Source: Capnocytophaga periodontitidis (GTDB lineage: Bacteria > Bacteroidota > Bacteroidia > Flavobacteriales > Flavobacteriaceae). Taken from it: a DNA stretch of 64,000 nt. Below, piece after piece: positions 1-64,000 of the stretch. Both the position numbers and the translations under genes were made by a program. The stretch covers positions 62,001 through 126,000 of the forward strand of contig NZ_JAEFDB010000001.1 of the NCBI RefSeq assembly GCF_016126015.1, written 5' to 3'. Position 1 is the first letter of the stretch; each line of letters begins with the position of its first letter. The notes below the pieces were generated by a model. The model was not told the DNA's origin. It ran no database searches and saw only the letters and a program-made list of their open reading frames with translations.

Positions 1-453
1 AGGATTAGGGTTGGATATTTCGGTTAAGAGGAATAAGCCTTCACGAGCATAATCATTGCTATTCTTCTCCATTGTAGGAGTTTTTACAGCATCGGTAACA
101 GTAATAGTAATAGGATTAGTGCGGTAAGTCCTACCGTCAATCTCTATACTTGCTTGCCCGATAGTAAAGTTACCTTTGTTTTTAGGTTCTAAGATATAGA
201 CATAGGTTTTGGAGAAACTGCTTACTCCATTAATCCACGATTTAGAAATTGATTGAGAGGGACCCATTACCACTGTAAATCCGTGAAAATTAGGTGGGGT
301 GAAGTTATCTCCGTCTTTATTCATAGAGAACTCTATACGCAAGCGTTCGTTAGCTCCTAATTGATTTTTACTCACTTCGGCTTTAAACTCTACTTGTTGT
401 GCATAGAGACTTTGGATTAAGAAAGTTATAAAAAATATAATCTTGTATTTCAT
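1..453 (-). CDS. batD: BatD family protein, N-terminal part (runs off the window start)
   Basis: The frame read leftward from an ATG at 453 stays open for 151 codons to the window edge, so only the N-terminus is present. It starts with a signal peptide (MKYKIIFFITFLIQSLYA, then QQ). The next part carries the segments GPSQSIS, SWINGVSSFSKTY and GNFTIGQASIEIDG, which are characteristic of the BatD (oxygen tolerance) family. BatD proteins are exported, usually with a later transmembrane anchor that lies outside the window. The gene follows the batC-like gene on the same strand with about 45 bases between, in the usual batB-batC-batD order. The family is linked to aerotolerance and envelope stress in Bacteroides, but its molecular function is not settled. 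The family call is firm. Confidence 0.87.
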   Translation of the reverse strand, partial: MKYKIIFFITFLIQSLYAQQVEFKAEVSKNQLGANERLRIEFSMNKDGDNFTPPNFHGFTVVMGPSQSISKSWINGVSSFSKTYVYILEPKNKGNFTIGQASIEIDGRTYRTNPITITVTDAVKTPTMEKNSNDYAREGLFLLTEISNPNP

Positions 454-498
454 TTTTTATTATTATTTGTTAAAAAGGTGAATTGTTATTCACTTCTA

Positions 499-1401
499 TT
501 ACCAATCTTTTTCAGATTTAGCGCGTTGTCCTTTTACTTTTTGAGCATTGATTTTCTCTTGAGTTTTGCGCTCTTCGTTGTTCATAGCTTCTAAAATGCG
601 CTCCATTTGTTGTGGAGAAAGAGATGAAGGACGCTGTTGTCTACCTTGCCCTTGTCCGTTTTGGTCTTTATCTTGTTGATTGTTTTGATTAGGGTCTTTT
701 TGATCGTTACCCTTATCCTTATTTTTATCTTGCTTGTTATCGCCTTGATCTTTGTTGTCCTTATTATCTTGGTTGTTCTGGTTATTTTTATTGTTTTGGT
801 TTTGGTTATTCTGGTTTTGGTTATTCTGGTTTTGTTGATTTTGCTGGTTGTTTTGGTTTTGTTGATTTTGCTGATTGTTCTGATTTTGTTGGTTATTTTT
901 ATCTTTATTATTCTTGTTGTCTTGTGGAGGTGGAGGATTTTGTTTGAGCATTTCTTTGGCTACAGCTAAATTATAACGAGTTTCTTCGTCTTTAGGGTTA
1001 TGGCGAAGAGATTCTTTATAAGTAAGAACAGCCTTTTCGTATTCTTTTTTCTTCATAAAGGCATTGCCCAAATTGTGGAACGCCCTGTGTTTTTCATCTT
1101 CACTAATCTTATCGGAAGCAGAAGCGTTTTTGAGTCGGGAGAAAGCCTCGTCATAACTTTTTTGTTGGTAATACATAGTGCCGAGGTTATATTGGGCAGT
1201 AGCATTGTTTTTATCTTCGGCTATTGCTTTGCGATATTCCACTTCGGCTTGTATAGGTTTATCACTTTTGAGAGCAGTATTGCCTTCATAAGTGTATTTT
1301 TTAGAGTTAGCCATTGCTTTTAGAGCTTCTTTTTCTGCTTTGTTTTGAGCAAAAGCAGAGAGAGAGAGTAAGGATAATGATATGTATAGAATGTTTTTCA
1401 T
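499..1401 (-). CDS. batC: BatC-like tetratricopeptide repeat protein with Q/N-rich tail
   Basis: An exported TPR protein of about 300 residues. I choose the ATG at 1401 because it gives a clean signal peptide (MKNILYISLSLLSLSAFAQ) directly after the batB stop at 1403-1405. An upstream in-frame ATG at 1419 would add six charged residues and overlap batB. Three TPR-like units follow (for example AQYNLGTMYYQQKSYDEA and AFHNLGNAFMKKKEYEKA). Then comes a long tract almost wholly of N, Q, K and D, and a basic C-terminus. TPR proteins in bat clusters probably act as periplasmic scaffolds for the VWA proteins; that role is inferred. The low-complexity tail is encoded by near-repetitive DNA and may vary in length between strains. 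Confidence 0.85.
   Translation of the reverse strand: MKNILYISLSLLSLSAFAQNKAEKEALKAMANSKKYTYEGNTALKSDKPIQAEVEYRKAIAEDKNNATAQYNLGTMYYQQKSYDEAFSRLKNASASDKISEDEKHRAFHNLGNAFMKKKEYEKAVLTYKESLRHNPKDEETRYNLAVAKEMLKQNPPPPQDNKNNKDKNNQQNQNNQQNQQNQNNQQNQQNQNNQNQNNQNQNNKNNQNNQDNKDNKDQGDNKQDKNKDKGNDQKDPNQNNQQDKDQNGQGQGRQQRPSSLSPQQMERILEAMNNEERKTQEKINAQKVKGQRAKSEKDW
776..902. repeat. Degenerate tandem repeat coding the N/Q-rich tract of batC
   Basis: Units built from TTCTGGTTTTGGTTA-like 15-mers and TTTTGTTGATTTTGCTGGTTG-like longer units recur here, and on the minus strand they encode repeated NNQNQ and NNQQNQQNQ blocks. All visible units are multiples of three bases, so slippage would change tract length without breaking the frame. 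Confidence 0.7.
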
Positions 1402-1402
1402 T

Positions 1403-2440
1403 TTACTTTTTTCTTTCATTAAATAGATTCAATTTCTTCACCCATTGTGTTTTGCGTTCAAAAATAGTAAGATCTAATAGAAGTAATAGTAAAGCACCTC
1501 CTAAAAACCACTGAAATTGGTCTTTGAAATCTACAAACTTTTGGGTATCGAACTGACTTTTTTCAGTACCGTCTAATATTTTATTAATTTGGTTTACTGC
1601 TTTTTGAGTGTTATCACCGTTGAGGTATTCACCTCCTGCATTGCTCGCTATCTGTTGCAAGAGTTCGGGGTTGAGCTTGGTAATTACTACTTCGCCATTG
1701 CTGTCGCGTTTATAAGTTTGTCCGCCTCCTTCTTTTATAGGGATAGGAGCTCCTTTTTCAGTACCAATACCTATGGTATAAATGTGTACCCCTTTTTCTT
1801 GTGCTTCCGAAGCAATTTCAGTAGCACCCATTTCGTGGTCTTCGCCATCGCTGAGGATGAAGAGCAAGCGGGCTGTAGGGCTCTTGTCGTCAAAATAATT
1901 GCTTGCCATACGTATTGCCTCTTGAATAGCAGTACCTTGTGAGGAAAGCATATCGGTATTCATACCTTGGAGAAACATTTTTGCCGCCGAATGGTCGGTT
2001 GTGAGCGCTAATTGAGGGTAAGCACTCGCTGCATAAGCCACGATGCCCACGCGGTCGCCTTTTAGCTGACTAATAGTCTCAAAAGCAATGCGTTTCGCTT
2101 TTTCTAAACGGTTAGGAGCTACATCTTCAGCAAGCATACTTTTAGAGACATCGATAGCAAAAACGATATCCACTCCTTCGCGTTTTACAGTCTCAATTTT
2201 AGTGCCTATTTTAGGATTAGCCAAAGCAATGCTCAGCAGTAAGAACACTACAGCCAAAACACTCCACTTCACCCACAGTTTGAAGCGGGATCGGTCGGGG
2301 GCTAAACGTCTAAGAGTTGATGAGGAAGCAAATTGCTTTTGCAATCGGCGTTTGCGAAGCATTGAAAAGGCAAAAATGATAAATAGCGGAATGAGTATCG
2401 CTATGAGCCAAAGATATATTTTTTCGTCGATATGAACCAT
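1403..2440 (-). CDS. batB: VWA domain protein BatB (aerotolerance operon)
   Basis: A 345-residue membrane protein. It has two N-terminal transmembrane segments (about 8-26 and 57-74), a von Willebrand A domain from about 90 to 290, and a C-terminal hydrophobic segment (about 314-332). The MIDAS motif is intact: DVSKS at 97-101, with SDGED further on. This fits the Bat VWA family (BatA/BatB), whose metal-binding domain faces the periplasm. It leads a cluster with the TPR gene and batD. No moxR, DUF58 or batA gene lies upstream: the next item is a non-coding stretch, gene remnants and a tRNA. A Bacteroidota -7 box at 2527-2534 suggests the cluster is transcribed from here. BatA is possible instead, but a following TPR gene fits batB better. 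Confidence 0.88.
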   Translation of the reverse strand: MVHIDEKIYLWLIAILIPLFIIFAFSMLRKRRLQKQFASSSTLRRLAPDRSRFKLWVKWSVLAVVFLLLSIALANPKIGTKIETVKREGVDIVFAIDVSKSMLAEDVAPNRLEKAKRIAFETISQLKGDRVGIVAYAASAYPQLALTTDHSAAKMFLQGMNTDMLSSQGTAIQEAIRMASNYFDDKSPTARLLFILSDGEDHEMGATEIASEAQEKGVHIYTIGIGTEKGAPIPIKEGGGQTYKRDSNGEVVITKLNPELLQQIASNAGGEYLNGDNTQKAVNQINKILDGTEKSQFDTQKFVDFKDQFQWFLGGALLLLLLDLTIFERKTQWVKKLNLFNERKK

Positions 2441-2526
2441 AAGTTAATTAGTAAAATGAGTAAATTTAGCAATTAGTTGATTTGTAATAAGCAGATTGTG
2501 ATAATCAAATATTGCGCCAAACGTTG

Positions 2527-2534
2527 CAAAAATA
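2527..2534 (-). promoter_or_regulatory. Promoter -7 box TATTTTTG for the bat cluster
   Basis: Read on the minus strand this is TATTTTTG followed by C, matching the TAnnTTTG consensus, about 85 bases before the batB ATG. On the plus strand, repeated words such as TTAGTTATTAG lie just upstream (2560-2600). Confidence 0.5.
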
Positions 2535-2656
2535 ATAATTATTTCTTAATTTAGACATTAGTTATTAGTTGCTAACGACTAACCACTAAAAACTAACTAC
2601 TATTTTTCTGTTATTTTTAAAATAATTAGTGTCTTTGTCTCATAAAATCAATTGTT

Positions 2657-2902
2657 ATGAGCGCTTAAAAAATAAATCCAATAGTTTTAGAAAAAGCCAA
2701 GCGTTACTCAGAAAATAATATTTTGAATGAACGTGAGTTAGGAGAATTTTATAAAAAAGAGTGGAATGAGAAGACAAAACACATTGATATGAATCCTATT
2801 TTCAAACAACTTGATGAAATTGTTTCCAAGTAAATGAATATAGATATTGATGCTGTAAGGTTTGATTCTCTTTCGCAAAATAAAGCGAATAAAAGTTTGT
2901 AG
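2657..2902 (+). pseudogene. Remnants of two small genes of unknown function
   Basis: Reading from an ATG at 2657 gives three codons and a TAA (2666-2668). The same frame then stays open as a plausible protein (KINPIVLEKAKRYSEN... to DEIVSK) ending at 2833. The next base begins an ATG (2834) whose frame runs only 23 codons (MNIDIDAVRF...) to a TAG at 2902. The composition looks like real coding sequence and the TAAATG junction looks like a translationally coupled pair, but one part has an early stop and the other is truncated. I do not recognise the family. The upstream part could instead start at a non-ATG codon. Confidence 0.4.
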
Positions 2903-2941
2903 GAATTAAATTTTGTTGTATCTTTGCGCCATAAATAATAC

Positions 2942-3014
2942 GCGAAAATAGCTCAGTTGGTAGAGCGCAACCTTCCCAAGGTTGAGGTCGCGGGTTCGAG
3001 ACCCGTTTTTCGCT
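2942..3014 (+). tRNA. tRNA-Gly (anticodon CCC)
   Basis: A full cloverleaf of 73 bases. The acceptor arm is GCGAAAA pairing with TTTTCGC, the D arm GCTC/GAGC, and the anticodon stem CAACC/GGTTG around loop TTCCCAA. The T arm is GCGGG TTCGAGA CCCGT, and the discriminator is T3014. The 3-prime CCA is not encoded. The anticodon CCC reads GGG. A -7-like TATCTTTG lies just upstream (about 2929-2936). Confidence 0.95.
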
Positions 3015-3122
3015 CTTTTTAATGATTAATTGTTAAATGAATATCACGCCACAAGCCCTCCCTTGTACCCCTTTAAGCAGTACTCTCAAGAGATACAGTG
3101 GTATATTCTTTTCTAATAGTAC

Positions 3123-3163
3123 AATAGCTATATTTTTCTTTTGAAAAATGTAGCTATTTTTTT
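3123..3163 (+). terminator. Rho-independent terminator after tRNA-Gly
   Basis: A 16-bp stem (3123-3138 with 3143-3158, one G-U pair), a TTTT loop and a following T run. It lies just before the ATG of the next gene. Confidence 0.75.
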
Positions 3164-3169
3164 ATCACT

Positions 3170-4108
3170 ATGAAGCAAACACTCTTATTATTTATGTTTT
3201 TATCTCTTACCATTGTACGCGGGCAACATACATCGGGCGGATATAAGCCTTTCCTCAACCAATATGGACTTAAAGGGAAGGTTAAAACGCTTATAGAATA
3301 TAACGAATATGGCTCTTCAACAAGGTATTATTTCAATAAAAAAGGGCAGCTTGTGAGTTATCAAACGTATAGCAGTGACGGGAATAAGGTAAAGGAAATT
3401 ATGTTTGAGTATACCGATGATGGCAAACTAAAAACGATGAAAAGCGATGAGTCTCTGTCGGTATTTACTCAGTTGCCTAACAATGTGCTGCAAGAGACAG
3501 TAACTGTAAATATAAGTGGTATCAAGGCGGGTGAGACTTACCTTTATACGTATGATAGCAAAGGAAATTTGCTTTCTAAGGAGAGGAAAACGAAGGGAGG
3601 TTATGATGGTATCAACTACAAAGAGCTTTATGAATACGACAGTGCGGGCAGACTTTTGGTAAAGCAATACGACCTCGCCTATATGAAAAAAAGGAAAGAC
3701 TCTTTTGGAGGGAGTTATAGCGAGAAAGACAATATGGAGGTATATCAATACGATACTAACGGGCAACTGAAAAAACATACTCAATATGATACTGATGGGA
3801 AAATAGAACTGATAGAAGACTATAAGGGTGGCGTACTTGTATCTAAACAAGAGTATATATTAGGAAATTTTAGGGGGAGGACGAAATACATTTATAACAA
3901 TACTACACATCAAATAAGAGAAGAGTATTACGAGGATAAAACTGGTGTAAAACCTTCTTTTACAAAAGTTTATCAGCTTACTTATGATAAGATGGGAAAT
4001 CTAATCCTAAAAGTCTTGATAGCAGAAGAATCATCTGGGAAAGTTAAGAATTTTAAAGGGAATGATATTCAAATAGAAGAAAAACGAGAATTAGAATATT
4101 ATCCGTAA
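3170..4108 (+). CDS. Secreted YD-repeat-like protein of unknown function
   Basis: A 312-residue protein with a signal peptide (MKQTLLLFMFLSLTIVRGQ). The body holds irregular repeats of the RHS/YD type, with units such as YTYDSKGNLLSK, YEYDSAGRLLVK and YQYDTNGQLKK. These repeats form beta-rich folds in larger RHS proteins, but here there is no toxin domain, core box or C-terminal T9SS-type signal that I can see. It stands alone between a terminator (3163) and carB (4183). The function is unknown; a surface or periplasmic role is inferred from the signal peptide only. Confidence 0.75.
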   Translation: MKQTLLLFMFLSLTIVRGQHTSGGYKPFLNQYGLKGKVKTLIEYNEYGSSTRYYFNKKGQLVSYQTYSSDGNKVKEIMFEYTDDGKLKTMKSDESLSVFTQLPNNVLQETVTVNISGIKAGETYLYTYDSKGNLLSKERKTKGGYDGINYKELYEYDSAGRLLVKQYDLAYMKKRKDSFGGSYSEKDNMEVYQYDTNGQLKKHTQYDTDGKIELIEDYKGGVLVSKQEYILGNFRGRTKYIYNNTTHQIREEYYEDKTGVKPSFTKVYQLTYDKMGNLILKVLIAEESSGKVKNFKGNDIQIEEKRELEYYP

Positions 4109-4182
4109 GACCGTAATAATGCTAACCATACAACAAAATTTAGCACTTGTAAATACTAAAAACACAGCAATATCTATATAAA

Positions 4183-7035
4183 ATGCCTAAAAGAAACGAC
4201 CTACATTGTGTTCTGCTCATAGGATCAGGACCTATTATCATCGGACAAGCCTGCGAGTTTGACTACTCAGGCTCGCAATCATTGCGCTCTTTGCGCGAAG
4301 ACTGTATCAAAACCATACTTATTAACTCTAACCCTGCTACGATTATGACAGACCCCTCTATGGCGGATGTGGTCTATCTGAAACCTCTCACCACTAAATC
4401 ATTAGTGGAAATTCTAAAAGCTCACCCCGAAATAGATGCGGTACTTCCTACAATGGGGGGACAAACAGCGCTCAACCTCTGTATTGAGGCTGACGAAAAA
4501 GGTATCTGGAAAGACTTTGGAGTAGAAATCATCGGGGTAGATATCGATGCGATACAAATCACTGAAGACCGCGAGAAGTTCCGGATACTGCTTGGCCAGA
4601 TTGGTATCCCAATGGCACCTTCTGAAACAGCTACTTCTTTCCTCAAAGGGAAAGAAATCGCGCAACGCTTTGGTTTTCCGTTAGTAATACGTCCGTCCTT
4701 TACTTTGGGCGGTACAGGGGCATCTATCGTCTATAAAAAAGAGGATTTTGATATGCTCCTCAATCGCGGTTTGGAAGCCTCGCCTATCCACGAGGTGCTT
4801 ATCGACAAAGCCCTTTTAGGCTGGAAGGAGTACGAACTTGAGCTTTTGCGCGACAAGAATGACAATGTGGCCATTATCTGTACCATCGAAAATATGGATC
4901 CTATGGGTATCCACACTGGGGATTCTATTACGGTAGCCCCTGCGATGACTCTATCTGACCGCACTTTCCAACGTATGCGCGATATGGCTATTAAGATGAT
5001 GCGCAGTATAGGCGATTTTGCGGGGGGGTGTAATGTGCAGTTTGCAGTGTCGCCTGATGAAAAGGAAGATATTATCGCTATTGAAATCAACCCACGTGTA
5101 TCGCGCTCTTCAGCTTTGGCGTCTAAGGCTACAGGTTATCCTATTGCTAAGATTGCTACCAAACTGGCTATCGGTTACCATTTAGACGAACTGCAAAACC
5201 AAATCACCAAATCTACCTCTGCTTTCTTTGAGCCTACGTTAGATTATGTGATTGTAAAAATACCGCGTTGGAACTTCGATAAATTTGAGGGGTCTGACCG
5301 CACTATTGGCTTGCAAATGAAGTCGGTAGGTGAGGTAATGGGTATAGGGCGTTCTTTCCAAGAGGCATTACAGAAAGCTACCCAATCGCTCGAAATCAAA
5401 CGCAATGGTTTAGGAGCTGACGGCAAAGGCTATAAAAATTACGAACAGATTATCGAGAAACTCACCTACCCCAGCTGGGATAGGGTGTTTGTGATATACG
5501 ATGCGGTACAGATGGGTATTCCACTGAGCCGTATCCACGAAATCACCAAGATAGATATGTGGTTCCTCAAACAATACGAAGAGTTATGTGCGCTCGAAAA
5601 AGAAATATCGCACTACAAAATAGACACTATACCTAAAGAACTCCTTTTTGAAGCTAAACAAAAAGGTTTTGCTGACCGACAAATTGCTTATATGGTGGGC
5701 TGTTGGGAGAGCGAAGTACACAAGAAACGCGAAGAGCTCAACATACGTCGTGTGTTTAAATTAGTAGATACTTGTGCTGCCGAGTTTAAGGCGCAAACCC
5801 CTTATTATTATTCTACTTTTGAGGCACCTATCCGCACTGCTGACGGCAAGGAATACGTAGCCAACGACAGTGTAGTAACCGACCGCAAAAAGGTAGTAGT
5901 ACTCGGTTCAGGTCCTAATCGTATAGGGCAAGGTATTGAGTTCGACTACTGCTGTGTGCACGGGGTATTAGCGGCTAAAGAATGTGGTTATGAAACCATA
6001 ATGATAAACTGTAACCCTGAGACTGTTTCCACAGACTTTGACACAGCTGATAAACTCTATTTTGAACCTGTGTTCTGGGAGTATATCTATGATATTATTC
6101 AACACGAAAAACCAGAAGGGGTAATTGTACAGCTCGGCGGACAAACAGCGCTCAAATTGGCTGAGAAATTGGATAAATATGGCATTAAAATTATAGGTAC
6201 TAGCTTCCAGTCGCTAGATTTAGCAGAAGATAGAGGTAGTTTTTCAACCCTGCTGAAAGAGAATAATATTCCTTATCCGCGTTTTGGGGTAGCCGAAACA
6301 GCCGATGAGGCGCTCAAACTCTCTGATGAACTTGACTTCCCATTATTGGTACGTCCTTCGTATGTATTGGGAGGACAAGGAATGAAGATTGTGATTAACA
6401 AAGAAGAGTTGGAAGCCCACGTGGTAGACCTCTTGCGCAAGATACCTAACAACAAACTCCTACTCGACCATTATCTTGACGGCGCCATAGAAGCGGAAGC
6501 TGATGCTATTTGTGATGGCGAGAATGTGTATATCATTGGTATTATGGAGCATATAGAGCCTTGTGGTATCCACTCAGGCGATAGTAACGCTACCTTGCCA
6601 CCGTTCAACTTGGGTGAATTTGTACTCCAACAAATAAAAGACCATACGCATAAGATAGCCTTAGCACTGAACACAGTAGGACTTATCAATGTGCAGTTTG
6701 CTGTAAAAGACGATATAGTGTATATCATTGAGGCAAACCCACGTGCTTCGCGTACAGTGCCATTTATCTCTAAAGCTTACCAAGAGCCGTATGTAAACTA
6801 TGCTACCAAGGTAATGCTCGGCGAGAAGAAACTCACTGATTTCCATTTCAATCCGCATTTAGAGGGCTTTGCTATCAAGCAACCTGTGTTCTCGTTTAAC
6901 AAATTCCCGAATGTAGATAAGAAGCTAGGACCTGAAATGAAATCTACTGGCGAAAGTATTTTGTTTATAGATAGCCTTAAAGATGATGCTTTCTACGATA
7001 TTTATACAAGGAGGAAGATGTATCTTTCAAAATAA
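4183..7035 (+). CDS. carB: Carbamoyl-phosphate synthase large subunit, short form
   Basis: CarB makes carbamoyl phosphate from ammonia (supplied by CarA), bicarbonate and two ATP, for pyrimidine and arginine synthesis. The two homologous halves are plain: the first opens with LIGSGPIIIGQACEFDYSG and the second (near residue 575) with VLGSGPNRIGQGIEFDYC. Each has its ATP-grasp segments (RPSFTLGGTGAS, RPSYVLGGQGMK) and metal-binding EINPR / EANPR motifs. At 950 residues it stops shortly after the second ATP-grasp domain. The C-terminal MGS-like allosteric domain of E. coli CarB (about 1073 residues) is absent. No carA gene is adjacent. A strong terminator follows at once. Confidence 0.96.
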   Translation: MPKRNDLHCVLLIGSGPIIIGQACEFDYSGSQSLRSLREDCIKTILINSNPATIMTDPSMADVVYLKPLTTKSLVEILKAHPEIDAVLPTMGGQTALNLCIEADEKGIWKDFGVEIIGVDIDAIQITEDREKFRILLGQIGIPMAPSETATSFLKGKEIAQRFGFPLVIRPSFTLGGTGASIVYKKEDFDMLLNRGLEASPIHEVLIDKALLGWKEYELELLRDKNDNVAIICTIENMDPMGIHTGDSITVAPAMTLSDRTFQRMRDMAIKMMRSIGDFAGGCNVQFAVSPDEKEDIIAIEINPRVSRSSALASKATGYPIAKIATKLAIGYHLDELQNQITKSTSAFFEPTLDYVIVKIPRWNFDKFEGSDRTIGLQMKSVGEVMGIGRSFQEALQKATQSLEIKRNGLGADGKGYKNYEQIIEKLTYPSWDRVFVIYDAVQMGIPLSRIHEITKIDMWFLKQYEELCALEKEISHYKIDTIPKELLFEAKQKGFADRQIAYMVGCWESEVHKKREELNIRRVFKLVDTCAAEFKAQTPYYYSTFEAPIRTADGKEYVANDSVVTDRKKVVVLGSGPNRIGQGIEFDYCCVHGVLAAKECGYETIMINCNPETVSTDFDTADKLYFEPVFWEYIYDIIQHEKPEGVIVQLGGQTALKLAEKLDKYGIKIIGTSFQSLDLAEDRGSFSTLLKENNIPYPRFGVAETADEALKLSDELDFPLLVRPSYVLGGQGMKIVINKEELEAHVVDLLRKIPNNKLLLDHYLDGAIEAEADAICDGENVYIIGIMEHIEPCGIHSGDSNATLPPFNLGEFVLQQIKDHTHKIALALNTVGLINVQFAVKDDIVYIIEANPRASRTVPFISKAYQEPYVNYATKVMLGEKKLTDFHFNPHLEGFAIKQPVFSFNKFPNVDKKLGPEMKSTGESILFIDSLKDDAFYDIYTRRKMYLSK

Positions 7036-7041
7036 AAAACT

Positions 7042-7069
7042 AAAAGGGCAAGCGTGGGCTTGCCTTTTT
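7042..7069 (+). terminator. carB terminator
   Basis: A 12-bp stem (7042-7053 with 7058-7069, one G-U pair) with GTGG loop and terminal T run, seven bases after the carB stop. Confidence 0.85.
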
Positions 7070-7081
7070 GGTTTTTAGTTG

Positions 7082-7089
7082 TATATTTG
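7082..7089 (+). promoter_or_regulatory. Promoter -7 box TATATTTG of the DUF262 gene
   Basis: TATATTTGC matches the Bacteroidota consensus, 33 bases before the ATG at 7122. It shows that an upstream TTG start (7068) would lie before the transcript begins. Confidence 0.6.
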
Positions 7090-7121
7090 CAGAAATTTTA
7101 GAATACAAATTTAATAGTATT

Positions 7122-8948
7122 ATGGCAAAGAATATTGAACCAACTTTAAAATTAATAAGCAGTTATTTACGATTAAAAAAGTCTGAAAATTTTGTTATTC
7201 CTGAATACCAACGTGGTTATTCGTGGGATATAGCTCAATGTGATAAACTATGGCAGGATATAGAAAACTTCATAGAATCAGATGCTGAAGATCCTTATTT
7301 TTTTGGTACAATTATCGTAGATTGCTCTCTATCTGATAAGTTCAGTCTTATTGATGGACAACAGCGAACTACTACCTTTTTGTTATTGCTTAAGGCAATG
7401 CTTATAAGACTCAATGAAGCAATAGCTAAAGTACCTAATGATGAAGATTCCGAGGAGCTTAAAGCGGGACTTAAAGCAAGACGCAATCAAATTATGGGAA
7501 TACTATATAAAGCTGAAGCTGAAGATATTCCTTCAATGCTTAAAGATCCTGATAAGACTAAAAATATACTCATTTTAGAAAACAAATCTATTAATGAGCT
7601 CTATAATAATGAAATAAAAAAAATTATTGAAGCAAGTGATTATGTAGAAGCTGAAAGAAATGTAGAGAAAATTCAAAGGAAGCAAAAGGATAACAAATAT
7701 ACTCGTCATTTTCGTAACTTTAAATACTTTTTCATTAAGTTAGGAGAGAAGTCAGAAACACAGCTCAATAAGTTTGCTAAGATATTTTTGACCAAATGTG
7801 AAGTAATAGAGATTCGCAGTTGGCAAATAGAACAAGCTATCACGATGTTTAATTCTTTAAACTCTACAGGCTTACCACTTTCTGATGCTGATATTATTTC
7901 AGCCCAATTATACTCTAAAACTAAAGGAGATAAAACTGTTTTTAACGAGCAATGGGAAAATATAAGCAAACTTTCTAATGAATTGAATAATTGTAAAATA
8001 ACTAATATAGATGGTATTTTACAGCAATTTATGTACATCAATCGAGCTGTAAACCAAGATTACTTAAGTACTAAAGAAGATGGAAATATTTCTATTGATG
8101 TAGCTACTCCTGGGTTAAGACGTTATTACACTGATATTGAGCGAAAATTATTAGAAGAACCTTTAGTTCTCTGTCAAAAGCTTACCAAAATAGCTTACAT
8201 TTGGAATCATATAAAAGACTATCCTATAGTTAAATTATTGTTGAAATATAATGAAAATGCTAAGTTATTTTTATCTGCTTATCTATATCGTTATAAAGTA
8301 GAAGAAATTACCGAAGCAAGTTTATTAGAAATAGCTGAATCTTTGCTCAAAATATTCACTATTTTAGAGTTAAGTGATATTGGTTATTCAAGTGCTAAAT
8401 TCAAGACATTCCTTTTTGGAGAAGCTATTAAGTTAGTAGATAAAAAAGTTTCTATTGATACTATAAAAAATGATTTTCAAGAACATATTAGAGCCAATTG
8501 GAATGAAGAAGAACTAAAAGAGGCTATTGACGAGTATGATAAAAACTTGTTAGTCTACCTCAATGAATACATATATACCAAACAGAAAGGATTAAAATTT
8601 GATTTTGCTGAGAATGTAAATATCGAACATATAATGCCTACTAGTGGTAGAAATATACCTACTATACAGCAAGATGCAAAAATCAGTAGTAAAGAAGAGT
8701 TTAACAATTTAGTGAATAAGTTAGGTAATAAAATTCTTCTTGAAGAGGATATTAACAAATCCATAGGAAATGAATGGTTTAAGACAAAGAAGCAAACCTC
8801 TGTAATCTATAAATCAGGATATAAAGATAGTAAGTATGCTATTGCAATAGCTTTAATCAACTATCCTAAAGATAAATGGACAAAGAAAGATATCGAAGAA
8901 GCAACTCAAAAAGCAGCTGCTAGAATTGTTAACTTTATATTTAGTTGA
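7122..8948 (+). CDS. DUF262/DUF1524 (GmrSD-like) protein, putative nucleic-acid defence nuclease
   Basis: About 608 residues from the ATG at 7122. The N-terminal DUF262 (GmrS-like) domain shows IPEYQRGYSW and LIDGQQRTTT, the two hallmark motifs thought to bind and hydrolyse nucleotide. The C-terminal DUF1524 (GmrD-like) domain, near residues 500-600, has NIEHIMPTSG, an HNH/His-Me-type nuclease signature. In T4-type GmrSD type IV restriction the two act together on glucosylated hydroxymethylcytosine DNA; here both are on one chain. The gene is alone, with its own promoter and no methylase or partner beside it. A role in phage defence is inferred from the family, and the modified substrate is unknown. 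Confidence 0.85.
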   Translation: MAKNIEPTLKLISSYLRLKKSENFVIPEYQRGYSWDIAQCDKLWQDIENFIESDAEDPYFFGTIIVDCSLSDKFSLIDGQQRTTTFLLLLKAMLIRLNEAIAKVPNDEDSEELKAGLKARRNQIMGILYKAEAEDIPSMLKDPDKTKNILILENKSINELYNNEIKKIIEASDYVEAERNVEKIQRKQKDNKYTRHFRNFKYFFIKLGEKSETQLNKFAKIFLTKCEVIEIRSWQIEQAITMFNSLNSTGLPLSDADIISAQLYSKTKGDKTVFNEQWENISKLSNELNNCKITNIDGILQQFMYINRAVNQDYLSTKEDGNISIDVATPGLRRYYTDIERKLLEEPLVLCQKLTKIAYIWNHIKDYPIVKLLLKYNENAKLFLSAYLYRYKVEEITEASLLEIAESLLKIFTILELSDIGYSSAKFKTFLFGEAIKLVDKKVSIDTIKNDFQEHIRANWNEEELKEAIDEYDKNLLVYLNEYIYTKQKGLKFDFAENVNIEHIMPTSGRNIPTIQQDAKISSKEEFNNLVNKLGNKILLEEDINKSIGNEWFKTKKQTSVIYKSGYKDSKYAIAIALINYPKDKWTKKDIEEATQKAAARIVNFIFS

Positions 8949-9289
8949 TTTTATGAACTATATTTACCCCCACAAGCTATAGATATATAGGACTTTCTCC
9001 TATTAATATTGTTATTGGGGGGAGTAGGAGATTTAGAAACAACAAACCGCCACTTATTATATAAACCGTCTTCCCCTCACAAAATAAGGTATTGCGGAAC
9101 AACGAAAGGGGAATGACTCCATTTAATTCATTATTATTGGGAAGAAAGACAAGACAGAGTTGTGGCTCACTCTAAACAAAGCTTGCAAAGCTGAGGATAC
9201 CGCCTTTCGCTTTTTGAGAGACTTAATTGGTTTTCCCTCTGTTTAGAGGTCTTCTCTTTCTTATTTTACGAATTATCAATTGTATCTAT
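8949..9289. other. Gap without a recognisable gene
   Basis: About 340 bases with no convincing reading frame. The only structure I see is a weak pairing of TTCCCCT (near 9071) with AGGGGAA (near 9107). A short open frame from a TTG at 9227 runs into the SPFH gene and would give it a hydrophobic N-terminus. Confidence 0.5.
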
Positions 9290-9994
9290 ATGTTTTACAA
9301 AGAATTAGAGGTAGCTCCTAACTCTGTGGGACTCCTATTCAAAAAGAATGTTTTTCAGCAAGAACTATCTGCGGGTATTTATAAATTTAGTCCGTGGGAG
9401 AAAGTGCATATCATATCACTATCGCAAAAATTAAGAAGTGTAAGGGTGGTAAATCAGGAGGTACTGACTGCTGATAATATCGCATTGCGCTTTTCTTTTT
9501 ACTTGGCTTACAAACTCGATAACACTAAGCTGTTTGTAGATAATTTCGGGGTTGAAGCCGATAATTTTACTGTAGCTGAACAGCAAATAGTAGCCGCTGC
9601 ACAGGTGTTACTACGTCAGAAAATCGCCACTTTCAATAGTGAAAAACTAAATGAATGCCGAGAAGATATTACTGACTTTAAAGAAGAAGATTTCTGTAAC
9701 GAAGTAGCTACTTTTGGGCTTAAAATAATAAAAGCACAGCTGATAGATATTACTTTCCCTAAAAGTGTACAAGACCTCTTCTCACGAGTATTAGAAAGCA
9801 AAATACGTGCTACCTCCGAACTCGAAAATGCACGCACAGCAGTAGCTACTGCTCGAGCTCTTAAAAACGCTTCTGAACTGATGAAAGGAGATGAAAATAT
9901 TAAATTTTTCCAGTATTTAGAGACTATCACTAAGATAGCCGACAAAGGGAAGCATACTTTTATAATAGGCGAAGTGCCTACTACAAAAATATAA
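9290..9994 (+). CDS. SPFH/band 7 domain protein
   Basis: About 234 residues from the ATG at 9290 (MFYKELEVAPNSVG...). The core is a band 7/stomatin fold: VGLLFKKNVFQQELSAGIYKFSPW, then LRSVRVVNQEVLTADNIALRFSF, then a helical coiled segment rich in A, E and R near the C-terminus (SELENARTAVATARALKNASE). Most SPFH proteins are membrane-anchored scaffolds that organise domains or proteases. With the ATG start there is no transmembrane helix. A TTG start at 9227 would add a hydrophobic stretch (PLFRGLLFLILRIINCIY) that could be the anchor, so the start is unsettled. No NfeD partner gene is adjacent. It precedes porW by about 70 bases. Confidence 0.8.
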   Translation: MFYKELEVAPNSVGLLFKKNVFQQELSAGIYKFSPWEKVHIISLSQKLRSVRVVNQEVLTADNIALRFSFYLAYKLDNTKLFVDNFGVEADNFTVAEQQIVAAAQVLLRQKIATFNSEKLNECREDITDFKEEDFCNEVATFGLKIIKAQLIDITFPKSVQDLFSRVLESKIRATSELENARTAVATARALKNASELMKGDENIKFFQYLETITKIADKGKHTFIIGEVPTTKI

Positions 9995-10032
9995 ATTAGT
10001 GTTAAAGATTTCATACTTTACAAAAAAAGTAG

Positions 10033-10040
10033 TATCTTCG
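10033..10040 (+). promoter_or_regulatory. Promoter -7-like box of porW
   Basis: TATCTTCG followed by C is one base off TAnnTTTG, 24 bases before the ATG at 10065. It argues against the longer frame that begins at 9999. Confidence 0.45.
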
Positions 10041-10064
10041 CCCATTCTTACAGCACTAAATATA

Positions 10065-12563
10065 ATGAAAAAAATCTTATTATATAGCACCTTTGTAGGG
10101 GTTTTTATAGGGCTTGTAATAGCTTGTACCCCTAATGCTAACACCTACTACAACCGCCAAATGCAACCTATTGTTACTAAGTACAATGTGCTTTTCAATG
10201 GTGAAGAGGCGTATGCTAAAGGGCTTAACGAACTACGCGAAAAATACCAAGATAACTTTAGTGAAGTCTTGCCTGTAGAACCCATTGGGCTCAGTGGTAA
10301 GGTACAGTTAGATGGTATGGGAAATCCTAATTTTGAGCGTGCTGAAGATAAAGCAATCAAAACTATCCAGCGTCACTCTATGGTCTTCAAAGGGGTGCAA
10401 CGCAACTATAAAATAGATGATGCTTATATGCTTTTGGGAAAAGCGCGTTATTACGACGAGCGTTTCTTCCCTGCTTTAGAGGCATTCAATCACCTCCTTA
10501 CCAATTATGGTAAAAGTGAACGCATCCCCGAAGCTGCTGTATGGGCACAAAAAACCAATCTTCGTCTTGGTAAAGACAAAATAGCGATTGAAAAACTTAC
10601 TGACTTTTTTAAAGAAAATCCTAAATTGCGTCGCAACGATAGGGCTGAGGCTTATGCTACTTTAGGACAAGCTTATATCAATCAAGAACAATACCCCCAA
10701 GCAGCCGATGCCCTCTATAATGCAGGTAAATACACACGTAACAAAGCATTGCGCGGTCGCTACTATTTCATCGCTGCACAACTCTATGAAAAGCAACATC
10801 AAAAAGATTCAGCTGAGGTAGCTTTTGAGAAAGTTGTAAAACAGAATTGGAAAATTCCGCGTAAATTATGGGTAGAAGCTCAAGCGGGTAAAGCGCGTAA
10901 CAAAACTTTCACTCCCGAAGAAAAAACAGAGTTTTTAGCCTATTTGCGTAAACTCGAAAATCGTTATGAACACAAAAACTACCTCGATGTACTTTACTAT
11001 ACCCACGCCGAATTGTTAAAAAACGACCAGAAAAAAGTCGCTACCGATTACTACCGTCAGTCTTTACATAATAATAAAGATAATAATCCGCTAAAAGCAA
11101 AAGCTCATACACGTCTTTCTGAACTGTTTTTTGACCAAAAAGACTATATAGGTGCTTATCAACATTTGGATAGTACCCTTACTTATACCCCCGAAAACAC
11201 TTTTGAACACTTATATGTACGCCGAAAAAGAGATAATTTAGCTAAAATAGCCGAATTAGAGTATGTTGTAAGAAAGAACGACAGTGTGCTAAAAGTAGTC
11301 CGTATGCCCGAAACCGAACGTCGTGCCTATTACCAAAAGCATATCGACTCTATGCAGCAAATAGCAGCGTTGCGTACTCAAAAAGAGCAAACAAGCAAAG
11401 TGAAAAATACGGGTATGGGATTTTCTACTCCTGATGTTGCTCCAGAAAAAGGAGGTAAATTCTATTTCTATAACCCTATGAGCGTGGCGTATGGCAAACA
11501 GCAGTTTGAACAGTATTGGGGGGATAGAAAGTTAGAAGACAATTGGCGCTGGTCATCAGTGGGGAGTGGGGTAGTAGCCAATGTTACAGCCTCAACAACT
11601 ACAACAAAAACTGTAGAAAAGCAAGTCGAAACCCCTGATAACTATTTGGCAAAACTTCCTAAAACAGAAACTGAAATTAATCAGCTTGTAACCAATCGCA
11701 ATGAGGTGCTATACCAATTAGGTGTCCTCTATCGAGCTAAGTTCAAAGAGAATGAATTGGCTATTCAGCGCTTGGAGCGTGTGCTTGCCAGCAATCCTAC
11801 TCCCGAAATCGAATCTGCTACCCTCTACGAATTGCAGAAAAATTATACTGACACTCACAATTCTAAAGCTGAAGCTACAAAAAGTCGTCTGTTAGCAAAT
11901 TATCCTAATACCGATTATGCAAAACTTTTGCAAGGAGGGGAAACTACCCAGCACGAGCGCAACAAAATTGCTCAAGTATTTGTTGATAGTCTCACAGCTC
12001 AGTATAATAGAGGTGAATTTGTAGAAACCGCTCGCCGATTGCAAGAAGAAGGATTGCAGTATCGTGAAACGGCAGCAGCTCCTGCAATAGCTCTTTTGCA
12101 GGCTAAAACTACAGCTCGCTTAGAAGGATTAGCTCCTTATCAGGCTCAGTTGCAACAAATAGCAACTAACTATCCAGCTACAGCCGAAAGTGAAGAAGCA
12201 AAAAACTTATTAGAAGAACTGAAAGATGTCGCTAATGAGGAATATGTCCCCGATGATAAAGCTACGTTATGGAAGGTAGTGATTACAGGTACAACCCCCG
12301 AAATGCGCGAAAAATTAAGAGAAACTCTTATCGAAAAACTCAAATCTATATCCGAAGTGCTCACTCTCTCCACCGATGTCTACAAAGCTGATGAAACTTG
12401 GTGGGTGATACATAAAATACGCGATGCTTATTCAGCACAGAGCATAGTAAATGAGCTCAAAAGTTTCTTAGAAAAGCACAAGTTATCAGCCTATCCAGTA
12501 GCTACTGAAAACTATCGCTTAATACAAATCCGTAAGGAAAAAGAAAAACTTTTAAATAAATAA
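10065..12563 (+). CDS. porW: Type IX secretion lipoprotein PorW/SprE (TPR)
   Basis: An 832-residue lipoprotein from the ATG at 10065. The signal sequence ends in a lipobox (IGLVIA-C21). It continues YYNRQMQPIVTKYNVLFNGE and YQDNFSEVLPVEP, the opening that typifies PorW/SprE in gliding Bacteroidota. The first half holds several TPR units (about 100-400). A middle segment has YFYNPMSVAYGKQQFEQYWG and LEDNWRWS, and more helical repeats follow. In Porphyromonas and Flavobacterium the protein is an outer-membrane-associated lipoprotein needed for type IX secretion, and in gliding species for motility. No other por/gld gene is in the window. A promoter box lies just upstream. The call is strong on the N-terminal signature and length. 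Confidence 0.88.
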   Translation: MKKILLYSTFVGVFIGLVIACTPNANTYYNRQMQPIVTKYNVLFNGEEAYAKGLNELREKYQDNFSEVLPVEPIGLSGKVQLDGMGNPNFERAEDKAIKTIQRHSMVFKGVQRNYKIDDAYMLLGKARYYDERFFPALEAFNHLLTNYGKSERIPEAAVWAQKTNLRLGKDKIAIEKLTDFFKENPKLRRNDRAEAYATLGQAYINQEQYPQAADALYNAGKYTRNKALRGRYYFIAAQLYEKQHQKDSAEVAFEKVVKQNWKIPRKLWVEAQAGKARNKTFTPEEKTEFLAYLRKLENRYEHKNYLDVLYYTHAELLKNDQKKVATDYYRQSLHNNKDNNPLKAKAHTRLSELFFDQKDYIGAYQHLDSTLTYTPENTFEHLYVRRKRDNLAKIAELEYVVRKNDSVLKVVRMPETERRAYYQKHIDSMQQIAALRTQKEQTSKVKNTGMGFSTPDVAPEKGGKFYFYNPMSVAYGKQQFEQYWGDRKLEDNWRWSSVGSGVVANVTASTTTTKTVEKQVETPDNYLAKLPKTETEINQLVTNRNEVLYQLGVLYRAKFKENELAIQRLERVLASNPTPEIESATLYELQKNYTDTHNSKAEATKSRLLANYPNTDYAKLLQGGETTQHERNKIAQVFVDSLTAQYNRGEFVETARRLQEEGLQYRETAAAPAIALLQAKTTARLEGLAPYQAQLQQIATNYPATAESEEAKNLLEELKDVANEEYVPDDKATLWKVVITGTTPEMREKLRETLIEKLKSISEVLTLSTDVYKADETWWVIHKIRDAYSAQSIVNELKSFLEKHKLSAYPVATENYRLIQIRKEKEKLLNK

Positions 12564-12898
12564 GAAAATACTCGTTAGAAAAAAAATAATTGGTATTTTA
12601 ATTGAATTTATTTTGTGATTCAAAATATTATTTGTACATTTGCTCACGAAAACGAACATCTTCACTGAAATTAAGTAAATAGAGAAAGGAGGAGGATTCT
12701 GCGAGATTGAGGATGGAAAAAAGCAATATAACTATCTCATTTATAAGGTTAAATAAAATATTTAACTTTAAATCTGAAAATTTAACACTTATTTAACATT
12801 TAGTTTCAAGAATAATTAGTTATTTTGCTATATGATAAAAAGAGTATCACTCTGTTTTTAGATTATATCTTTTTATTTAATCAACAAAAAATGAAGCT
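12564..12898 (+). other. Gap before xerC with a promoter and possible leader or small RNA
   Basis: A clear -7 box TACATTTG followed by C lies at 12635-12642, with no gene for about 250 bases. The would-be transcript has a purine-rich AAGGAGGAGG stretch near 12686 and a 27-codon frame from ATG 12713 to 12796. A weaker box (TTATTTTG, 12820-12827) precedes xerC. It may be a long leader, a leader peptide or an independent small RNA; no known riboswitch is recognised. Confidence 0.4.
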
Positions 12899-13825
12899 AT
12901 GTCAATCAATGCCTTTATCATTTATCTTTCAATAGAAATGAAATATTCTATTCATACGGTGGAAGCTTATAAGCACGATTTAAGGGCTTTTGAGAAATTC
13001 ATCAAAAGTGAATATGAAGATAAGGAAGAGGAATGCCCTTTAGAAAGAGCAGATCAAGAGGATATCAAAAAATGGATTATCCAATTATCCCAACAGGAAA
13101 TGTCCTTTAGAAGTATCAACCGGAAATTGTCCGCCTTGAAAACCTATTACACCTTTCTAAAAAAAACAAAACAAATAGAAGTGAGCCCGTTTGAAAAGGG
13201 AATTTTCTTGTTAAAAACAGAAAAAAGACAAAAATTACCCTTTTCTGAAGCCGAAATAGAAAAAGTACTATCTTATTTCTCAAGCAAAAGCTCTTTCGAT
13301 GAAGTCAGAGATAGAGCCGTAATCGAAATGTTGTACGCCACAGGTGTACGACGCTCCGAGTTGGCAAATCTCCGCTTATCCGATGTCGATTTAGCTCAAA
13401 AACAACTCAAAGTATCAGGTAAGGGCGATAAAGAACGATATATCCCCATCATACCAGAATTAGAAGAAACGCTTAAAGAATACTTAAAATTAAGAGAGGA
13501 AATAGCAAATGAAAAAAGTCAAAACTATTTATTCTTAGTTAAAAATGGTAAAAAACTGTATTCTACCCTTGTGTATCGAATTATAAATTCATACTTTAGC
13601 GCTGTTACACCTAAGAAAGACGTAAGTCCTCACGTATTGCGCCACTCTTTCGCAAGTCATTTGTTGGATAATGGTGCCGATTTGAACACTGTTAAGGAAT
13701 TACTGGGGCATTCCAGTTTAGCTTCTACACAAGTATACACCAATACAAGTTTAGCAGAACTTAAAAAACAGTACAAAAAAGCCCATCCAAGAGCCGAACG
13801 CAGAGAAGAGGATGATAATAAATAG
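12899..13825 (+). CDS. xerC: Tyrosine recombinase XerC
   Basis: A 308-residue tyrosine recombinase. It has the N-terminal SAM-like core-binding domain (about 1-95), with SIEMKYSIHTVEAYKHDL, and a C-terminal catalytic domain. All catalytic residues are visible: R151 (YATGVRRSEL), K175 (GKGDKER), H245 and R248 (HVLRHSF), H271 (LLGHSS) and Y280 (TQVYTNT). Xer recombinases resolve chromosome dimers at dif during division. Its neighbour is hpf, a pairing common in Bacteroidota, which favours a housekeeping XerC over a phage integrase. Start: an ATG eight bases earlier (12891) is out of frame and ends after 14 codons, so 12899 is chosen. Nothing nearby suggests an integrated element or dif site. 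Confidence 0.9.
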   Translation: MSINAFIIYLSIEMKYSIHTVEAYKHDLRAFEKFIKSEYEDKEEECPLERADQEDIKKWIIQLSQQEMSFRSINRKLSALKTYYTFLKKTKQIEVSPFEKGIFLLKTEKRQKLPFSEAEIEKVLSYFSSKSSFDEVRDRAVIEMLYATGVRRSELANLRLSDVDLAQKQLKVSGKGDKERYIPIIPELEETLKEYLKLREEIANEKSQNYLFLVKNGKKLYSTLVYRIINSYFSAVTPKKDVSPHVLRHSFASHLLDNGADLNTVKELLGHSSLASTQVYTNTSLAELKKQYKKAHPRAERREEDDNK

Positions 13826-13855
13826 AATTGTTAAACCTTAAAATTTCTAAACATT

Positions 13856-14146
13856 ATGAAAGTACACGTACACCCAGTAGACTTTACTGTCGACCACAAA
13901 TTAGTAGAGTTCATCCAAAAAAAATTGGATAAGTTAGACAATTTCTACGACCGTATCATTGAAGCGGACGTACATTTGAAGTTAGATAATACCACCACTA
14001 AAGAAAATAAAATAGTGGAAGTAAAAGTGCATATACCAGGTGAAAGCCTCGTCGTAAAAAAACAATTTAAAACTTTCGAAGAAGGAATCGATAGCGCTAT
14101 CACTCCATTGGAAAGAATGCTTTTAAAACACAAAGATAAACATTAA
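13856..14146 (+). CDS. hpf: Ribosome hibernation promoting factor, short form
   Basis: A 96-residue HPF/RaiA-family protein (MKVHVHPVDFTVDHKLVEFIQKKLDKLDNFYDRIIEADVHL in overlapping motifs). It has the short alpha/beta fold that binds the 30S decoding centre and inactivates ribosomes in stationary phase. It lacks the C-terminal dimerisation domain of long HPF. It lies 30 bases after xerC and is probably co-transcribed with it. A promoter for the next gene follows, so the pair ends here. Confidence 0.9.
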   Translation: MKVHVHPVDFTVDHKLVEFIQKKLDKLDNFYDRIIEADVHLKLDNTTTKENKIVEVKVHIPGESLVVKKQFKTFEEGIDSAITPLERMLLKHKDKH

Positions 14147-14207
14147 TTAAAATGTTAATGTTTTGTTAATATTCTTCTTTTTTAAAGAGTAAGTAAAATT
14201 TAAATCA

Positions 14208-14215
14208 TACCTTTG
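14208..14215 (+). promoter_or_regulatory. Promoter -7 box TACCTTTG of the OmpA-family gene
   Basis: TACCTTTGCCCC is a perfect match, about 42 bases before the ATG at 14257. Confidence 0.7.
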
Positions 14216-14256
14216 CCCCAGTTTTTATTGTATAATTTTATTTACTTATTAAAAGA

Positions 14257-15456
14257 ATGAAAAAAAATATTCTCGCTTTAGCTTCATTAGCCTTTTTAGG
14301 TGTTCAAGCTCAACAAGTAGACTATAACCGATGGTCTGTAGATGTAAACGGAGGTGTGAACAAAGCTACTACACCTTTTACTGCTGGTTATGGCACAAGT
14401 ACTCCAAACTTTTGGAGCGCTAATGTAGGGGTTCGCTATATGGCAAACAACAAATTTGGTATTCGCTTGGCTGGTGGTTACGACGTATTCAAAAACGATG
14501 ATGATAGCCCTGCTTTCGAATCTAATATTTGGAATGTAAACTTACAAGGAGTAGCTAACTTAGCTCGCGTGTTGAGTTTTGAAGAATGGACAAGCGATTT
14601 AGGATTGCTATTGCACGCTGGTTTAGGATATTCTCAACTAAAAAGTGATGCAATCTCTAAACCCGATAAAATCGCCTTCCTTACAGTAGGGCTTACTCCT
14701 CAATTGAGAATCTCTAACCGCATCGCTTTCTTGTTAGATGGTTCTATGTACATTAATACTAAACAGCAACTTACTTATGATACCAAATCAGCTAATGGTC
14801 AAAAAGGATTCCAAGGAAATCACTTTACTCTCACTGCTGGTTTGAATATCGCTATAGGTAAACAAGGTAAACACGCCGATTGGGCAGGGGCTGATGTACG
14901 TGAACAAGAAGAGGATGTTACCCAACGTATCGCTGCTTTAGAAAGCAACGTTGCCGATTTGAAAGGCGAAGTAGCTAACAAACAAAACAAAATGAATGAT
15001 GCTAATGGCAACCGTATTCCCGATGAGATTGAAAGTTACCTAAACGACAACTATCAAGCTAAGGCTGCTAATGCAGCAACTGGCGATAACGATGTTGCCT
15101 CTGGTGATGTAGCCGCCGATCTTATCAGAAAAGGATATATCAGCGCTTACTTCGATTTCAATTCATCAGAACCTCAAGTATCTTCTTCTTGGTCTATTGA
15201 TTTCGTAGGTAAGTATATGAAAGAAAATCCTAATGCTCACATCACCGTAAATGGTTACGCCGATGAATTAGGTGGTACTAACTACAACGCTACCCTTTCT
15301 CAAAAACGTGCTGATGCAGTCAAAAACTTGCTCGTAAAAGCAGGTATCGATGCTAATCGCATCACAGCTCAAGGCAAAGGAGTAGATAATAGCGTAGATA
15401 AAAACTCTCCTAGAGCTCGTCAATTAGCACGAAAAGCTACTTTTCAATTGAAGTAA
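14257..15456 (+). CDS. OmpA-family outer membrane protein
   Basis: A 399-residue outer membrane protein with a signal peptide (MKKNILALASLAFLGVQAQ). The N-terminal domain (about 20-210) alternates aromatic and polar residues like an eight-stranded OmpA-type barrel. A helical linker follows (RIAALESNVADLKGEVANKQ). From about 285 there is an OmpA/MotB peptidoglycan-binding domain: AYFDFNSSEPQVSS, VNGYADELGGTNYN and LSQKRADAVKNLL. Such proteins tie the outer membrane to peptidoglycan and are abundant in Bacteroidota. A strong promoter and its own terminator make it a one-gene unit, consistent with high expression. Confidence 0.93.
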   Translation: MKKNILALASLAFLGVQAQQVDYNRWSVDVNGGVNKATTPFTAGYGTSTPNFWSANVGVRYMANNKFGIRLAGGYDVFKNDDDSPAFESNIWNVNLQGVANLARVLSFEEWTSDLGLLLHAGLGYSQLKSDAISKPDKIAFLTVGLTPQLRISNRIAFLLDGSMYINTKQQLTYDTKSANGQKGFQGNHFTLTAGLNIAIGKQGKHADWAGADVREQEEDVTQRIAALESNVADLKGEVANKQNKMNDANGNRIPDEIESYLNDNYQAKAANAATGDNDVASGDVAADLIRKGYISAYFDFNSSEPQVSSSWSIDFVGKYMKENPNAHITVNGYADELGGTNYNATLSQKRADAVKNLLVKAGIDANRITAQGKGVDNSVDKNSPRARQLARKATFQLK

Positions 15457-15482
15457 AAAAACTTCTTCTAAGATCTTATGAT

Positions 15483-15529
15483 AAAAACTGTTCTAAAAGG
15501 TTAAAGATGACCTTTTAGAACAGTTTTTT
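15483..15529 (+). terminator. Terminator of the OmpA-family gene
   Basis: A near-perfect long stem, AAAAACTGTTCTAAAAGGT (15483-15501) with its complement at 15510-15528, ending in six T. Confidence 0.9.
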
Positions 15530-15572
15530 ATAAGGAATAATATTAAAATTTGTTTATTCCAAAATAAAAACG

Positions 15573-15580
15573 TACTTTTG
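15573..15580 (+). promoter_or_regulatory. Promoter of the hybrid histidine kinase gene
   Basis: A -7 box TACTTTTG, with a TTTG element about 20 bases upstream (15550) as the -33 region. The ATG is at 15621. Confidence 0.6.
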
Positions 15581-15620
15581 TGCGTTAGTTTATATCTGTT
15601 CACAACACTAAATACTCAAG

Positions 15621-18071
15621 ATGAAAACAAATAAAATAACTATCAAAGTTATAGCGAGTTATGTACTACTTTTCTTGGTATCGGTAGTAGCGGGCTATGT
15701 AATCTTCAAAGAAATACAAAAGCTATCCCATCAAGAAAAGATAAATCAAGAAGATAGAAATAAAATTATACAAATCAGCAAAATCCTCTCTTTAGTAAAC
15801 GATACCGAAAGTGCAGGACGTATCGCTATGCGTACTGACGATAGAGAAGCCTTGCAACTCTTTTTAGAAAAAAACGTCTATTTGCAAACCGAAATACTTA
15901 AGTTTCGCCGTGATATTAGCTCCGAAAAACAAGTCTTCACACTTGATACAATTCGCTCTTTGCTCAACTTAAAAAGTGAAAATATACAAGAGTTAAAAGC
16001 CTTTCAAGAAACCGATAGTACTTCTATTATCATACGTAGCGCTATACGAAAACTCTCAAGCTTAGAACCTTACTTAGGCTATGAACTTTATAGTAAAGAA
16101 ACTTATAGAAGAAGAACAACTCCTGAAAAAGCTCCTCCCGATATCGCTTCTATCCTAAAAAAGTATAAAAATATAAAAATTCCTACTACCTTTAAAAATA
16201 CTAAATTTGATAAGGTCGTATTAGAAACACTTTCTCTCCTAAACAAGATAAATGAGGATACTGAAGAATCTAAAAGTCAGATAAATGAAAAAATGCAAAA
16301 ACTCTGGCAAAATGATGTCCAGATTTCGCGAAAATTAGATGACTTACTACATAATTTTGAAGAAGAAGTATTAGCTAATTCTCAAAGATTAAGCTTGGAA
16401 CGCAAACAAATTTTTGAAAATAGCAAAAATCTACTGATGATTGCCTTCTTAGTAGCTTTAGGTATTATTGTGATTTCATCTATTGTGATTATCAACGATT
16501 TTGTCACCTCACAGCGCTATCGTCGTCGTTTGGAAGCTGCCAATAGGAAATCTAACAATCTACTCAAGAACCGTGAACAGCTTATCTCTATGGTGAGCCA
16601 CGACTTGCGTACGCCATTGAGCTCCATTGTAGGCTATTCCGAACTGCTTAGCAAACAAGATATATCAGAAAAAGGTAAAAATTACCTTTCTCATATCAAG
16701 TATTCTTCTGAGTATATCTCTAAATTAGTAGACGAACTTTTAGATTACACCCGTATTGAGGCTGGTAAAATTACAATCGAAAAAGTACCTTTTAATACTA
16801 CCGAAATTATTGATGAGGTTGCCAATAATGTCAAATCGGCTTACAAAACAAAAGAAATCAACCTCTCTCTCAGTTTCTCCGAAACGGTGAACAATCTCAA
16901 TTTTTCAAGTGATGCTTATCGTATCAAACAGATATTGTACAACCTTATTTCTAACGCCTTTAAATTTACAGAACGCGGAACGGTACACATACAGGCCGAT
17001 GCACGTCAGCTCAATGGTGATGAATATGAAATAGGTATTGCGGTTACCGATACAGGTATCGGTATAAAAAAAGAACAACAACAACACATTTTTGATGAGT
17101 TTACCCAAGCAAACGACGAAATTTCTAAACGTTATGGCGGTTCAGGTCTCGGTTTGCACATCTCTCAAAAATTAGCACATCTATTGCGCGGTAAAATTTA
17201 TTTGGAAAGCTATGAGAACAAAGGTAGTACTTTCACTTTGCGCTTCTTGGCTGAGAAAGTAGTAGAACGTACCAAAGCACCTCAAATCATTACCAATGAT
17301 AAAACCCCTGATTTAATTACCATTATAGTAATAGATGACGACCTCTCTATCCTTTCACTCATAGAAGAATTGCTAAAACAAAAACATATCAATACCATTA
17401 CTTTCAACAATGGTAAAGAAGCGTTTGAACAAATGGAAGATTTCAATTTCGATTTGGTAATAACTGATATTCAGCTTCCTGAAATGAATGGTTTCCATTT
17501 TGTAACCCTCTTCAACGAACAATACAAAAACAATCCGTTGCCTGTATTAGCAATTACAGGACGACGTGATGTGCCTGAAAGTTTCTATATGAAGAGTGGC
17601 TTCTCTGGCATTTTGCCCAAACCATTCACCCCCGAACAGTTCTACCAAAAACTGAAAATCTTCTTCCCTAAACTCGATACCGAAGTAGAACATAAACCTA
17701 TTATGGTGAGTAACAACATAGTAGGAGGCTATACCCCTGAAATATTAGAAAGCTTTATGGGGGACGACCGCGAAGGCATCATAGGTATTTACGAACATTT
17801 CTTAAAAGAAAGCAGCGAAAATATACAAACACTTAAACTCCTTGCCGATCGCGAAGACTATAAAGGTATTAAGGCAATCGCTCATAAAATGACTACAATG
17901 TTTGCACAAATCAACGCCAAACGCGAGTCCGAAATACTTATCATTCTCAACAAAGTGCTGGAAGAAGTGCCTACTGAATTGCACGGACAAATCCATACTT
18001 TAGAACAACTATTTGAAAACGAATGTCGCCCAGCGATAGAACAATATCTTAAAAAATTAATAGAACTATAA
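15621..18071 (+). CDS. Hybrid sensor histidine kinase with receiver and Hpt domains
   Basis: An 816-residue phosphorelay protein. Its order is TM1 (about 9-29), a periplasmic sensor region with many helices (30-268), TM2 (about 270-291), HisKA with phospho-accepting H327 (SHDLRTPL), HATPase (N445, D477 in DTGIGI, GSGLGLH at 507-513), a receiver domain (acidic pocket 572-574, phospho-acceptor D616, K667) and a C-terminal Hpt domain with H755 (IAHKMTTMFAQ). A full H-D-H relay is therefore present. The missing part is an output response regulator, and none is encoded nearby. The stop is three bases before the nucleoside phosphorylase gene, so the two are probably co-transcribed. The input signal is unknown; the sensor region has no recognisable small-molecule fold. 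Confidence 0.93.
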   Translation: MKTNKITIKVIASYVLLFLVSVVAGYVIFKEIQKLSHQEKINQEDRNKIIQISKILSLVNDTESAGRIAMRTDDREALQLFLEKNVYLQTEILKFRRDISSEKQVFTLDTIRSLLNLKSENIQELKAFQETDSTSIIIRSAIRKLSSLEPYLGYELYSKETYRRRTTPEKAPPDIASILKKYKNIKIPTTFKNTKFDKVVLETLSLLNKINEDTEESKSQINEKMQKLWQNDVQISRKLDDLLHNFEEEVLANSQRLSLERKQIFENSKNLLMIAFLVALGIIVISSIVIINDFVTSQRYRRRLEAANRKSNNLLKNREQLISMVSHDLRTPLSSIVGYSELLSKQDISEKGKNYLSHIKYSSEYISKLVDELLDYTRIEAGKITIEKVPFNTTEIIDEVANNVKSAYKTKEINLSLSFSETVNNLNFSSDAYRIKQILYNLISNAFKFTERGTVHIQADARQLNGDEYEIGIAVTDTGIGIKKEQQQHIFDEFTQANDEISKRYGGSGLGLHISQKLAHLLRGKIYLESYENKGSTFTLRFLAEKVVERTKAPQIITNDKTPDLITIIVIDDDLSILSLIEELLKQKHINTITFNNGKEAFEQMEDFNFDLVITDIQLPEMNGFHFVTLFNEQYKNNPLPVLAITGRRDVPESFYMKSGFSGILPKPFTPEQFYQKLKIFFPKLDTEVEHKPIMVSNNIVGGYTPEILESFMGDDREGIIGIYEHFLKESSENIQTLKLLADREDYKGIKAIAHKMTTMFAQINAKRESEILIILNKVLEEVPTELHGQIHTLEQLFENECRPAIEQYLKKLIEL

Positions 18072-18074
18072 ATT

Positions 18075-18944
18075 ATGATTCAAGAATCTGAACTTATTTT
18101 AAACCCCGATGGTAGTATTTACCACATCAATTTGCGACCTGAACAAGTCGCCGATACTGTTATTTTGGTAGGCGACCCTAATCGTGTACCTCGTGTGAGC
18201 GCTTATTTTGATAATATAGAATTTAGCACCCAAAAACGCGAATTCTGTACCCATACAGGTACTTATAAAGGTAAACGCCTTACTGTAATTTCCACTGGTA
18301 TAGGTCCTGATAATATCGACATTGTGATCAACGAGCTCGATGCTCTTGCCAACATCGATTTGCATACGCGCCAGCCCAAAGAGCAGCTCACTTCGCTCAA
18401 TATAGTGCGTTTCGGTACCTCAGGCTCTCTACAAGCCGATATACCTGTTGATAGTTTTGTGCTCTCTTCTCACGGATTAGGTATGGACAATATGTTCCAT
18501 TCGTATAAGGATAGTCCTAAGGTACGTGAACTCGCTATGGAAGAGGCTTTTATTGCTCATACAAATTGGAATCCTCTCAAAGGTCGCCCTTATATCATCG
18601 CTTGCGGACAAGAACTCAAAAAACGCCTCCTCACCGATAAAGTATTTGAGGGAATTACAGGTACTGCTCCAGGTTTTTATGGTCCTCAAGGACGCGTATT
18701 GCGCTTGCCAGTGCAAGACCCTGAACTCAATGATAAACTACATAGTTTCAATCACAATGGGCATCGTATGACGAACCTCGAAATGGAAACCTCTGCCATC
18801 TATGGGCTTTCTAAACTCTTAGGGCACCAAGCTGTTTCGCTCAATGCTATCATTGCCAATCGCCCTACAGGTACTTTCACTAAGGATACTAAAAAAGTAG
18901 TAGAAGACCTCATCGTATATGGTTTAGAACAATTGGCAAAATAG
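18075..18944 (+). CDS. Nucleoside phosphorylase (PNP/uridine phosphorylase family 1)
   Basis: A 289-residue enzyme of the PNP/UDP family, which splits nucleosides with phosphate to free base and pentose-1-phosphate. Phosphate-binding ILVGDPNRVPRV (about 29-40) and STGIGPDNIDI (about 74-85) are present. A base/ribose-site segment NLEMETSAIYGLSKLLG (about 234-250) carries the conserved Glu and Met-Glu pair typical of uridine phosphorylases. Substrate specificity (uridine or purine) cannot be fixed by eye. It starts three bases after the hybrid kinase gene, an uncommon partnering. No signal peptide is present, so it is cytosolic. Confidence 0.88.
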   Translation: MIQESELILNPDGSIYHINLRPEQVADTVILVGDPNRVPRVSAYFDNIEFSTQKREFCTHTGTYKGKRLTVISTGIGPDNIDIVINELDALANIDLHTRQPKEQLTSLNIVRFGTSGSLQADIPVDSFVLSSHGLGMDNMFHSYKDSPKVRELAMEEAFIAHTNWNPLKGRPYIIACGQELKKRLLTDKVFEGITGTAPGFYGPQGRVLRLPVQDPELNDKLHSFNHNGHRMTNLEMETSAIYGLSKLLGHQAVSLNAIIANRPTGTFTKDTKKVVEDLIVYGLEQLAK

Positions 18945-19007
18945 TTATTACTACACTTTAACAAAATTTATTAATTTGATAATCAATAATTTATTAGTTG
19001 TAAACTT

Positions 19008-19877
19008 ATGAAAACACTTTATTTTTTAGTTATGTTATGGCTATTCAATTGTCATAATACTACTTCTATTGATAGAGATGATATTTCAGTAGAAAAAGAT
19101 ACAGTAGTTGTATGTGCTGAGGAAGATTTATCAGTGAGAAAAGATCCTTCTGAAGATAGTGAATTTGTAAGTCGTTATGATTTGCATCTCCCTGATGAAA
19201 ATAAGAATTTAATCTTTTTGCCAGATAAAAAAGAAGCTTTTTTGTTAGGAGATTCAATTCCTATTTATAACCATAAAGGTTTTCTAAAAGAAAAACGTAC
19301 TGATCTTGATACAAAGTGGGTAGCAATAGTGGGAGTTTCAGATACCTTATACAATTTCACAAAAGATAATTGTACAGCCTTTCATTATATAAAAATAGTG
19401 TTGAATAATACTGATTCTCTCATTGTAGATGGAAGAAATGTATTTAGAACAACTGATAAACTGATTGATAAAACCTTTGACAACGGTGAACGCATACAAT
19501 TTTTCAGAACTGCCTATTATGGTACACCTGTATCAGATGATGATGGATTAACTTTTTGCGGAGAACCTTATCAACCTGCCATATTAATTACAAATACAGG
19601 TTTTAAGGGATTAGTACCAATAGGGGAAAATAATTCACTTGGTATTAATAGAAAAATGTTTCAATTTTTTGAACTATGTGACAATGATGGTTTTTTAGAT
19701 GAGGTGATGAATGCAGTGAGGACTTCAAAAGGCATAGTTCTTAAAATTTATAGAGAATTTCAAGAAGGGTATACTAACTATGAGGTACTATTAGAGAAAA
19801 CAACAGAAGGGTATAAGGTTACCCGTTTAAATTATCCTAAAATAAAAATTGATCAACCTTATATAAAGAAAAAGTGA
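19008..19877 (+). CDS. Hypothetical exported protein, possibly a lipoprotein
   Basis: 289 residues that I do not assign to a family. The N-terminus MKTLYFLVMLWLFNC has a hydrophobic core followed by Cys15, a weak lipobox. The region near 35-50 (CAEEDLSVRKDPSEDSEFV) resembles the start of an SH3-like segment. The rest is mixed, rich in D, N and aromatics. Base composition is more A+T-rich than the flanking metabolic genes. Its stop overlaps the region before the next gene, whose ATG is three bases on, so the two may be coupled. No function is proposed. Confidence 0.6.
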   Translation: MKTLYFLVMLWLFNCHNTTSIDRDDISVEKDTVVVCAEEDLSVRKDPSEDSEFVSRYDLHLPDENKNLIFLPDKKEAFLLGDSIPIYNHKGFLKEKRTDLDTKWVAIVGVSDTLYNFTKDNCTAFHYIKIVLNNTDSLIVDGRNVFRTTDKLIDKTFDNGERIQFFRTAYYGTPVSDDDGLTFCGEPYQPAILITNTGFKGLVPIGENNSLGINRKMFQFFELCDNDGFLDEVMNAVRTSKGIVLKIYREFQEGYTNYEVLLEKTTEGYKVTRLNYPKIKIDQPYIKKK

Positions 19878-19879
19878 AT

Positions 19880-20242
19880 ATGACGCCCCTTACAGGTCAA
19901 GAACTCCACAATTTAGCGATGAACATTGTAGGTGAAGCCTTACAAAAGGAACTACAATGGGAATTTCTATTAGTGAATAGTGAACTCAAGCGCGACCCTC
20001 AGTTTGTATGTGTAGACAAGAACAACCAAAAATACTTTATCATTGTGCGGGCAGTACCCTATGGCGACGACCCTACTCAGTACGATATGGTATTTATGGA
20101 AGTGGTGCGCAAACACGCCGAAAAACATAACGCTCGCACTTTCTATGCAGGTGTAGGGCTTAGCAATGTAACAGATGAAACCCTCCCTCTATATAAAGAT
20201 GAACCTTATAAACTCAACTTTCAAGGGCTCATTGAAATTTGA
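19880..20242 (+). CDS. Conserved hypothetical cytosolic protein
   Basis: About 120 residues from the ATG at 19880 (MTPLTGQELHNLAMNIVGEA...); a GTG at 19874 overlaps the previous stop and is less likely. No signal peptide or membrane segment. The sequence QFVCVDKNNQKYFIIVRAVPY and HNARTFYAGVGLSN suggests a small alpha/beta fold. I do not recognise it, although it looks well conserved. It may be translated with the exported protein upstream. The next gene has its own promoter. Confidence 0.6.
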   Translation: MTPLTGQELHNLAMNIVGEALQKELQWEFLLVNSELKRDPQFVCVDKNNQKYFIIVRAVPYGDDPTQYDMVFMEVVRKHAEKHNARTFYAGVGLSNVTDETLPLYKDEPYKLNFQGLIEI

Positions 20243-20276
20243 TAATTGACAAATTTGCTAATTGACAAATTATTCG

Positions 20277-20284
20277 TACTTTTG
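20277..20284 (+). promoter_or_regulatory. Promoter of the putative capnine gene pair
   Basis: TACTTTTGCC is a good -7 box, 26 bases before the ATG at 20311. It sits right after repeated AATTGACAAATT words (20246-20270), one of which would fall at the -33 position. Confidence 0.6.
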
Positions 20285-20310
20285 CCACTCAAAAATAAAG
20301 CAAGTAACCA

Positions 20311-21312
20311 ATGAAAATAAACGAATCATTGAACGTACATAGCAGCTTACTACAACTCATTGGCAATACACCTCTATTGGAATTGCACAAAATTACCAAA
20401 AATCTTAAAGGTCGCTATTTTGCTAAACTCGAAGCCTTTAACGCAGGTCATTCTGCCAAGGACAGAGTAGCCAAATATATCGTTGAAGATGCCGAACGCA
20501 AAGGACTTCTCAAACCAGGATATACTATTGTAGAAACTAGTTCGGGTAATACGGGCTACAGTTTGGCGATGATAAGTGCTCTAAGAGGCTACCGCTGTAT
20601 CATTGCAATTAGCGATAAATCTTCTCACGACAAAGTGGAAATGCTACAAGCTTTAGGAGCTGAAGTGCATTTGTGTCCTTCAAATGTTGCTCCCGATGAC
20701 CCTCGCTCTTACTACGAAGTAGCCAAACGCATCCACAACGAAACTCCTAATTCTATCTATATCAATCAGTATTTCAATCCACTAAACCCTGAGGCTCATT
20801 ACCAGACAGGTCGTGAGATATGGGAACAAACACAAGGCGAGATTACTCACGTGGTGGTATGTAGTGGAACAGGCGGTACCATTTCAGGTATTGCCCACTA
20901 CCTAAAAGAGCAAAACCCAAGAGTGCAAGTATTAGGGGTAGATGCCTATGGTTCAGCGATTAAAAAATATCACGAAACCCGAGAGTTTGACCCTGCCGAA
21001 GTATATCCGTACAAAATAGAAGGAATGGGTAAAAACTTGATTCCTACTGCTACTGATTTCGATGTTATTGATGAGTTCATCAAAGTAACCGATAAAGATG
21101 CGGCACTCACCGCTCGTGAATTGGCACGTACTGAAGGACTTTTTATGGGCTACACCAGTGGAGCAGCAATGCAAGCCGTAAAACAATATGCCGAGGCAGG
21201 TAAATTCGACGAAAATAGTATTGTAGTTGCCCTCCTCGCCGATCACGGTTCGCGCTATATGAACAAAATCTACAGCGACGACTGGATGAAAAAACAAGGA
21301 TTTATTGACTAA
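20311..21312 (+). CDS. PLP-dependent beta-replacement enzyme, putative cysteate synthase
   Basis: A 333-residue fold-type II PLP enzyme of the cysteine synthase/cystathionine beta-synthase family. PLP lysine K50 lies in NAGHSAKDR, the substrate loop is TSSGNTG (77-83), and the phosphate-cradle loop is [10 protein letters not shown] near 190. [11 protein letters not shown] and [13 protein letters not shown] are CBS-like, yet the regulatory CBS domains are absent. The next gene, 34 bases on, is a serine palmitoyltransferase-like acyltransferase. In sulfonolipid producers such an acyltransferase condenses cysteate with an acyl thioester. A neighbouring PLP synthase would therefore suit cysteate formation from phosphoserine and sulfite. 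That assignment is an inference; cysteine synthase or cystathionine beta-synthase remain alternatives. Confidence 0.72.
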
Positions 21313-21346
21313 CAATTATCAATTAACAAAATAAGATAAAGAACGA

Positions 21347-22609
21347 ATGAAAGATTTATTTGAGCATATTTATGCAAATAAAGGAAGTATAGGGCGCTGG
21401 TCTGACCACGCCGAGGGGTATTATGTATTCCCTAAATTGGAAGGCGAATTAGGCCCTCATATGAAATTTCAAGGAAAAGAAATCCTCAACTGGAGTATCA
21501 ACGACTATTTAGGACTTGCAAACCACCCTGAAGTCCGCAAAGTAGATGCCGAAGCAGCTGCCGAGTATGGTGCAGCTTACCCTATGGGGGCTCGTATGAT
21601 GAGCGGGCATACTACTATGCACGAAGAACTCGAAAAACGTTTAGCCAAATTTGTACACAAAGAAGCATCTTATTTGCTCAACTTCGGTTACCAAGGAATG
21701 GTGTCTATTATTGATGCTTTGGTTACCAAAAACGATGTGATTGTATACGATGTTGATGCACACGCTTGTATCATCGATGGGGTACGCTTGCACTTTGGTA
21801 AACGCTATACCTATCAACACAACGATATGGAGAGCTTTGAGAAAAACTTAGAGCGTGCTGCCAAATTAGCTGAAACTACAGGAGGCGGTATCTTGGTGAT
21901 TTCAGAAGGTGTTTTCGGGATGCGTGGCGAACAAGGCAAACTTAAAGAAATTGTAGCCCTTAAAAAGAAATATCCTTTCCGCCTTTTGGTAGACGATGCG
22001 CACGGTTTTGGTACCTTAGGTCCTCGTGGAGAAGGAACAGGAGTTCACCAAGGTGTACAAGATGAAATTGATGTTTATTTCTCTACTTTTGCTAAATCAA
22101 TGGCAGGTATTGGGGCTTTCGTAGCTGGAAATGCCAAAGTAGTAGATTATCTTAAATACAATCTCCGCTCTCAAATGTTTGCTAAATCACTTCCGATGAT
22201 TTATGTAAAAGGTGCTTTGAAACGTTTGGAAATGATGGAAACAATGCCTGAACTACAACAAAAGTTATGGGATAACGTAAATCGTTTGCAAAACGGACTT
22301 AAAGAGCGTGGGTTCAATATCGGTAATACCAATACTTGCGTAACGCCTGTATTCTTGCACGGTAGTATTCCTGAAGCAATGGCGATGGTAAACGACCTAC
22401 GTGAACACTACGGTATTTTCCTTTCTATTGTAGTTTATCCTGTGATTCCAAAAGGAATGATACTCTTGCGTATTATCCCTACCGCTTCACATAGTAAAGA
22501 AGATATTGACCGTACTTTGGAAGCATTCTCAGCGATTCGTGAGAAACTCGAAACAGGTGTATACCGCGCTATGAATGCTGAACTTACTAAAGAAATGGGA
22601 GATATGTAA
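21347..22609 (+). CDS. Alpha-oxoamine synthase family enzyme, putative cysteate acyltransferase for capnine
   Basis: A 420-residue fold-type I PLP enzyme of the KBL/SPT/BioF family, which joins an amino acid to an acyl thioester with loss of CO2. Features seen: NWSINDYLGLANHPEV, YGAAYPMGARMMSGHT, the PLP Asp-His region LLVDDAHGFGTLGPRGEG, and the Schiff-base lysine K250 in STFAKSMAGIG. The family member in Capnocytophaga-type bacteria that uses cysteate gives 3-dehydrocapnine, the first sulfonolipid intermediate. The tight pairing with a putative cysteate synthase supports that reading over ordinary KBL or BioF, as no threonine dehydrogenase or biotin genes are near. A serine-using SPT for sphingolipids is the main alternative. 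A terminator follows, so the unit is two genes. Confidence 0.75.
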   Translation: MKDLFEHIYANKGSIGRWSDHAEGYYVFPKLEGELGPHMKFQGKEILNWSINDYLGLANHPEVRKVDAEAAAEYGAAYPMGARMMSGHTTMHEELEKRLAKFVHKEASYLLNFGYQGMVSIIDALVTKNDVIVYDVDAHACIIDGVRLHFGKRYTYQHNDMESFEKNLERAAKLAETTGGGILVISEGVFGMRGEQGKLKEIVALKKKYPFRLLVDDAHGFGTLGPRGEGTGVHQGVQDEIDVYFSTFAKSMAGIGAFVAGNAKVVDYLKYNLRSQMFAKSLPMIYVKGALKRLEMMETMPELQQKLWDNVNRLQNGLKERGFNIGNTNTCVTPVFLHGSIPEAMAMVNDLREHYGIFLSIVVYPVIPKGMILLRIIPTASHSKEDIDRTLEAFSAIREKLETGVYRAMNAELTKEMGDM

Positions 22610-22652
22610 TTCAGCTAACAATAATGATAAACTGAATATTTTATATAAAAAT

Positions 22653-22707
22653 ACTTTGCCAAAGTGAGATAGCTTACTATGCTACGACCAACTTTGGCAA
22701 AGTTTTT
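22653..22707 (+). terminator. Terminator-like inverted repeat with a 25-base loop
   Basis: ACTTTGCCAAAGT (22653-22665) pairs with ACTTTGGCAAAGT (22691-22703), followed by T5. Each arm is itself nearly palindromic, so alternative hairpins can form. It ends the putative capnine unit. Confidence 0.7.
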
Positions 22708-22755
22708 GTGTATCTCCACCTTGTTCATTATTAATTGCTAATCGTTAATCGTTAA

Positions 22756-23454
22756 TTGTTAATTGTTATCCCTACATATAACGAAATTGAAAATATAGAA
22801 GCTATCATAAAGGCAGTATTTGCCCAAAGTGATAAGTTTCATATTCTTATTGTAGACGACAATTCTCCTGATGGTACTGCCGATAAGGTACGCGAATTAC
22901 AAAATATTTACCCTAACCGACTTTTTTTAGAGATACGCACAGAGAAAAAAGGCTTAGGAACAGCTTATATTCACGGATTTCAGTGGGCATTAGCACGCGA
23001 CTATGAATATATTTTTGAGATGGATGCCGATTTCTCTCATAACCCTGCTGACCTCTTACGACTTTATGAGGCTTGTCAGCAAGGTGCTGATGTTGCGATA
23101 GGGTCCCGTTATGTAAAAGGGGTGAATGTAGTGAACTGGCCTTTGCAACGCATCTTGTTATCCTATGGGGCTTCTATCTATGTGAGGGTGATTACGGGAA
23201 TGAAAATTAAAGACCCTACTGCTGGCTTTGTGTGTTACCACCGAAGGGTATTAGAGAGCATCGACCTGAATACTATCCGATTTGTAGGCTATGCCTTTCA
23301 AATAGAGATGAAGTATCGCGCTTACCTCAAGAAGTTTAAAATCATTGAAGTACCTATTATCTTTACCGATAGAACTAAAGGAAAATCAAAAATGAATAAA
23401 AGCATTATCCGTGAAGCTATCTTTGGCGTTATCGGAATGCGATTTAAGAAATAA
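22756..23454 (+). CDS. Polyprenol-phosphate mannosyltransferase-like GT2 glycosyltransferase
   Basis: A 232-residue soluble GT2 enzyme of the dolichyl/polyprenol-phosphate mannose synthase type. It begins almost at once with VIPTYNEIENIEAII, then VDDNSPDGT, then the metal-binding MDADFSHNP (DAD). DPTAGFVCYHRR and FTDRTKGKSKM are typical of the bacterial DPM1-like group. There is no C-terminal membrane domain. It would charge a lipid carrier with a hexose for glycosylation; the sugar is not proven. The start is odd: there is no ATG, the frame is closed by TAA at 22753, and the only upstream initiator is TTG at 22756, inside a TTAATTG repeat. It runs with the dgkA and eamA-like genes. Confidence 0.85.
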   Translation: MLIVIPTYNEIENIEAIIKAVFAQSDKFHILIVDDNSPDGTADKVRELQNIYPNRLFLEIRTEKKGLGTAYIHGFQWALARDYEYIFEMDADFSHNPADLLRLYEACQQGADVAIGSRYVKGVNVVNWPLQRILLSYGASIYVRVITGMKIKDPTAGFVCYHRRVLESIDLNTIRFVGYAFQIEMKYRAYLKKFKIIEVPIIFTDRTKGKSKMNKSIIREAIFGVIGMRFKK

Positions 23455-23470
23455 ATCAGCATAAAGAATT

Positions 23471-23836
23471 ATGGAATTTATAAGAAAAAGACTCAAAAGC
23501 TTACAATACGTATTTCAAGGTTTGTTTTATTTAATAAAGAATGAACCCCCAGTGATGGTACACATCGTCATCTCTTTAGTATGGGTGATTTTAGGCTTTT
23601 GTTTCGGCATTACTACCAATGAATGGATTGTACAACTGTTGTGTATCGCTATAGTACTGTCAGTCGAAGGACTCAATACAGCCGTTGAGAAACTCTGCGA
23701 CTTCATCCACCCCGATCATCATAAAACTATTGGGATTATCAAAGATGTTGCTGCCGGAAGTGTAGGCTTTGCTGTGATACCTGTAAGCATTGTGCTCTGT
23801 ATCATCTATTATCCCTATGTAATGGGACTCTTTTAA
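23471..23836 (+). CDS. dgkA: Diacylglycerol/undecaprenol kinase family protein
   Basis: A 121-residue integral membrane kinase of the DagK family, with three hydrophobic segments. The active-site signature EGLNTAVEKLCDFIHPD and following KDVAAGSVG are clear. Family members phosphorylate diacylglycerol or undecaprenol to recycle membrane lipids or the cell-wall carrier; in non-proteobacteria undecaprenol is the commoner substrate, but this cannot be told here. It follows the polyprenol-phosphate glycosyltransferase by 16 bases, which suits a polyprenol role. Confidence 0.9.
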   Translation: MEFIRKRLKSLQYVFQGLFYLIKNEPPVMVHIVISLVWVILGFCFGITTNEWIVQLLCIAIVLSVEGLNTAVEKLCDFIHPDHHKTIGIIKDVAAGSVGFAVIPVSIVLCIIYYPYVMGLF

Positions 23837-23844
23837 TTTTTACT

Positions 23845-24726
23845 ATGAAAGATATAGTAAAAGGGTATTTAGCAGCTTTTATTTCAGCGGTTACTTATGG
23901 TATGATTCCGCTGTTTATGATTCCTATCAAGCAGCAAGGTTTTTCGGTAGATGCGGCACTTTTCTATCGTTTCATTACAACAAGTCTCTTTATTATGGGG
24001 TATCTTTTCTACCGAAAGGAAACACTGCATATTATCCCGCGTGAAGTGTTTATCTTCCTTATTTTAGGATTGTTGTACGCCCTTTCAGCTGAATTTCTCT
24101 TTCTTGCCTACGATTTGCTCTCCCCAGGTATAGCTTCTACTATATTTTTTATGTATCCGCTAATAGTAGCACTTGCTTTGGGTGTTTTTTTCAAAGAACA
24201 TATTACCTTTCGCACAATGATAGCCCTCATTGTTGTATTAATAGGTGTTTTCTTACTCAGTGTAAAAGATGTAACAAACTTTTCAATCAACTATATAGGG
24301 GCAGGCGTATCACTACTTGGAGCAATTTCGTATGCACTCTATATGCTCATTGTTAATAAATCAAAAATATCGGCTTCAGGAATAAAAGTGTCGTTTTATT
24401 CTACCTTATTTTCTTCAGTTTATTTTCTTGTAAAACTATGGGTTATAGGTACCCCTCTCCCCATTCCAGAAGTAAAAATGAGTTTACTACTTACAAGTTT
24501 CGGTATAGTAACTACCTTGTTTTCTATCATCACCCTTATTTATGCTATCAGAATGATAGGTTCTACTCCTACAGCTATCATCGGGGTAATGGAACCTATT
24601 GTAGCAGTAGCTATCAGTATTTGGATATTCCAGCAAGAAAGTCTTACAACAAATCTTATTATAGGAGTGCTACTCATTATTATTGCAGTAATGATAGATA
24701 TTTTGAAGCCTAAGAAAAATCAATAG
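23845..24726 (+). CDS. EamA/DMT-family transporter
   Basis: A 293-residue membrane protein with ten predicted transmembrane helices in two EamA repeats (about 1-140 and 150-290), each with the family's Gly/Pro-rich helices. The DMT family moves small metabolites such as amino acids or nucleotide precursors; the substrate cannot be told. It lies eight bases after dgkA and ends the three-gene run at a hairpin shared with patB on the opposite strand. Confidence 0.88.
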   Translation: MKDIVKGYLAAFISAVTYGMIPLFMIPIKQQGFSVDAALFYRFITTSLFIMGYLFYRKETLHIIPREVFIFLILGLLYALSAEFLFLAYDLLSPGIASTIFFMYPLIVALALGVFFKEHITFRTMIALIVVLIGVFLLSVKDVTNFSINYIGAGVSLLGAISYALYMLIVNKSKISASGIKVSFYSTLFSSVYFLVKLWVIGTPLPIPEVKMSLLLTSFGIVTTLFSIITLIYAIRMIGSTPTAIIGVMEPIVAVAISIWIFQQESLTTNLIIGVLLIIIAVMIDILKPKKNQ

Positions 24727-24738
24727 TTATAATAAAAA

Positions 24739-24758
24739 ACGAGGTGTAAAAACCTCGT
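24739..24758. terminator. Bidirectional terminator between convergent genes
   Basis: ACGAGGT / ACCTCGT stem with a six-base loop, A run on the left and T-rich flank on the right, so it can serve both the eamA-like gene (plus) and patB (minus). Confidence 0.75.
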
Positions 24759-24767
24759 CTTTTATTA

Positions 24768-25940
24768 TTAGTTTATAGACCGAACCGCTTCTTTTAGTTG
24801 TATCAAGGCTTGTTTTACCACACTTCGCGGACAAGCTAAATTTATACGCATATAACCTTTGCCTTCTTCCCCATAGATAGCTCCATCATTTAGGGCTAAA
24901 TGTGCTTTATCAGTGCATAGGGCTACAATTTCTTTCTGACTGAGTTGTAATGCGCTGAAATCTATAAATACTAAGTAAGATGCTTGGGGTACAATCACTT
25001 TTAATTGTGGTATGTATTTTTCGATGTAATGTATTACTTCATCAACATTTCCTTGTACATAGTTGAGCATTTGTTGTAGCCATTCTTCACCTTTGTTATA
25101 GGCTGCTACCACAGTGTTGAATGCAAAAACATTTCCTGCGGCTAATTCATTCCCCTCTACATAACTTTCAAAACGTCGGCGTAGGGTAGGGTTGGCAATC
25201 ACGGCATACGAGGTAGCTAAACCTGCCATATTAAATGCTTTGCTCGGAGAGGCAAATACTACCGAGTTTTGTGCAGCTTCTTCACTTACAGTAGCAAATG
25301 GGATGTGCTGATATGGTGATAAGGTAAGGTCAGCGTGGATTTCATCGGCAACTACTATTACATTGTTTTGAGCACAAATAGCAGCTACTTTCTGTAATTC
25401 TTCACGTGTCCATACGCGTCCACCAGGGTTGTGAGGATGACAGAAAAGGAAGAGCTTGCAACCTTTTATCTTTTTTTCAAATACTTCAAAATTGATGTGA
25501 TATTGTCCGTCTTTTAATTCAAGCGGACAGTTCACTAATTCACGGTGGTTGTTGCGAATCACCTGAGCAAAAGGATTGTATACCGGTTGTTGAATCATTA
25601 CTTTTTCACCGCGCTCAGTAAAGGATTGCACAGCCATAGCCAAAGCAGGAACTACCCCAGGAACGAATGAAATCATTTCTTTAGCAATTGTCCATTGGTG
25701 GCGACGAGCTTGCCAACTGATGATTGCCTCATACCAACTCTCAGGCTTAGCAGTATAGCCAAAGATTTCGCATTCCATACGTTTTTTCATCACCTCTACA
25801 ATAAAAGGAGGTGTTTTAAAATCCATATCGGCTACCCACATTGGTAGCAAATCGGTGCGCCCCCAGCGAGGAGCTAATGCCTCTAATTTTAAGGCATCTG
25901 TATGTTTTCTACAAACTACTTCGTCAAAATTGTAATTCAT
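24768..25940 (-). CDS. patB: MalY/PatB family PLP-dependent C-S beta-lyase
   Basis: A 390-residue fold-type I aminotransferase-like enzyme. LPMWVADMDFKTPP, FGYTAKPESWYEA and HPHNPGGRVW are typical of the MalY/PatB group. The PLP lysine is in SPSKAFNMAGLATSY, and VVADEIHADL is the Asp that binds the pyridine nitrogen. Members cleave cystathionine or cysteine to pyruvate, ammonia and a thiol. Such enzymes release sulfide in oral bacteria, but physiological use here is not shown. It starts 18 bases downstream of the broken toxin gene, on the same strand. Confidence 0.9.
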   Translation of the reverse strand: MNYNFDEVVCRKHTDALKLEALAPRWGRTDLLPMWVADMDFKTPPFIVEVMKKRMECEIFGYTAKPESWYEAIISWQARRHQWTIAKEMISFVPGVVPALAMAVQSFTERGEKVMIQQPVYNPFAQVIRNNHRELVNCPLELKDGQYHINFEVFEKKIKGCKLFLFCHPHNPGGRVWTREELQKVAAICAQNNVIVVADEIHADLTLSPYQHIPFATVSEEAAQNSVVFASPSKAFNMAGLATSYAVIANPTLRRRFESYVEGNELAAGNVFAFNTVVAAYNKGEEWLQQMLNYVQGNVDEVIHYIEKYIPQLKVIVPQASYLVFIDFSALQLSQKEIVALCTDKAHLALNDGAIYGEEGKGYMRINLACPRSVVKQALIQLKEAVRSIN

Positions 25941-25957
25941 TAGTCTTTAGTTGTTAG

Positions 25958-26369
25958 TTAAAAAGTTCTCAAAAATTGTTTAGGTGTTAGTATTGAAATA
26001 TCATCTACCCTAAAATCTTTTTGATTACGTGTTATGATGATATTTATATTGTTTTCTTTAGCTGTAAAATATTGAAAATCATCTTCTAAATCTTTAAAAT
26101 TAGAATGATGAGCTGTAAAAATAATTTCTTTATAAAAAGGAAGTATTTCAGTAATATCATAAATAATTTCCAATATTCTATTTACTTCATCTTTTCTATA
26201 GGATTTTGATAATAAGTAATTTATTGTTGCAATAGAAATTGCTGAGATATAAGTTTTTATGTTTCTTTGCTCACAATAATCAAATAATTTTTTAGCTTCT
26301 TGATAAAAAACTATGTCTTTTCATCACCAAATCTAATAAAATATTGGTGTCTATAAAAATTCTTTTCAT
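25958..26369 (-). pseudogene. PIN-domain toxin, interrupted by a single-base frameshift
   Basis: Translation from the ATG at 26369 gives MKRIFIDTNILLDLVMKRHS, the acidic DTN start of a PIN-domain ribonuclease. It then runs into a stop. Dropping one base from the A6 run at 26305-26310 restores a single frame of 136 residues. That frame has FYQEAKKLF, NFKDLEDDFQYFTA, NINIIITRN and LTPKQFL, the usual PIN C-terminus, ending at 25958. The antitoxin gene lies immediately upstream with an ATGA overlap. The gene is therefore a VapC-like toxin broken by one extra base, or a sequencing error in a homopolymer. As written, the longest intact piece is only 71 codons (25958-26173). Confidence 0.8.
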
Positions 26370-26635
26370 CCTAAAGCAAAGTATTTTTCTTCAATACAGT
26401 TGGCGCATTCTTCTTTTACTTCTTCATCAGTCATTTCGGGTAGAACACCTGTAATACTGTCCAAAAGAACATTGATATCTCTATCTTTTCTTTTTTTAGG
26501 AAAAATCTCTTCTTGAATGTACAAACTCTTCAGTTGCTTTTCTATATAGTTTAAAAGATCTATACCATTCTCTTGAGCATAAGATTGCGCTTTTCCCCAA
26601 ATAATAGGGTTTATGGTTTTTGCTAATGTTTCCAT
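26366..26635 (-). CDS. Antitoxin of the PIN toxin (DUF6364-like)
   Basis: An 89-residue protein whose stop overlaps the toxin start (ATGA). The N-terminal half, METLAKTINPIIWGKAQSYAQENGIDLLNYIEKQLKSL, reads like a ribbon-helix-helix antitoxin (DUF6364 type): a short strand, then two helices. The acidic C-terminal half (EMTDEEVKEECANCIEE) would bind the PIN toxin. Such antitoxins bind their own operator and neutralise the RNase. It follows murA by about 12 bases on the same strand and has no separate promoter that I can see. It appears intact while the toxin is not. Confidence 0.7.
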   Translation of the reverse strand: METLAKTINPIIWGKAQSYAQENGIDLLNYIEKQLKSLYIQEEIFPKKRKDRDINVLLDSITGVLPEMTDEEVKEECANCIEEKYFALG

Positions 26636-26646
26636 ATTATTGTTTT

Positions 26647-27957
26647 TTAATTCACTCTCACAATATTAGCACCTAAAGCTTCGAGTCGCCCATCAATATT
26701 TTCATACCCTCTATCTATTTGTTCTATATTATAGATGGTAGAAGTACCTTTGGCTGATAAGGCTGCGATGAGTAGGGCAATACCAGCACGTATATCGGGG
26801 GAAGTCATTAGGGTAGCGCGCAAAGGCGATTTGAAGTCGTTGCCAATAACTGTTGCGCGGTGTGGGTCACACAATATAATTTTAGCACCCATATCTATCA
26901 GTTTATCAATAAAGAAGAGTCGGCTTTCAAACATCTTTTGGTGAATGAGCACCTCACCACGTGCTTGAGTAGCGACTACCAGCACAATACTCAATAAGTC
27001 AGGAGTAAAACCAGGCCAAGGAGCATCGGCTACAGTAAGGATAGAGCCATCGATATAGTTCTGAATCTCATAGCCATTAGTGTGAGCAGGGATATGAATA
27101 TCGTCGTTTTTCTTTTCGAAGGAAATACCTAACTTTTGGAAAATAGTAGGCATAATACCCAAATGTTCCCATCCCACATTTTTGATAGTAATCTCGCTGC
27201 GGGTCATAGCGGCCAAACCTATCCAGCTACCTATTTCAATCATATCGGGCAAAATGGTATGAGTACAACCCTCCAAGCGTTCTACCCCGTTGATAGTTAT
27301 GAGATTAGAGCCAATACCTTGTATATCAGCCCCCATAGCATTGAGCATACGGCAAAGCTGTTGTACATAAGGCTCACAAGCAGCGTTGTAGATGGTGGTA
27401 GTACCTTCAGCTAATACTGCTGCCATAATAATGTTGGCAGTACCTGTAATAGAGGCTTCTTCCAAAAGCATATAAGTACCGTGTAGTTTTTCGGCTACTA
27501 CACTATAAGTATAGTTGTTCTCGTCATATTCAAAATGGGAGCCTAATTTGATAAAGCCATCGAAGTGGGTATCGAGGCGACGGCGACCTATTTTGTCTCC
27601 TCCAGGTTTAGGAATATAACCTACGCCAAAACGCGTGAGTAGCGGCCCTACCACCATAATAGAGCCGCGCAAGGCTTGCCCTTCGGTATGAAAAGACTCC
27701 GATTTTAAGTAATCGATATTCACCTCATCTGCCTGAAAGCTATAAGAGCCTTTTCCTACTTTTTGAATTTTTACACCTAAATTTTCGAGTAAAGAAATGA
27801 GTTTATTCACATCCTGAATGTCGGGGATGTTGTGAATAGTAACTTTTTGGTCGGTGAGTAGAACAGCACAAAGCACTTGTAATGCCTCGTTTTTAGCACC
27901 TTGAGGAGTAATTTCTCCTTTAAGAATATGTCCTCCTTCTATCTTAAATACGCCCAT
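26647..27957 (-). CDS. murA: UDP-N-acetylglucosamine 1-carboxyvinyltransferase
   Basis: MurA transfers enolpyruvate from PEP to UDP-GlcNAc, the first committed step of peptidoglycan synthesis. The 436 residues include substrate-binding QGAKNEAL (K22) and a well-kept EPSP-synthase fold. The loop that usually bears the fosfomycin-reactive cysteine reads KPGGDKIGRRRLDTHF. Aspartate D121 stands where E. coli MurA has Cys115. Such Asp enzymes are active but not alkylated by fosfomycin, so intrinsic resistance is expected. It overlaps the DUF4290 gene by 14 bases and belongs to a DUF493-DUF4290-murA operon. Confidence 0.95.
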   Translation of the reverse strand: MGVFKIEGGHILKGEITPQGAKNEALQVLCAVLLTDQKVTIHNIPDIQDVNKLISLLENLGVKIQKVGKGSYSFQADEVNIDYLKSESFHTEGQALRGSIMVVGPLLTRFGVGYIPKPGGDKIGRRRLDTHFDGFIKLGSHFEYDENNYTYSVVAEKLHGTYMLLEEASITGTANIIMAAVLAEGTTTIYNAACEPYVQQLCRMLNAMGADIQGIGSNLITINGVERLEGCTHTILPDMIEIGSWIGLAAMTRSEITIKNVGWEHLGIMPTIFQKLGISFEKKNDDIHIPAHTNGYEIQNYIDGSILTVADAPWPGFTPDLLSIVLVVATQARGEVLIHQKMFESRLFFIDKLIDMGAKIILCDPHRATVIGNDFKSPLRATLMTSPDIRAGIALLIAALSAKGTSTIYNIEQIDRGYENIDGRLEALGANIVRVN

Positions 27958-28636
27958 TGTTATTCTTTTTATTAAATTTATTAGTAAAAACTTTTTTGTT
28001 TTGTTGATGTTGCTGATGGGGTTGATTTTGGTTCTGCTGCGGTATAGAACGGCGAGTGAGGTTCATTTTGGTACGTATCAATGCTTGACTGTCCCAAAGG
28101 TCTTCTTTCCTTTTGCGCAAATCTATCCGTCCTTTACTCAATTCGTAAAGGTGTTCAAACACTACACTATCGTCTACCGCTTCTTTGTTCCAAGTGAGGA
28201 AACATTTTTTCATATGGTTAGCGATGGAATACTCCAAAGCCTCTCGTAAATCGCCTTTTTCCCATTTCACACAAGTATTGATGAGCCTAAGGATGATATT
28301 GCCATAAAATCGATATTTGAGTCGGTGTTGTGGATATTCTAAGCGGTCGGGGTGCTTGTGTAGAGTAGAGGGAGTAGGTTTCTCGTAAGGAGAATCTACA
28401 TCTAACTGAAAGCCCGACATTATAAACAATTGATCCCACAATTTGTGTTGAAAGTCGGGTACATCGCGCAAGTGGGGGAATAGGTTACCCATTACAGCAA
28501 CGATGCTGCGAGCTGTGCGGTTGCGTTCATCCCGGTCTTCTAAAAGTACCGCTTTTTCAATCATTTTTTGAATGTGTCGCCCGTATTCAGGGATGTGCAA
28601 ATGCGGGCGTTCGGTATTGTATTCTAAGGTTGTCAT
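27944..28636 (-). CDS. DUF4290 domain protein
   Basis: A 230-residue Bacteroidota-specific protein. The conserved part is the N-terminal 180 residues (LEYNTERPHLHIPEYGRHIQKMIE, FPHLRDVPDFQHKLWDQL, YPQHRLKYRFYGNI). The C-terminal tail is low in complexity (Q, H and N, then basic). No signal peptide. Its start overlaps the DUF493 stop (ATGA) and its end overlaps murA, a conserved arrangement that suggests a link to cell-wall synthesis or division. The function is not known. Confidence 0.88.
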   Translation of the reverse strand: MTTLEYNTERPHLHIPEYGRHIQKMIEKAVLLEDRDERNRTARSIVAVMGNLFPHLRDVPDFQHKLWDQLFIMSGFQLDVDSPYEKPTPSTLHKHPDRLEYPQHRLKYRFYGNIILRLINTCVKWEKGDLREALEYSIANHMKKCFLTWNKEAVDDSVVFEHLYELSKGRIDLRKRKEDLWDSQALIRTKMNLTRRSIPQQNQNQPHQQHQQNKKVFTNKFNKKNNNGRI

Positions 28637-28923
28637 AGTGATAAAATTCCTTCTACTTTGCCAGCTTCTTTGTAAAAAGCAATTACCTCATCGGGATTTT
28701 TTACGGTGAGGCTTACCGAAACTCCTGTGTATTTATTGCCTGCTGAGGGGCGTGTGGTAATTTCGGCATCAGTATCTTTAAAAACATCCTCTAATTGCGC
28801 TAATTTAGCCTCGTCTTTAGGGATGATAAATTTATAGAGGTAGCGAGTAGGCCACAAACTTGTTTCTAAAAGTTCGTTTTTCAATCGCTCGTAAAATTCT
28901 GCTAATTCTTGTTCTGTTTTCAT
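28633..28923 (-). CDS. DUF493 (YbeD-like) protein
   Basis: A 96-residue DUF493 protein with an ACT-like alpha/beta fold (WPTRYLYKFIIPKDEAKLAQLE and TRPSAGNKYTGVSVSLTV). YbeD-type proteins are small and cytosolic, of unknown role. It leads the operon to DUF4290 and murA; a -7 box lies 32 bases upstream. Confidence 0.85.
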   Translation of the reverse strand: MKTEQELAEFYERLKNELLETSLWPTRYLYKFIIPKDEAKLAQLEDVFKDTDAEITTRPSAGNKYTGVSVSLTVKNPDEVIAFYKEAGKVEGILSL

Positions 28924-28954
28924 TGAGATGTAGTTTTCTAATTATTATAGAGTG

Positions 28955-28962
28955 CAAATATA
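28955..28962 (-). promoter_or_regulatory. Promoter of the DUF493-DUF4290-murA operon
   Basis: On the minus strand this reads TATATTTGC, a perfect TAnnTTTG box, with TTGACAAATTATTTG-like sequence before it. Confidence 0.65.
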
Positions 28963-29167
28963 CAAATAATTTGTCAATTAGCAAGTTTTTAAACCTTAAC
29001 TATCAGCTCTTTCCGTTCAATGCTTGTCAATACACTTTAAAATTCTTTGTAAATCAATATGTTGTAATCGTTTGATTTTTAAAACTCTATCTTCTTCAGC
29101 TTGTTAGTCTCCAAGCTCTGATTTCTAAAAACTATTCCTTAAAATTTGCCATTTAAAAAAATAATCG

Positions 29168-29175
29168 TACCTTTG
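29168..29175 (+). promoter_or_regulatory. Promoter of rpmE2
   Basis: TACCTTTGCGCCC is a full consensus box about 40 bases before the ATG at 29215; the same box stands before rpmB (58673). Confidence 0.75.
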
Positions 29176-29214
29176 CGCCCTGAAAAAATTACGTAATAAA
29201 AATTTAACATTGCA

Positions 29215-29466
29215 ATGAAAAAAGAAATTCACCCAGAATCTTATCGTTTGGTGGCTTTCAAAGATATGTCTAACGACGATATCTTCATCACAAAGTCTAC
29301 CGTAGAAACTAAAGAGACTATTGAAGTAGATGGGGTTGAGTATCCATTAGTGAAATTGGAAATTTCTCGCACTTCTCACCCTTACTACACAGGTAAATCT
29401 AAACTTATTGACACAGCCGGACGTATTGATAAGTTTAAAAACAAATACGCTAAGTTCCAAAAATAA
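29215..29466 (+). CDS. rpmE2: 50S ribosomal protein L31 type B
   Basis: An 83-residue zinc-free L31 ([20 protein letters not shown]..., [27 protein letters not shown]). The type A form carries a four-cysteine zinc site; here all cysteines are missing. It sits in the large subunit at the inter-subunit bridge. Being the only L31 in view, it may be the constitutive form here. It has its own promoter and terminator. Confidence 0.95.
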
Positions 29467-29480
29467 CATAGCAACTTCTA

Positions 29481-29507
29481 AAAACCTCCCCTTAAGGAGG
29501 TTTTTTT
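29481..29507 (+). terminator. rpmE2 terminator
   Basis: AAAACCTCC / GGAGGTTTT stem with CCTTAA loop and T7, 14 bases after the stop. It ends just before sbcC. Confidence 0.85.
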
Positions 29508-29510
29508 CTT

Positions 29511-32500
29511 ATGAAAATACTCTCCGTCTCTCTCCATAATATTGCCTCTATCGAAGGCCCTTTTACCCTCAATTTGGAAGCTGAACCCCTCAAATCGGTG
29601 GGGTTATTCGCTATTACTGGGGCTACAGGTGCAGGAAAATCAACTATTTTAGATGCTATTTGCCTCGCCCTTTACAACGATACTCCTCGATTGGCTGCTA
29701 CCCAGAGTTCCGTTGCTATTACCGATAGTGGGGTAGAGGTAAAGGCTAACAACGTGAAACACCTCTTGCGCAAAGGGGCTGTTTTGGGCTATGCCAAAGT
29801 AGTATTTCAGGCGGTTGATGGTAAGATTTACGAAGCCGAATGGCAGGTGAGCCGCGCTTACAACAAACCCTCGGGGGCTATCCAAAACGAGAAAATGCAA
29901 CTCACTTGCTTAACTGATAACCACTTAATTGCCGAAAATCGCAAAACACTCGTACTCGAAAAGATTCGCGAATGCGTAGGGTTAACTTTTGATGAGTTTA
30001 CTAAATCGGTGATTTTAGCACAAGGCGATTTTACTTCTTTCTTAAAAGCAAACGACGATAAACGTTCGGATATTTTAGAGAAACTCACAGGTACTGAGAT
30101 TTATACACGTGTTTCTAAACAGATACACGAACTTCATAAACAACACAAAAACGAACTTCAACTCTTAGAAAAACAGCTTGAAAATATTGTTTTCCTAACG
30201 GAAGATGAACGCACAACGCTATCTACCCAACTCGCTGCTGATGAAGCTCAATTAAACAATTTGCAGTCGTCGCTTACTGCCTTAAGAGCTCAACAACAGT
30301 GGTTTGACAATCAGAAATTGTACACACAACAATGGCAAGAGGCTCTTGAAAATAAACAAATAGCCGAGCAGGAGAAAATCTCTCAGTCAGAACGTTTTGC
30401 TCAACTTGCAATGGTGGAGCAGTTGCAAGCTGTAAAAGGGGATATCCTCACCCAGCAAAAGGAAAGCGAAAAATTAGCACTCACCACACAACAATTAGAG
30501 CAAGCTACTTTAGAAAAAGAACAACTTACTACCGATAAGGCTCTTATTTTCAGTGATAAAGAGGCTATCGAAAAGGATTTGACAACAGCCAAAAGAACTT
30601 ATGAAATAGCCAAACCTGCTATCGCTAAAGCAAAGGAACTGGATATTCGTCTCACAGAACAACAAAATGTGCTATTGCAATATCAGCAACAGTACGACAC
30701 TAAAAAATCTGTTTTACAAACTAAAGAAACAGAACTTGAAAAAGTAGTGGAACATATCCAAAAAGGGGAGAGTTACATTCAAACTGAAGAACAATGGCTC
30801 AATACTCACCCCGATGAGGCTCAATTGTACCGCAATGCGCTGTGGTTAGAGCAACTCGCAACCGACCAGCAACTGCTCAACGAAAAACTAACTGCCTACA
30901 AGCAAACGGAAGAACGCCTTACACAACAACTCAACGACCTGAAAGCTCAACACGCTATTGAAAATCTCCCCTCAATAGATGTAGAGGCTCTTGCTAAACA
31001 ACAAAAGGATTATCTCACAGCTTTGCAAATGTATCAATTGGATAGAGAAGTGGCAAAACGAATGATGCAATATGAAGCACAGAAAATACAAGGAGCATCG
31101 CTCTTACAGGAGTTGCAACATACACAAAATCAAACGGAAGAGGCTATAACACAATTGCAAACAGCTCAGGCAGAAGCCAAAATCGCTTGTGACACTGCTG
31201 AGCGTATTTACCAAAAAGCACAAATAGAAAATACCAAAGATGTAGCGTTTTTACGTGAACATTTGGTGGAGGGGGAGGCTTGTCCTGTATGTGGGTCGCT
31301 ACACCACCCCAATGCTCACAAGGCTGTTGCCGAACATCTTATCAATACGGTATATCAAGAATTCCTCAATGCTAAAAAGCATTTAGAGTCGCTTACAAAA
31401 GACTTAATTACCAAAGAAACAGAGCTTAAAGAACTGCAAAAACGCATAGCACAGCAAACCACACAAAATGCTGAATACGCAACATTATACACCCAAGAGT
31501 ACGAACGCTTAACACAATCGGTGTATTACTATATGGCTTATCCTATTGCCGAAATAGAGCCTTATATCACAAGTAAAATCTCTGAAATAGAGCACCTTTT
31601 AGTAGAAACTGAAACGCTTTTTGAAGTGCTTAATAAACTTAAATCACTCACCGATGAGTTGAATACTCTTGCAAAAGACACTCAGAATTGCGAACAACAA
31701 AGCCAAAAATACTTTCAGCAGTTGCAAAATTTGCAACTTTCGGCTGCTTGGCTTAATCTTTGGCAAACAGATATTGCACAATTTCAAAATAAAGTTACCA
31801 CAGCTAAAACCGATTGGGAAACACATTCGGCTTGTCTCGAAAAATACAAAAAACGCCTTGCAGAACTCACACAAGAGCGCACAGAGCTTTCTTCTTCGGC
31901 TCAAGCACTCCAGCAAGAACTCACTGAATTGACAGAGCGTATTACTAAAGAGCAAATTCAGTTGCAAAAAATGAAAGAAGAACGTAACAATTTGTTAGAA
32001 GGAAAATCGGCTCAAGAGGTAGAGGCTACTTTTGAGAAACAAATAAATGAATTAACATCTCGGTTGGAGCAAAACCAACAGCAATACAATGCTATTTTAC
32101 TAAAACTGACGGCTAATGAAAAGACTTTAGAAACTCTAACAACGCAACAACAGCAATCGCAAACTCATATAACTGAGGCAACTCTTAAAATAGAAGAATG
32201 GCTTACTGCCTACCCTTCTGAGCAAATAGACTTTATAAGAAGAAAGATGTTAGAGTGGGCAAATCGCTCTCACGAATGGCTACAATCAGAAAGGCAAGCC
32301 CTTCAATCGTTAAACGAGCGCATAGCCCAATACAATACTATTGCTACAGAAAAACAACAGGCTCTTGAACAATTAAAAGAAAAACGACCACTTGACCTTA
32401 CAGAAGAAGCTACCATACAGCAATTGGTAGCTCAAACAGCTGAAGAAGATATATTACGTGAGGCTGTAGTTACTCAAAAAAGTAGGCTTTTAACTGATAG

Positions 32501-33062
32501 TCAGCAGCGTGCTACCGCTGCAACATTGCATATAGCTAAAGAAGAAAAGGAAAAACTCACCCATCGCTGGAGTTTGCTCAACGACCTTATAGGAAGTAGT
32601 ACAGGTAACACATTCCGTAAGTATGCTCAGGAATATACTCTTGATATGCTCTTGCAATACGCCAATGTGCAAATGCGCTATCTCAATAGGCGTTATACTT
32701 TGCAACGCATTCCTAATTCTTTAAGTTTGCAGGTGGTAGATAACGATATGGGTGCTGAGGTGCGTTCGGTTTATTCACTTTCAGGAGGAGAATCATTTTT
32801 AGTATCTCTGGCTTTGGCTTTGGCACTTTCCTCACTCTCATCTACTAAAATGAATGTAGAAACCCTCTTTATAGATGAAGGTTTTGGCTCCTTAGACTCC
32901 GAAACGCTTTCAGTAGCTATAGATGCATTGGAAAGCCTACAAAATCAAGGGAAAAAAGTAGGGGTTATCTCTCACGTACAAGAAATGGTAGAGCGCATTG
33001 CTGTGAAAGTAGTAGTACAAAAGAAAGGCAATGGAAAGAGCAGTATAGTTGTTACTGTTTAG
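29511..33062 (+). CDS. sbcC: SbcC/Rad50-family exonuclease ATPase subunit
   Basis: A 1183-residue SMC-like ATPase. Walker A is GATGAGKS (37-44). Two long coiled-coil arms, rich in Q, E and L, flank the zinc hook CPVCG (C591, C594). The C-terminal lobe has the signature SLSGGES (about 1089) and Walker B TLFIDEGFGSLD (about 1120). SbcC works with the nuclease SbcD to open hairpins and process DNA ends. No sbcD gene is in the window, although the two are usually adjacent. The gene starts just four bases after the rpmE2 terminator with no clear own promoter. Its stop overlaps the stop of the convergent glutaminyl cyclase gene. Confidence 0.92.
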   Translation: MKILSVSLHNIASIEGPFTLNLEAEPLKSVGLFAITGATGAGKSTILDAICLALYNDTPRLAATQSSVAITDSGVEVKANNVKHLLRKGAVLGYAKVVFQAVDGKIYEAEWQVSRAYNKPSGAIQNEKMQLTCLTDNHLIAENRKTLVLEKIRECVGLTFDEFTKSVILAQGDFTSFLKANDDKRSDILEKLTGTEIYTRVSKQIHELHKQHKNELQLLEKQLENIVFLTEDERTTLSTQLAADEAQLNNLQSSLTALRAQQQWFDNQKLYTQQWQEALENKQIAEQEKISQSERFAQLAMVEQLQAVKGDILTQQKESEKLALTTQQLEQATLEKEQLTTDKALIFSDKEAIEKDLTTAKRTYEIAKPAIAKAKELDIRLTEQQNVLLQYQQQYDTKKSVLQTKETELEKVVEHIQKGESYIQTEEQWLNTHPDEAQLYRNALWLEQLATDQQLLNEKLTAYKQTEERLTQQLNDLKAQHAIENLPSIDVEALAKQQKDYLTALQMYQLDREVAKRMMQYEAQKIQGASLLQELQHTQNQTEEAITQLQTAQAEAKIACDTAERIYQKAQIENTKDVAFLREHLVEGEACPVCGSLHHPNAHKAVAEHLINTVYQEFLNAKKHLESLTKDLITKETELKELQKRIAQQTTQNAEYATLYTQEYERLTQSVYYYMAYPIAEIEPYITSKISEIEHLLVETETLFEVLNKLKSLTDELNTLAKDTQNCEQQSQKYFQQLQNLQLSAAWLNLWQTDIAQFQNKVTTAKTDWETHSACLEKYKKRLAELTQERTELSSSAQALQQELTELTERITKEQIQLQKMKEERNNLLEGKSAQEVEATFEKQINELTSRLEQNQQQYNAILLKLTANEKTLETLTTQQQQSQTHITEATLKIEEWLTAYPSEQIDFIRRKMLEWANRSHEWLQSERQALQSLNERIAQYNTIATEKQQALEQLKEKRPLDLTEEATIQQLVAQTAEEDILREAVVTQKSRLLTDSQQRATAATLHIAKEEKEKLTHRWSLLNDLIGSSTGNTFRKYAQEYTLDMLLQYANVQMRYLNRRYTLQRIPNSLSLQVVDNDMGAEVRSVYSLSGGESFLVSLALALALSSLSSTKMNVETLFIDEGFGSLDSETLSVAIDALESLQNQGKKVGVISHVQEMVERIAVKVVVQKKGNGKSSIVVTV

Positions 33063-34117
33063 TTGTTAGAAGGTAAGAAAACTACTTCAAAAATTTTACT
33101 CCAATTCTTACCCGTAATGAAAAAAGTTTGACGTTTAGGGTGATAGGCAATGCCATTGAGTACATCCACATCAGGAGTTTGCTCTACTTTATTTTTGAGT
33201 CCGCGTACATCTATCACACCTTCAATAGCACCATTTTCGGGATTGATAATCATTATGCCGTCCTTTAAGAAAGTATTGGCATAAATCTTTCCGTTAGCAA
33301 ATTCTAATTCATTAGCATAAGTGTAGAGCGATTTATTAGTGCAGAGTTGTAAGCTATCAATCTCAGTATAAGTTTCGGGATGGAGTAACCAAATTTTTTC
33401 ACTACCATCACTTTTGTAGAGTTTGTCTTCTCCGTTATGGCAGAGCCCCCAACCTTCTTTACTTTTGCCATAAGTGAAGGTCTTCTGAAAATTCAAATCC
33501 TTGTCATATACCATTCCTACTTGTTCTCTCCAAGTGAGTTGTAGTATTTTACCTTTAAAAACAGTAGCGCCCTCGCCAAAGTATGAAGGTTGTAAAGGTA
33601 CATTTTTATAGACTTCCCCTGTAAATGGATTCCATTTGCGTATAGATGATTCGCCGTATTGCCCTGTACTTTCTACAAGCGTATCACCTATGAATTCTAA
33701 TCCTTGTGTATAAGCCTTCTTGTCGTGTGCATACTCATTGATGATTTTGTATGTATAGATTTTAGGAGCATCTTTGGCTAATAACAATAGTTGTTTTTGT
33801 ACGGTGTACTGTTGTCCGTTAGTAGTATGAGCAGTAACTTTTAGTTGCTGTTTGCCTAACGGCAGAAGAGCGTGCAGTACAATAGTATCGCCTTGAGCTT
33901 CTAAATGCTGTTGATGAAATTGAAAAGAAGTTTTGGTAATTGCCTCACTGAATTTTGGGTGTGTGATTTTCACCACAAGAGTATCACCTAAGTGGTATTC
34001 TTTCTTTTTAGGAAAGATTTCTATGTTAAAATCTTTGCCGTCATTAGGCGTATTTTTGCAAGCTACCACTGCTATTGCAAGCAGGATGAGGTATAAAAAT
34101 CGTGGAAATATAGTCAT
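33059..34117 (-). CDS. Glutaminyl-peptide cyclotransferase, lipoprotein
   Basis: A 352-residue lipoprotein (lipobox IAVVA-C20) of the glutamine cyclotransferase family (plant/bacterial type, five-bladed beta-propeller). It converts N-terminal glutamine of proteins to pyroglutamate. Propeller repeats carry HDKKAYTQGLEF, WNPFTGEVYKNVPL, LWLLHPETY-like strands and DVLNGIAYHPKRQTFFITGKNW, the last being the family's C-terminal signature. An N-terminal region (25-115) is an added Ig-like segment. Many secreted proteins of Bacteroidota begin with Gln after signal cleavage, so periplasmic cyclases are common. It follows truB-tonB by seven bases, on the same strand. Confidence 0.9.
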   Translation of the reverse strand: MTIFPRFLYLILLAIAVVACKNTPNDGKDFNIEIFPKKKEYHLGDTLVVKITHPKFSEAITKTSFQFHQQHLEAQGDTIVLHALLPLGKQQLKVTAHTTNGQQYTVQKQLLLLAKDAPKIYTYKIINEYAHDKKAYTQGLEFIGDTLVESTGQYGESSIRKWNPFTGEVYKNVPLQPSYFGEGATVFKGKILQLTWREQVGMVYDKDLNFQKTFTYGKSKEGWGLCHNGEDKLYKSDGSEKIWLLHPETYTEIDSLQLCTNKSLYTYANELEFANGKIYANTFLKDGIMIINPENGAIEGVIDVRGLKNKVEQTPDVDVLNGIAYHPKRQTFFITGKNWSKIFEVVFLPSNN

Positions 34118-34123
34118 AATTTG

Positions 34124-35758
34124 TTATCTTTTGCTCTGAAAAATATAAGTAATAGTGCCTGTTTGTTCTTTTTTGCCACTCACCGCATTGAATTTAGCTT
34201 TTTGAGCGTAGAGTAATGAGTTTTCTAATAAACAATCATCGGTAGTTGTAGAATTAGCTCTATCAATAGCTGTTTTAGTCACACGCCCTGCTTCGTCCAC
34301 AGTGATACTTACCACCACTTTTCCATCACGTTCACAAGTAAATACAGGATTCGGAATATTTCCTACTCTACCAGCTAAGGCGTATTTTACTAAAGTGTTT
34401 TTATTCACTTTGTCACTTATTTTAGGAGTATTAGTTGTGTTTTGCAAACTGTGATCGGTGATAATGAGGTCGCCTGCCATTTTTTGGTTGGCTACTAATT
34501 CTTCTTTGGCAGCTGCCATTTCCTGAGCAGCACGTTCAGCCATAATTTCGTCTAAAGTTTTGAAATCATCAGTGTGTTGTAAGGAAGCATCTGCTTGGTT
34601 GTAAGCATTGGTAGTGAGTTTGGTATTGTTAGTAGGAACATCGGCATTAGGAGAGGTTTCTTCAGGTTGTGGAGGTTCTTGAGGTAAATCATCAGGGGTA
34701 AGTGCCATTTCTATCATTATTTCTTTCTTCTTGTCGCTCAATTGTATTACCATAAGGGTGAGTACAGTACAGAAGAGTATGAGCAAAGTGATAGTAATTG
34801 CCTTATCAGTATTAGTGAACATTCGCATAAAAGCGCGTAATTCATACTGTAACCCAGAAGTTTTTTGAGCTTTTCGTCTTGGAAATATAGCCTCCATATT
34901 CAACTCGCCAGTAGGGTGGGAGGGAGGTGTTTCTTCACGTTCAAACTGACTGTTGATGGTTTTATTGCGATCGGCAAAACGGTCGTTGAGAACTTTCTTT
35001 TCTTGTGGTTCACCTACCACAGTAGTAAGAATAATAGGAGGAAGGGGGTGTTTCCTGAGGTCAGGAATATGAGTACTGACAAACTCTTCAGGACTTATGG
35101 CATCACTTACTGAAAAATCACCTATTTTGGTACGTCGCAAAGCTGATAGATAGCCTCCTGAGCCTAAGGCTTTACCAAAATCGTTTGCTAAAGAACGTAT
35201 ATAAGTACCCTTACTGCATACCACCTCAAAGTGCAACTCAGGAAACTGACTTGCATCAATAGTGAAATTGTGAATGTAAATAGTGCGCTGAGGTACTTCT
35301 ATTTCTTTGCCATCGCGAGCAAATTCGTAGAGGCGTTTGCCTTCTTTTTTTATAGCCGAAAATACAGGTGGGGTTTGCACAAGCTCACCCATAAACTGTT
35401 TTCGCACTTGTTCTATCAGTTCAGGAGTGATATGGTTAGTAGGGTAGCGAGCATCTATTTCAGTTTCCATATCATAGGAAGGGGTAGTAGCTCCCAAGGT
35501 GATAATGCCCGTGTAGGTTTTTACAGCATCTTGTATTTCAGTGATTTTTTTGGTAAATTTACCGGTACAAATTACCAATAAACCAGAGGCAAGCGGGTCT
35601 AATGTTCCTGCGTGCCCTATCTTTATTTTCTTGAGCTTATAGTGTTTGAGTATTGCCCATTTGATTTTGTTCACCGCTTGAAACGACGACCATTGTAAGG
35701 GTTTATCAATAAGCAAGATACGACCTTCTGAAAATTCTTCTGGAGTTATCATATTCAT
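34124..35758 (-). CDS. truB: TruB pseudouridine synthase fused to a TonB-like membrane protein
   Basis: One uninterrupted frame of 544 residues from the ATG at 35758. Residues 5-235 are TruB, which makes pseudouridine 55 in tRNA: HAGTLDPLASGLL holds catalytic D54, with CSKGTYIRSL and YLSALRRTKIG. A 50-residue polar linker follows. A transmembrane helix (about 319-341) then leads to a Pro/Glu segment (PQEPPQPEE), a helical stretch and a TonB C-terminal domain (about 460-544: NPVFTCERDGKVVVSITVDEAG, QTGTITYIF). The normal TruB length is 230-300. With N-in, C-out topology, TruB would lie in the cytosol and the TonB domain in the periplasm. An internal ATG at 34897 (MEAIFPRRKAQ) could yield the TonB part alone. 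Confidence 0.85.
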   Translation of the reverse strand: MNMITPEEFSEGRILLIDKPLQWSSFQAVNKIKWAILKHYKLKKIKIGHAGTLDPLASGLLVICTGKFTKKITEIQDAVKTYTGIITLGATTPSYDMETEIDARYPTNHITPELIEQVRKQFMGELVQTPPVFSAIKKEGKRLYEFARDGKEIEVPQRTIYIHNFTIDASQFPELHFEVVCSKGTYIRSLANDFGKALGSGGYLSALRRTKIGDFSVSDAISPEEFVSTHIPDLRKHPLPPIILTTVVGEPQEKKVLNDRFADRNKTINSQFEREETPPSHPTGELNMEAIFPRRKAQKTSGLQYELRAFMRMFTNTDKAITITLLILFCTVLTLMVIQLSDKKKEIMIEMALTPDDLPQEPPQPEETSPNADVPTNNTKLTTNAYNQADASLQHTDDFKTLDEIMAERAAQEMAAAKEELVANQKMAGDLIITDHSLQNTTNTPKISDKVNKNTLVKYALAGRVGNIPNPVFTCERDGKVVVSITVDEAGRVTKTAIDRANSTTTDDCLLENSLLYAQKAKFNAVSGKKEQTGTITYIFQSKR

Positions 35759-35785
35759 TAGCAAATTTAGAAATTAGCAAATTAG

Positions 35786-36430
35786 TTAATTTCCGTAGTA
35801 TTTTTCTCCTATGCGTATTTTCTCTCTACCATTGGCAACACGCCATTTGTTAGCATCGCGTAATGAGAAAGCACAACCACAATACTCTTGTTGGTAAAAC
35901 TTTTCATTCTTACAGATTTCCATATTGCAGGCAGAGCCTCCGTTTTTGCGCCAATTGTAGTCCCAGTAAGTAAGACCTTCATACTTGTTAGCAGCGTTTT
36001 TGCCTGCTTCATTCACTTGGTTGAGGTCTTTCCAGCGTGAGATACCTAAAGAAGTAGCAATGGTATCAAAGCCATTTTCGTGAGCATATAAAGCGGTGCG
36101 TTCCATCCGCATATCAAAACACATTGCACAACGGCTACCGCGTTCAGGTTCAAATTCCATACCTTTGGCACGTGCGTACCAGTTATCGGTGTCGTATTCA
36201 GCATCTACAATAGGTACGCCACACTTTTCGGCAAAACGAATATTTTCGTCTTTACGGATTTCGTATTCTTTTTTAGGGTGAATATTAGGGTTGTAAAAAA
36301 ATATAGTAAAGTCGATCCCCGACCCCTGAATAGATAGTATAATTGAACCTGAACAAGGTGCACAACAAGTGTGTAACAATAATTTTTTGCCATTGTTAGG
36401 CAATACAAGATTCTTGTGAACTAATTCCAT
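35786..36430 (-). CDS. queH: Epoxyqueuosine reductase QueH
   Basis: A 214-residue DUF208/QueH protein. It reduces epoxyqueuosine to queuosine at tRNA position 34, without the cobalamin used by QueG. The motifs are [12 protein letters not shown] (CCxPC), [16 protein letters not shown] and [13 protein letters not shown] with ... [11 protein letters not shown], giving the cysteines for its metal/FeS centre. The neighbour truB is also a tRNA-modification gene. It starts at a well-placed ATG 30 bases after a -7 box. The next gene starts 28 bases after its stop. Confidence 0.93.
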
Positions 36431-36458
36431 AGTATTTTGAGTTTTCTTTTAAAGGGCG

Positions 36459-36466
36459 CAAAAATA
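36459..36466 (-). promoter_or_regulatory. Promoter of queH and downstream truB
   Basis: On the minus strand TATTTTTGCGCCC, a consensus box, 30 bases before the queH ATG. It probably also serves truB and the cyclase gene. Confidence 0.6.
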
Positions 36467-36484
36467 CAAAGAAATCACAATATA

Positions 36485-36931
36485 TCAAGATTCAGGGGGA
36501 TACATTTGTTTGAGAGCGTTCACATATACCTCTGCACCTTTACGTTTAAAGCCTTCATTTTCATAGAGCTTAATAGCTGCTTCGTTAGTAGGCGAGGTAA
36601 AGAGCAATATTTCTCCTAAGCCCAATTCTTTGCCTTTGGCGATAAGAAGTTGTATGAGCTGAGTCCCTATTTTTTTACCACGTGCCATCTCGTCTACCAC
36701 CACATCTTCTATCCAACCTTTGTAGCCTGAAATCACTCTGTAGATAGCCATAGAAGCCATTCCGTGTAGGCGACCGTCTTCTATATAACCTACTACATAA
36801 GGAGCCTGAGCTTCATCATTAAAAAGGTTTGATAAGGGTTGCTGATAACGCCTGCTCAACAATGAGAACAAGCGAGCGGCATCTTTTTCAATGGTTGGGG
36901 TAATGTTGCTTTTATTTAAAAATGTAATCAT
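36485..36931 (-). CDS. GNAT family N-acetyltransferase
   Basis: A 148-residue GNAT fold. The acetyl-CoA pyrophosphate loop is seen as EMARGKKIGTQLIQLLI (motif A, R/Q-x-x-G-x-G/A), preceded by GWIEDVVVDE and followed by LFTSPTNEAAIKLYENEGFKRKG. The substrate cannot be told. It lies about 130 bases downstream of pyrF with repeated TTAGT words between, so may be a separate unit. Confidence 0.85.
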   Translation of the reverse strand: MITFLNKSNITPTIEKDAARLFSLLSRRYQQPLSNLFNDEAQAPYVVGYIEDGRLHGMASMAIYRVISGYKGWIEDVVVDEMARGKKIGTQLIQLLIAKGKELGLGEILLFTSPTNEAAIKLYENEGFKRKGAEVYVNALKQMYPPES

Positions 36932-37063
36932 ATTATTTAGTTGTTAGTCATTAGTTTACTAGTTTTTAATCACCATATTCTGCCAAAGTTTTAAACTTGT
37001 ACAAAGTTGATATACCTATTACTTCTCACACTTGTCATTTCTCTTGCTCCTTTTCATTACTAT

Positions 37064-37885
37064 TCATTTACCACTTTTAAGCATTAATTTCATCTTCTGT
37101 TGTAATTCCTCAGCTTTTTCACCTGCTATTTTAGCGAAATCTTCACTTTTAGAGACATAGATAATACCACGTGATGAGTTGATGAGCAGTCCGTAATGTT
37201 CGTTAAATCCATAGTGACAAACTTCTTCTAAGCTACCTCCTTGTGCACCAACTCCAGGGACTAATAGAAAGTGTTCAGGGATAATTTGGCGTATTTCTTT
37301 TAAGAATTCAGCTTTGGTTGCTCCTACTACATACATTAGGTTTTGGCTGTTTTGCCAAGTGAGTGAGGTGCGTAATACTTTTTTGTACAATTCCTCATCA
37401 CTGAGTTTCTGTGTTTGGAAATCAAAAGCCCCTTCGTTAGATGTTAGCGCTAATAGAATGGTGTGTTTGTTCTCAAAAGCTAAGAAAGGTTCTACTGAAT
37501 CCCTACCCATATAGGGGGCAACAGTCACACTATCAAATTGCATATCCTCAAAAAAAGCTCTGGCATACATACTTGAGGTGTTGCCTATATCTCCGCGTTT
37601 AGCATCGGCAATGGTAAAAATATCGGGGTGGTGGCGGTTGAGGTAGTCAATCGTTTTTTTTAAGGCACGCCACCCTATTTCACCGTGAGCTTCGTAGAAA
37701 GCAGTGTTGGGTTTATAGGCTACTGTAAAGCGGTGGGTAGCTTCTATAATTGCCTTGTTGAAAGCAAAAATAGGGTCTTCCTCCTCAAGTAAGTGAGGAG
37801 GAATTTTGGTTATATCAGTGTCTAACCCCACGCATAATAGCGATTGCTTTGATTTGATTTGCTGGATGAGTTGCTTAATAGTCAT
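37064..37885 (-). CDS. pyrF: Orotidine 5-phosphate decarboxylase
   Basis: A 273-residue type 2 OMP decarboxylase, the last step of UMP synthesis. Visible motifs are LLCVGLDTD, the catalytic Asp-Lys-Asp loop in [21 protein letters not shown], and [15 protein letters not shown] for phosphate binding. The size and motif set are those of the longer bacterial/mycobacterial type. Its ATG at 37885 overlaps the small gene before it by 11 bases. carB in the same pathway is elsewhere in the window. Confidence 0.94.
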
Positions 37886-38114
37886 TTTCTTCTATACGGG
37901 TAATTTCACGTTCGTAGAAAGCGATAGCTTCTGCTATAAGGTTCTCACTTTCAGCTTCTAATTCTTTAGTGTCCTCTTCATCAAACTCTTCAAGCCATTC
38001 AACTTCGTCGTTATCTAAATTCAATACGAAGCGTGGATACTCTAAATGCACTACGAACATAGCGTCAGGCATATCGGTGTTGTCACCTAAAATAAATTTT
38101 GGGAAGTTACTCAT
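37875..38114 (-). CDS. Small conserved acidic protein
   Basis: 79 residues, strongly acidic ([25 protein letters not shown]...). The opening [34 protein letters not shown] is the conserved-looking part. There is no signal peptide. It overlaps the sirtuin gene by 4 bases (ATGA) and pyrF by 11 bases, so all three are translationally coupled. The function is unknown. Confidence 0.8.
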
Positions 38115-38800
38115 TTTAATTCTTTTATTAGTTCAATAGCTTTAGCTACCCCCGTAGAGGCAACGTCTTTAATTACAGTAATATTATTTTTATTGCTGAT
38201 ACTTGGGCGCGGGTCTACATAATATATAGGAGTGTCTTCTTCAGCACAATTCATCAGTCCGGCAGCAGGATACACTTGTAGTGAAGTCCCTACAATGAGT
38301 ACTATATCAGCAGTTTCAACTTCTTCGGCAGCTTTTACAATCATTGGTACATCCTCGCCAAACCACACGATATGAGGGCGCAATTGTGCGCCACTGGGGC
38401 TTAGGTCACCTACTTTGATATCTTCAGTGCAGTCGTAAAAAGTGTAAGGGTCGTCAACTCCACGCATTTTTAAGAGTTCACCGTGCAGGTGGATAATATT
38501 GCTGCTGCCTGCACGTTCGTGCAAATCGTCTACATTTTGCGTGATAACTACCACATTATAGTCTTTTTCAAGCTCGGCAAGCAATAGGTGAGCAGGATTA
38601 GGTTGCACATCTTTTAGCTGTTTGCGCAAGCCGTTGTAGAAGTTCAACACTAGTTCAGGATTTTTGTTAAATCCGTAAGGGGTTGCCACTTGTTCTATGT
38701 CGTGCCCTTCCCATAAACCATCGGCATCGCGAAAGGTTTTCACGCCGCTTTCAGCACTGATACCAGCTCCTGTAAGGACTACTATTTTCTTCTTTTTCAT
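38111..38800 (-). CDS. cobB: Sir2-family NAD-dependent protein deacylase
   Basis: A 229-residue class III sirtuin. GAGISAESGV and FRDADGLW bind NAD, TQNVDDLHERAG and the catalytic His in HLHGEL follow, with GAQLRPHIVWFGEDVP and GTSLQVYPAAGL. Only two cysteines exist in the whole chain, so the usual four-cysteine zinc module is absent. The E. coli CobB FYNxRR motif that recognises acyl-carboxylates reads FYNGLRKQL, with Tyr55 kept but Leu in place of the usual Arg at +3 (an Arg is one place later). Acyl specificity may thus differ. It overlaps the small acidic protein gene. Confidence 0.9.
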   Translation of the reverse strand: MKKKKIVVLTGAGISAESGVKTFRDADGLWEGHDIEQVATPYGFNKNPELVLNFYNGLRKQLKDVQPNPAHLLLAELEKDYNVVVITQNVDDLHERAGSSNIIHLHGELLKMRGVDDPYTFYDCTEDIKVGDLSPSGAQLRPHIVWFGEDVPMIVKAAEEVETADIVLIVGTSLQVYPAAGLMNCAEEDTPIYYVDPRPSISNKNNITVIKDVASTGVAKAIELIKELK

Positions 38801-38819
38801 TGGTAATGTGAGTTATAAA

Positions 38820-39611
38820 TTATAAAAATACTTCAAACTTCCCGTTTCTAAAAACGAATTTCTTATCGCTGATAATATGATCCCCTCCACTATATATATC
38901 ACTGATAACCGACTCAAGTTGTGCCAAACCTTCTGCATCTTCACTGCCACAAACTACCAATACATCGCGTGCAGGAACTCCTATTACAATCTCTCCTTCT
39001 ACTGGAAAATTCTCTTTTGTCCATATATCCGTCAGAAGAATAAGGCTTGCTTCATAATTGCCATCTGCTGTTAGAAAAATGAGATGTTCATCAGCTTGTG
39101 CTTCTATTTCTAAGGTGTTAGTTAAATTGTTGAGAGCCAACTCTCGTAGAGCTTCAATACTCATTCCTAACTCCTCAAAGTCCGAAGTAGACAAAGAGCC
39201 TATACTATCGCCGTCATCTACCCCGTAAAACACATACAACTCATCGTTATACTTCTCATATACCATTGGCAACTCTTCAGCATCCGGCACTATACTCTTC
39301 AATTTCTTTATATAGGTTGTATCTTTGATTGTAGGAAAGATACAATCAGTGATTGCTGTTGCTTCCTCAGGCTTGTATATTCTAACCAATGGAGCGAGAT
39401 ATTTGTCTAAAATATCATTTAAATCATTCGGATTGGTTAGATATTCATTAAAACAATTATCCAAAAAATGCTTTACTTCTCGCTGGTCATCAGGGGTTAT
39501 TGTGCTTACCTCCAATACCGCTGTGCTATTTATAGTAATATCGGGGAAAGTCTCTCTCAAAGCATCAATATATAGCTGAGTAAACTCTTGTTCGTTCATT
39601 AGATTTGTCAT
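38820..39611 (-). CDS. DUF1444 (YtpQ-like) protein
   Basis: 263 residues. The N-terminal half is helical. The C-terminal half shows the DUF1444 pattern: DELYVFYGVDDGDSI, IEALRELALNNLTN, GNYEASLILL and VIGVPARDVLVVCG. No signal peptide or membrane segment. The function of the family is unknown. It lies 20 bases upstream of the sirtuin gene in the run leading to pyrF. No promoter box is obvious in the short gap after the HU terminator. Confidence 0.82.
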   Translation of the reverse strand: MTNLMNEQEFTQLYIDALRETFPDITINSTAVLEVSTITPDDQREVKHFLDNCFNEYLTNPNDLNDILDKYLAPLVRIYKPEEATAITDCIFPTIKDTTYIKKLKSIVPDAEELPMVYEKYNDELYVFYGVDDGDSIGSLSTSDFEELGMSIEALRELALNNLTNTLEIEAQADEHLIFLTADGNYEASLILLTDIWTKENFPVEGEIVIGVPARDVLVVCGSEDAEGLAQLESVISDIYSGGDHIISDKKFVFRNGKFEVFL

Positions 39612-39644
39612 AATAATTAACAGATTAGAAAATTAGTAAATAAA

Positions 39645-39679
39645 AAAAAGTCCCTTTCTTAATGAGAAAGGGACTTTTT
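39645..39679 (-). terminator. Terminator of the HU gene
   Basis: A 16-bp stem (39645-39660 with 39664-39679, one G-U pair) flanked by A and T runs. It lies eight bases downstream of the HU stop on the minus strand and could also act on the plus strand. Confidence 0.85.
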
Positions 39680-39686
39680 AGTGCAA

Positions 39687-39965
39687 TTACTTTTTGTTTA
39701 CTGATTCAGAAAGTTCAGTCCCAGCTTTGAATTTTACTACTTTCTTAGCAGGAACTTTGATAACAGCACCAGTACGAGGATTTCTTGCATCTCTTGCCTC
39801 TTTCTTAGCTACTGACCAAGATCCGAAGCCTACGATAGCTACCTTTTTACCTTGTTTAAGGCTCTTTTCAACACTTGAAAAGAACGCTTCTACTGCTTTT
39901 TTAGCATCAGCTTTTGTTAAGCCAGCTTCTGCAGCAATTGCATCGATTAATTCTGTTTTGTTCAT
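39687..39965 (-). CDS. HU family DNA-binding protein
   Basis: A 92-residue HU/IHF-fold protein. MNKTELIDAIAAEAGLTKADAKKAVEAFF forms the helical base, and GSWSVAKKEARDARNPRTGAVIKVPAKKVVKFKAG is the beta-arm with the DNA-intercalating NP. It bends and compacts DNA as a dimer. The size and motif match HU rather than IHF, but paralogues are frequent in Bacteroidota. It has its own promoter and terminator, as expected for an abundant protein. Confidence 0.93.
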   Translation of the reverse strand: MNKTELIDAIAAEAGLTKADAKKAVEAFFSSVEKSLKQGKKVAIVGFGSWSVAKKEARDARNPRTGAVIKVPAKKVVKFKAGTELSESVNKK

Positions 39966-39997
39966 ATTATAAATTGTATAATATAGTTAACTTGGTA

Positions 39998-40005
39998 CAA
40001 AGGTA
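39998..40005 (-). promoter_or_regulatory. Promoter of the HU gene
   Basis: Minus strand TACCTTTG, a perfect box, 33 bases before the ATG. Confidence 0.7.
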
Positions 40006-40119
40006 GTAATATATTTGTTTATAGCAAAGATAAAACAAAAAAAAATGCGATTTTAGTAAAAAATTAACATTTTAAACACTTTTTTACCCCTTTTTCTTTG
40101 CTCGTTAAAGCTTTTTTCC

Positions 40120-40127
40120 TACTTTTG
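40120..40127 (+). promoter_or_regulatory. Promoter of nusB-yajC
   Basis: TACTTTTGCACCC, a consensus box 38 bases before the nusB ATG. Confidence 0.7.
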
Positions 40128-40165
40128 CACCCTCAAAAATAAAGTAAATAAGGTTCTTATAAATT

Positions 40166-41107
40166 ATGCTTACACGACGACATATTAGGGCTAAAGTGAT
40201 GCAATCAGTCTATGCAATGCAGCAAAGCCAAAGTCAGGATTTAGACAAAGAATTGAAATTCTTGCAAAATAGTGCCAATGAGATGGAAAATCTATATCTC
40301 TTGCTAATGGCACTCCTTACAGAGCTTCATTCTTTGGCGGTAAATCAGTACGAAGTAGCACAAAAAAAATACTTAGCAACTCCTACTGATAAGCTCCTAC
40401 ACCAAAAAATGAAAGACAACGAGCTACTTTCACTTATTGCTACTAATGAAATGTTACAAAAGGCTATTGCTGAAGCTCATATCAATTTTTGGAATATCCA
40501 AGAAGAATATGTGAGAACGCTCTATAAACGTATTGTGGAAAGCGATACTTACCAAGCTTATAGTAAACAAAAAGCAAGTTTTGAAGCCGACAAAAAATTC
40601 TTAATTGAAATTTTTGAAGAATTCATTGCTCCTGATGAAGGGCTTTATGAATATATAGAGGACTATAACCTTACGTGGATGGATGATTTTCCTATTGTAA
40701 ACACCTTTATAGTAAGAGAGTTTAAAAATTTACGCCCGAATCCTCCTGAAAAGTATTTTTCTCCTCCTCTCTACAACAACAGTGAAGAAAAAGAGTTTTT
40801 AGTAGATTTGCTAAAGAAAACTGCCCTTAACGATGCTAAACTTAAGAGTTTTGTAGAGGATAAACTCACCAATTGGGACAAGGAACGCGTGGCAGTGTTA
40901 GACCTTATTCTTTTGAAAATGGCTATTTGTGAGTTTTTGCACTTCCCAAGTATTCCTGTGAAAGTAACTATCAACGAGTACTTAGAGCTTGCTAAAGAGT
41001 ATTCTACTGCTAAAAGTAGTTTGTTCATCAATGGGGTACTGAATGTAGTACACAAGGAACTCAGTGAAAAAGAACTTATTAAAAAGATTGGAAGAGGACT
41101 TTTGTAA
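40166..41107 (+). CDS. nusB: Transcription antitermination factor NusB, long form
   Basis: A 313-residue NusB. The N-terminus MLTRRHIRAKVMQSVYAMQQ and the C-terminal helical domain (WDKERVAVLDLILLKMAICEFLHFP, VTINEYLELAKEYSTAKSSLFINGVLN) are the NusB core. About 170 extra residues between them make it more than twice the E. coli length (139); long NusB is normal in Bacteroidota. NusB joins NusE (S10) on boxA RNA in rRNA antitermination. It is followed by yajC after 32 bases. Confidence 0.93.
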   Translation: MLTRRHIRAKVMQSVYAMQQSQSQDLDKELKFLQNSANEMENLYLLLMALLTELHSLAVNQYEVAQKKYLATPTDKLLHQKMKDNELLSLIATNEMLQKAIAEAHINFWNIQEEYVRTLYKRIVESDTYQAYSKQKASFEADKKFLIEIFEEFIAPDEGLYEYIEDYNLTWMDDFPIVNTFIVREFKNLRPNPPEKYFSPPLYNNSEEKEFLVDLLKKTALNDAKLKSFVEDKLTNWDKERVAVLDLILLKMAICEFLHFPSIPVKVTINEYLELAKEYSTAKSSLFINGVLNVVHKELSEKELIKKIGRGLL

Positions 41108-41139
41108 GTAACAAAATTAAAAACTAAAATTAAGTATAT

Positions 41140-41445
41140 ATGCAAAATTTGATGAGTAACAATTTTTTGATTATCGCATTGATGATTGTGGTAATGTATT
41201 TTTTAATGATTCGTCCACAAGCGAAGCGACAAAAACAAGAAAAAAACTTCATACAATCAATGAAGAAAGGTGATAAAGTAATTACCAAAGGTGGTATGCA
41301 CGGTCGCATTGTAGAACTTACCGATGATACTTGTGTGATTGAAACCCTTGCAGGTAAAATAAAATTTGAACGTTCGGCTATCTCTATGGAACTATCCATT
41401 AGATTGAGAGACGACAAGAAAGAAGTAGAGAAAAAAGAAGCTTAA
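41140..41445 (+). CDS. yajC: Preprotein translocase subunit YajC
   Basis: A 101-residue membrane protein with one transmembrane helix (LIIALMIVVMYFLMIRPQAKRQKQEKNF, about 9-26) and a cytoplasmic SH3-like domain (GDKVITKGGMHGRIVEL, IKFERSAI). YajC works with SecDF in protein export. The nusB-yajC pairing is common in Flavobacteriia. A long terminator follows. Confidence 0.94.
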   Translation: MQNLMSNNFLIIALMIVVMYFLMIRPQAKRQKQEKNFIQSMKKGDKVITKGGMHGRIVELTDDTCVIETLAGKIKFERSAISMELSIRLRDDKKEVEKKEA

Positions 41446-41462
41446 TGCTAAAAAATACTCAC

Positions 41463-41504
41463 AAAAAAAGAGTGTATCTATTTTTTGAGATACACTCTTT
41501 TTTT
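41463..41504. terminator. Bidirectional terminator between yajC and the PAS gene
   Basis: AAAAAAAGAGTGTATCT (41463-41479) pairs with 41488-41504, with T- and A-runs on both ends. It serves yajC (plus) and the PAS gene (minus), which converge here. Confidence 0.85.
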
Positions 41505-41522
41505 ATACTATAAGTATTACAA

Positions 41523-42239
41523 TTAATTTGTAGAGAATAATCTCGCAAAGAAACTTTTGCGTTGCATCATACTTTCTTCTTCAGGGTGCTCTTCACTGAA
41601 GATTTCATCTGAAATTTCATAGTCGCCAAAGTTAGTACCTTCAGTGTGATGAGTATTGGATACAGGCTCAAATACGATATCCTGATGAGTAGCCGCAGCT
41701 GTGCGTTTATTTTCATCTAAGATGTCCATTATATACTCAACATACGATTTACCTTGTTTTTCTAAGAAACTTTTAAAATAGCGGTTGCTGAGCTCCATTC
41801 CACCAATCTTTTCGAGTTTTAGGAGTGTTTGGTACAAAGGTTCAATATGGTCGGTAATTACATATTGAGGTAAAGCACGACGGCGTGCCATAATGGTTAC
41901 CACTTCACCCATAATATTTCTTCCTACCTCAAAATCGGTGATAACCCAATAATATTCCCCCGATTTAGCTAAGTTTTTGATAATAGCGTGAAAGTTTCTA
42001 CCCACTAAAATATTATCCCACGTAATTTTGAATATGATTTTAGGCATATCGGGGTGGCGGATAATATTGTGAGGTTTGCCGAGCAACTCACTTGCTGAAT
42101 AGCCACAAACGTCTATAAACGTTTGGTTTACGTCAGTAATAGTACCATACTTATCAGTAGTACTGATAATGGTTTTTGTTTTATCCCACACAACTTCTCT
42201 GTTGATAGGAGTAGGTCTGTTTATGATTTCTTCTGACAT
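41523..42239 (-). CDS. PAS-domain sensor protein without an output domain
   Basis: About 238 residues from the ATG at 42239 (MSEEIINRPTPINREV...). The PAS domain (about 15-125) resembles those of Aer-type redox receptors: TIISTTDKYGTITDVNQTFIDVCGYS, LGKPHNIIRHPDMPK, NLAKSGEYYWVITDFE. A helical C-terminal part (SNRYFKSFLEKQGKSYVEYIMDIL) follows, then an acidic tail. There is no kinase, methyl-accepting or GGDEF domain, so output must come from a partner. The promoter box at 42266-42273 overlaps a GTG that would extend the frame, so the shorter start is favoured. Confidence 0.82.
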   Translation of the reverse strand: MSEEIINRPTPINREVVWDKTKTIISTTDKYGTITDVNQTFIDVCGYSASELLGKPHNIIRHPDMPKIIFKITWDNILVGRNFHAIIKNLAKSGEYYWVITDFEVGRNIMGEVVTIMARRRALPQYVITDHIEPLYQTLLKLEKIGGMELSNRYFKSFLEKQGKSYVEYIMDILDENKRTAAATHQDIVFEPVSNTHHTEGTNFGDYEISDEIFSEEHPEEESMMQRKSFFARLFSTN

Positions 42240-42265
42240 AACATTATAAATTATATTCAACGCCA

Positions 42266-42273
42266 CAAAATTA
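42266..42273 (-). promoter_or_regulatory. Promoter of the PAS gene
   Basis: Minus strand TAATTTTG, a consensus match, 27 bases before the ATG. Confidence 0.55.
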
Positions 42274-42421
42274 AGGAAAAACTATTATAAAAACAAATAC
42301 TTATCAAACTTTTTTGTTTGACACATAACACTTTCTTTATAAATAATTGATAATCAATTGTTATAGAAAATTATTTTATAACAACTTTACCACAAATAAT
42401 TTGTGGTTTATAATTATTTAG

Positions 42422-42429
42422 TATCTTTG
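42422..42429 (+). promoter_or_regulatory. Promoter of the ankyrin-DUF2271 pair
   Basis: TATCTTTGCCCC, a full consensus box, 30 bases before the ATG at 42459. Confidence 0.7.
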
Positions 42430-42458
42430 CCCCGAATCATTCTAAATAAGCACCTTTT

Positions 42459-43817
42459 ATGAAAAAACTTTTGTTTGTTATTACAACACTTCTAATAGGG
42501 AAAGTTCACGCACAAGAAAATGTTTTCCTCACTAATGAGTATTGGAAACAAAAGCCCTCTGTGGCTCAAGTAGAACAGGCTATCAATCAAGGTAATAGTG
42601 CTACAGCTTTGAATAGCCGTGCTTTCGATGCAACAACTTTAGCTATCTTAAACGGAGCTCCCTATGAAACTATTACTTATCTTATTGATTTAGAAGGAAA
42701 TGGAGTAGATAAACTGACTCACGACAAACGCACTTACCTCTTTTGGGCTGCCTATCAGGACAATGTGCCCGTGATGGAATACCTTCTCAAGAAAGGAGCT
42801 AAGGTGAATATTACTGAATCACATCAACTTACCCCCTTGTTATTCGCCGCTGTAGGGGGAAGAAGCAATAACGCAATTTATGAATTGTTACTGAAACACG
42901 GCGCTAACTTAAAAGATACTAATGCCGATGGTGCAAATGCCCTTTTGCTGTTACTCCCTCACCTCAAAGACCTTAAAGAAGCTGATTATTTTCTAAAAAA
43001 AGGACTTAAACTTACAGCTATCGATAACAAAGGTAACAATGCTATTTACTATGCAGCAACAACAGGTAATCGCGCTATAATTGAGGCTTTGATGAAGAAT
43101 AAAATTAATGTTAAAAAACTGAATAACAAGGGTGAGAGTGCTATTTTTGGTGCCGCTCGTGGTTTTAGAAAAAATTATAACAAGCTTGATACTTTTCAGT
43201 ATTTAGAACAATTGGGGCTTTCACTTAATCAAAAGAATAAAGATGGACTTTCTCCTCTTTTTGTGTTAGCTGAAAAGAACAAAGATGAAAAAGTGATTAA
43301 CTATTTCTTAGAAAAAGGAAATGATACCAATCAGATTGATAAAGAAGGAAATAACCCATTGATGAAATCAGCAATCAGCAATAATATATCTGTAATAACA
43401 GCTTTACTCACCAAGACCAAAGATATCAACACACAAAATAAACAAGGATTATCGGCTTTGACCTTGGCAGTAGAGAACAATACTCTTGAAGTAATAGATT
43501 TTTTACTCTTAAAAAATGCAGATGTTCAAGTAGTAGACAAGGAAGAAAATACACTTTATCACTACGCTGTAAAACGCGGTGATATAAAAATTTTAGAAAA
43601 ACTTTCACTCTATCCTATCAATATCAATCAAAAAAATAGCAACGGTCTTACCCCTCTACAAATGGCTGTGATGACCGCTAAAAACTTAGATGTAGTACGC
43701 TTCTTGCTCAACAAAGGGGCTGATAAAAATCTCACTACTGATTTGGGTGAAACAGTTTACGAATTGGCTCAAGAAAATGAAGCCTTAAAAGGAATGAATA
43801 TAGAATTTTTAAAATAA
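42459..43817 (+). CDS. Exported ankyrin-repeat protein
   Basis: A 452-residue protein with a signal peptide (MKKLLFVITTLLIGKVHAQ). About ten ankyrin repeats fill the rest (for example KRTYLFWAAYQDNVPVMEYLLKKGA, HQLTPLLFAAVGGRSN and NGLTPLQMAVMT), so it is a periplasmic or surface protein-binding scaffold. It is followed after ten bases by a DUF2271 gene. Ankyrin and DUF2271 genes appear together near redox or iron genes in other Bacteroidota. The partner is not known. An oxidative-stress role, as for some periplasmic ankyrin proteins, is only a guess. Confidence 0.85.
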   Translation: MKKLLFVITTLLIGKVHAQENVFLTNEYWKQKPSVAQVEQAINQGNSATALNSRAFDATTLAILNGAPYETITYLIDLEGNGVDKLTHDKRTYLFWAAYQDNVPVMEYLLKKGAKVNITESHQLTPLLFAAVGGRSNNAIYELLLKHGANLKDTNADGANALLLLLPHLKDLKEADYFLKKGLKLTAIDNKGNNAIYYAATTGNRAIIEALMKNKINVKKLNNKGESAIFGAARGFRKNYNKLDTFQYLEQLGLSLNQKNKDGLSPLFVLAEKNKDEKVINYFLEKGNDTNQIDKEGNNPLMKSAISNNISVITALLTKTKDINTQNKQGLSALTLAVENNTLEVIDFLLLKNADVQVVDKEENTLYHYAVKRGDIKILEKLSLYPININQKNSNGLTPLQMAVMTAKNLDVVRFLLNKGADKNLTTDLGETVYELAQENEALKGMNIEFLK

Positions 43818-43827
43818 AAGAAAGAAG

Positions 43828-44313
43828 ATGAAAAAGAAACTCTTACTTACTGTAGCTGTGGTAGTTGCCCTGCTTACAGTTTCATTTGTCGCTCAACAAG
43901 CTACTACTAAGAAATACAAATGCCTTATCCAGCTTACTAACTACAAAGGGGAGGGGGCTTATATAGTAGCTTCACTCATCAATCCGCAAGGAAAATATGA
44001 GCAAACATTGCAAGTATTGGGCGACGACCCCGAATGGTATGACGATCTTACTGAATGGTGGAAGTTCTATGGCAAACGCCAAACAATTGATGGGATTACA
44101 GGAGCGACCATCAGTGGGGGAGAGCGCGCCGTAAAAGTGCTCACCCTTGATGAGAGCAAGTTTGATAAAGGGTATAAGATACGCTTTGAAACAGCAGTAG
44201 AAGATGACTATTACTATGCTAAAGACGCTGAAATAGAACTCAAAAAAGAAAACCTTAACACTAAAGTTGAGGGCAAAGGCTATATACGTTACGTTAGACT
44301 GATGCCTAATTAG
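43828..44313 (+). CDS. DUF2271 domain periplasmic protein
   Basis: 161 residues with an N-terminal signal or anchor (MKKKLLLTVAVVVALLTVSFVAQ). The DUF2271 part has YIVASLINPQGKYEQTLQVLGDDPEWYDDLTEWWKFY, GITGATISGGER and YKIRFETAVEDDYYYAKDAEI, the usual family landmarks. DUF2271 proteins often sit beside PepSY and flavinylation (ApbE) genes, but none are seen here. The gene is co-directional with the ankyrin gene. Its stop overlaps the convergent tolC-like stop. Confidence 0.88.
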   Translation: MKKKLLLTVAVVVALLTVSFVAQQATTKKYKCLIQLTNYKGEGAYIVASLINPQGKYEQTLQVLGDDPEWYDDLTEWWKFYGKRQTIDGITGATISGGERAVKVLTLDESKFDKGYKIRFETAVEDDYYYAKDAEIELKKENLNTKVEGKGYIRYVRLMPN

Positions 44314-45608
44314 TGACTAAAGTAATATTCGAGTACTTTTAGTTTAAAAATGTACTGATATTTAGCTTTTATCACATCATTTTGAGCATTTTCATATTCG
44401 TATTTAGATTGATTGAAGTCAAAGGTATTCATTAAGCCTACATTGTGTCGTTCTTGTGCATAACTAAAAGATTGTTCTTTAGCTTGAGCTGTTTTTTCAC
44501 TTGCTTCGTACAGTTTTTTGGCATTAGCAGCATCGTTGTAGGCTTGATAAATATTTTTTTCAGTACTCAATTCAGTTTGTTCCTTTGCTAATTGCATTTT
44601 CTGTAAGGCTAACTTTTGAGTTTTAACATTACTGAGTACGGAAAAATGATTGAAAATAGGAATACTGAGCGATAAACCAGCGTACATACCTTTGTTAGTG
44701 TCTAACTGTTTCCAGAAATCCATTACTTGGTTCTTACTCCATCGCGAACTATACCCCCATTGCGCAGAAAGACGAGGCCAAAAAGCCGACTGACTTAAGC
44801 GCAAACTACTTTCAGCTAATTGTACATTGGCAGTTGCTAATTTCACTTCACCCATTATCTCTTTAGCACTTTGGTAAATCTCTTCAGGAGTTTTGTTTAG
44901 TATATCGGCTACGGGAACTTCAAATGTGTTATCGGCTACCTCAAAATCTTTGTAATTCTTCAGTAAAAGCAATTGAGCTAATCCCATTTTTCCGATGAAA
45001 AGAGCGCTTTCTGTTTCTATAATTTTCTGCTCAAGCGAAAATAGTTGAGCTTCACTTTCATAAATATCACCTTTGGGCAACGACCCCGCATTGATGAGCT
45101 CACGCGTACGTGCAACGCTTTCTTTTGATATTTCTAATTGTGCTTTTTGAATCTTGATCTTTTCTTTGTTGCTCAATACTTCAGTGTAAGCATTGATAAT
45201 CATTAAGATAATCTCATCTTTCTTCATATCCAATTGGTATTGAGTCGCCAATTGTTTACATTTTGCTTGTTGCAATTTACGCCAATTCTGCAAGCCGGAG
45301 AACAAAGGCATTGACATACTGATACCACCTGAAGCCGATTCAAAAGTAGTGTTTTCAAACTGGTTGCTCACAGGATTGATATTCTTTCCTGTATTCCAAT
45401 TATAAGCAGCTTCACTGTTGATAGAAGGCAGAAAGTTAGCTTTTGTTTGCCATACTTCTATATCAGTGGATTTCAAGTCTATTTCCGATTGTTTAATAGA
45501 AAGGTTGTGTTCTTTGGCATACGCTATGCAATCGTTGAGCGTCCAAAGTTTCTGAGCTACTGCTGAAAAAGGTAGCAAGCAAAGTAAGAAGAGTTTTTTT
45601 TTCATCAT
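44310..45608 (-). CDS. TolC-family outer membrane efflux protein
   Basis: A 432-residue TolC-like protein with signal peptide (MMKKKLFLLCLLPFSAVAQ). The paired helical hairpins of the family are visible (CIAYAKEHNLSIKQSEIDLKS, AAYNWNTGKNINPVSNQFENT, GLSLSIPIFNHFSVLSNVKTQKLALQK). It forms the outer membrane end of tripartite efflux pumps or type I secretion. No adapter or inner-membrane transporter genes flank it in the window. It is coupled (ATGA) to the upstream lipocalin-like gene. Confidence 0.9.
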   Translation of the reverse strand: MMKKKLFLLCLLPFSAVAQKLWTLNDCIAYAKEHNLSIKQSEIDLKSTDIEVWQTKANFLPSINSEAAYNWNTGKNINPVSNQFENTTFESASGGISMSMPLFSGLQNWRKLQQAKCKQLATQYQLDMKKDEIILMIINAYTEVLSNKEKIKIQKAQLEISKESVARTRELINAGSLPKGDIYESEAQLFSLEQKIIETESALFIGKMGLAQLLLLKNYKDFEVADNTFEVPVADILNKTPEEIYQSAKEIMGEVKLATANVQLAESSLRLSQSAFWPRLSAQWGYSSRWSKNQVMDFWKQLDTNKGMYAGLSLSIPIFNHFSVLSNVKTQKLALQKMQLAKEQTELSTEKNIYQAYNDAANAKKLYEASEKTAQAKEQSFSYAQERHNVGLMNTFDFNQSKYEYENAQNDVIKAKYQYIFKLKVLEYYFSH

Positions 45609-46039
45609 TTAATATATTCGATAGGTTTAGCCCTTTTACACACAATCACAGCAATGTGTTCCTCGTTGTCTTCATCTTTTCCCGCAAACGAAAGAGTGAG
45701 AATTTCACCTTTTATTACGAAAGTGTTGTTTAAATCACTTTCTTCCTTGCGAATAATGTGATTGCCCTCTACGGTATAGAAATCTTTATTACTGTTGAGA
45801 ATTACACAATTACCATTATATTTTTTGTAGTAATTCTCAATAATTTCGTTTTTAGTAAATATAAAAGTACTCTGCTTTTCACAATCGTCGAGGGTAATCT
45901 CTAAGTTGTCTAAGCTTTGAGATTCAATCGTCCACGAGCCTATAAGATCGTCGTGACGAATGCTTTCCTCTTGAGAAAAAGCAGGTAAAAAGCTAAAATA
46001 TAGCGAGATAGTAATAAATAGTTTGTATATGGTACTCAT
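45605..46039 (-). CDS. Small exported lipocalin-like protein
   Basis: 144 residues with a signal peptide (MSTIYKLFITISLYFSFLPAFSQ). The remainder fits the lipocalin-like small beta-barrel pattern of Bacteroidota (LIGSWTIESQSLDNLEI near the N-terminus, then alternating strands such as STFIFTKNEIIENYY). The ligand is unknown. It overlaps the TolC-like gene by four bases, implying a common operon. Upstream is a -7 box at 46059-46066. Confidence 0.65.
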   Translation of the reverse strand: MSTIYKLFITISLYFSFLPAFSQEESIRHDDLIGSWTIESQSLDNLEITLDDCEKQSTFIFTKNEIIENYYKKYNGNCVILNSNKDFYTVEGNHIIRKEESDLNNTFVIKGEILTLSFAGKDEDNEEHIAVIVCKRAKPIEYIK

Positions 46040-46058
46040 AGAAATGATATTGTGAGTA

Positions 46059-46105
46059 CAAAACTACAAAATAATTCTGGATTGACAAATTATTTTATAT
46101 CTTTG
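46059..46105. promoter_or_regulatory. Divergent promoters between the lipocalin-like and membrane-protein genes
   Basis: Minus-strand box TAGTTTTG at 46059-46066 faces the lipocalin-like gene. Plus-strand box TATCTTTG at 46098-46105 faces the gene at 46155. The two lie within 50 bases, so they may interact. Confidence 0.6.
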
Positions 46106-46154
46106 TCGCGTAAAATCAGCAAATTGACAAATTGCCAAATTGACAAATCTACTT

Positions 46155-46979
46155 ATGGATAAATATCTTTTAGAACGTTACCCGCTTGTGTGGAATACTC
46201 GCTTGCTCCCAATGTTAGCTCTTGCGAGCTGTGGACATATCTTCTTTATCTTATTAGGTTGGGCAGCAAAAAATGAAGACTTCAATTACTATGCTTTTAA
46301 TGCTATAATGGCAGATTTTATAGGGTTTCCATTATTGTTACATCTTGTTATCTCTATATTGTTGTTAGTAGTTTGGTTGCTGTATCTCAGTAGAAACAAC
46401 GCTTTCAAGCATTTCTATCCTTTCCCTGAAGAAAAACTCTTCTTGCAATGGATACTTTATTTTCTTATCGTCTTTGCCTCAGTGTCCTTTGTACTGCCTT
46501 ATGCAATTGTTAAAGGCTTAGGGAAGTATCCTTTTAGCAATACTTCTGATGTGATATACCTATTAAATTTCCTTTTGAGTATTGCTTTTGTTATAGCGAC
46601 ACTCGTGTACTGTGTGCGTATTACCAATGTGCAAATTCTGCTACTTACTATTGTTTTTATAGGGATTCTTTTAATTATATTATCTTTTATAGGCAATAAA
46701 TTGTTGTTTTTATTGGTTTATGCTGCACTTGTATATGTTTCTGTGAGTAAGGAAATTCACATACCAAAGAAGTTTATAGGCATTGTGGTAAATACAGTGC
46801 TTCTTTTTTCGCTTATGGTAATGTACTATATAGTAGACAGTATTATGGAGAATATGTTATTAGATAGGTCTCGTGATGAGCTTTCTAACAAAAATTTTTG
46901 TGTATCCTTCTGTTTAACTTTGGTCTTTATAGGCTGCTACACAAGGGTAATACAACGATGGAAAGCAATAGCGGACTGA
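46155..46979 (+). CDS. Polytopic membrane protein of unknown function
   Basis: About 274 residues from the ATG at 46155; a TTG in the repeat words before it (46140) is rejected. Eight or so hydrophobic segments are visible (for example LLPMLALASCGHIFFILLGW, LLLHLVISILLLVVWLLYL, ILYFLIVFASVSFVLPYAIV, LLLTIVFIGILLIILSFI). No enzymatic or transport motif. The final segment ends with a short basic tail. Flanking repeats AAATTGACAAATTG lie between promoter and start. I do not recognise a family. Confidence 0.7.
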   Translation: MDKYLLERYPLVWNTRLLPMLALASCGHIFFILLGWAAKNEDFNYYAFNAIMADFIGFPLLLHLVISILLLVVWLLYLSRNNAFKHFYPFPEEKLFLQWILYFLIVFASVSFVLPYAIVKGLGKYPFSNTSDVIYLLNFLLSIAFVIATLVYCVRITNVQILLLTIVFIGILLIILSFIGNKLLFLLVYAALVYVSVSKEIHIPKKFIGIVVNTVLLFSLMVMYYIVDSIMENMLLDRSRDELSNKNFCVSFCLTLVFIGCYTRVIQRWKAIAD

Positions 46980-46995
46980 AGTAATACTTTTCTAT

Positions 46996-47032
46996 AATTT
47001 TAATCACTGACATATTGTCAGTGATTAAAATT
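46996..47032 (+). repeat. 37-base perfect inverted repeat upstream of clpB
   Basis: Two 17-base arms (46996-47012 and 47016-47032) with a TAT spacer. It contains CTGACA-N3-TGTCAG, the same core that stands before the clpB and dnaK promoters. It may be both the terminator of the preceding gene and a second operator copy; there is no strong T run after it. Confidence 0.7.
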
Positions 47033-47115
47033 AGATTTAAAAAACTGATAATGATTTCTTTAATTTGAAATACCTTTAAAAAATCAAGAAATAACCCTGT
47101 CAAAAAGTTTTAAAA

Positions 47116-47157
47116 ACTGTCATTTTGTCAGTTAAATCTATTTGGCATAACTCTTGT
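47116..47157 (+). promoter_or_regulatory. clpB promoter module: CTGTCA-N3-TGTCAG plus TTGGCA-N8-TTG
   Basis: An inverted repeat at 47117-47131 lies 12 bases before GG of TTGGCATAACTCTTG (47143-47157, positions approximate to 1). The GG-to-TTG layout matches a sigma-54 -24/-12 element, except the last C of TTGC is T. The same layout occurs before dnaK. No TAnnTTTG box is present for either gene. The ATG is 47206, about 45 bases on. Confidence 0.55.
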
Positions 47158-47205
47158 CTTTCTCTTGCTGAAAATGTTTAACCCAAATTGTTAATTCAAA
47201 GATAT

Positions 47206-49809
47206 ATGAATTTTAATAACTTTACTATCAAAGCGCAAGAAGCGGTACAAACCGCTCAGCAAATTGCCCAGCAGTACGGGCACCAGGAATTGCAAAACGA
47301 ACATTTCTTCAAAGCTATTGAACAAGTAGATGAGAACGTATTGCCTTTCCTATTCAAAAAATTGAATATCAACCGCGAGCAATTAAATAAACAATTAGAA
47401 ACTGCTCTACAAGGCTTTGCCAAAGTAAGCGGTGGCGATATGGGGCTCTCACGCGAAGCAAACTCTATGCTGAACGAAGCTGTCAATATCGCTAAAAAAT
47501 GGAACGACGAGTATGTATCCTTAGAACACCTTATATTGGCTATCTTCAAATCAAACAGTAAAATCGCTCAAGCTCTCAAAAACCAAGGCGTGAGTGAAAA
47601 AGAGTTGGAGAAAGCTATTCAAGAATTGCGCAAAGGCGAACGCGTAACTTCGGCTTCGGCTGAAGATACTTACAATTCGCTCAACAAATACGCCAAAAAC
47701 CTCAATCAGTTAGCTGATAGTGGGAAACTCGACCCTGTGATTGGTCGTGATGAGGAAATACGTCGTGTATTGCAAATTCTTTCACGTCGTACCAAGAACA
47801 ACCCTATGTTGGTGGGTGAACCTGGGGTAGGTAAAACGGCTATAGCCGAAGGCTTAGCGCACCGTATTGTGAAAGGTGACGTACCTGAAAACCTAAAAGA
47901 CAAGGTGATTTACTCACTCGATATGGGGGCTCTTATCGCAGGTGCAAAGTACAAAGGTGAGTTTGAAGAACGACTCAAATCGGTAGTGAAAGAGGTAACC
48001 TCTTCCGATGGTAATATTATTCTGTTTATAGACGAAATCCACACCCTTGTAGGAGCGGGTGGGGGAGAAGGTGCGATGGACGCTGCCAATATCCTAAAAC
48101 CTGCCTTAGCTCGTGGTGAACTCCGTGCCATTGGTGCCACTACTCTCGATGAGTACCAAAAGTACTTTGAGAAAGACAAAGCTCTCGAACGTCGTTTTCA
48201 AAAGGTAATGGTAGACGAACCTGATACCGAAAGTGCTATCTCAATATTGCGTGGTATCAAAGAAAAGTACGAAACTCACCACAAAGTGCGTATCAAAGAC
48301 GAAGCGATTATCGCGGCAGTAGAACTTTCTGAACGCTATATCACTAATCGTTTCTTACCCGATAAGGCAATAGACCTAATGGACGAGGCAGCTGCTAAGC
48401 TCCGTATGGAAATCAATTCTAAACCCGAAGAGTTAGACGTACTCGACCGCAAGATAATGCAACTCGAAATAGAAATTGAGGCTATCAAACGTGAAAAAGA
48501 CGAAGATAAGCTCAAAATGCTATATGTAGATTTGGCAAATCTTAAAGAAGAACGTAACGCCATCAATGCTAAATGGCAGAGTGAAAAAAGCGTAATTGAT
48601 GAAGTGCAAACCACTAAGGAAGCTATTGAGAAATACCGTTTGGAAGCCGATAGAGCCGAACGCGAAGGCGACTACGGTAAAGTAGCCGAATTGCGTTATG
48701 GCAAAATCAAAGAAGCGGAAGACAAATTAGCGGAATTACAAAAGAATTTAGATAGCAAATCTCACGAAAATGCTCTTGTAAAAGAAGAAGTAACAGCTGA
48801 AGATATTGCTGAAGTAGTAGCAAAATGGACAGGGATACCTGTAGCTAAAATGTTACAAGGCGAACGCGAAAAACTCTTGAACTTAGAGAAAGAATTGCAC
48901 CGCCGTGTAGTAGGTCAAGAAGAAGCCATCGAGGCAGTTTCCGATGCCATACGCCGTAGTCGTGCTGGTTTGCAAGACCCACGTCGTCCTATAGGTTCTT
49001 TCCTTTTCTTAGGAACTACGGGGGTAGGTAAAACCGAACTTGCCAAAGCCTTAGCCGAGTATCTATTCGACGATGAAAATGCAATGACGCGTATAGATAT
49101 GAGTGAATACCAAGAGAAACACGCTGTTAGCCGATTGGTAGGTGCACCTCCAGGATATGTGGGTTATGACGAAGGTGGTCAGCTTACTGAAGCTGTGCGT
49201 CGTCGTCCGTATTCTGTAATCCTTTTGGATGAAATTGAAAAAGCTCACCCCGATACTTTCAACATCTTGTTGCAAGTGCTTGACGAAGGTCGTCTTACTG
49301 ACAACAAAGGTCGTACCGCCGACTTTAAGAATACGATTATCATTATGACCTCCAATATGGGTAGCCATATCATTCAGGAAACTTTTGAGAAGTATCCTAA
49401 GGATACCGAGCGCGCTATCGACGAGTCACGTGACGAGGTGTTACAACTCCTCAAACAAACTGTACGTCCTGAGTTTTTGAACCGTATAGACGACATTATA
49501 ATGTTCACACCGCTCAACGCCAAAGATATCCGTAGTATTGTGCGTTTGCAATTGCAATCAGTGTTCCGTATGGTTGCCAAAGAAGGCATCTTGCTCGATG
49601 CTACCGATGAGGCTATTGATTACTTAGCACAAAAAGGATTCGACCCTCAGTTTGGTGCTCGTCCAGTGAAACGTATCATTCAGAAAGAAGTGCTCAATAA
49701 ACTCTCTAAAGAAATATTGAGCGGTACGGTACAACGTGATGCAGTCATCTTATTAGATGCTTTTGATAACCAATTGGTATTTAGAAATCAAAAATCAGAG
49801 AATAATTAA
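47206..49809 (+). CDS. clpB: Heat-shock disaggregase ClpB
   Basis: 867 residues from the ATG at 47206 ([15 protein letters not shown]...), the standard ClpB length. The order is an N-terminal Clp domain, AAA-1 with Walker [13 protein letters not shown] and Walker [10 protein letters not shown], the ClpB-specific coiled-coil M-domain (about 400-530) and AAA-2 with [23 protein letters not shown], and C-terminal substrate and sensor motifs (FGARPVKR). It pulls proteins out of aggregates with DnaK. In the same neighbourhood dnaK follows 200 bases later with its own copy of the promoter module. A longer TTG start (47188) is not needed. Confidence 0.97.
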
Positions 49810-49825
49810 CAAGGAATTAGGGAAT

Positions 49826-49870
49826 TTAGGAGTTAGTTGTCAGTCATTAGTAACAATGGCTAACTCCTAA
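49826..49870 (+). terminator. Long inverted repeat after clpB
   Basis: TTAGGAGTTAG (49826-49836) pairs with CTAACTCCTAA (49860-49870), loop 23 bases, A-rich flank. The arms are built of TTAG words. It is a terminator-like element without a clear T run. Confidence 0.45.
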
Positions 49871-49892
49871 AACCTATCTCCAACCTTTAACT

Positions 49893-49934
49893 CTGACAAT
49901 TTGTCAGTTTTTAGTCCTTTGGCACAATCATTGA
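49893..49934 (+). promoter_or_regulatory. dnaK promoter module: CTGACA-N3-TGTCAG plus TTGGCAC-N7-TTG
   Basis: A perfect inverted repeat 49893-49907 (CTGACA ATT TGTCAG) lies 13 bases before TTGGCACAATCATTG (GG at 49921-49922, TTG at 49931-49933). The spacing is within one base of clpB. The GG-N8-TTG element resembles a sigma-54 promoter with A instead of the last C. The ATG is 50006. Confidence 0.6.
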
Positions 49935-49948
49935 CTATTACTGATTAC

Positions 49949-49965
49949 GTAAGCGTAAGGCTTAC
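49949..49965 (+). promoter_or_regulatory. Hairpin at the 5-prime end of the dnaK leader
   Basis: GTAAGC pairs with GCTTAC around a GTAAG loop, about 40 bases before the ATG and just after the expected transcript start. It could stabilise or sense temperature in the leader; this is speculative. Confidence 0.4.
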
Positions 49966-49996
49966 AAAAAATAATGTTGAACTTAAAAAACGATAA

Positions 49997-51937
<1,941 letters not shown>

Positions 51938-51954
51938 AAATTAATTTGAATATT

Positions 51955-51991
51955 AAAAGCCACTATAAATCTTTGGTTTATAGTGGCTTTT
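51955..51991 (+). terminator. dnaK terminator
   Basis: A 15-bp stem (51955-51969 with 51977-51991) and seven-base loop, ending in T5. Confidence 0.85.
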
Positions 51992-51992
51992 T

Positions 51993-52258
51993 ACACAAAA
52001 TTTGTACTTTTCTAAATAAATTTTATTACCTCTTTATATGTTATTTTATTTCATATTTTTGCAAGATCGAATAGAGCATTGAATGCGTTGAATAAACCTA
52101 TGAATTGAATCAAAGAAAAAAGAGTCAAGTTTGCTTCGCTTGCAAAAAACTCAGTAAAAACTTTAGTATTGTCAATTCTTCTTACTAATTGTGGAGATGT
52201 TATAAGAGAATACAAGAATATTAATTAATACTAAAAAGAAATATATAATTCAACTAAT
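51993..52258 (+). promoter_or_regulatory. Gap before the Qat cluster with a promoter box
   Basis: TATTTTTG followed by C at 52054-52061 is the only clear box; the qatA ATG is 200 bases on. No open frame is convincing. The 12-mer TTGCAAAAAACT (52140-52151) recurs at 57854-57865 on the far side of the cluster. Confidence 0.5.
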
Positions 52259-54097
52259 ATGTGGACAGATAATATTACAGATAAAGACTTTTTAGGTTTC
52301 GATGTACATGCCAACTTGATAAAAGAACTCATAAAAGACGAAAAAATGTTACCTCTTACTATTGGTCTTTTTGGAGATTGGGGAAGCGGAAAATCAAGTA
52401 TTTTAGAAATTATTAAAAAGGAAGTAGAAAAAGAACCTAATACAGTATGCCTCTACTTCAATGGATGGGTTTTTGAAGGATATGATGATGCAAAAGCTGC
52501 TTTGCTCGAGACAATATTGAAAGAATTTGAAGACAGCAAAAAGTTTGGTGAAGAAATAAAAGATGATATAAAAAAACTATCGAAATCTGTTAATTGGATG
52601 AGAGTTATTGGATTTGGAATAAAAAATATTGGATTACCCGCTGCCGCTGCTTATATGACGGGAGGTTTAAGCATTATTACTGAACTAGTAAACAGTTTAA
52701 AAGAAGCGGCAAAAAAACCAAAAGAATTAATAGAAAGAATACAAAAACATGATACGGAAAGTTTTCTGAAACAATTCGTAAAGGAACCTGAGAATACTGT
52801 TATGTTCGATGTAGTACGCAAATTTCGAGATGATTTTGAGAAATTATTAGAAAAATCAAAAATTGAGAAACTTGTTATCATTATTGACGACCTCGACAGA
52901 TGTCTTCCAGATCGAATTATTGATAATTTAGAAGCTATAAAATTATTTCTCAATGTAAAGAATACGGCATTTGTAATCGGAGCAGATCCAAGGATTGTTC
53001 GACATGCAATTGAATACAGATATAAGGATAAGATTATTGATGCAAATGCTGAAAATGCAAATGATAGAATTGTAAATGATTACCTTGAAAAGTTAATTCA
53101 AATACCTTACAATCTTCCGAAGCTATCAGATTCTGAAGTAGAAACATATATCACTCTACTTTTTTGCGAGAATGATTTGTCCCCAGAGGATTTTAATAAA
53201 GTGTTGGAAGCGTTTAAGAAATTTAGAGAAGAAGAAAGATATTCAGTTTTCGATTTTACTAAAGTTAAAGAAGCTGTAGGCGATATACTTAAAACAGAAA
53301 AACTGGAGCAAAATGTTTCTCTAATAGCAAAGCTATCTCCTATAATTTCAGAAAGTTTATATGGAAATCCTCGTCAGATTAAACGTTTCTTGAACACATT
53401 CATGCTAAGAAAGAAATTGGCTACAATTGCTAATATTAAAGATTTCAGAGATGATATATTAGCAAAACTAATGATTTTGGAATACGCAGAGCCAAAACTT
53501 TTTGAAATATTATACAATTGGCAAATATCCAATCAAGGGGTTGCTACTCAATTAGAAAAACTGGAAGAAATTTGCTGTAAGAAAAGCGATGTACAATTAA
53601 CTTTCACAGACGATTTAAAAGAATGGAACAAACCCAAAATTGTTAATTGGATGAGTAGTGAACCATTGCTTTCTAAAATTGACCTTCGGGACTATTATTG
53701 GATTTCAAGAGATAAATTGTCATCCATGCAAAGTAACCTATTAGTTCCGCCAGTGGTTAAATCATTGATGACTAAGTTAGAACCAGATGGTATGGCAGAA
53801 AAATTAACGACTAAAATCCTTAATGAAGAACTAAAGGTTTTGAACGGAAATTATCAAAGTGCGTTCTTCAGTCTGTTGAAACAACGAATAATTACAGAAC
53901 CTGATAAAAACAGGTATTACGACCTATTTAACATCGCATTAAGAGCGGGATTTGACTGTAAATCTGTTTATGTTGAAGCTCTTACAAGTGTAAGAAGGAA
54001 ATTACCCCCTCCGGTAATTGAATCTTTAAAGGAGTTTACAGGAACTCATTCAGAATTCAACCAATTTGTAAAAATTAAACAAAAAGGAAAAATATAA
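52259..54097 (+). CDS. qatA: Qat defence system KAP-family NTPase QatA
   Basis: A 612-residue KAP P-loop NTPase. Walker A is GLFGDWGSGKSSIL (about 36-49), followed by VCLYFNGWVFEGYDD. Walker B is LVIIIDDLDRCLPDR (about 206-220). A helical insert with two hydrophobic stretches (GIKNIGLPAAAAYMTGGLSII) sits between, typical of KAP proteins that touch membranes. It is the first gene of a four-gene set whose order and product types (KAP NTPase, small unknown, QueC-like, TatD-like) match QatABCD, an anti-phage system. The mechanism is not known. The next gene starts at its stop (TAATG). Confidence 0.9.
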   Translation: MWTDNITDKDFLGFDVHANLIKELIKDEKMLPLTIGLFGDWGSGKSSILEIIKKEVEKEPNTVCLYFNGWVFEGYDDAKAALLETILKEFEDSKKFGEEIKDDIKKLSKSVNWMRVIGFGIKNIGLPAAAAYMTGGLSIITELVNSLKEAAKKPKELIERIQKHDTESFLKQFVKEPENTVMFDVVRKFRDDFEKLLEKSKIEKLVIIIDDLDRCLPDRIIDNLEAIKLFLNVKNTAFVIGADPRIVRHAIEYRYKDKIIDANAENANDRIVNDYLEKLIQIPYNLPKLSDSEVETYITLLFCENDLSPEDFNKVLEAFKKFREEERYSVFDFTKVKEAVGDILKTEKLEQNVSLIAKLSPIISESLYGNPRQIKRFLNTFMLRKKLATIANIKDFRDDILAKLMILEYAEPKLFEILYNWQISNQGVATQLEKLEEICCKKSDVQLTFTDDLKEWNKPKIVNWMSSEPLLSKIDLRDYYWISRDKLSSMQSNLLVPPVVKSLMTKLEPDGMAEKLTTKILNEELKVLNGNYQSAFFSLLKQRIITEPDKNRYYDLFNIALRAGFDCKSVYVEALTSVRRKLPPPVIESLKEFTGTHSEFNQFVKIKQKGKI

Positions 54098-54837
54098 TGG
54101 GAACATCGAAATCTTATGAAGGGGCTAAAGGTCATCCCAATTGGTCACAGCTAAGCGGTAGTGTAACGAGAGCATGCGAAACAGGAACTATTTCCATTAA
54201 TAGTTTAAGTAATGTTACTTCTAATTTTGCGAAGTTTTTAGGAGGCTCAAATTTTGGAGGGAGAGGAAAATCCAAAATCGGAGGTCGAGCGGGTATAAGA
54301 ACAGCACAAAAATTAGGAGGCTTTTTAAGCGACGTAAAAACTAAAGGATTTAGGCCTGCTCTATTAGGTATTGGTTTTGATGTAACTGATAGCACTAAGC
54401 CAAATGAAGCTATAAATTATTTGTTGGAGTATTGTGCTGGCGTTGCATCCTCGTTAGATGAAACTGCTGCTAAAGCTGCCGAAAGACAATTGCTTGAAGA
54501 AATAGGTAGCGAAGCAAAAGATTTCGAAGAATTAGCGAAGAATTTTGAGGAAAAGATAGAAGAATATGGTATCGAGGAACTTTTGATAAAGTACTATGCT
54601 TATTATATTTATGAACATCTGTCTATTGATTTTTACGAGAAACTCATTGAAAAAAAAGGAAAAGCAGCAACATCAAACTTTTACATTCAGCTAAAAAAAT
54701 TTCTTGTTGAAAAGGTGAAGAATATTGCCCGAAAACGAGATGTTAGTAAGATTAGTTGGGCTGATAAAGAAGGTGATGATCTGGTAAAGAATATTTTTGA
54801 AGATACACTTAAAGCATTTGAGAATTATGAAAGTTAA
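54097..54837 (+). CDS. qatB: Qat defence system protein QatB
   Basis: A 246-residue protein. The N-terminus MGTSKSYEGAKGHPNWSQLSG is the trademark of QatB. A Gly/Ser/basic region follows (SNFGGRGKSKIGGRAGIRTAQ), then a helical, acidic C-terminal half. QatB has no known fold or enzymatic motif. It overlaps qatA by one base and qatC by 11 bases. Its function is known only as a required part of Qat defence; it may be the protein that QatC modifies. Confidence 0.85.
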   Translation: MGTSKSYEGAKGHPNWSQLSGSVTRACETGTISINSLSNVTSNFAKFLGGSNFGGRGKSKIGGRAGIRTAQKLGGFLSDVKTKGFRPALLGIGFDVTDSTKPNEAINYLLEYCAGVASSLDETAAKAAERQLLEEIGSEAKDFEELAKNFEEKIEEYGIEELLIKYYAYYIYEHLSIDFYEKLIEKKGKAATSNFYIQLKKFLVEKVKNIARKRDVSKISWADKEGDDLVKNIFEDTLKAFENYES

Positions 54838-56188
54838 CATTACTATACCAAAAGCTCGAAAAGGCAAGTTTTCGGAAATAAAACTTGGATATAAAAATGA
54901 AGAGAATGAAGACATTCAAGTTCTATTGAATGTTGATTTTCAAAATCTATATGAATTTACGAGGAAGAAAAACGGAATCGGATTTGATGTTTTTTTAATA
55001 GGCTGTTTTGTTTATGGAATTGATATTTTATTGCCAAGAAAAGATTTTTCAACAAATGGTTGGTCAAGAGATATTGAAGTTGAGTTTCCCGTTGAATCGC
55101 CCGAAGTATTTGAAAACGTGAAAACAGAATTGGAACATTTGCTTTCATTTTTAACAGGTGATGAATGGAATGTCTCATTTATAAAGAGAGAAGTCACATT
55201 ATTGTATGAGTTTAAACAGCGTGCAAAAGTATTTACAGACAAATACCGACAATCTTTTAAAAAAGTAAGTTTATTTTCTGGAGGTCTTGATTCCTTAATT
55301 GGTGTAATAGACCAATTAGCAAAGTCCAAGGATAGGATGGTACTTGTTTCTCATTATGATGCTGCATTTAAAGGTGCCAAATCCGACCAAGATAAAATTC
55401 ACAAAATCTTGTCGAGAAAATATTCTCATTATCATTTTATTCAAACCCGAGTGGATTTGTCAAATTCTGATGTAAATGGAAATAAAAGAGAGAATGAGCC
55501 ATCTTTAAGAAGTCGTTCTTTTTTGTTTTTATGTCAAGCCATTTTTGTTGCCCATTCAATTGGTAATGGAACTGAGGTTTTAATCCCAGAGAATGGAACA
55601 ATCTCTTTAAATCATCCTTTAACTCCTTCAAGACGGAGCAGTTGCAGTACAAGAACGGCGCATCCATATTATATAGCGAAAGTTATTGATTTTATTTCCA
55701 AATTAGGGCTAAATCATCTTATAAGAAATGAATATGAAATGAAAACAAAAGGTGAAATGTTAGAAAATTGCCATGACAAAGACATGCTAATTGCTACATA
55801 TCAATATTCTTGCTCTTGCGCTAAAAGAGGCCATAAGGTATATTGGGATGTGAGAACAGCACCCCAATGTGGAATTTGCATGCCATGTATATACAGAAGA
55901 GTTTCTTTGCATCAGATAGGACTGGATAATGAGATTGTAGGTACGGATCTTTTTAATCCTCAAAAGTATCTTTTGGAGAAACTACCTGATATCCCTGCTT
56001 TTCTTGATTATATGAAGCATTCTCTCTCAATTGAGGATATTGAAAAGAATCTTTTAATAAATGGAACTTTACCATTAGATAAAGTGGAGCAATACGCAAA
56101 TGTGGTTTATAGAACCCGAAAACAAATTCTAGACTGGATTAAGGAAAAAGGAAGTATTGAGGTTAAAAATAAATTAGGTATTCAATGA
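54827..56188 (+). CDS. qatC: Qat defence system QueC-like protein QatC
   Basis: About 453 residues from the ATG at 54827 (MKVNITIPKARKG...); an ATG at 54797 is further inside qatB and less likely. The QueC-like domain has the PP-loop SGGLDSLIGV (about 150) and a zinc cluster CGICMPC near the C-terminal half. QueC makes the nitrile precursor of queuosine. In Qat-type systems the fold is recruited for defence, perhaps to modify a protein or nucleic acid. An added N-terminal region of about 140 residues is not part of QueC. It overlaps qatD by four bases. Confidence 0.9.
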   Translation: MKVNITIPKARKGKFSEIKLGYKNEENEDIQVLLNVDFQNLYEFTRKKNGIGFDVFLIGCFVYGIDILLPRKDFSTNGWSRDIEVEFPVESPEVFENVKTELEHLLSFLTGDEWNVSFIKREVTLLYEFKQRAKVFTDKYRQSFKKVSLFSGGLDSLIGVIDQLAKSKDRMVLVSHYDAAFKGAKSDQDKIHKILSRKYSHYHFIQTRVDLSNSDVNGNKRENEPSLRSRSFLFLCQAIFVAHSIGNGTEVLIPENGTISLNHPLTPSRRSSCSTRTAHPYYIAKVIDFISKLGLNHLIRNEYEMKTKGEMLENCHDKDMLIATYQYSCSCAKRGHKVYWDVRTAPQCGICMPCIYRRVSLHQIGLDNEIVGTDLFNPQKYLLEKLPDIPAFLDYMKHSLSIEDIEKNLLINGTLPLDKVEQYANVVYRTRKQILDWIKEKGSIEVKNKLGIQ

Positions 56189-56889
56189 TAGATGTTCACT
56201 GCCATTTTGACATGGCAAAAAATCCTGAAAAATATATTTCGGAAAATGAGAAAAGGCAAATTATAACGATTGGAATGACAAATTTGCCAAGTCATTTTCA
56301 AATGGGTGTAAATCATGTAAGACAGTATAGGTATATTCGGCTTGCATTAGGATTGCATCCATTGAGAGCAACAGAACATGAGAAAGAGTACTCGAAGTTC
56401 AAACAATATCTTGATATGACATCATATATAGGAGAAGTTGGATTAGATTTCTCAAGAGAAGGATTTGCAACAAAGGAAATTCAGATTAAAAGTTTTGAGT
56501 TTGTTTTAGACTGTGTAAAATCAAAAAATAAGATTTTAAGCTTACACTCCCGACGAGCAGAGAAAGAGACATTAGAAATGCTTATCAAGAATAGAATTAG
56601 AAATGCAATTTTCCACTGGTATTCTGGACCTATTAATATCATAGAAAGAATTGTAGAGTATGGTTATTTCTTCTCCATTAATTCTGCGATGTCTTCATCT
56701 GGAAATGGGAGAAAAATAATATCTAAGATTCCTAAGGAGCTGATACTCACAGAAACAGATTTCCCTTATACTAATGGAAATTTAATAGATACGTACTCTT
56801 ATCTATCTGATACATGGGGAGAATCAAAGGATTTTGTAAAAAGAACAATAAGGCAGAACTTTTTGCGTATCATTCAAAATATTAAATGA
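56185..56889 (+). CDS. qatD: Qat defence system TatD-like nuclease QatD
   Basis: A 234-residue TatD-family metal-dependent DNase. Metal ligands are seen as DVHCHFD (H5, H7), GEVGLDF (Glu), LHSRR (His), and TETDFPY (Asp). FHWYSGP carries a further His. TatD proteins cut DNA from the 3-prime end and act in repair. In QatABCD the nuclease is the likely effector. The start overlaps the qatC stop (ATGA), so all four genes form one operon. No own terminator is obvious. Confidence 0.9.
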   Translation: MIDVHCHFDMAKNPEKYISENEKRQIITIGMTNLPSHFQMGVNHVRQYRYIRLALGLHPLRATEHEKEYSKFKQYLDMTSYIGEVGLDFSREGFATKEIQIKSFEFVLDCVKSKNKILSLHSRRAEKETLEMLIKNRIRNAIFHWYSGPINIIERIVEYGYFFSINSAMSSSGNGRKIISKIPKELILTETDFPYTNGNLIDTYSYLSDTWGESKDFVKRTIRQNFLRIIQNIK

Positions 56890-57278
56890 TTGAATAGATT
56901 TCAATTAAGATATTAAGAGAGAGTGTGTATCCAAGAAATAAATACTTCAACTTATTTTGAAAATAATAGACATTTCGAGAAATACAGTTAAATCACATAC
57001 AATTTTTGGTAACATGAAAACTTAGAACTTTACAAATATCTTAATGTAACATTTTTTTCTTGAATCTTCCTGTTTTTTATGCAAGAAAAGAGATTTTGCT
57101 TTATTGAAACTTTTTGTAGAAGCTAATTTAAATTAGGTAAATAGCATCGGACAATTCTTCTAGAATATGCCTTTGAATATTTTAACATTGAGAGATTGGA
57201 CATAAACAATTGGAATAAATTAAGGTATTAGTATTTTATAAACAAACACACTTTCAAATTACCAAACATTCGCTAAAG
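56890..57278. other. Gap after the Qat cluster
   Basis: About 390 A+T-rich bases without a recognisable gene, insertion sequence end, or RNA. It leads into the decayed gene below. Confidence 0.5.
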
Positions 57279-57750
57279 AAAGATGGAAAGTGTAAAGATA
57301 TAACCAATATAATATGTGCTTTCTCAAATGATGTTTCAGGAACTGTTAAGAATGGCTATCTCATTATTGGTGCCAAGGACAATGGGGAATTGTCAGGCTT
57401 GTAGGTTGATGATAAACTCTTATTACAAATTGCTAATATTCGTACTGATGGTAATATCCTCCTCCCAACTTATTATGGTGGAGAATTTTTCTCAAAAGTA
57501 TTTTGAGAAAGGATTTGGAGCGGGAACACCCAAGAAACCCCCAATAGCTGCCTAAGAAACTACCCAAGAAAAAATATTAGCAGCTATTCAGGCAAAACCA
57601 GAAATCACTCAAAAGGAGTTAGCTCAATTTATTGGTATTACTCTTGATGGAATTAAATACCATATTAAAAATATGACCAAATTGGGAATTATCAAGTACG
57701 AAGGCTCTACAAAATCAGGTAAGTGAATCATAATCAAATTTGTACCATAA
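57279..57750 (+). pseudogene. Decayed AlbA_2 (Schlafen-like) winged-helix regulator
   Basis: Two pieces of one family survive. In one frame from 57279, a stretch reads ICAFSNDVSGT, GYLIIGAKDNGELSGL, then a TAG (57402), then LLQIANIRTDGNILLP, ending at 57506. This is the AlbA_2 domain. In a second frame from about 57556, TTQEKILAAIQAKPEITQKE and LAQFIGITLDGIKYHIKNM continue to a TGA (57724) and IIIKF, the winged-helix C-terminus of the same proteins; the TGA stands where Trp is usual. The ATPase-like middle is missing. It is a dead relic beside the defence cassette. Confidence 0.75.
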
Positions 57751-57926
57751 AATTGTAAATTATTGATTTTCAATATTAGTTATTTTTGAAAAAGTAAAAT
57801 AGTCCGTAGCACGGACAGGTAGATAATAAAAAAACTAGTAATGGGTGTGTTTTTTGCAAAAAACTGAATATATTTTCTTGTTTATCTCAGGTTTTTATCT
57901 ACCTTTGCACCCAAAATAAGACCAAT
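57751..57926. promoter_or_regulatory. Promoter region of the PH/SHOCT gene
   Basis: TACCTTTGCACCC at 57900-57907 is a full consensus box, 20 bases before the ATG. The 12-mer repeat TTGCAAAAAACT (57854-57865) lies upstream of it. Confidence 0.6.
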
Positions 57927-58568
57927 ATGGAAGATTTTAGAATACAGAAAGCCATAGACCACCTAAACTCAATTTTAGTAGAGGGAGAAAGCCTGATTGC
58001 AGTTGCCGAACAACATCGCCTTTTCACAATTTTTCCTATTTTGACAGGTGGCGGCACACAGTTTTTTATTAAAAGAAGAGACTTGATAGCTGTTACTACA
58101 GGGCGTTTCATCCGGATGAGACGCAACTTGCTCGGAGGCTATTCACTAAGCGATTTGCGTTGGCAGGATATTGATGAGGCATCATTTTACAGAGGTATCT
58201 TTGCTGCTGACTTGACCATAACAAAGTATACTTCTACAGATATTACTATCGATAAAAATGAGAGTATGCTGTATTTCAAATTAGTAGGTTTTGACATAGA
58301 AAAGACTCAAGAAATCTATAAATACATACAAAAACAGGAGCAGGAATGGCGCGAGAAACGACGGATAAGAGGTCTAGAAGAGCTTAGAGCAAAATCAGGA
58401 GGCATTAATGGCAGTGTGTCCCCCCAAGGCTTTTTAAGCTCTACCGAAACCAACAGTACAAGAAGTGTTTCAGAACGCTTGGCTGAGCTGAAAAAAATGT
58501 ACGACCAACAGTTAATTTCAGATAGCGAATACCAGAATTTAAAAGCTAAAATTATCAGTGAATTGTAA
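57927..58568 (+). CDS. PH-like and SHOCT domain protein
   Basis: 213 residues. The N-terminal domain (about 1-130) resembles a bacterial PH domain: KRRDLIAVTTGRFIRMRRNLLGG and YSLSDLRWQDIDEASFYRG. A coiled region (TQEIYKYIQKQEQEWREKRRIRG) follows, and the C-terminal 32 residues are a SHOCT motif (RLAELKKMYDQQLISDSEYQ and LKAKII). The pair is common in oligomerising membrane-associated proteins. No signal peptide or membrane helix. The partner is unknown. Confidence 0.8.
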   Translation: MEDFRIQKAIDHLNSILVEGESLIAVAEQHRLFTIFPILTGGGTQFFIKRRDLIAVTTGRFIRMRRNLLGGYSLSDLRWQDIDEASFYRGIFAADLTITKYTSTDITIDKNESMLYFKLVGFDIEKTQEIYKYIQKQEQEWREKRRIRGLEELRAKSGGINGSVSPQGFLSSTETNSTRSVSERLAELKKMYDQQLISDSEYQNLKAKIISEL

Positions 58569-58672
58569 AAAATAACTATTTAACCTATTGATTATTAACG
58601 GAAAATAAATAGAAAGAGCAAAAATAGTATGTTTTGAGCAAAAAAAGTTTTGCTATTTCAAAAAATAGTTAT

Positions 58673-58680
58673 ACCTTTGC
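58673..58680 (+). promoter_or_regulatory. Promoter of rpmB-rpmG
   Basis: TACCTTTGCGCCC, a perfect box identical to the one before rpmE2, about 40 bases before the ATG at 58720. Confidence 0.75.
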
Positions 58681-58719
58681 GCCCTGAATATAAATAACAC
58701 ATTAATAAATAGAGAAAAA

Positions 58720-58956
58720 ATGGCAAGAGTTTGTGACTTAACAGGCAAAAAAGCATTGGTGGGCAACAACGTGTCGCACGCAATGAACAAAACTAAACGT
58801 AAATTTAATGTAAACCTCCGTACAAAACGTTTCTTCATCCCTGAAGAGAATCGTTGGATTACCCTCAAGGTTTCAGCAGCTGCAATTAAAACTATCGATA
58901 AAAAAGGTATCTATGCAGTACTACAAGAAGTAGAACGTAACGGATATATTAACTAA
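58720..58956 (+). CDS. rpmB: 50S ribosomal protein L28
   Basis: 78 residues with the L28 pattern MARVCDLTGKKALVGNNVSH, MNKTKRKFNVNLRTKRF and WITLKVSAAAIKTIDKKG. It contacts 23S rRNA in the large subunit. It leads the conserved Bacteroidota cluster rpmB-rpmG-DUF4295-ftsY. Confidence 0.97.
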   Translation: MARVCDLTGKKALVGNNVSHAMNKTKRKFNVNLRTKRFFIPEENRWITLKVSAAAIKTIDKKGIYAVLQEVERNGYIN

Positions 58957-58975
58957 ATTTTAAAACAATACTAAA

Positions 58976-59158
58976 ATGGCTAAAAAAGGAAATAGAATTC
59001 AGGTTATTTTGGAGTGCACTGAGCATAAAGAATCTGGCCTTCCAGGAACTTCACGTTACATCACTACCAAAAACAAAAAAAATACACCCGATAGATTAGA
59101 GCTTAAAAAGTTCAACCCTATCCTTAAAAAAGTAACTGTTCATAAAGAAATTAAATAA
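58976..59158 (+). CDS. rpmG: 50S ribosomal protein L33, zinc-free form
   Basis: 60 residues ([18 protein letters not shown]..., [20 protein letters not shown]). A single cysteine remains, so the zinc-binding CxxC pairs are missing. It follows rpmB by 19 bases. Confidence 0.96.
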
Positions 59159-59168
59159 TTAAAACGTT

Positions 59169-59321
59169 ATGGCAAAGAAAACAGTAGCAACCCTACAAGG
59201 TAAATCTAAAAAGCTTACTAAAGCTATCAAAATGGTGAAATCACCTAAAACAGGTGCTTACACTTTCGTAGAAAGCGTAATGGCTCCTGAACTTGTTGAT
59301 GAATTTTTGAAGAAGAAATAA
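59169..59321 (+). CDS. DUF4295 small basic protein
   Basis: A 50-residue, Lys-rich protein (MAKKTVATLQGKSKKLTKA then IKMVKSPKTGAYTFVESVMA and PELVDEFLKKK). DUF4295 proteins always sit between rpmG and ftsY in Bacteroidota. The basic charge and position suggest a ribosomal or RNA association. Too short for standard gene listings but clearly coding: it starts at an ATG 10 bases after rpmG. Confidence 0.9.
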   Translation: MAKKTVATLQGKSKKLTKAIKMVKSPKTGAYTFVESVMAPELVDEFLKKK

Positions 59322-59349
59322 TTAAATTTTCTCTATTTTTATCATATCT

Positions 59350-59377
59350 AAAAAAGCTGTCGTGAGACGGCTTTTTT
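59350..59377 (+). terminator. Terminator of the rpmB cluster
   Basis: AAAAAAGCTGTC / GACGGCTTTTTT stem (one G-U pair) with GTGA loop, 28 bases after the DUF4295 stop. Confidence 0.85.
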
Positions 59378-59397
59378 GCATATATAAACTTTTTTAT

Positions 59398-59405
59398 TAC
59401 CTTTG
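59398..59405 (+). promoter_or_regulatory. Promoter of ftsY
   Basis: TACCTTTGCACTC, 29 bases before the ATG at 59435. Confidence 0.7.
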
Positions 59406-59434
59406 CACTCATATCTAAATATATACAATAAGTT

Positions 59435-60397
59435 ATGGCATTCCAATTTCTAAAAAATATCTTTTCTAAAGAAAAGAAAGAAACTTTAGATAAAGGCTTA
59501 GAAAAATCTAAAAATAGCTTCTTCGACCGTTTAGGGAAAGCGGTTATGGGAAAATCTAAAGTAGATGATGAGGTGCTTGATGACCTCGAAGAAGTCCTCA
59601 TTGCCAGTGATGTAGGCGTGAATACTACACTTAAGATTATCGACCGTATTGAGGCGCGTGTGGCTAAAAATAAGTATTTAGGCACTTCCGAACTTAATAC
59701 CATTCTTCGTGAAGAAATAGCAGGTCTCCTTTCCGAAACACATACCGGTGAGGCAACTGATTTTGTCCTCCCAGCCGACAAAAAACCTTATGTGATGATG
59801 GTAGTAGGTGTGAATGGCGCTGGTAAAACCACTACTATAGGTAAGCTCGCAAGTCAGTTTGCTAAAAAAGGCTTGAAAGTAGTATTAGGCGCTGCCGATA
59901 CTTTCCGTGCGGCTGCAATCGACCAATTGCAAGTATGGGCTGACCGCACAGGGGTACCAATGATCAAACAGCAATTGGGGAGCGACCCTGCTTCAGTAGC
60001 TTACGATACGCTGAGCTCTGCCGTAAAACAAAATGCCGATGTGGTAATTATTGATACAGCAGGACGCTTGCATAACAAAATCAACTTGATGAATGAGCTC
60101 TCTAAAATCAAACGCGTGATGCAAAAAGTATTGCCAGATGCTCCTCACGAAGTACTCTTAGTGCTCGATGGTTCTACAGGACAAAATGCTTTTGAACAAG
60201 CCAAAGAATTTACCAAAGCTACTGAAGTTACAGCTCTGGCGGTTACCAAACTCGATGGCACAGCTAAAGGCGGTGTCGTAATAGGTATTTCTGATCAGTT
60301 TCAAATTCCTGTGAAATACATAGGAGTAGGGGAGGGAATAGACGACTTGCAAATCTTTAATAAATACGAGTTTGTAGATTCCTTCTTTAAAGAATAA
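59435..60397 (+). CDS. ftsY: Signal recognition particle receptor FtsY
   Basis: A 320-residue SRP GTPase. The NG domain shows GVNGAGKTTTIGKLA (G1), AADTFRAAAIDQL, DTAGRLHNK (G3), TKLDGTAKGG (G4) and GVGEGIDDL. The N-terminal A domain is only about 30 residues, so membrane contact is by a short amphipathic helix. It receives ribosome-SRP complexes at the membrane. It is transcribed from its own promoter. Confidence 0.97.
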   Translation: MAFQFLKNIFSKEKKETLDKGLEKSKNSFFDRLGKAVMGKSKVDDEVLDDLEEVLIASDVGVNTTLKIIDRIEARVAKNKYLGTSELNTILREEIAGLLSETHTGEATDFVLPADKKPYVMMVVGVNGAGKTTTIGKLASQFAKKGLKVVLGAADTFRAAAIDQLQVWADRTGVPMIKQQLGSDPASVAYDTLSSAVKQNADVVIIDTAGRLHNKINLMNELSKIKRVMQKVLPDAPHEVLLVLDGSTGQNAFEQAKEFTKATEVTALAVTKLDGTAKGGVVIGISDQFQIPVKYIGVGEGIDDLQIFNKYEFVDSFFKE

Positions 60398-60415
60398 TAA
60401 CTTTTTTTGATAAAT

Positions 60416-60496
60416 AAAAAGAATCATTTTACACATTTTCTCGCGAAAGTCTCAAGATTTTCAAAAGACACATCTAATGTAGAATGATTCTTTTTT
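60416..60496 (+). terminator. Large stem-loop after ftsY
   Basis: An 18-bp stem AAAAAGAATCATTTTACA (60416-60433) with TGTAGAATGATTCTTTTT (60478-60495), one G-U pair, and a 44-base loop. It ends in T6, as a terminator should. The large loop contains TCTCGCGAAAG, a potential small inner hairpin. Confidence 0.6.
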
Positions 60497-60540
60497 AGCT
60501 TTAAAAAAATAGACTTTATTTTTTTGTAAAGAATTATTCG

Positions 60541-60548
60541 TATATTTG
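60541..60548 (+). promoter_or_regulatory. Promoter of nqrA
   Basis: TATATTTG, 38 bases before the ATG at 60586. Confidence 0.65.
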
Positions 60549-60585
60549 TCGCCAATTTAATAAAACTAACTAATATTATTTAGAT

Positions 60586-61941
60586 ATGTCAAACGACATC
60601 CGCATTCGAAAAGGGTTGGACATACATTTAGAAGGAGAAGCTGATAAAACTACACAACAGCTTCCTCTTGCTGCTTTGTATGGCATCAAACCCAGTGATT
60701 TTCACGGTGTTATTCCTAAGCTTTTATTGCGTGAGGGTAATGAAGTGAAAGCAGGTGAAGCACTGTTCTTTTCAAAGAGTGATGAGCGTGTTTTGTTCCC
60801 TTCTCCAGTAAGTGGTACTATCAAGGAGATTGTACGGGGTGAACGTCGTAAAGTGTTGGAAATACACATTGCACCAGCCCAAGAACAAACCTTCAAAGAC
60901 TATGGAAAGAAAAATGTAAACGAGATGCAGGGCGAAGACATCAAGGCTCACCTCCTTTCTTCAGGTTGCTGGCCTTTTATCAAACAACGCCCTTACGACG
61001 TGATTGCCAATCCCGACGGAAAGCCTAAAGCTATTTTCGTTTCGGCTTGCAAAACCAATCCGCTCGCTCCCGATTACGACTATGTGCTTAAAGGTAAAGA
61101 GCAAGCACTGCAAACAGCTCTTACTGCCTTGTCTAAACTTACTACAGGTAAAGTACACGTGTCTGTTTTCAAAGACAGCTCGTTGTCGCCTTTCCGCAAC
61201 CTTAAGGACATCGTAGTGCACAATGTATCTGGACCTCACCCTGCTGGGAACGTCAGTACTCAAATTGCACAGATTAGTCCTATTAACAAAGGTGAGGTGG
61301 TATGGGTAGTAACTCCTCAAGATTTGGTGGTGATAGGGGAACTCTTCTTAACAGGTAAAGTGAACCTCACCCGTACAGTAGCTCTTACAGGTTCGCACAT
61401 TGAGAAACCTCACTATGTTACAGCCCTTGCTGGAGCTCAAATCAGTGGCGTCGTAGGTAGCCAAGTAAAAGATGTGGTTGCAACCCGTATTATTAGCGGC
61501 GATGTGCTTACTGGTACTAAGGTGAGCGAAACAGGCTTCTTAGGTTTTTACGACGATCAAATTACAGCAATTCCTGAAGGAAATGATTATGATTTGTTCG
61601 GTTGGGCAAAACCAGTAGCCAACAAGATTTCGCTTACACGTTCGCTTACCTTCTCTTGGTTAAATCCTAAGAAAAAGTACGACCTCAATACCAATACCAA
61701 TGGTGAACAACGTGCTTTTGTGGTAACAGGTATGTACGAAGAGGTTTTCCCATTGGATATTTATCCGATGCAACTGCTTAAAGCCTGCTTGTATAAGGAT
61801 TTAGACGAGTTGGAAAACTTAGGAGCTTACGAAGTAGCACCTGAAGATTTTGCCCTTACTGAATTTGTGTGTGTGTCTAAACAACCACATCAGCAAATCA
61901 TCAGAGATGGACTTGATTTAATGATGGCAGAATTAGGCTAA
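60586..61941 (+). CDS. nqrA: Na+-translocating NADH:quinone reductase subunit A
   Basis: 451 residues, the cytoplasmic, quinone-binding subunit of the Na+-NQR pump, which oxidises NADH and exports Na+. The start MSNDIRIRKGLDIHLEGEAD, LLLREGNEVKAGEALFFSKSD and FPSPVSGTIKEIVRGERRKV, and the rest of the chain match NqrA. The other five subunits are normally in the same operon; instead the next three genes in view are SUFU-type, a membrane protein and a ClbS-type gene. nqrB-F may lie beyond the window edge or elsewhere. Confidence 0.95.
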   Translation: MSNDIRIRKGLDIHLEGEADKTTQQLPLAALYGIKPSDFHGVIPKLLLREGNEVKAGEALFFSKSDERVLFPSPVSGTIKEIVRGERRKVLEIHIAPAQEQTFKDYGKKNVNEMQGEDIKAHLLSSGCWPFIKQRPYDVIANPDGKPKAIFVSACKTNPLAPDYDYVLKGKEQALQTALTALSKLTTGKVHVSVFKDSSLSPFRNLKDIVVHNVSGPHPAGNVSTQIAQISPINKGEVVWVVTPQDLVVIGELFLTGKVNLTRTVALTGSHIEKPHYVTALAGAQISGVVGSQVKDVVATRIISGDVLTGTKVSETGFLGFYDDQITAIPEGNDYDLFGWAKPVANKISLTRSLTFSWLNPKKKYDLNTNTNGEQRAFVVTGMYEEVFPLDIYPMQLLKACLYKDLDELENLGAYEVAPEDFALTEFVCVSKQPHQQIIRDGLDLMMAELG

Positions 61942-61974
61942 TAGCTTATAAAAAAGAATTTTATCTTTTTAACG

Positions 61975-62661
61975 ATGAGATACACAGAAGAACAATACAA
62001 AACACAATTTGAAGAAGAAGATGCTGTAGGGTGGGACGCTATAGATGAGGCTTTATTGAAGGTTTATCCTGAGCAAGAACCTCGCCACTATGGCACTATT
62101 CTAAAATATATGTTGGGAGGAGAAGACCCACTTGATGGTATTAGTATCTACGACAACCACAAGCAAATTTTCCACCGTCATATAGTTTCTTACGGAATGA
62201 GTGAGTTGTATTATTCTCCTGAAAGTGCTGAAAATGAATTTAGTGGATGGGGTTTTGAGTTTACTTTTCGCGTGGTACCTTTTGAAGGAGATAAAGATGC
62301 GGAGGGTACTAAAAACGAACCTTTTTGGGTTATGAATATGATGCAGAATTTAGCTCGCTATGTATTTGATAGCAAAAAATGGTTTGAAGCCTATCACTTT
62401 ATTCCAGCTAATGGACCTATACGTTTGGAGAGTGATACCAAGTTAGTAGGGATAGCCTTTGCCCCTGACCCTCAGTTGGGCACTATTGAAACCTCTAATG
62501 GCGAAGTAGCTTTTTTGCAAATGGTAGGGATTACACAACAGGAATTGGACTGGCTTTGGCAAGAACCCAAAACCTATAAGGTGGAGGAGCTTATCAATAA
62601 AATGCGAGAGGACAATCCTCTGCTCATCACCGATTTAAAAAGAGAAAAGTCTTATGTATAA
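61975..62661 (+). CDS. Suppressor of fused (SUFU) domain protein
   Basis: 228 residues with the bacterial SUFU domain: PRHYGTILKYMLGGEDPLDGISIY, GMSELYYSPESAENEFSGWGFEFTFRV, FVMNMMQNLARYVF-like and LVGIAFAPDPQLGTIETSNGEVAFLQMVGITQQEL. In bacteria such proteins are often immunity proteins next to contact-dependent toxins, but no toxin gene is near. It is placed between nqrA and a membrane-protein gene and may share their transcript. Its function here is unknown. Confidence 0.88.
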   Translation: MRYTEEQYKTQFEEEDAVGWDAIDEALLKVYPEQEPRHYGTILKYMLGGEDPLDGISIYDNHKQIFHRHIVSYGMSELYYSPESAENEFSGWGFEFTFRVVPFEGDKDAEGTKNEPFWVMNMMQNLARYVFDSKKWFEAYHFIPANGPIRLESDTKLVGIAFAPDPQLGTIETSNGEVAFLQMVGITQQELDWLWQEPKTYKVEELINKMREDNPLLITDLKREKSYV

Positions 62662-62707
62662 ACACCTAAAATTATAGAAAAAGTAACAGTTTTTAAATAA
62701 TTGAAAA

Positions 62708-63541
62708 ATGTCTAATTATTACAAACCTTCAGGCAAATTCTCTCCAATATCATTCGTATACTTATTATTGGTATGTGTGATAGCAATGCCTATATTAGCA
62801 ACTATCTATGCATACTTAATATGGTATATTCCATTTGTGTATATCAACTTTTTAATTACTGCTGGTTTAGGCTTTGCTATAGGTATTGCTGTTTGGCAGA
62901 TAGTAATTAAACTGGGTAAAGTCCGCAACTATGGGCTTGCAATTTTGTTAGCTCTTATTGCTGCACTTGCTGCTTATTACTTCCAATGGGTGGTATGGAC
63001 TAATTTAGTACTTACTTCAAGTGGTGAAGAATCACAACTTTTATACTTGTTATCCAATCCTTTTGACCTTTTCCAGCTGATAGGATTTATCAACGAAAAT
63101 GGAACTTGGAGCTTTAAAGGTGCGGTAGTGAGTGGAACTTTTCTTACTATTATTTGGATAATAGAGCTTTTAATTATCATTGGGGTAGCCATATTTATAG
63201 CAATACCTCATTCTAAGCATCCTTTCAACGAAACTCTTGACGAGTGGTTTGAAGAAGTAGAATTACCTGCTTTTTCTTATATAGAAAATGCAAGTAGCTT
63301 CAAACAACAAGCAGAGCAAGGTAATTGGGAGCAATTAGAACCTATGATTCAAAGAAGTAGCAAAGAGCAAAGTCATAGCGTTTTCACTTTGTTTGCTTCA
63401 GGTAATGAATATTACCTTTCAGTAACTAATGAAAGAGCTAAAGTAAACAACAAGGATAAAGTAGAGTTTGACTCTGATAATTTTATAGTACATCTGCGTA
63501 TTGACAAAACTGTTTACGATATGCTAAAGTCAAAAGCTTAA
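62708..63541 (+). CDS. Membrane protein of unknown function
   Basis: 277 residues. The N-terminal 190 hold about five transmembrane helices (FVYLLLVCVIAMPILATIYA, YINFLITAGLGFAIGIAVWQI, GLAILLALIAALAAYYFQWV, GTFLTIIWIIELLIIIGVAI). A cytosolic C-terminal domain of about 90 residues follows (DEWFEEVELPAFSYIENASS, FTLFASGNEYYLSVTNERA). No motif is recognised. It starts 46 bases after the SUFU gene and is followed at once by the ClbS-type gene. Confidence 0.72.
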   Translation: MSNYYKPSGKFSPISFVYLLLVCVIAMPILATIYAYLIWYIPFVYINFLITAGLGFAIGIAVWQIVIKLGKVRNYGLAILLALIAALAAYYFQWVVWTNLVLTSSGEESQLLYLLSNPFDLFQLIGFINENGTWSFKGAVVSGTFLTIIWIIELLIIIGVAIFIAIPHSKHPFNETLDEWFEEVELPAFSYIENASSFKQQAEQGNWEQLEPMIQRSSKEQSHSVFTLFASGNEYYLSVTNERAKVNNKDKVEFDSDNFIVHLRIDKTVYDMLKSKA

Positions 63542-63544
63542 ATT

Positions 63545-64000
63545 ATGGCAAGACCTGCAACGAAACAAGATTTAGAGTTTTTAGCTAAAGAAAATTACCA
63601 AAAGTTACTTTCTTTGATAGAAACACTACCTGAGGGGCAGCGAGAAGACCCCTTTCCAGAAGGTACAATGAATAGAAATATTCGCGATGTTATAGGACAC
63701 TTGTATCATTGGCATTTATTATTCCTAAATTGGTATGAGGTAGGAATGCGAGGTGAAAAACCTAAAATACCCAAAGAGGGTTATACTTTTTCTGACACTC
63801 CTAAACTCAACCGAGAAATATGGGAGCAATGTCAAAAAGTATCACTTGCTGAGATACTCTCACTTTTTGAAGCTTCTCATAATAAAGTGTTCCAACTTAT
63901 ACAGAAACACTCAGATGAAGAGCTTTTTACCAAAAAGAAGTATCATTGGACGGGTACGACCTCACTCGGCTCTTACTTAGTTTCATCGACGTCAAGCCAT
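63545..64000 (+). CDS. ClbS/DfsB-family four-helix protein (runs off the window end)
   Basis: From an ATG at 63545, three bases after the previous stop, the frame stays open for 152 codons to the window edge. MARPATKQDLEFLAKENYQKL, MNRNIRDVIGHLYHWHLLFLNWYEVG and the helix ending WTGTTSLGSYLVSSTSS match the ClbS/DfsB family of DinB-like four-helix bundles. ClbS in E. coli hydrolyses the colibactin cyclopropane for self-protection; most family members have no known substrate. Only the last 15-25 residues should be missing. Confidence 0.82.
   Translation, partial: MARPATKQDLEFLAKENYQKLLSLIETLPEGQREDPFPEGTMNRNIRDVIGHLYHWHLLFLNWYEVGMRGEKPKIPKEGYTFSDTPKLNREIWEQCQKVSLAEILSLFEASHNKVFQLIQKHSDEELFTKKKYHWTGTTSLGSYLVSSTSSH

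Follow-up and report, generated by a model that had tools for sequence, protein, structure and literature searches.

A helix-phased palindrome beside sigma-54-type elements at chaperone genes of Capnocytophaga periodontitidis and its relatives points to a candidate activator

Which polymerase and which regulator act at clpB and dnaK in the stretch of Capnocytophaga periodontitidis DNA analysed here (64,000 nucleotides, called the window), where both genes carry the same two elements upstream? At each gene, a CTGWCA-N3-TGTCAG palindrome is followed 10 or 11 bases downstream by TTGGCAYAAnnnTTG. The best explanation, to which we give a probability of about 0.78 on the basis of sequence comparison, is that sigma-54 together with a phased, palindrome-bound activator, most likely an AAA+/Fis protein of the type called L009 below, would drive a chaperone regulon. 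The elements and genes in question are these:

47117 to 47131, plus strand: putative activator-site palindrome of clpB, CTGTCA-TTT-TGTCAG (CTGTCATTTTGTCAG), matching 11 of the 12 positions of CTGACA-N3-TGTCAG and found at the same position in relatives.
47142 to 47156, plus strand: sigma-54-type -24/-12 element of clpB, TTGGCATAACTCTTG, with a predicted transcription start at about 47169.
47206 to 49809, plus strand: clpB, 867 amino acids from the ATG at 47206, confirmed by Pfam.
49893 to 49907, plus strand: putative activator-site palindrome of dnaK, CTGACA-ATT-TGTCAG (CTGACAATTTGTCAG), matching 12 of 12 positions.
49919 to 49933, plus strand: sigma-54-type -24/-12 element of dnaK, TTGGCACAATCATTG, with a predicted transcription start at about 49946.
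50006 to 51937, plus strand: dnaK, 643 amino acids, confirmed by Pfam.

Both repeats and both -24/-12 elements lie exactly where a preliminary description of the window had placed them, and the gaps between repeat and element, given there as 12 and 13 bases, were measured as 10 (clpB) and 11 (dnaK). Its observation that these two genes do without the TAnnTTTG box also held, as the box is absent from the plus strand before clpB (46980-47205) and before dnaK (49810-50005); it has 111 matches in the window against 85 expected. The proposed GG-N10-GC signature survived in its GG-N10-G part and failed at the final C, the next base being T at clpB and A at dnaK, and the window elements are therefore termed GG-N10-G rather than strict GG-N10-GC.

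The repeat pattern CTGWCANNNTGTCAG gave five strand-matches at three places in the window, where 0.01 were expected, and these three places are the only ones in the whole 3.23-Mb assembly. Similarly, the element pattern TTGGCAYAANNNTTG matched twice against 0.02 expected. The core TGGCA-N6-TTG taken alone was not enriched in the window (3 observed, 2.2 expected), so that the evidence lies in the combination of element and repeat and in its recurrence.

A third palindrome copy (47007-47021), missed in the preliminary description, sits in a hairpin after the gene upstream of clpB:

46995 to 47033, no strand assigned: 18-bp perfect inverted repeat with the third palindrome copy at its centre, folding as a hairpin.

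The fold has a predicted energy of -21.3 kcal/mol (z -7.2) and is probably a terminator. Its palindrome lies 120 bases before the -24 element of clpB and out of helical phase; considered as a further activator site, it was set aside as probably not one, given this phase and its place at the hairpin centre.

The recurrence of the paired elements at chaperone genes of relatives had been fixed beforehand as a test of the preliminary description, and it was found at dnaK, clpB, groES, grpE and htpG. The comparison covered the window's own genome and 59 relatives (60 in total), in which dnaK was located in 58, clpB in 50 and groES in 59, and up to 400 bp upstream were read. For clpB, 49 start regions were used, G057 being left out for a match without a start. 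For htpG and grpE, which had matches in 55 and 59 genomes, 30 loci each were taken, less one of the 30 htpG loci (start not found) and one of the 30 grpE loci (truncated). Across the 60 genomes, the module common to the five genes consists of a TGACA-N3-TGTCA palindrome with a GG-N10-G element downstream. Within 400 bp upstream, a palindrome matching at least 10 of 12 positions was present at 44/58 dnaK, 26/49 clpB and 42/59 groES genes.

Spacing and phasing were assessed after exclusion of promoters that scored below 9.5 for the -24/-12 element, lay over 160 bp away from their gene or came too close to where the stretch begins (dnaK 2/58, clpB 8/49, groES 8/59; by score, htpG 1/29 and grpE 6/29). 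Among the promoters kept, a palindrome of at least 9/12 lay 9-11 bp from the -24 element at 37/56 dnaK, 27/41 clpB and 31/51 groES genes, and at 22/28 htpG and 22/23 grpE genes from the sets of 30 loci, which corresponds to 22 of the 29 usable loci for each of the latter two. As a control, 179 half-sites with rearranged letters averaged 0.17-0.36 per gene with maxima of 8-26, and these high maxima may stem from rearrangements that resemble the real half-site. All of these counts come from sequences related by descent and are not independent. The flanks are constant as well, for example TTGGCAYAATCATTGAC at many dnaK genes, and the consensus pooled from 160 distinct sites at 10 bp reads TGaCAtttTGTCAgtttttt-N3-atTGGCAtaatttTTGac, its promoter-side half being the better conserved one. 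In the window's own genome the module is also found at groES, and palindromes of 9-11/12 accompany it at grpE, htpG and secA, where the name SecA comes from an NCBIfam match on a partial protein, below the full-length cut-off.

The module has its gaps. At 12/58 dnaK, 14/49 clpB and 6/59 groES regions, the best element had no palindrome of 9/12 within 60 bp, and exact CTGACA-N3-TGTCAG is present in only 12 of the 60 genomes. Among 15 exact-palindrome loci inspected, five lacked a -24/-12 element within 75 bp and at one the element was out of phase; in the own genome, a phased element accompanies only 3 of 10 TGWCA-N3-TGTCA places (clpB, dnaK and secA). As a genome-wide marker, the exact palindrome was consequently rejected as both too strict and unspecific.

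With regard to the -24/-12 element, 109 of 163 distinct palindromes (at least 10/12) had TGG at the expected position, and 95% of those 109 sites carried the G of GG-N10-G, a position that was not forced. The base after the -12 G was A in 59%, C in 28% and T in 11% of the sites; given that other sigma-54 features are present, the non-C base would represent a variant of the phylum. Nearly all regions reached a -24/-12 score of at least 9 (57/58 dnaK, 47/49 clpB, 56/59 groES). Shuffled regions often did so too (means of 13.5, 7.9 and 12.3, respectively), and the score alone is therefore weak; it is the constant position that counts. RpoN is encoded in all 60 genomes, the window's own included, and AAA+ sigma-54 activators are encoded in the own genome and in relatives.

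The distance d from the palindrome (at least 9/12) to the first T of TTGGCA was then weighted by genus. The weighted counts fell into peaks at 10-11 bp (47), 20-22 bp (10), 30-32 bp (9), 40-42 bp (17), 51-53 bp (3) and 60-63 bp (9), with little off the peaks (1 at 2 bp, 1 at 5, 2 at 9, 0.06 at 56 and 1 at 66). Rearranged half-sites averaged at most 0.32 at any distance, single ones reaching up to 11.6 at 10 bp. For the five genes, the 66 gene-by-genus-by-distance values above 12 bp were best fitted by a period of 10.5 bp with R 0.80 and an offset of -0.28 bp from the proximal site, the 99.9% point of R in uniform draws being 0.377; common descent inflates these statistics. A set of 59 named groES promoters (among the best 80 loci listed; 58 of them new relative to the first set) gave a period of 10.25 bp and R 0.74 (n=49). 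When a list of in-phase distances lacking 40, 60 and 61 was applied, the genus-weighted total above 11 bp was 41.8 in phase and 7.1 out of phase, compared with 0.70 and 1.14 for the controls, the largest of which reached 18.6 in phase. Out-of-phase sites were found at d = 2, 5, 18, 19, 56, 66, 72 and 74 in the five-gene set and at d = 23, 26, 46, 49, 50 and 74 in the named groES set from the best 80 loci.

Separate genera use separate turns of one common phase. By eye, the distant groES palindromes of some genera (at about 30-42 bp) seem to overlap the hairpin of the preceding gene, and part of the groES phasing could therefore arise from it; with groES removed, R was 0.80 (n=40). The pattern fits the trace expected of a protein that would contact the polymerase on a single side of the helix, and the spacing by whole turns therefore favours an activator over a repressor. 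Sigma-54 enhancer sites usually lie 80-150 bp upstream, a distance that is customary and not strictly defining. The largest group of putative sites here lies far closer, 10-11 bp from the -24 element and centred at about -45, while the remaining ones are placed one to five turns further upstream.

Which protein might bind there? The own genome encodes three proteins with strong PF00158 matches: L008 combines a receiver with an AAA+ domain and has no recognised Fis domain, L010 has the order receiver-AAA+-Fis, and L009 has AAA+ and Fis domains with no recognised receiver or other N-terminal sensor domain. The gene of the last is:

L009:787-2040: candidate activator gene, encoding an AAA+/Fis enhancer-binding protein.

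Its product carries PF00158 at 13-180, HTH_8 at 374-414 and the GAFTGA loop, as expected of the class. GAFTGA is present in 24 of 30 orthologs; G013 has GSFTHA, and the other five rows matched elsewhere and are uninformative. An L009-type match of at least 56% identity was found in 60/60 genomes, the activator of G014 being 99% identical to the own-genome protein. The activator of G012 is split into two frames or pieces, yet the genome holds seven exact palindromes. The L009 type, the only type examined in this respect, has groES downstream of it, at most 6 kb away and in the same orientation, in 30/60 genomes and 29/37 genera, and within the window's own genus it stands beside groES in none of 20 genomes (one of them without a groES match).

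Named activator loci, the best 80 of a longer list, were labelled Bacteroidota with the exception of one labelled Rhizobium. At 59 of these best 80, groES lay in the fetched stretch, in every case with a -24/-12 score of at least 9.5 and in 36 with a proximal palindrome, whereas the 21 without groES include Capnocytophaga, Chryseobacterium, Phocaeicola, Dysgonomonas, Paludibacter and Tannerella. For the Bacteroidales among the best 80, groES was in the stretch at 4 of 16 loci, some on short contigs, and palindromes were weak. The recognition helix S-x-RTLYRK is invariant in 21 members including Bacteroidales. Moreover, a 20-residue stretch between AAA+ and Fis, E282-K301, is conserved outside the Pfam domains, with E282, R283, Y287, L290, M293, D296, L300 and K301 invariant in the same number of members. 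Linkage, universality and phasing make the L009-type protein the best candidate for binding the palindrome. Self-control of the activator gene was considered and rejected, since the best match in its own promoter was 7/12 and 78 named loci (of the best 80) stood at background.

The reduced genome G051, of 345 kb, offers a small-scale view of the same parts. It keeps rpoN, and the activator search matched one protein there, of the L009 type, as it did in G047. In G051, groES follows 343 bp after the activator gene and carries a 10/12 palindrome (ATGACATTATGTCAT) at a distance of 21 bp upstream of its -24 element. A -24/-12-like element precedes dnaK; at grpE, a 9/12 palindrome goes with a weak element short of one G, and clpB has neither palindrome nor -24/-12 element. 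The Walczuchella paper (PMC3971599) calls RpoN retention in some tiny flavobacterial symbionts unusual and suggests nitrogen use, and a table in it gives Sulcia without rpoN, so retention is not universal. Chaperone control is an alternative to nitrogen control for the retention of RpoN in some of these symbionts.

The arrangement could also be read in other ways, the closest being that a separate repressor occupies the palindrome, with a logic like that of HrcA and sigma-54 initiation beneath it. Single promoter-proximal palindromes are typical of repressor operators, and the protein binding this one is so far putative; we nevertheless consider this reading improbable, and it is placed second because of the helical phasing, which can be followed as far as about 63 bp, matches the phase of the proximal site and would be unexpected for steric repression. 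In addition, a search of the 60 genomes for HrcA returned none over the curated cut-off, with one sub-cut-off match in G034, and the 345-kb genome holds on to the groES palindrome along with a single match in the search for sigma-54 activators, the class of DNA-binding protein surveyed there.

If an activator is preferred, it might still be one of the two-component types (L008 or L010), or several proteins might share the site. In favour of this are the own genome's three proteins with strong PF00158 matches, together with the three activators and mainly two co-expression clusters described for F. psychrophilum (PMC9723704). Nevertheless, no Fis DNA-binding domain is recognised in L008, and G051 and G047 have one activator match each, of the L009 type, which leaves this reading with a low probability. 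Least plausible, and in our estimate very improbable, is that the main sigma factor, or one other than sigma-54, uses the -24/-12-like element as a variant promoter: the scarcity of C after the -12 G would suit it, but the unforced G in 95% of sites, the presence of RpoN in 60/60 genomes and the -24/-12 motif given for the mapped starts of groES, dnaK, grpE, htpG and clpB (PMC9723704) all argue for sigma-54.

Under the preferred reading, sigma-54 with a phased activator, sigma-54 RNA polymerase would transcribe clpB and dnaK from the -24/-12 elements. The palindrome would be the binding site of the enhancer-binding protein, which would adjoin the polymerase on the same helix face, its site centred at about -45, and would open the promoter through ATP hydrolysis. 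The same activator would also drive groES, grpE, htpG and probably secA, forming a chaperone regulon in which sigma-54 may hold the role held elsewhere by sigma-32 or HrcA. Of the earlier proposal of a dedicated chaperone regulon with a close regulator site, the shared module stands and recurs at five genes; its option of a repressor lost ground to that of an activator, which the phasing favours. Protein damage or heat may switch the activator on. As no sensor domain is recognised, control in trans is most likely, as for PspF, perhaps by chaperones, with E282-K301 as the candidate contact.

One conserved activator may thus run the flavobacterial heat-shock genes. A wider and much more tentative proposal, which we regard as possible though doubtful, is a phylum-wide switch, in which a sensor-less activator, often encoded beside groES, would hold dnaK, grpE, clpB, htpG, groES and secA via a proximal phased site, and free chaperone would restrain it through the linker stretch between AAA+ and Fis. 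If true, this would account for the retention of rpoN and of one sigma-54 activator in a genome of 345 kb. Two findings keep our confidence in the narrower and the wider reading from being set higher: in Bacteroidales, linkage to groES is infrequent and the palindrome weak, and some exact palindromes lie at places other than chaperone genes.

The sigma-54 part of this account is already known, since both mapped starts (PMC9723704) and promoter enrichment (PMC12316311) have been published. In F. psychrophilum, mapped 5' ends assign groESL, lon, dnaK, grpE-dnaJ, htpG, skp and clpB to a -24/-12 motif (SM4), and clpB falls into co-expression cluster B415 while dnaK, groES, grpE, htpG and lon fall into B254, a separation that speaks against one shared activator; the authors consider that each cluster might have an activator of its own, and the main text assigns none (PMC9723704). 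By locus tag, the sigma-54-dependent regulator THC0290_0733, with a promoter of another type (SM5), is close to 0732 (LptE) and to groES (0729), which resembles the position of the L009 type in relatives (PMC9723704). The SM4 system therefore shares with the module described here the chaperone genes and the -24/-12 element, alongside three predicted activators, and differs in that the main text of PMC9723704 does not use the terms palindrome, inverted repeat or TGTCA. By computation, PMC12316311 reached the same conclusion on sigma-54 and chaperones, with promoters enriched at GroEL, GroES, IbpA, GrpE, DnaJ and DnaK in Flavobacteriia and Bacteroidia and the highest chaperone-cluster enrichment in Flavobacteriia; its main text contains no inverted repeat, upstream activating or UAS terms, and no activator was found assigned to these genes in it. 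Palindrome, phasing and activator assignment were not found in keyword searches of open-access main texts. Heat-shock control in Bacteroidota thus appears not to be settled, in that sigma-54 has been reported and no activator is named in the literature found; a candidate activator, its putative site and a spacing rule can now be named.

With sigma-32 and HrcA/CIRCE the module overlaps in its target genes and differs in its promoter and operator sequences. Among sigma-54 activators, PspF acts on the phage-shock genes and is kept in check by PspA. The L009 protein resembles the PspF type in having AAA+ followed by Fis and no receiver domain, and it scored 278.3 bits with the NCBIfam PspF model, below the 443.55 bits required of an equivalog. 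What sets the L009 type apart from PspF is the conserved stretch within its long linker, its linkage to groES and a predicted site beside the promoter, and such promoter-proximal, helix-phased sites would broaden what is expected of sigma-54 activators.

Between the AAA+ lid and the Fis domain of L009, the candidate sigma-54 activator of the chaperone genes, lies a strongly conserved stretch (residues ~279–301) that is covered by no Pfam match and whose conservation spans Flavobacteriia to Bacteroidales. L008, encoded on contig C52 of the same genome, is a receiver–AAA+ sigma-54 activator in which no Fis DNA-binding domain was recognised, and it is matched in many relatives by open frames of similar length (~390 aa). 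The activator gene adjoins groES in 29 of the 36 other genera; within the genus of the window this arrangement was found in none of 20 genomes, one of which has no groES match.

Among the relatives, the activator ortholog of G013 (L060) carries GSFTHA at the position of the GAFTGA loop. RpoN is retained in this genome despite the altered loop, and the sigma-54-type element of clpB reads TTTGGAA, as opposed to TTTGGCA. The match to the activator ortholog in G012 (C1:395133-396376) is split over two frames, a possible explanation for which is either a genuine break or a sequencing error.

The G012 genome holds seven exact copies of the palindrome (CTGACA-N3-TGTCAG), the predicted activator site, one of them 41 bp upstream of TTGGCACAGTTTTTG; the gene downstream of this pair was named by eye as a small heavy-metal-domain-like protein. 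At L019, a locus in G017 (C1:1461108), TTGGCACAGCCTTTG follows 10 bp after an exact palindrome, and the two precede a 110-residue open frame with no family assignment, possibly a further member of the regulon.

Downstream of dnaK, the window carries Qat anti-phage defence genes (52259-56889):

Within 52259-56889, QatA (PADLOC, 1e-119)
Within 52259-56889, QatB (PADLOC, weak match, 1e-6)
Within 52259-56889, QatC (PADLOC, 1e-93)
56185-56889, TatD-like protein after the Qat genes (named by eye)

On the other side of the chaperone genes, clpB is separated from the gene ending at 46979 by a perfect 18-bp hairpin (46995-47033), the exact centre of which is the chaperone palindrome. A single sequence may serve as both terminator and operator.
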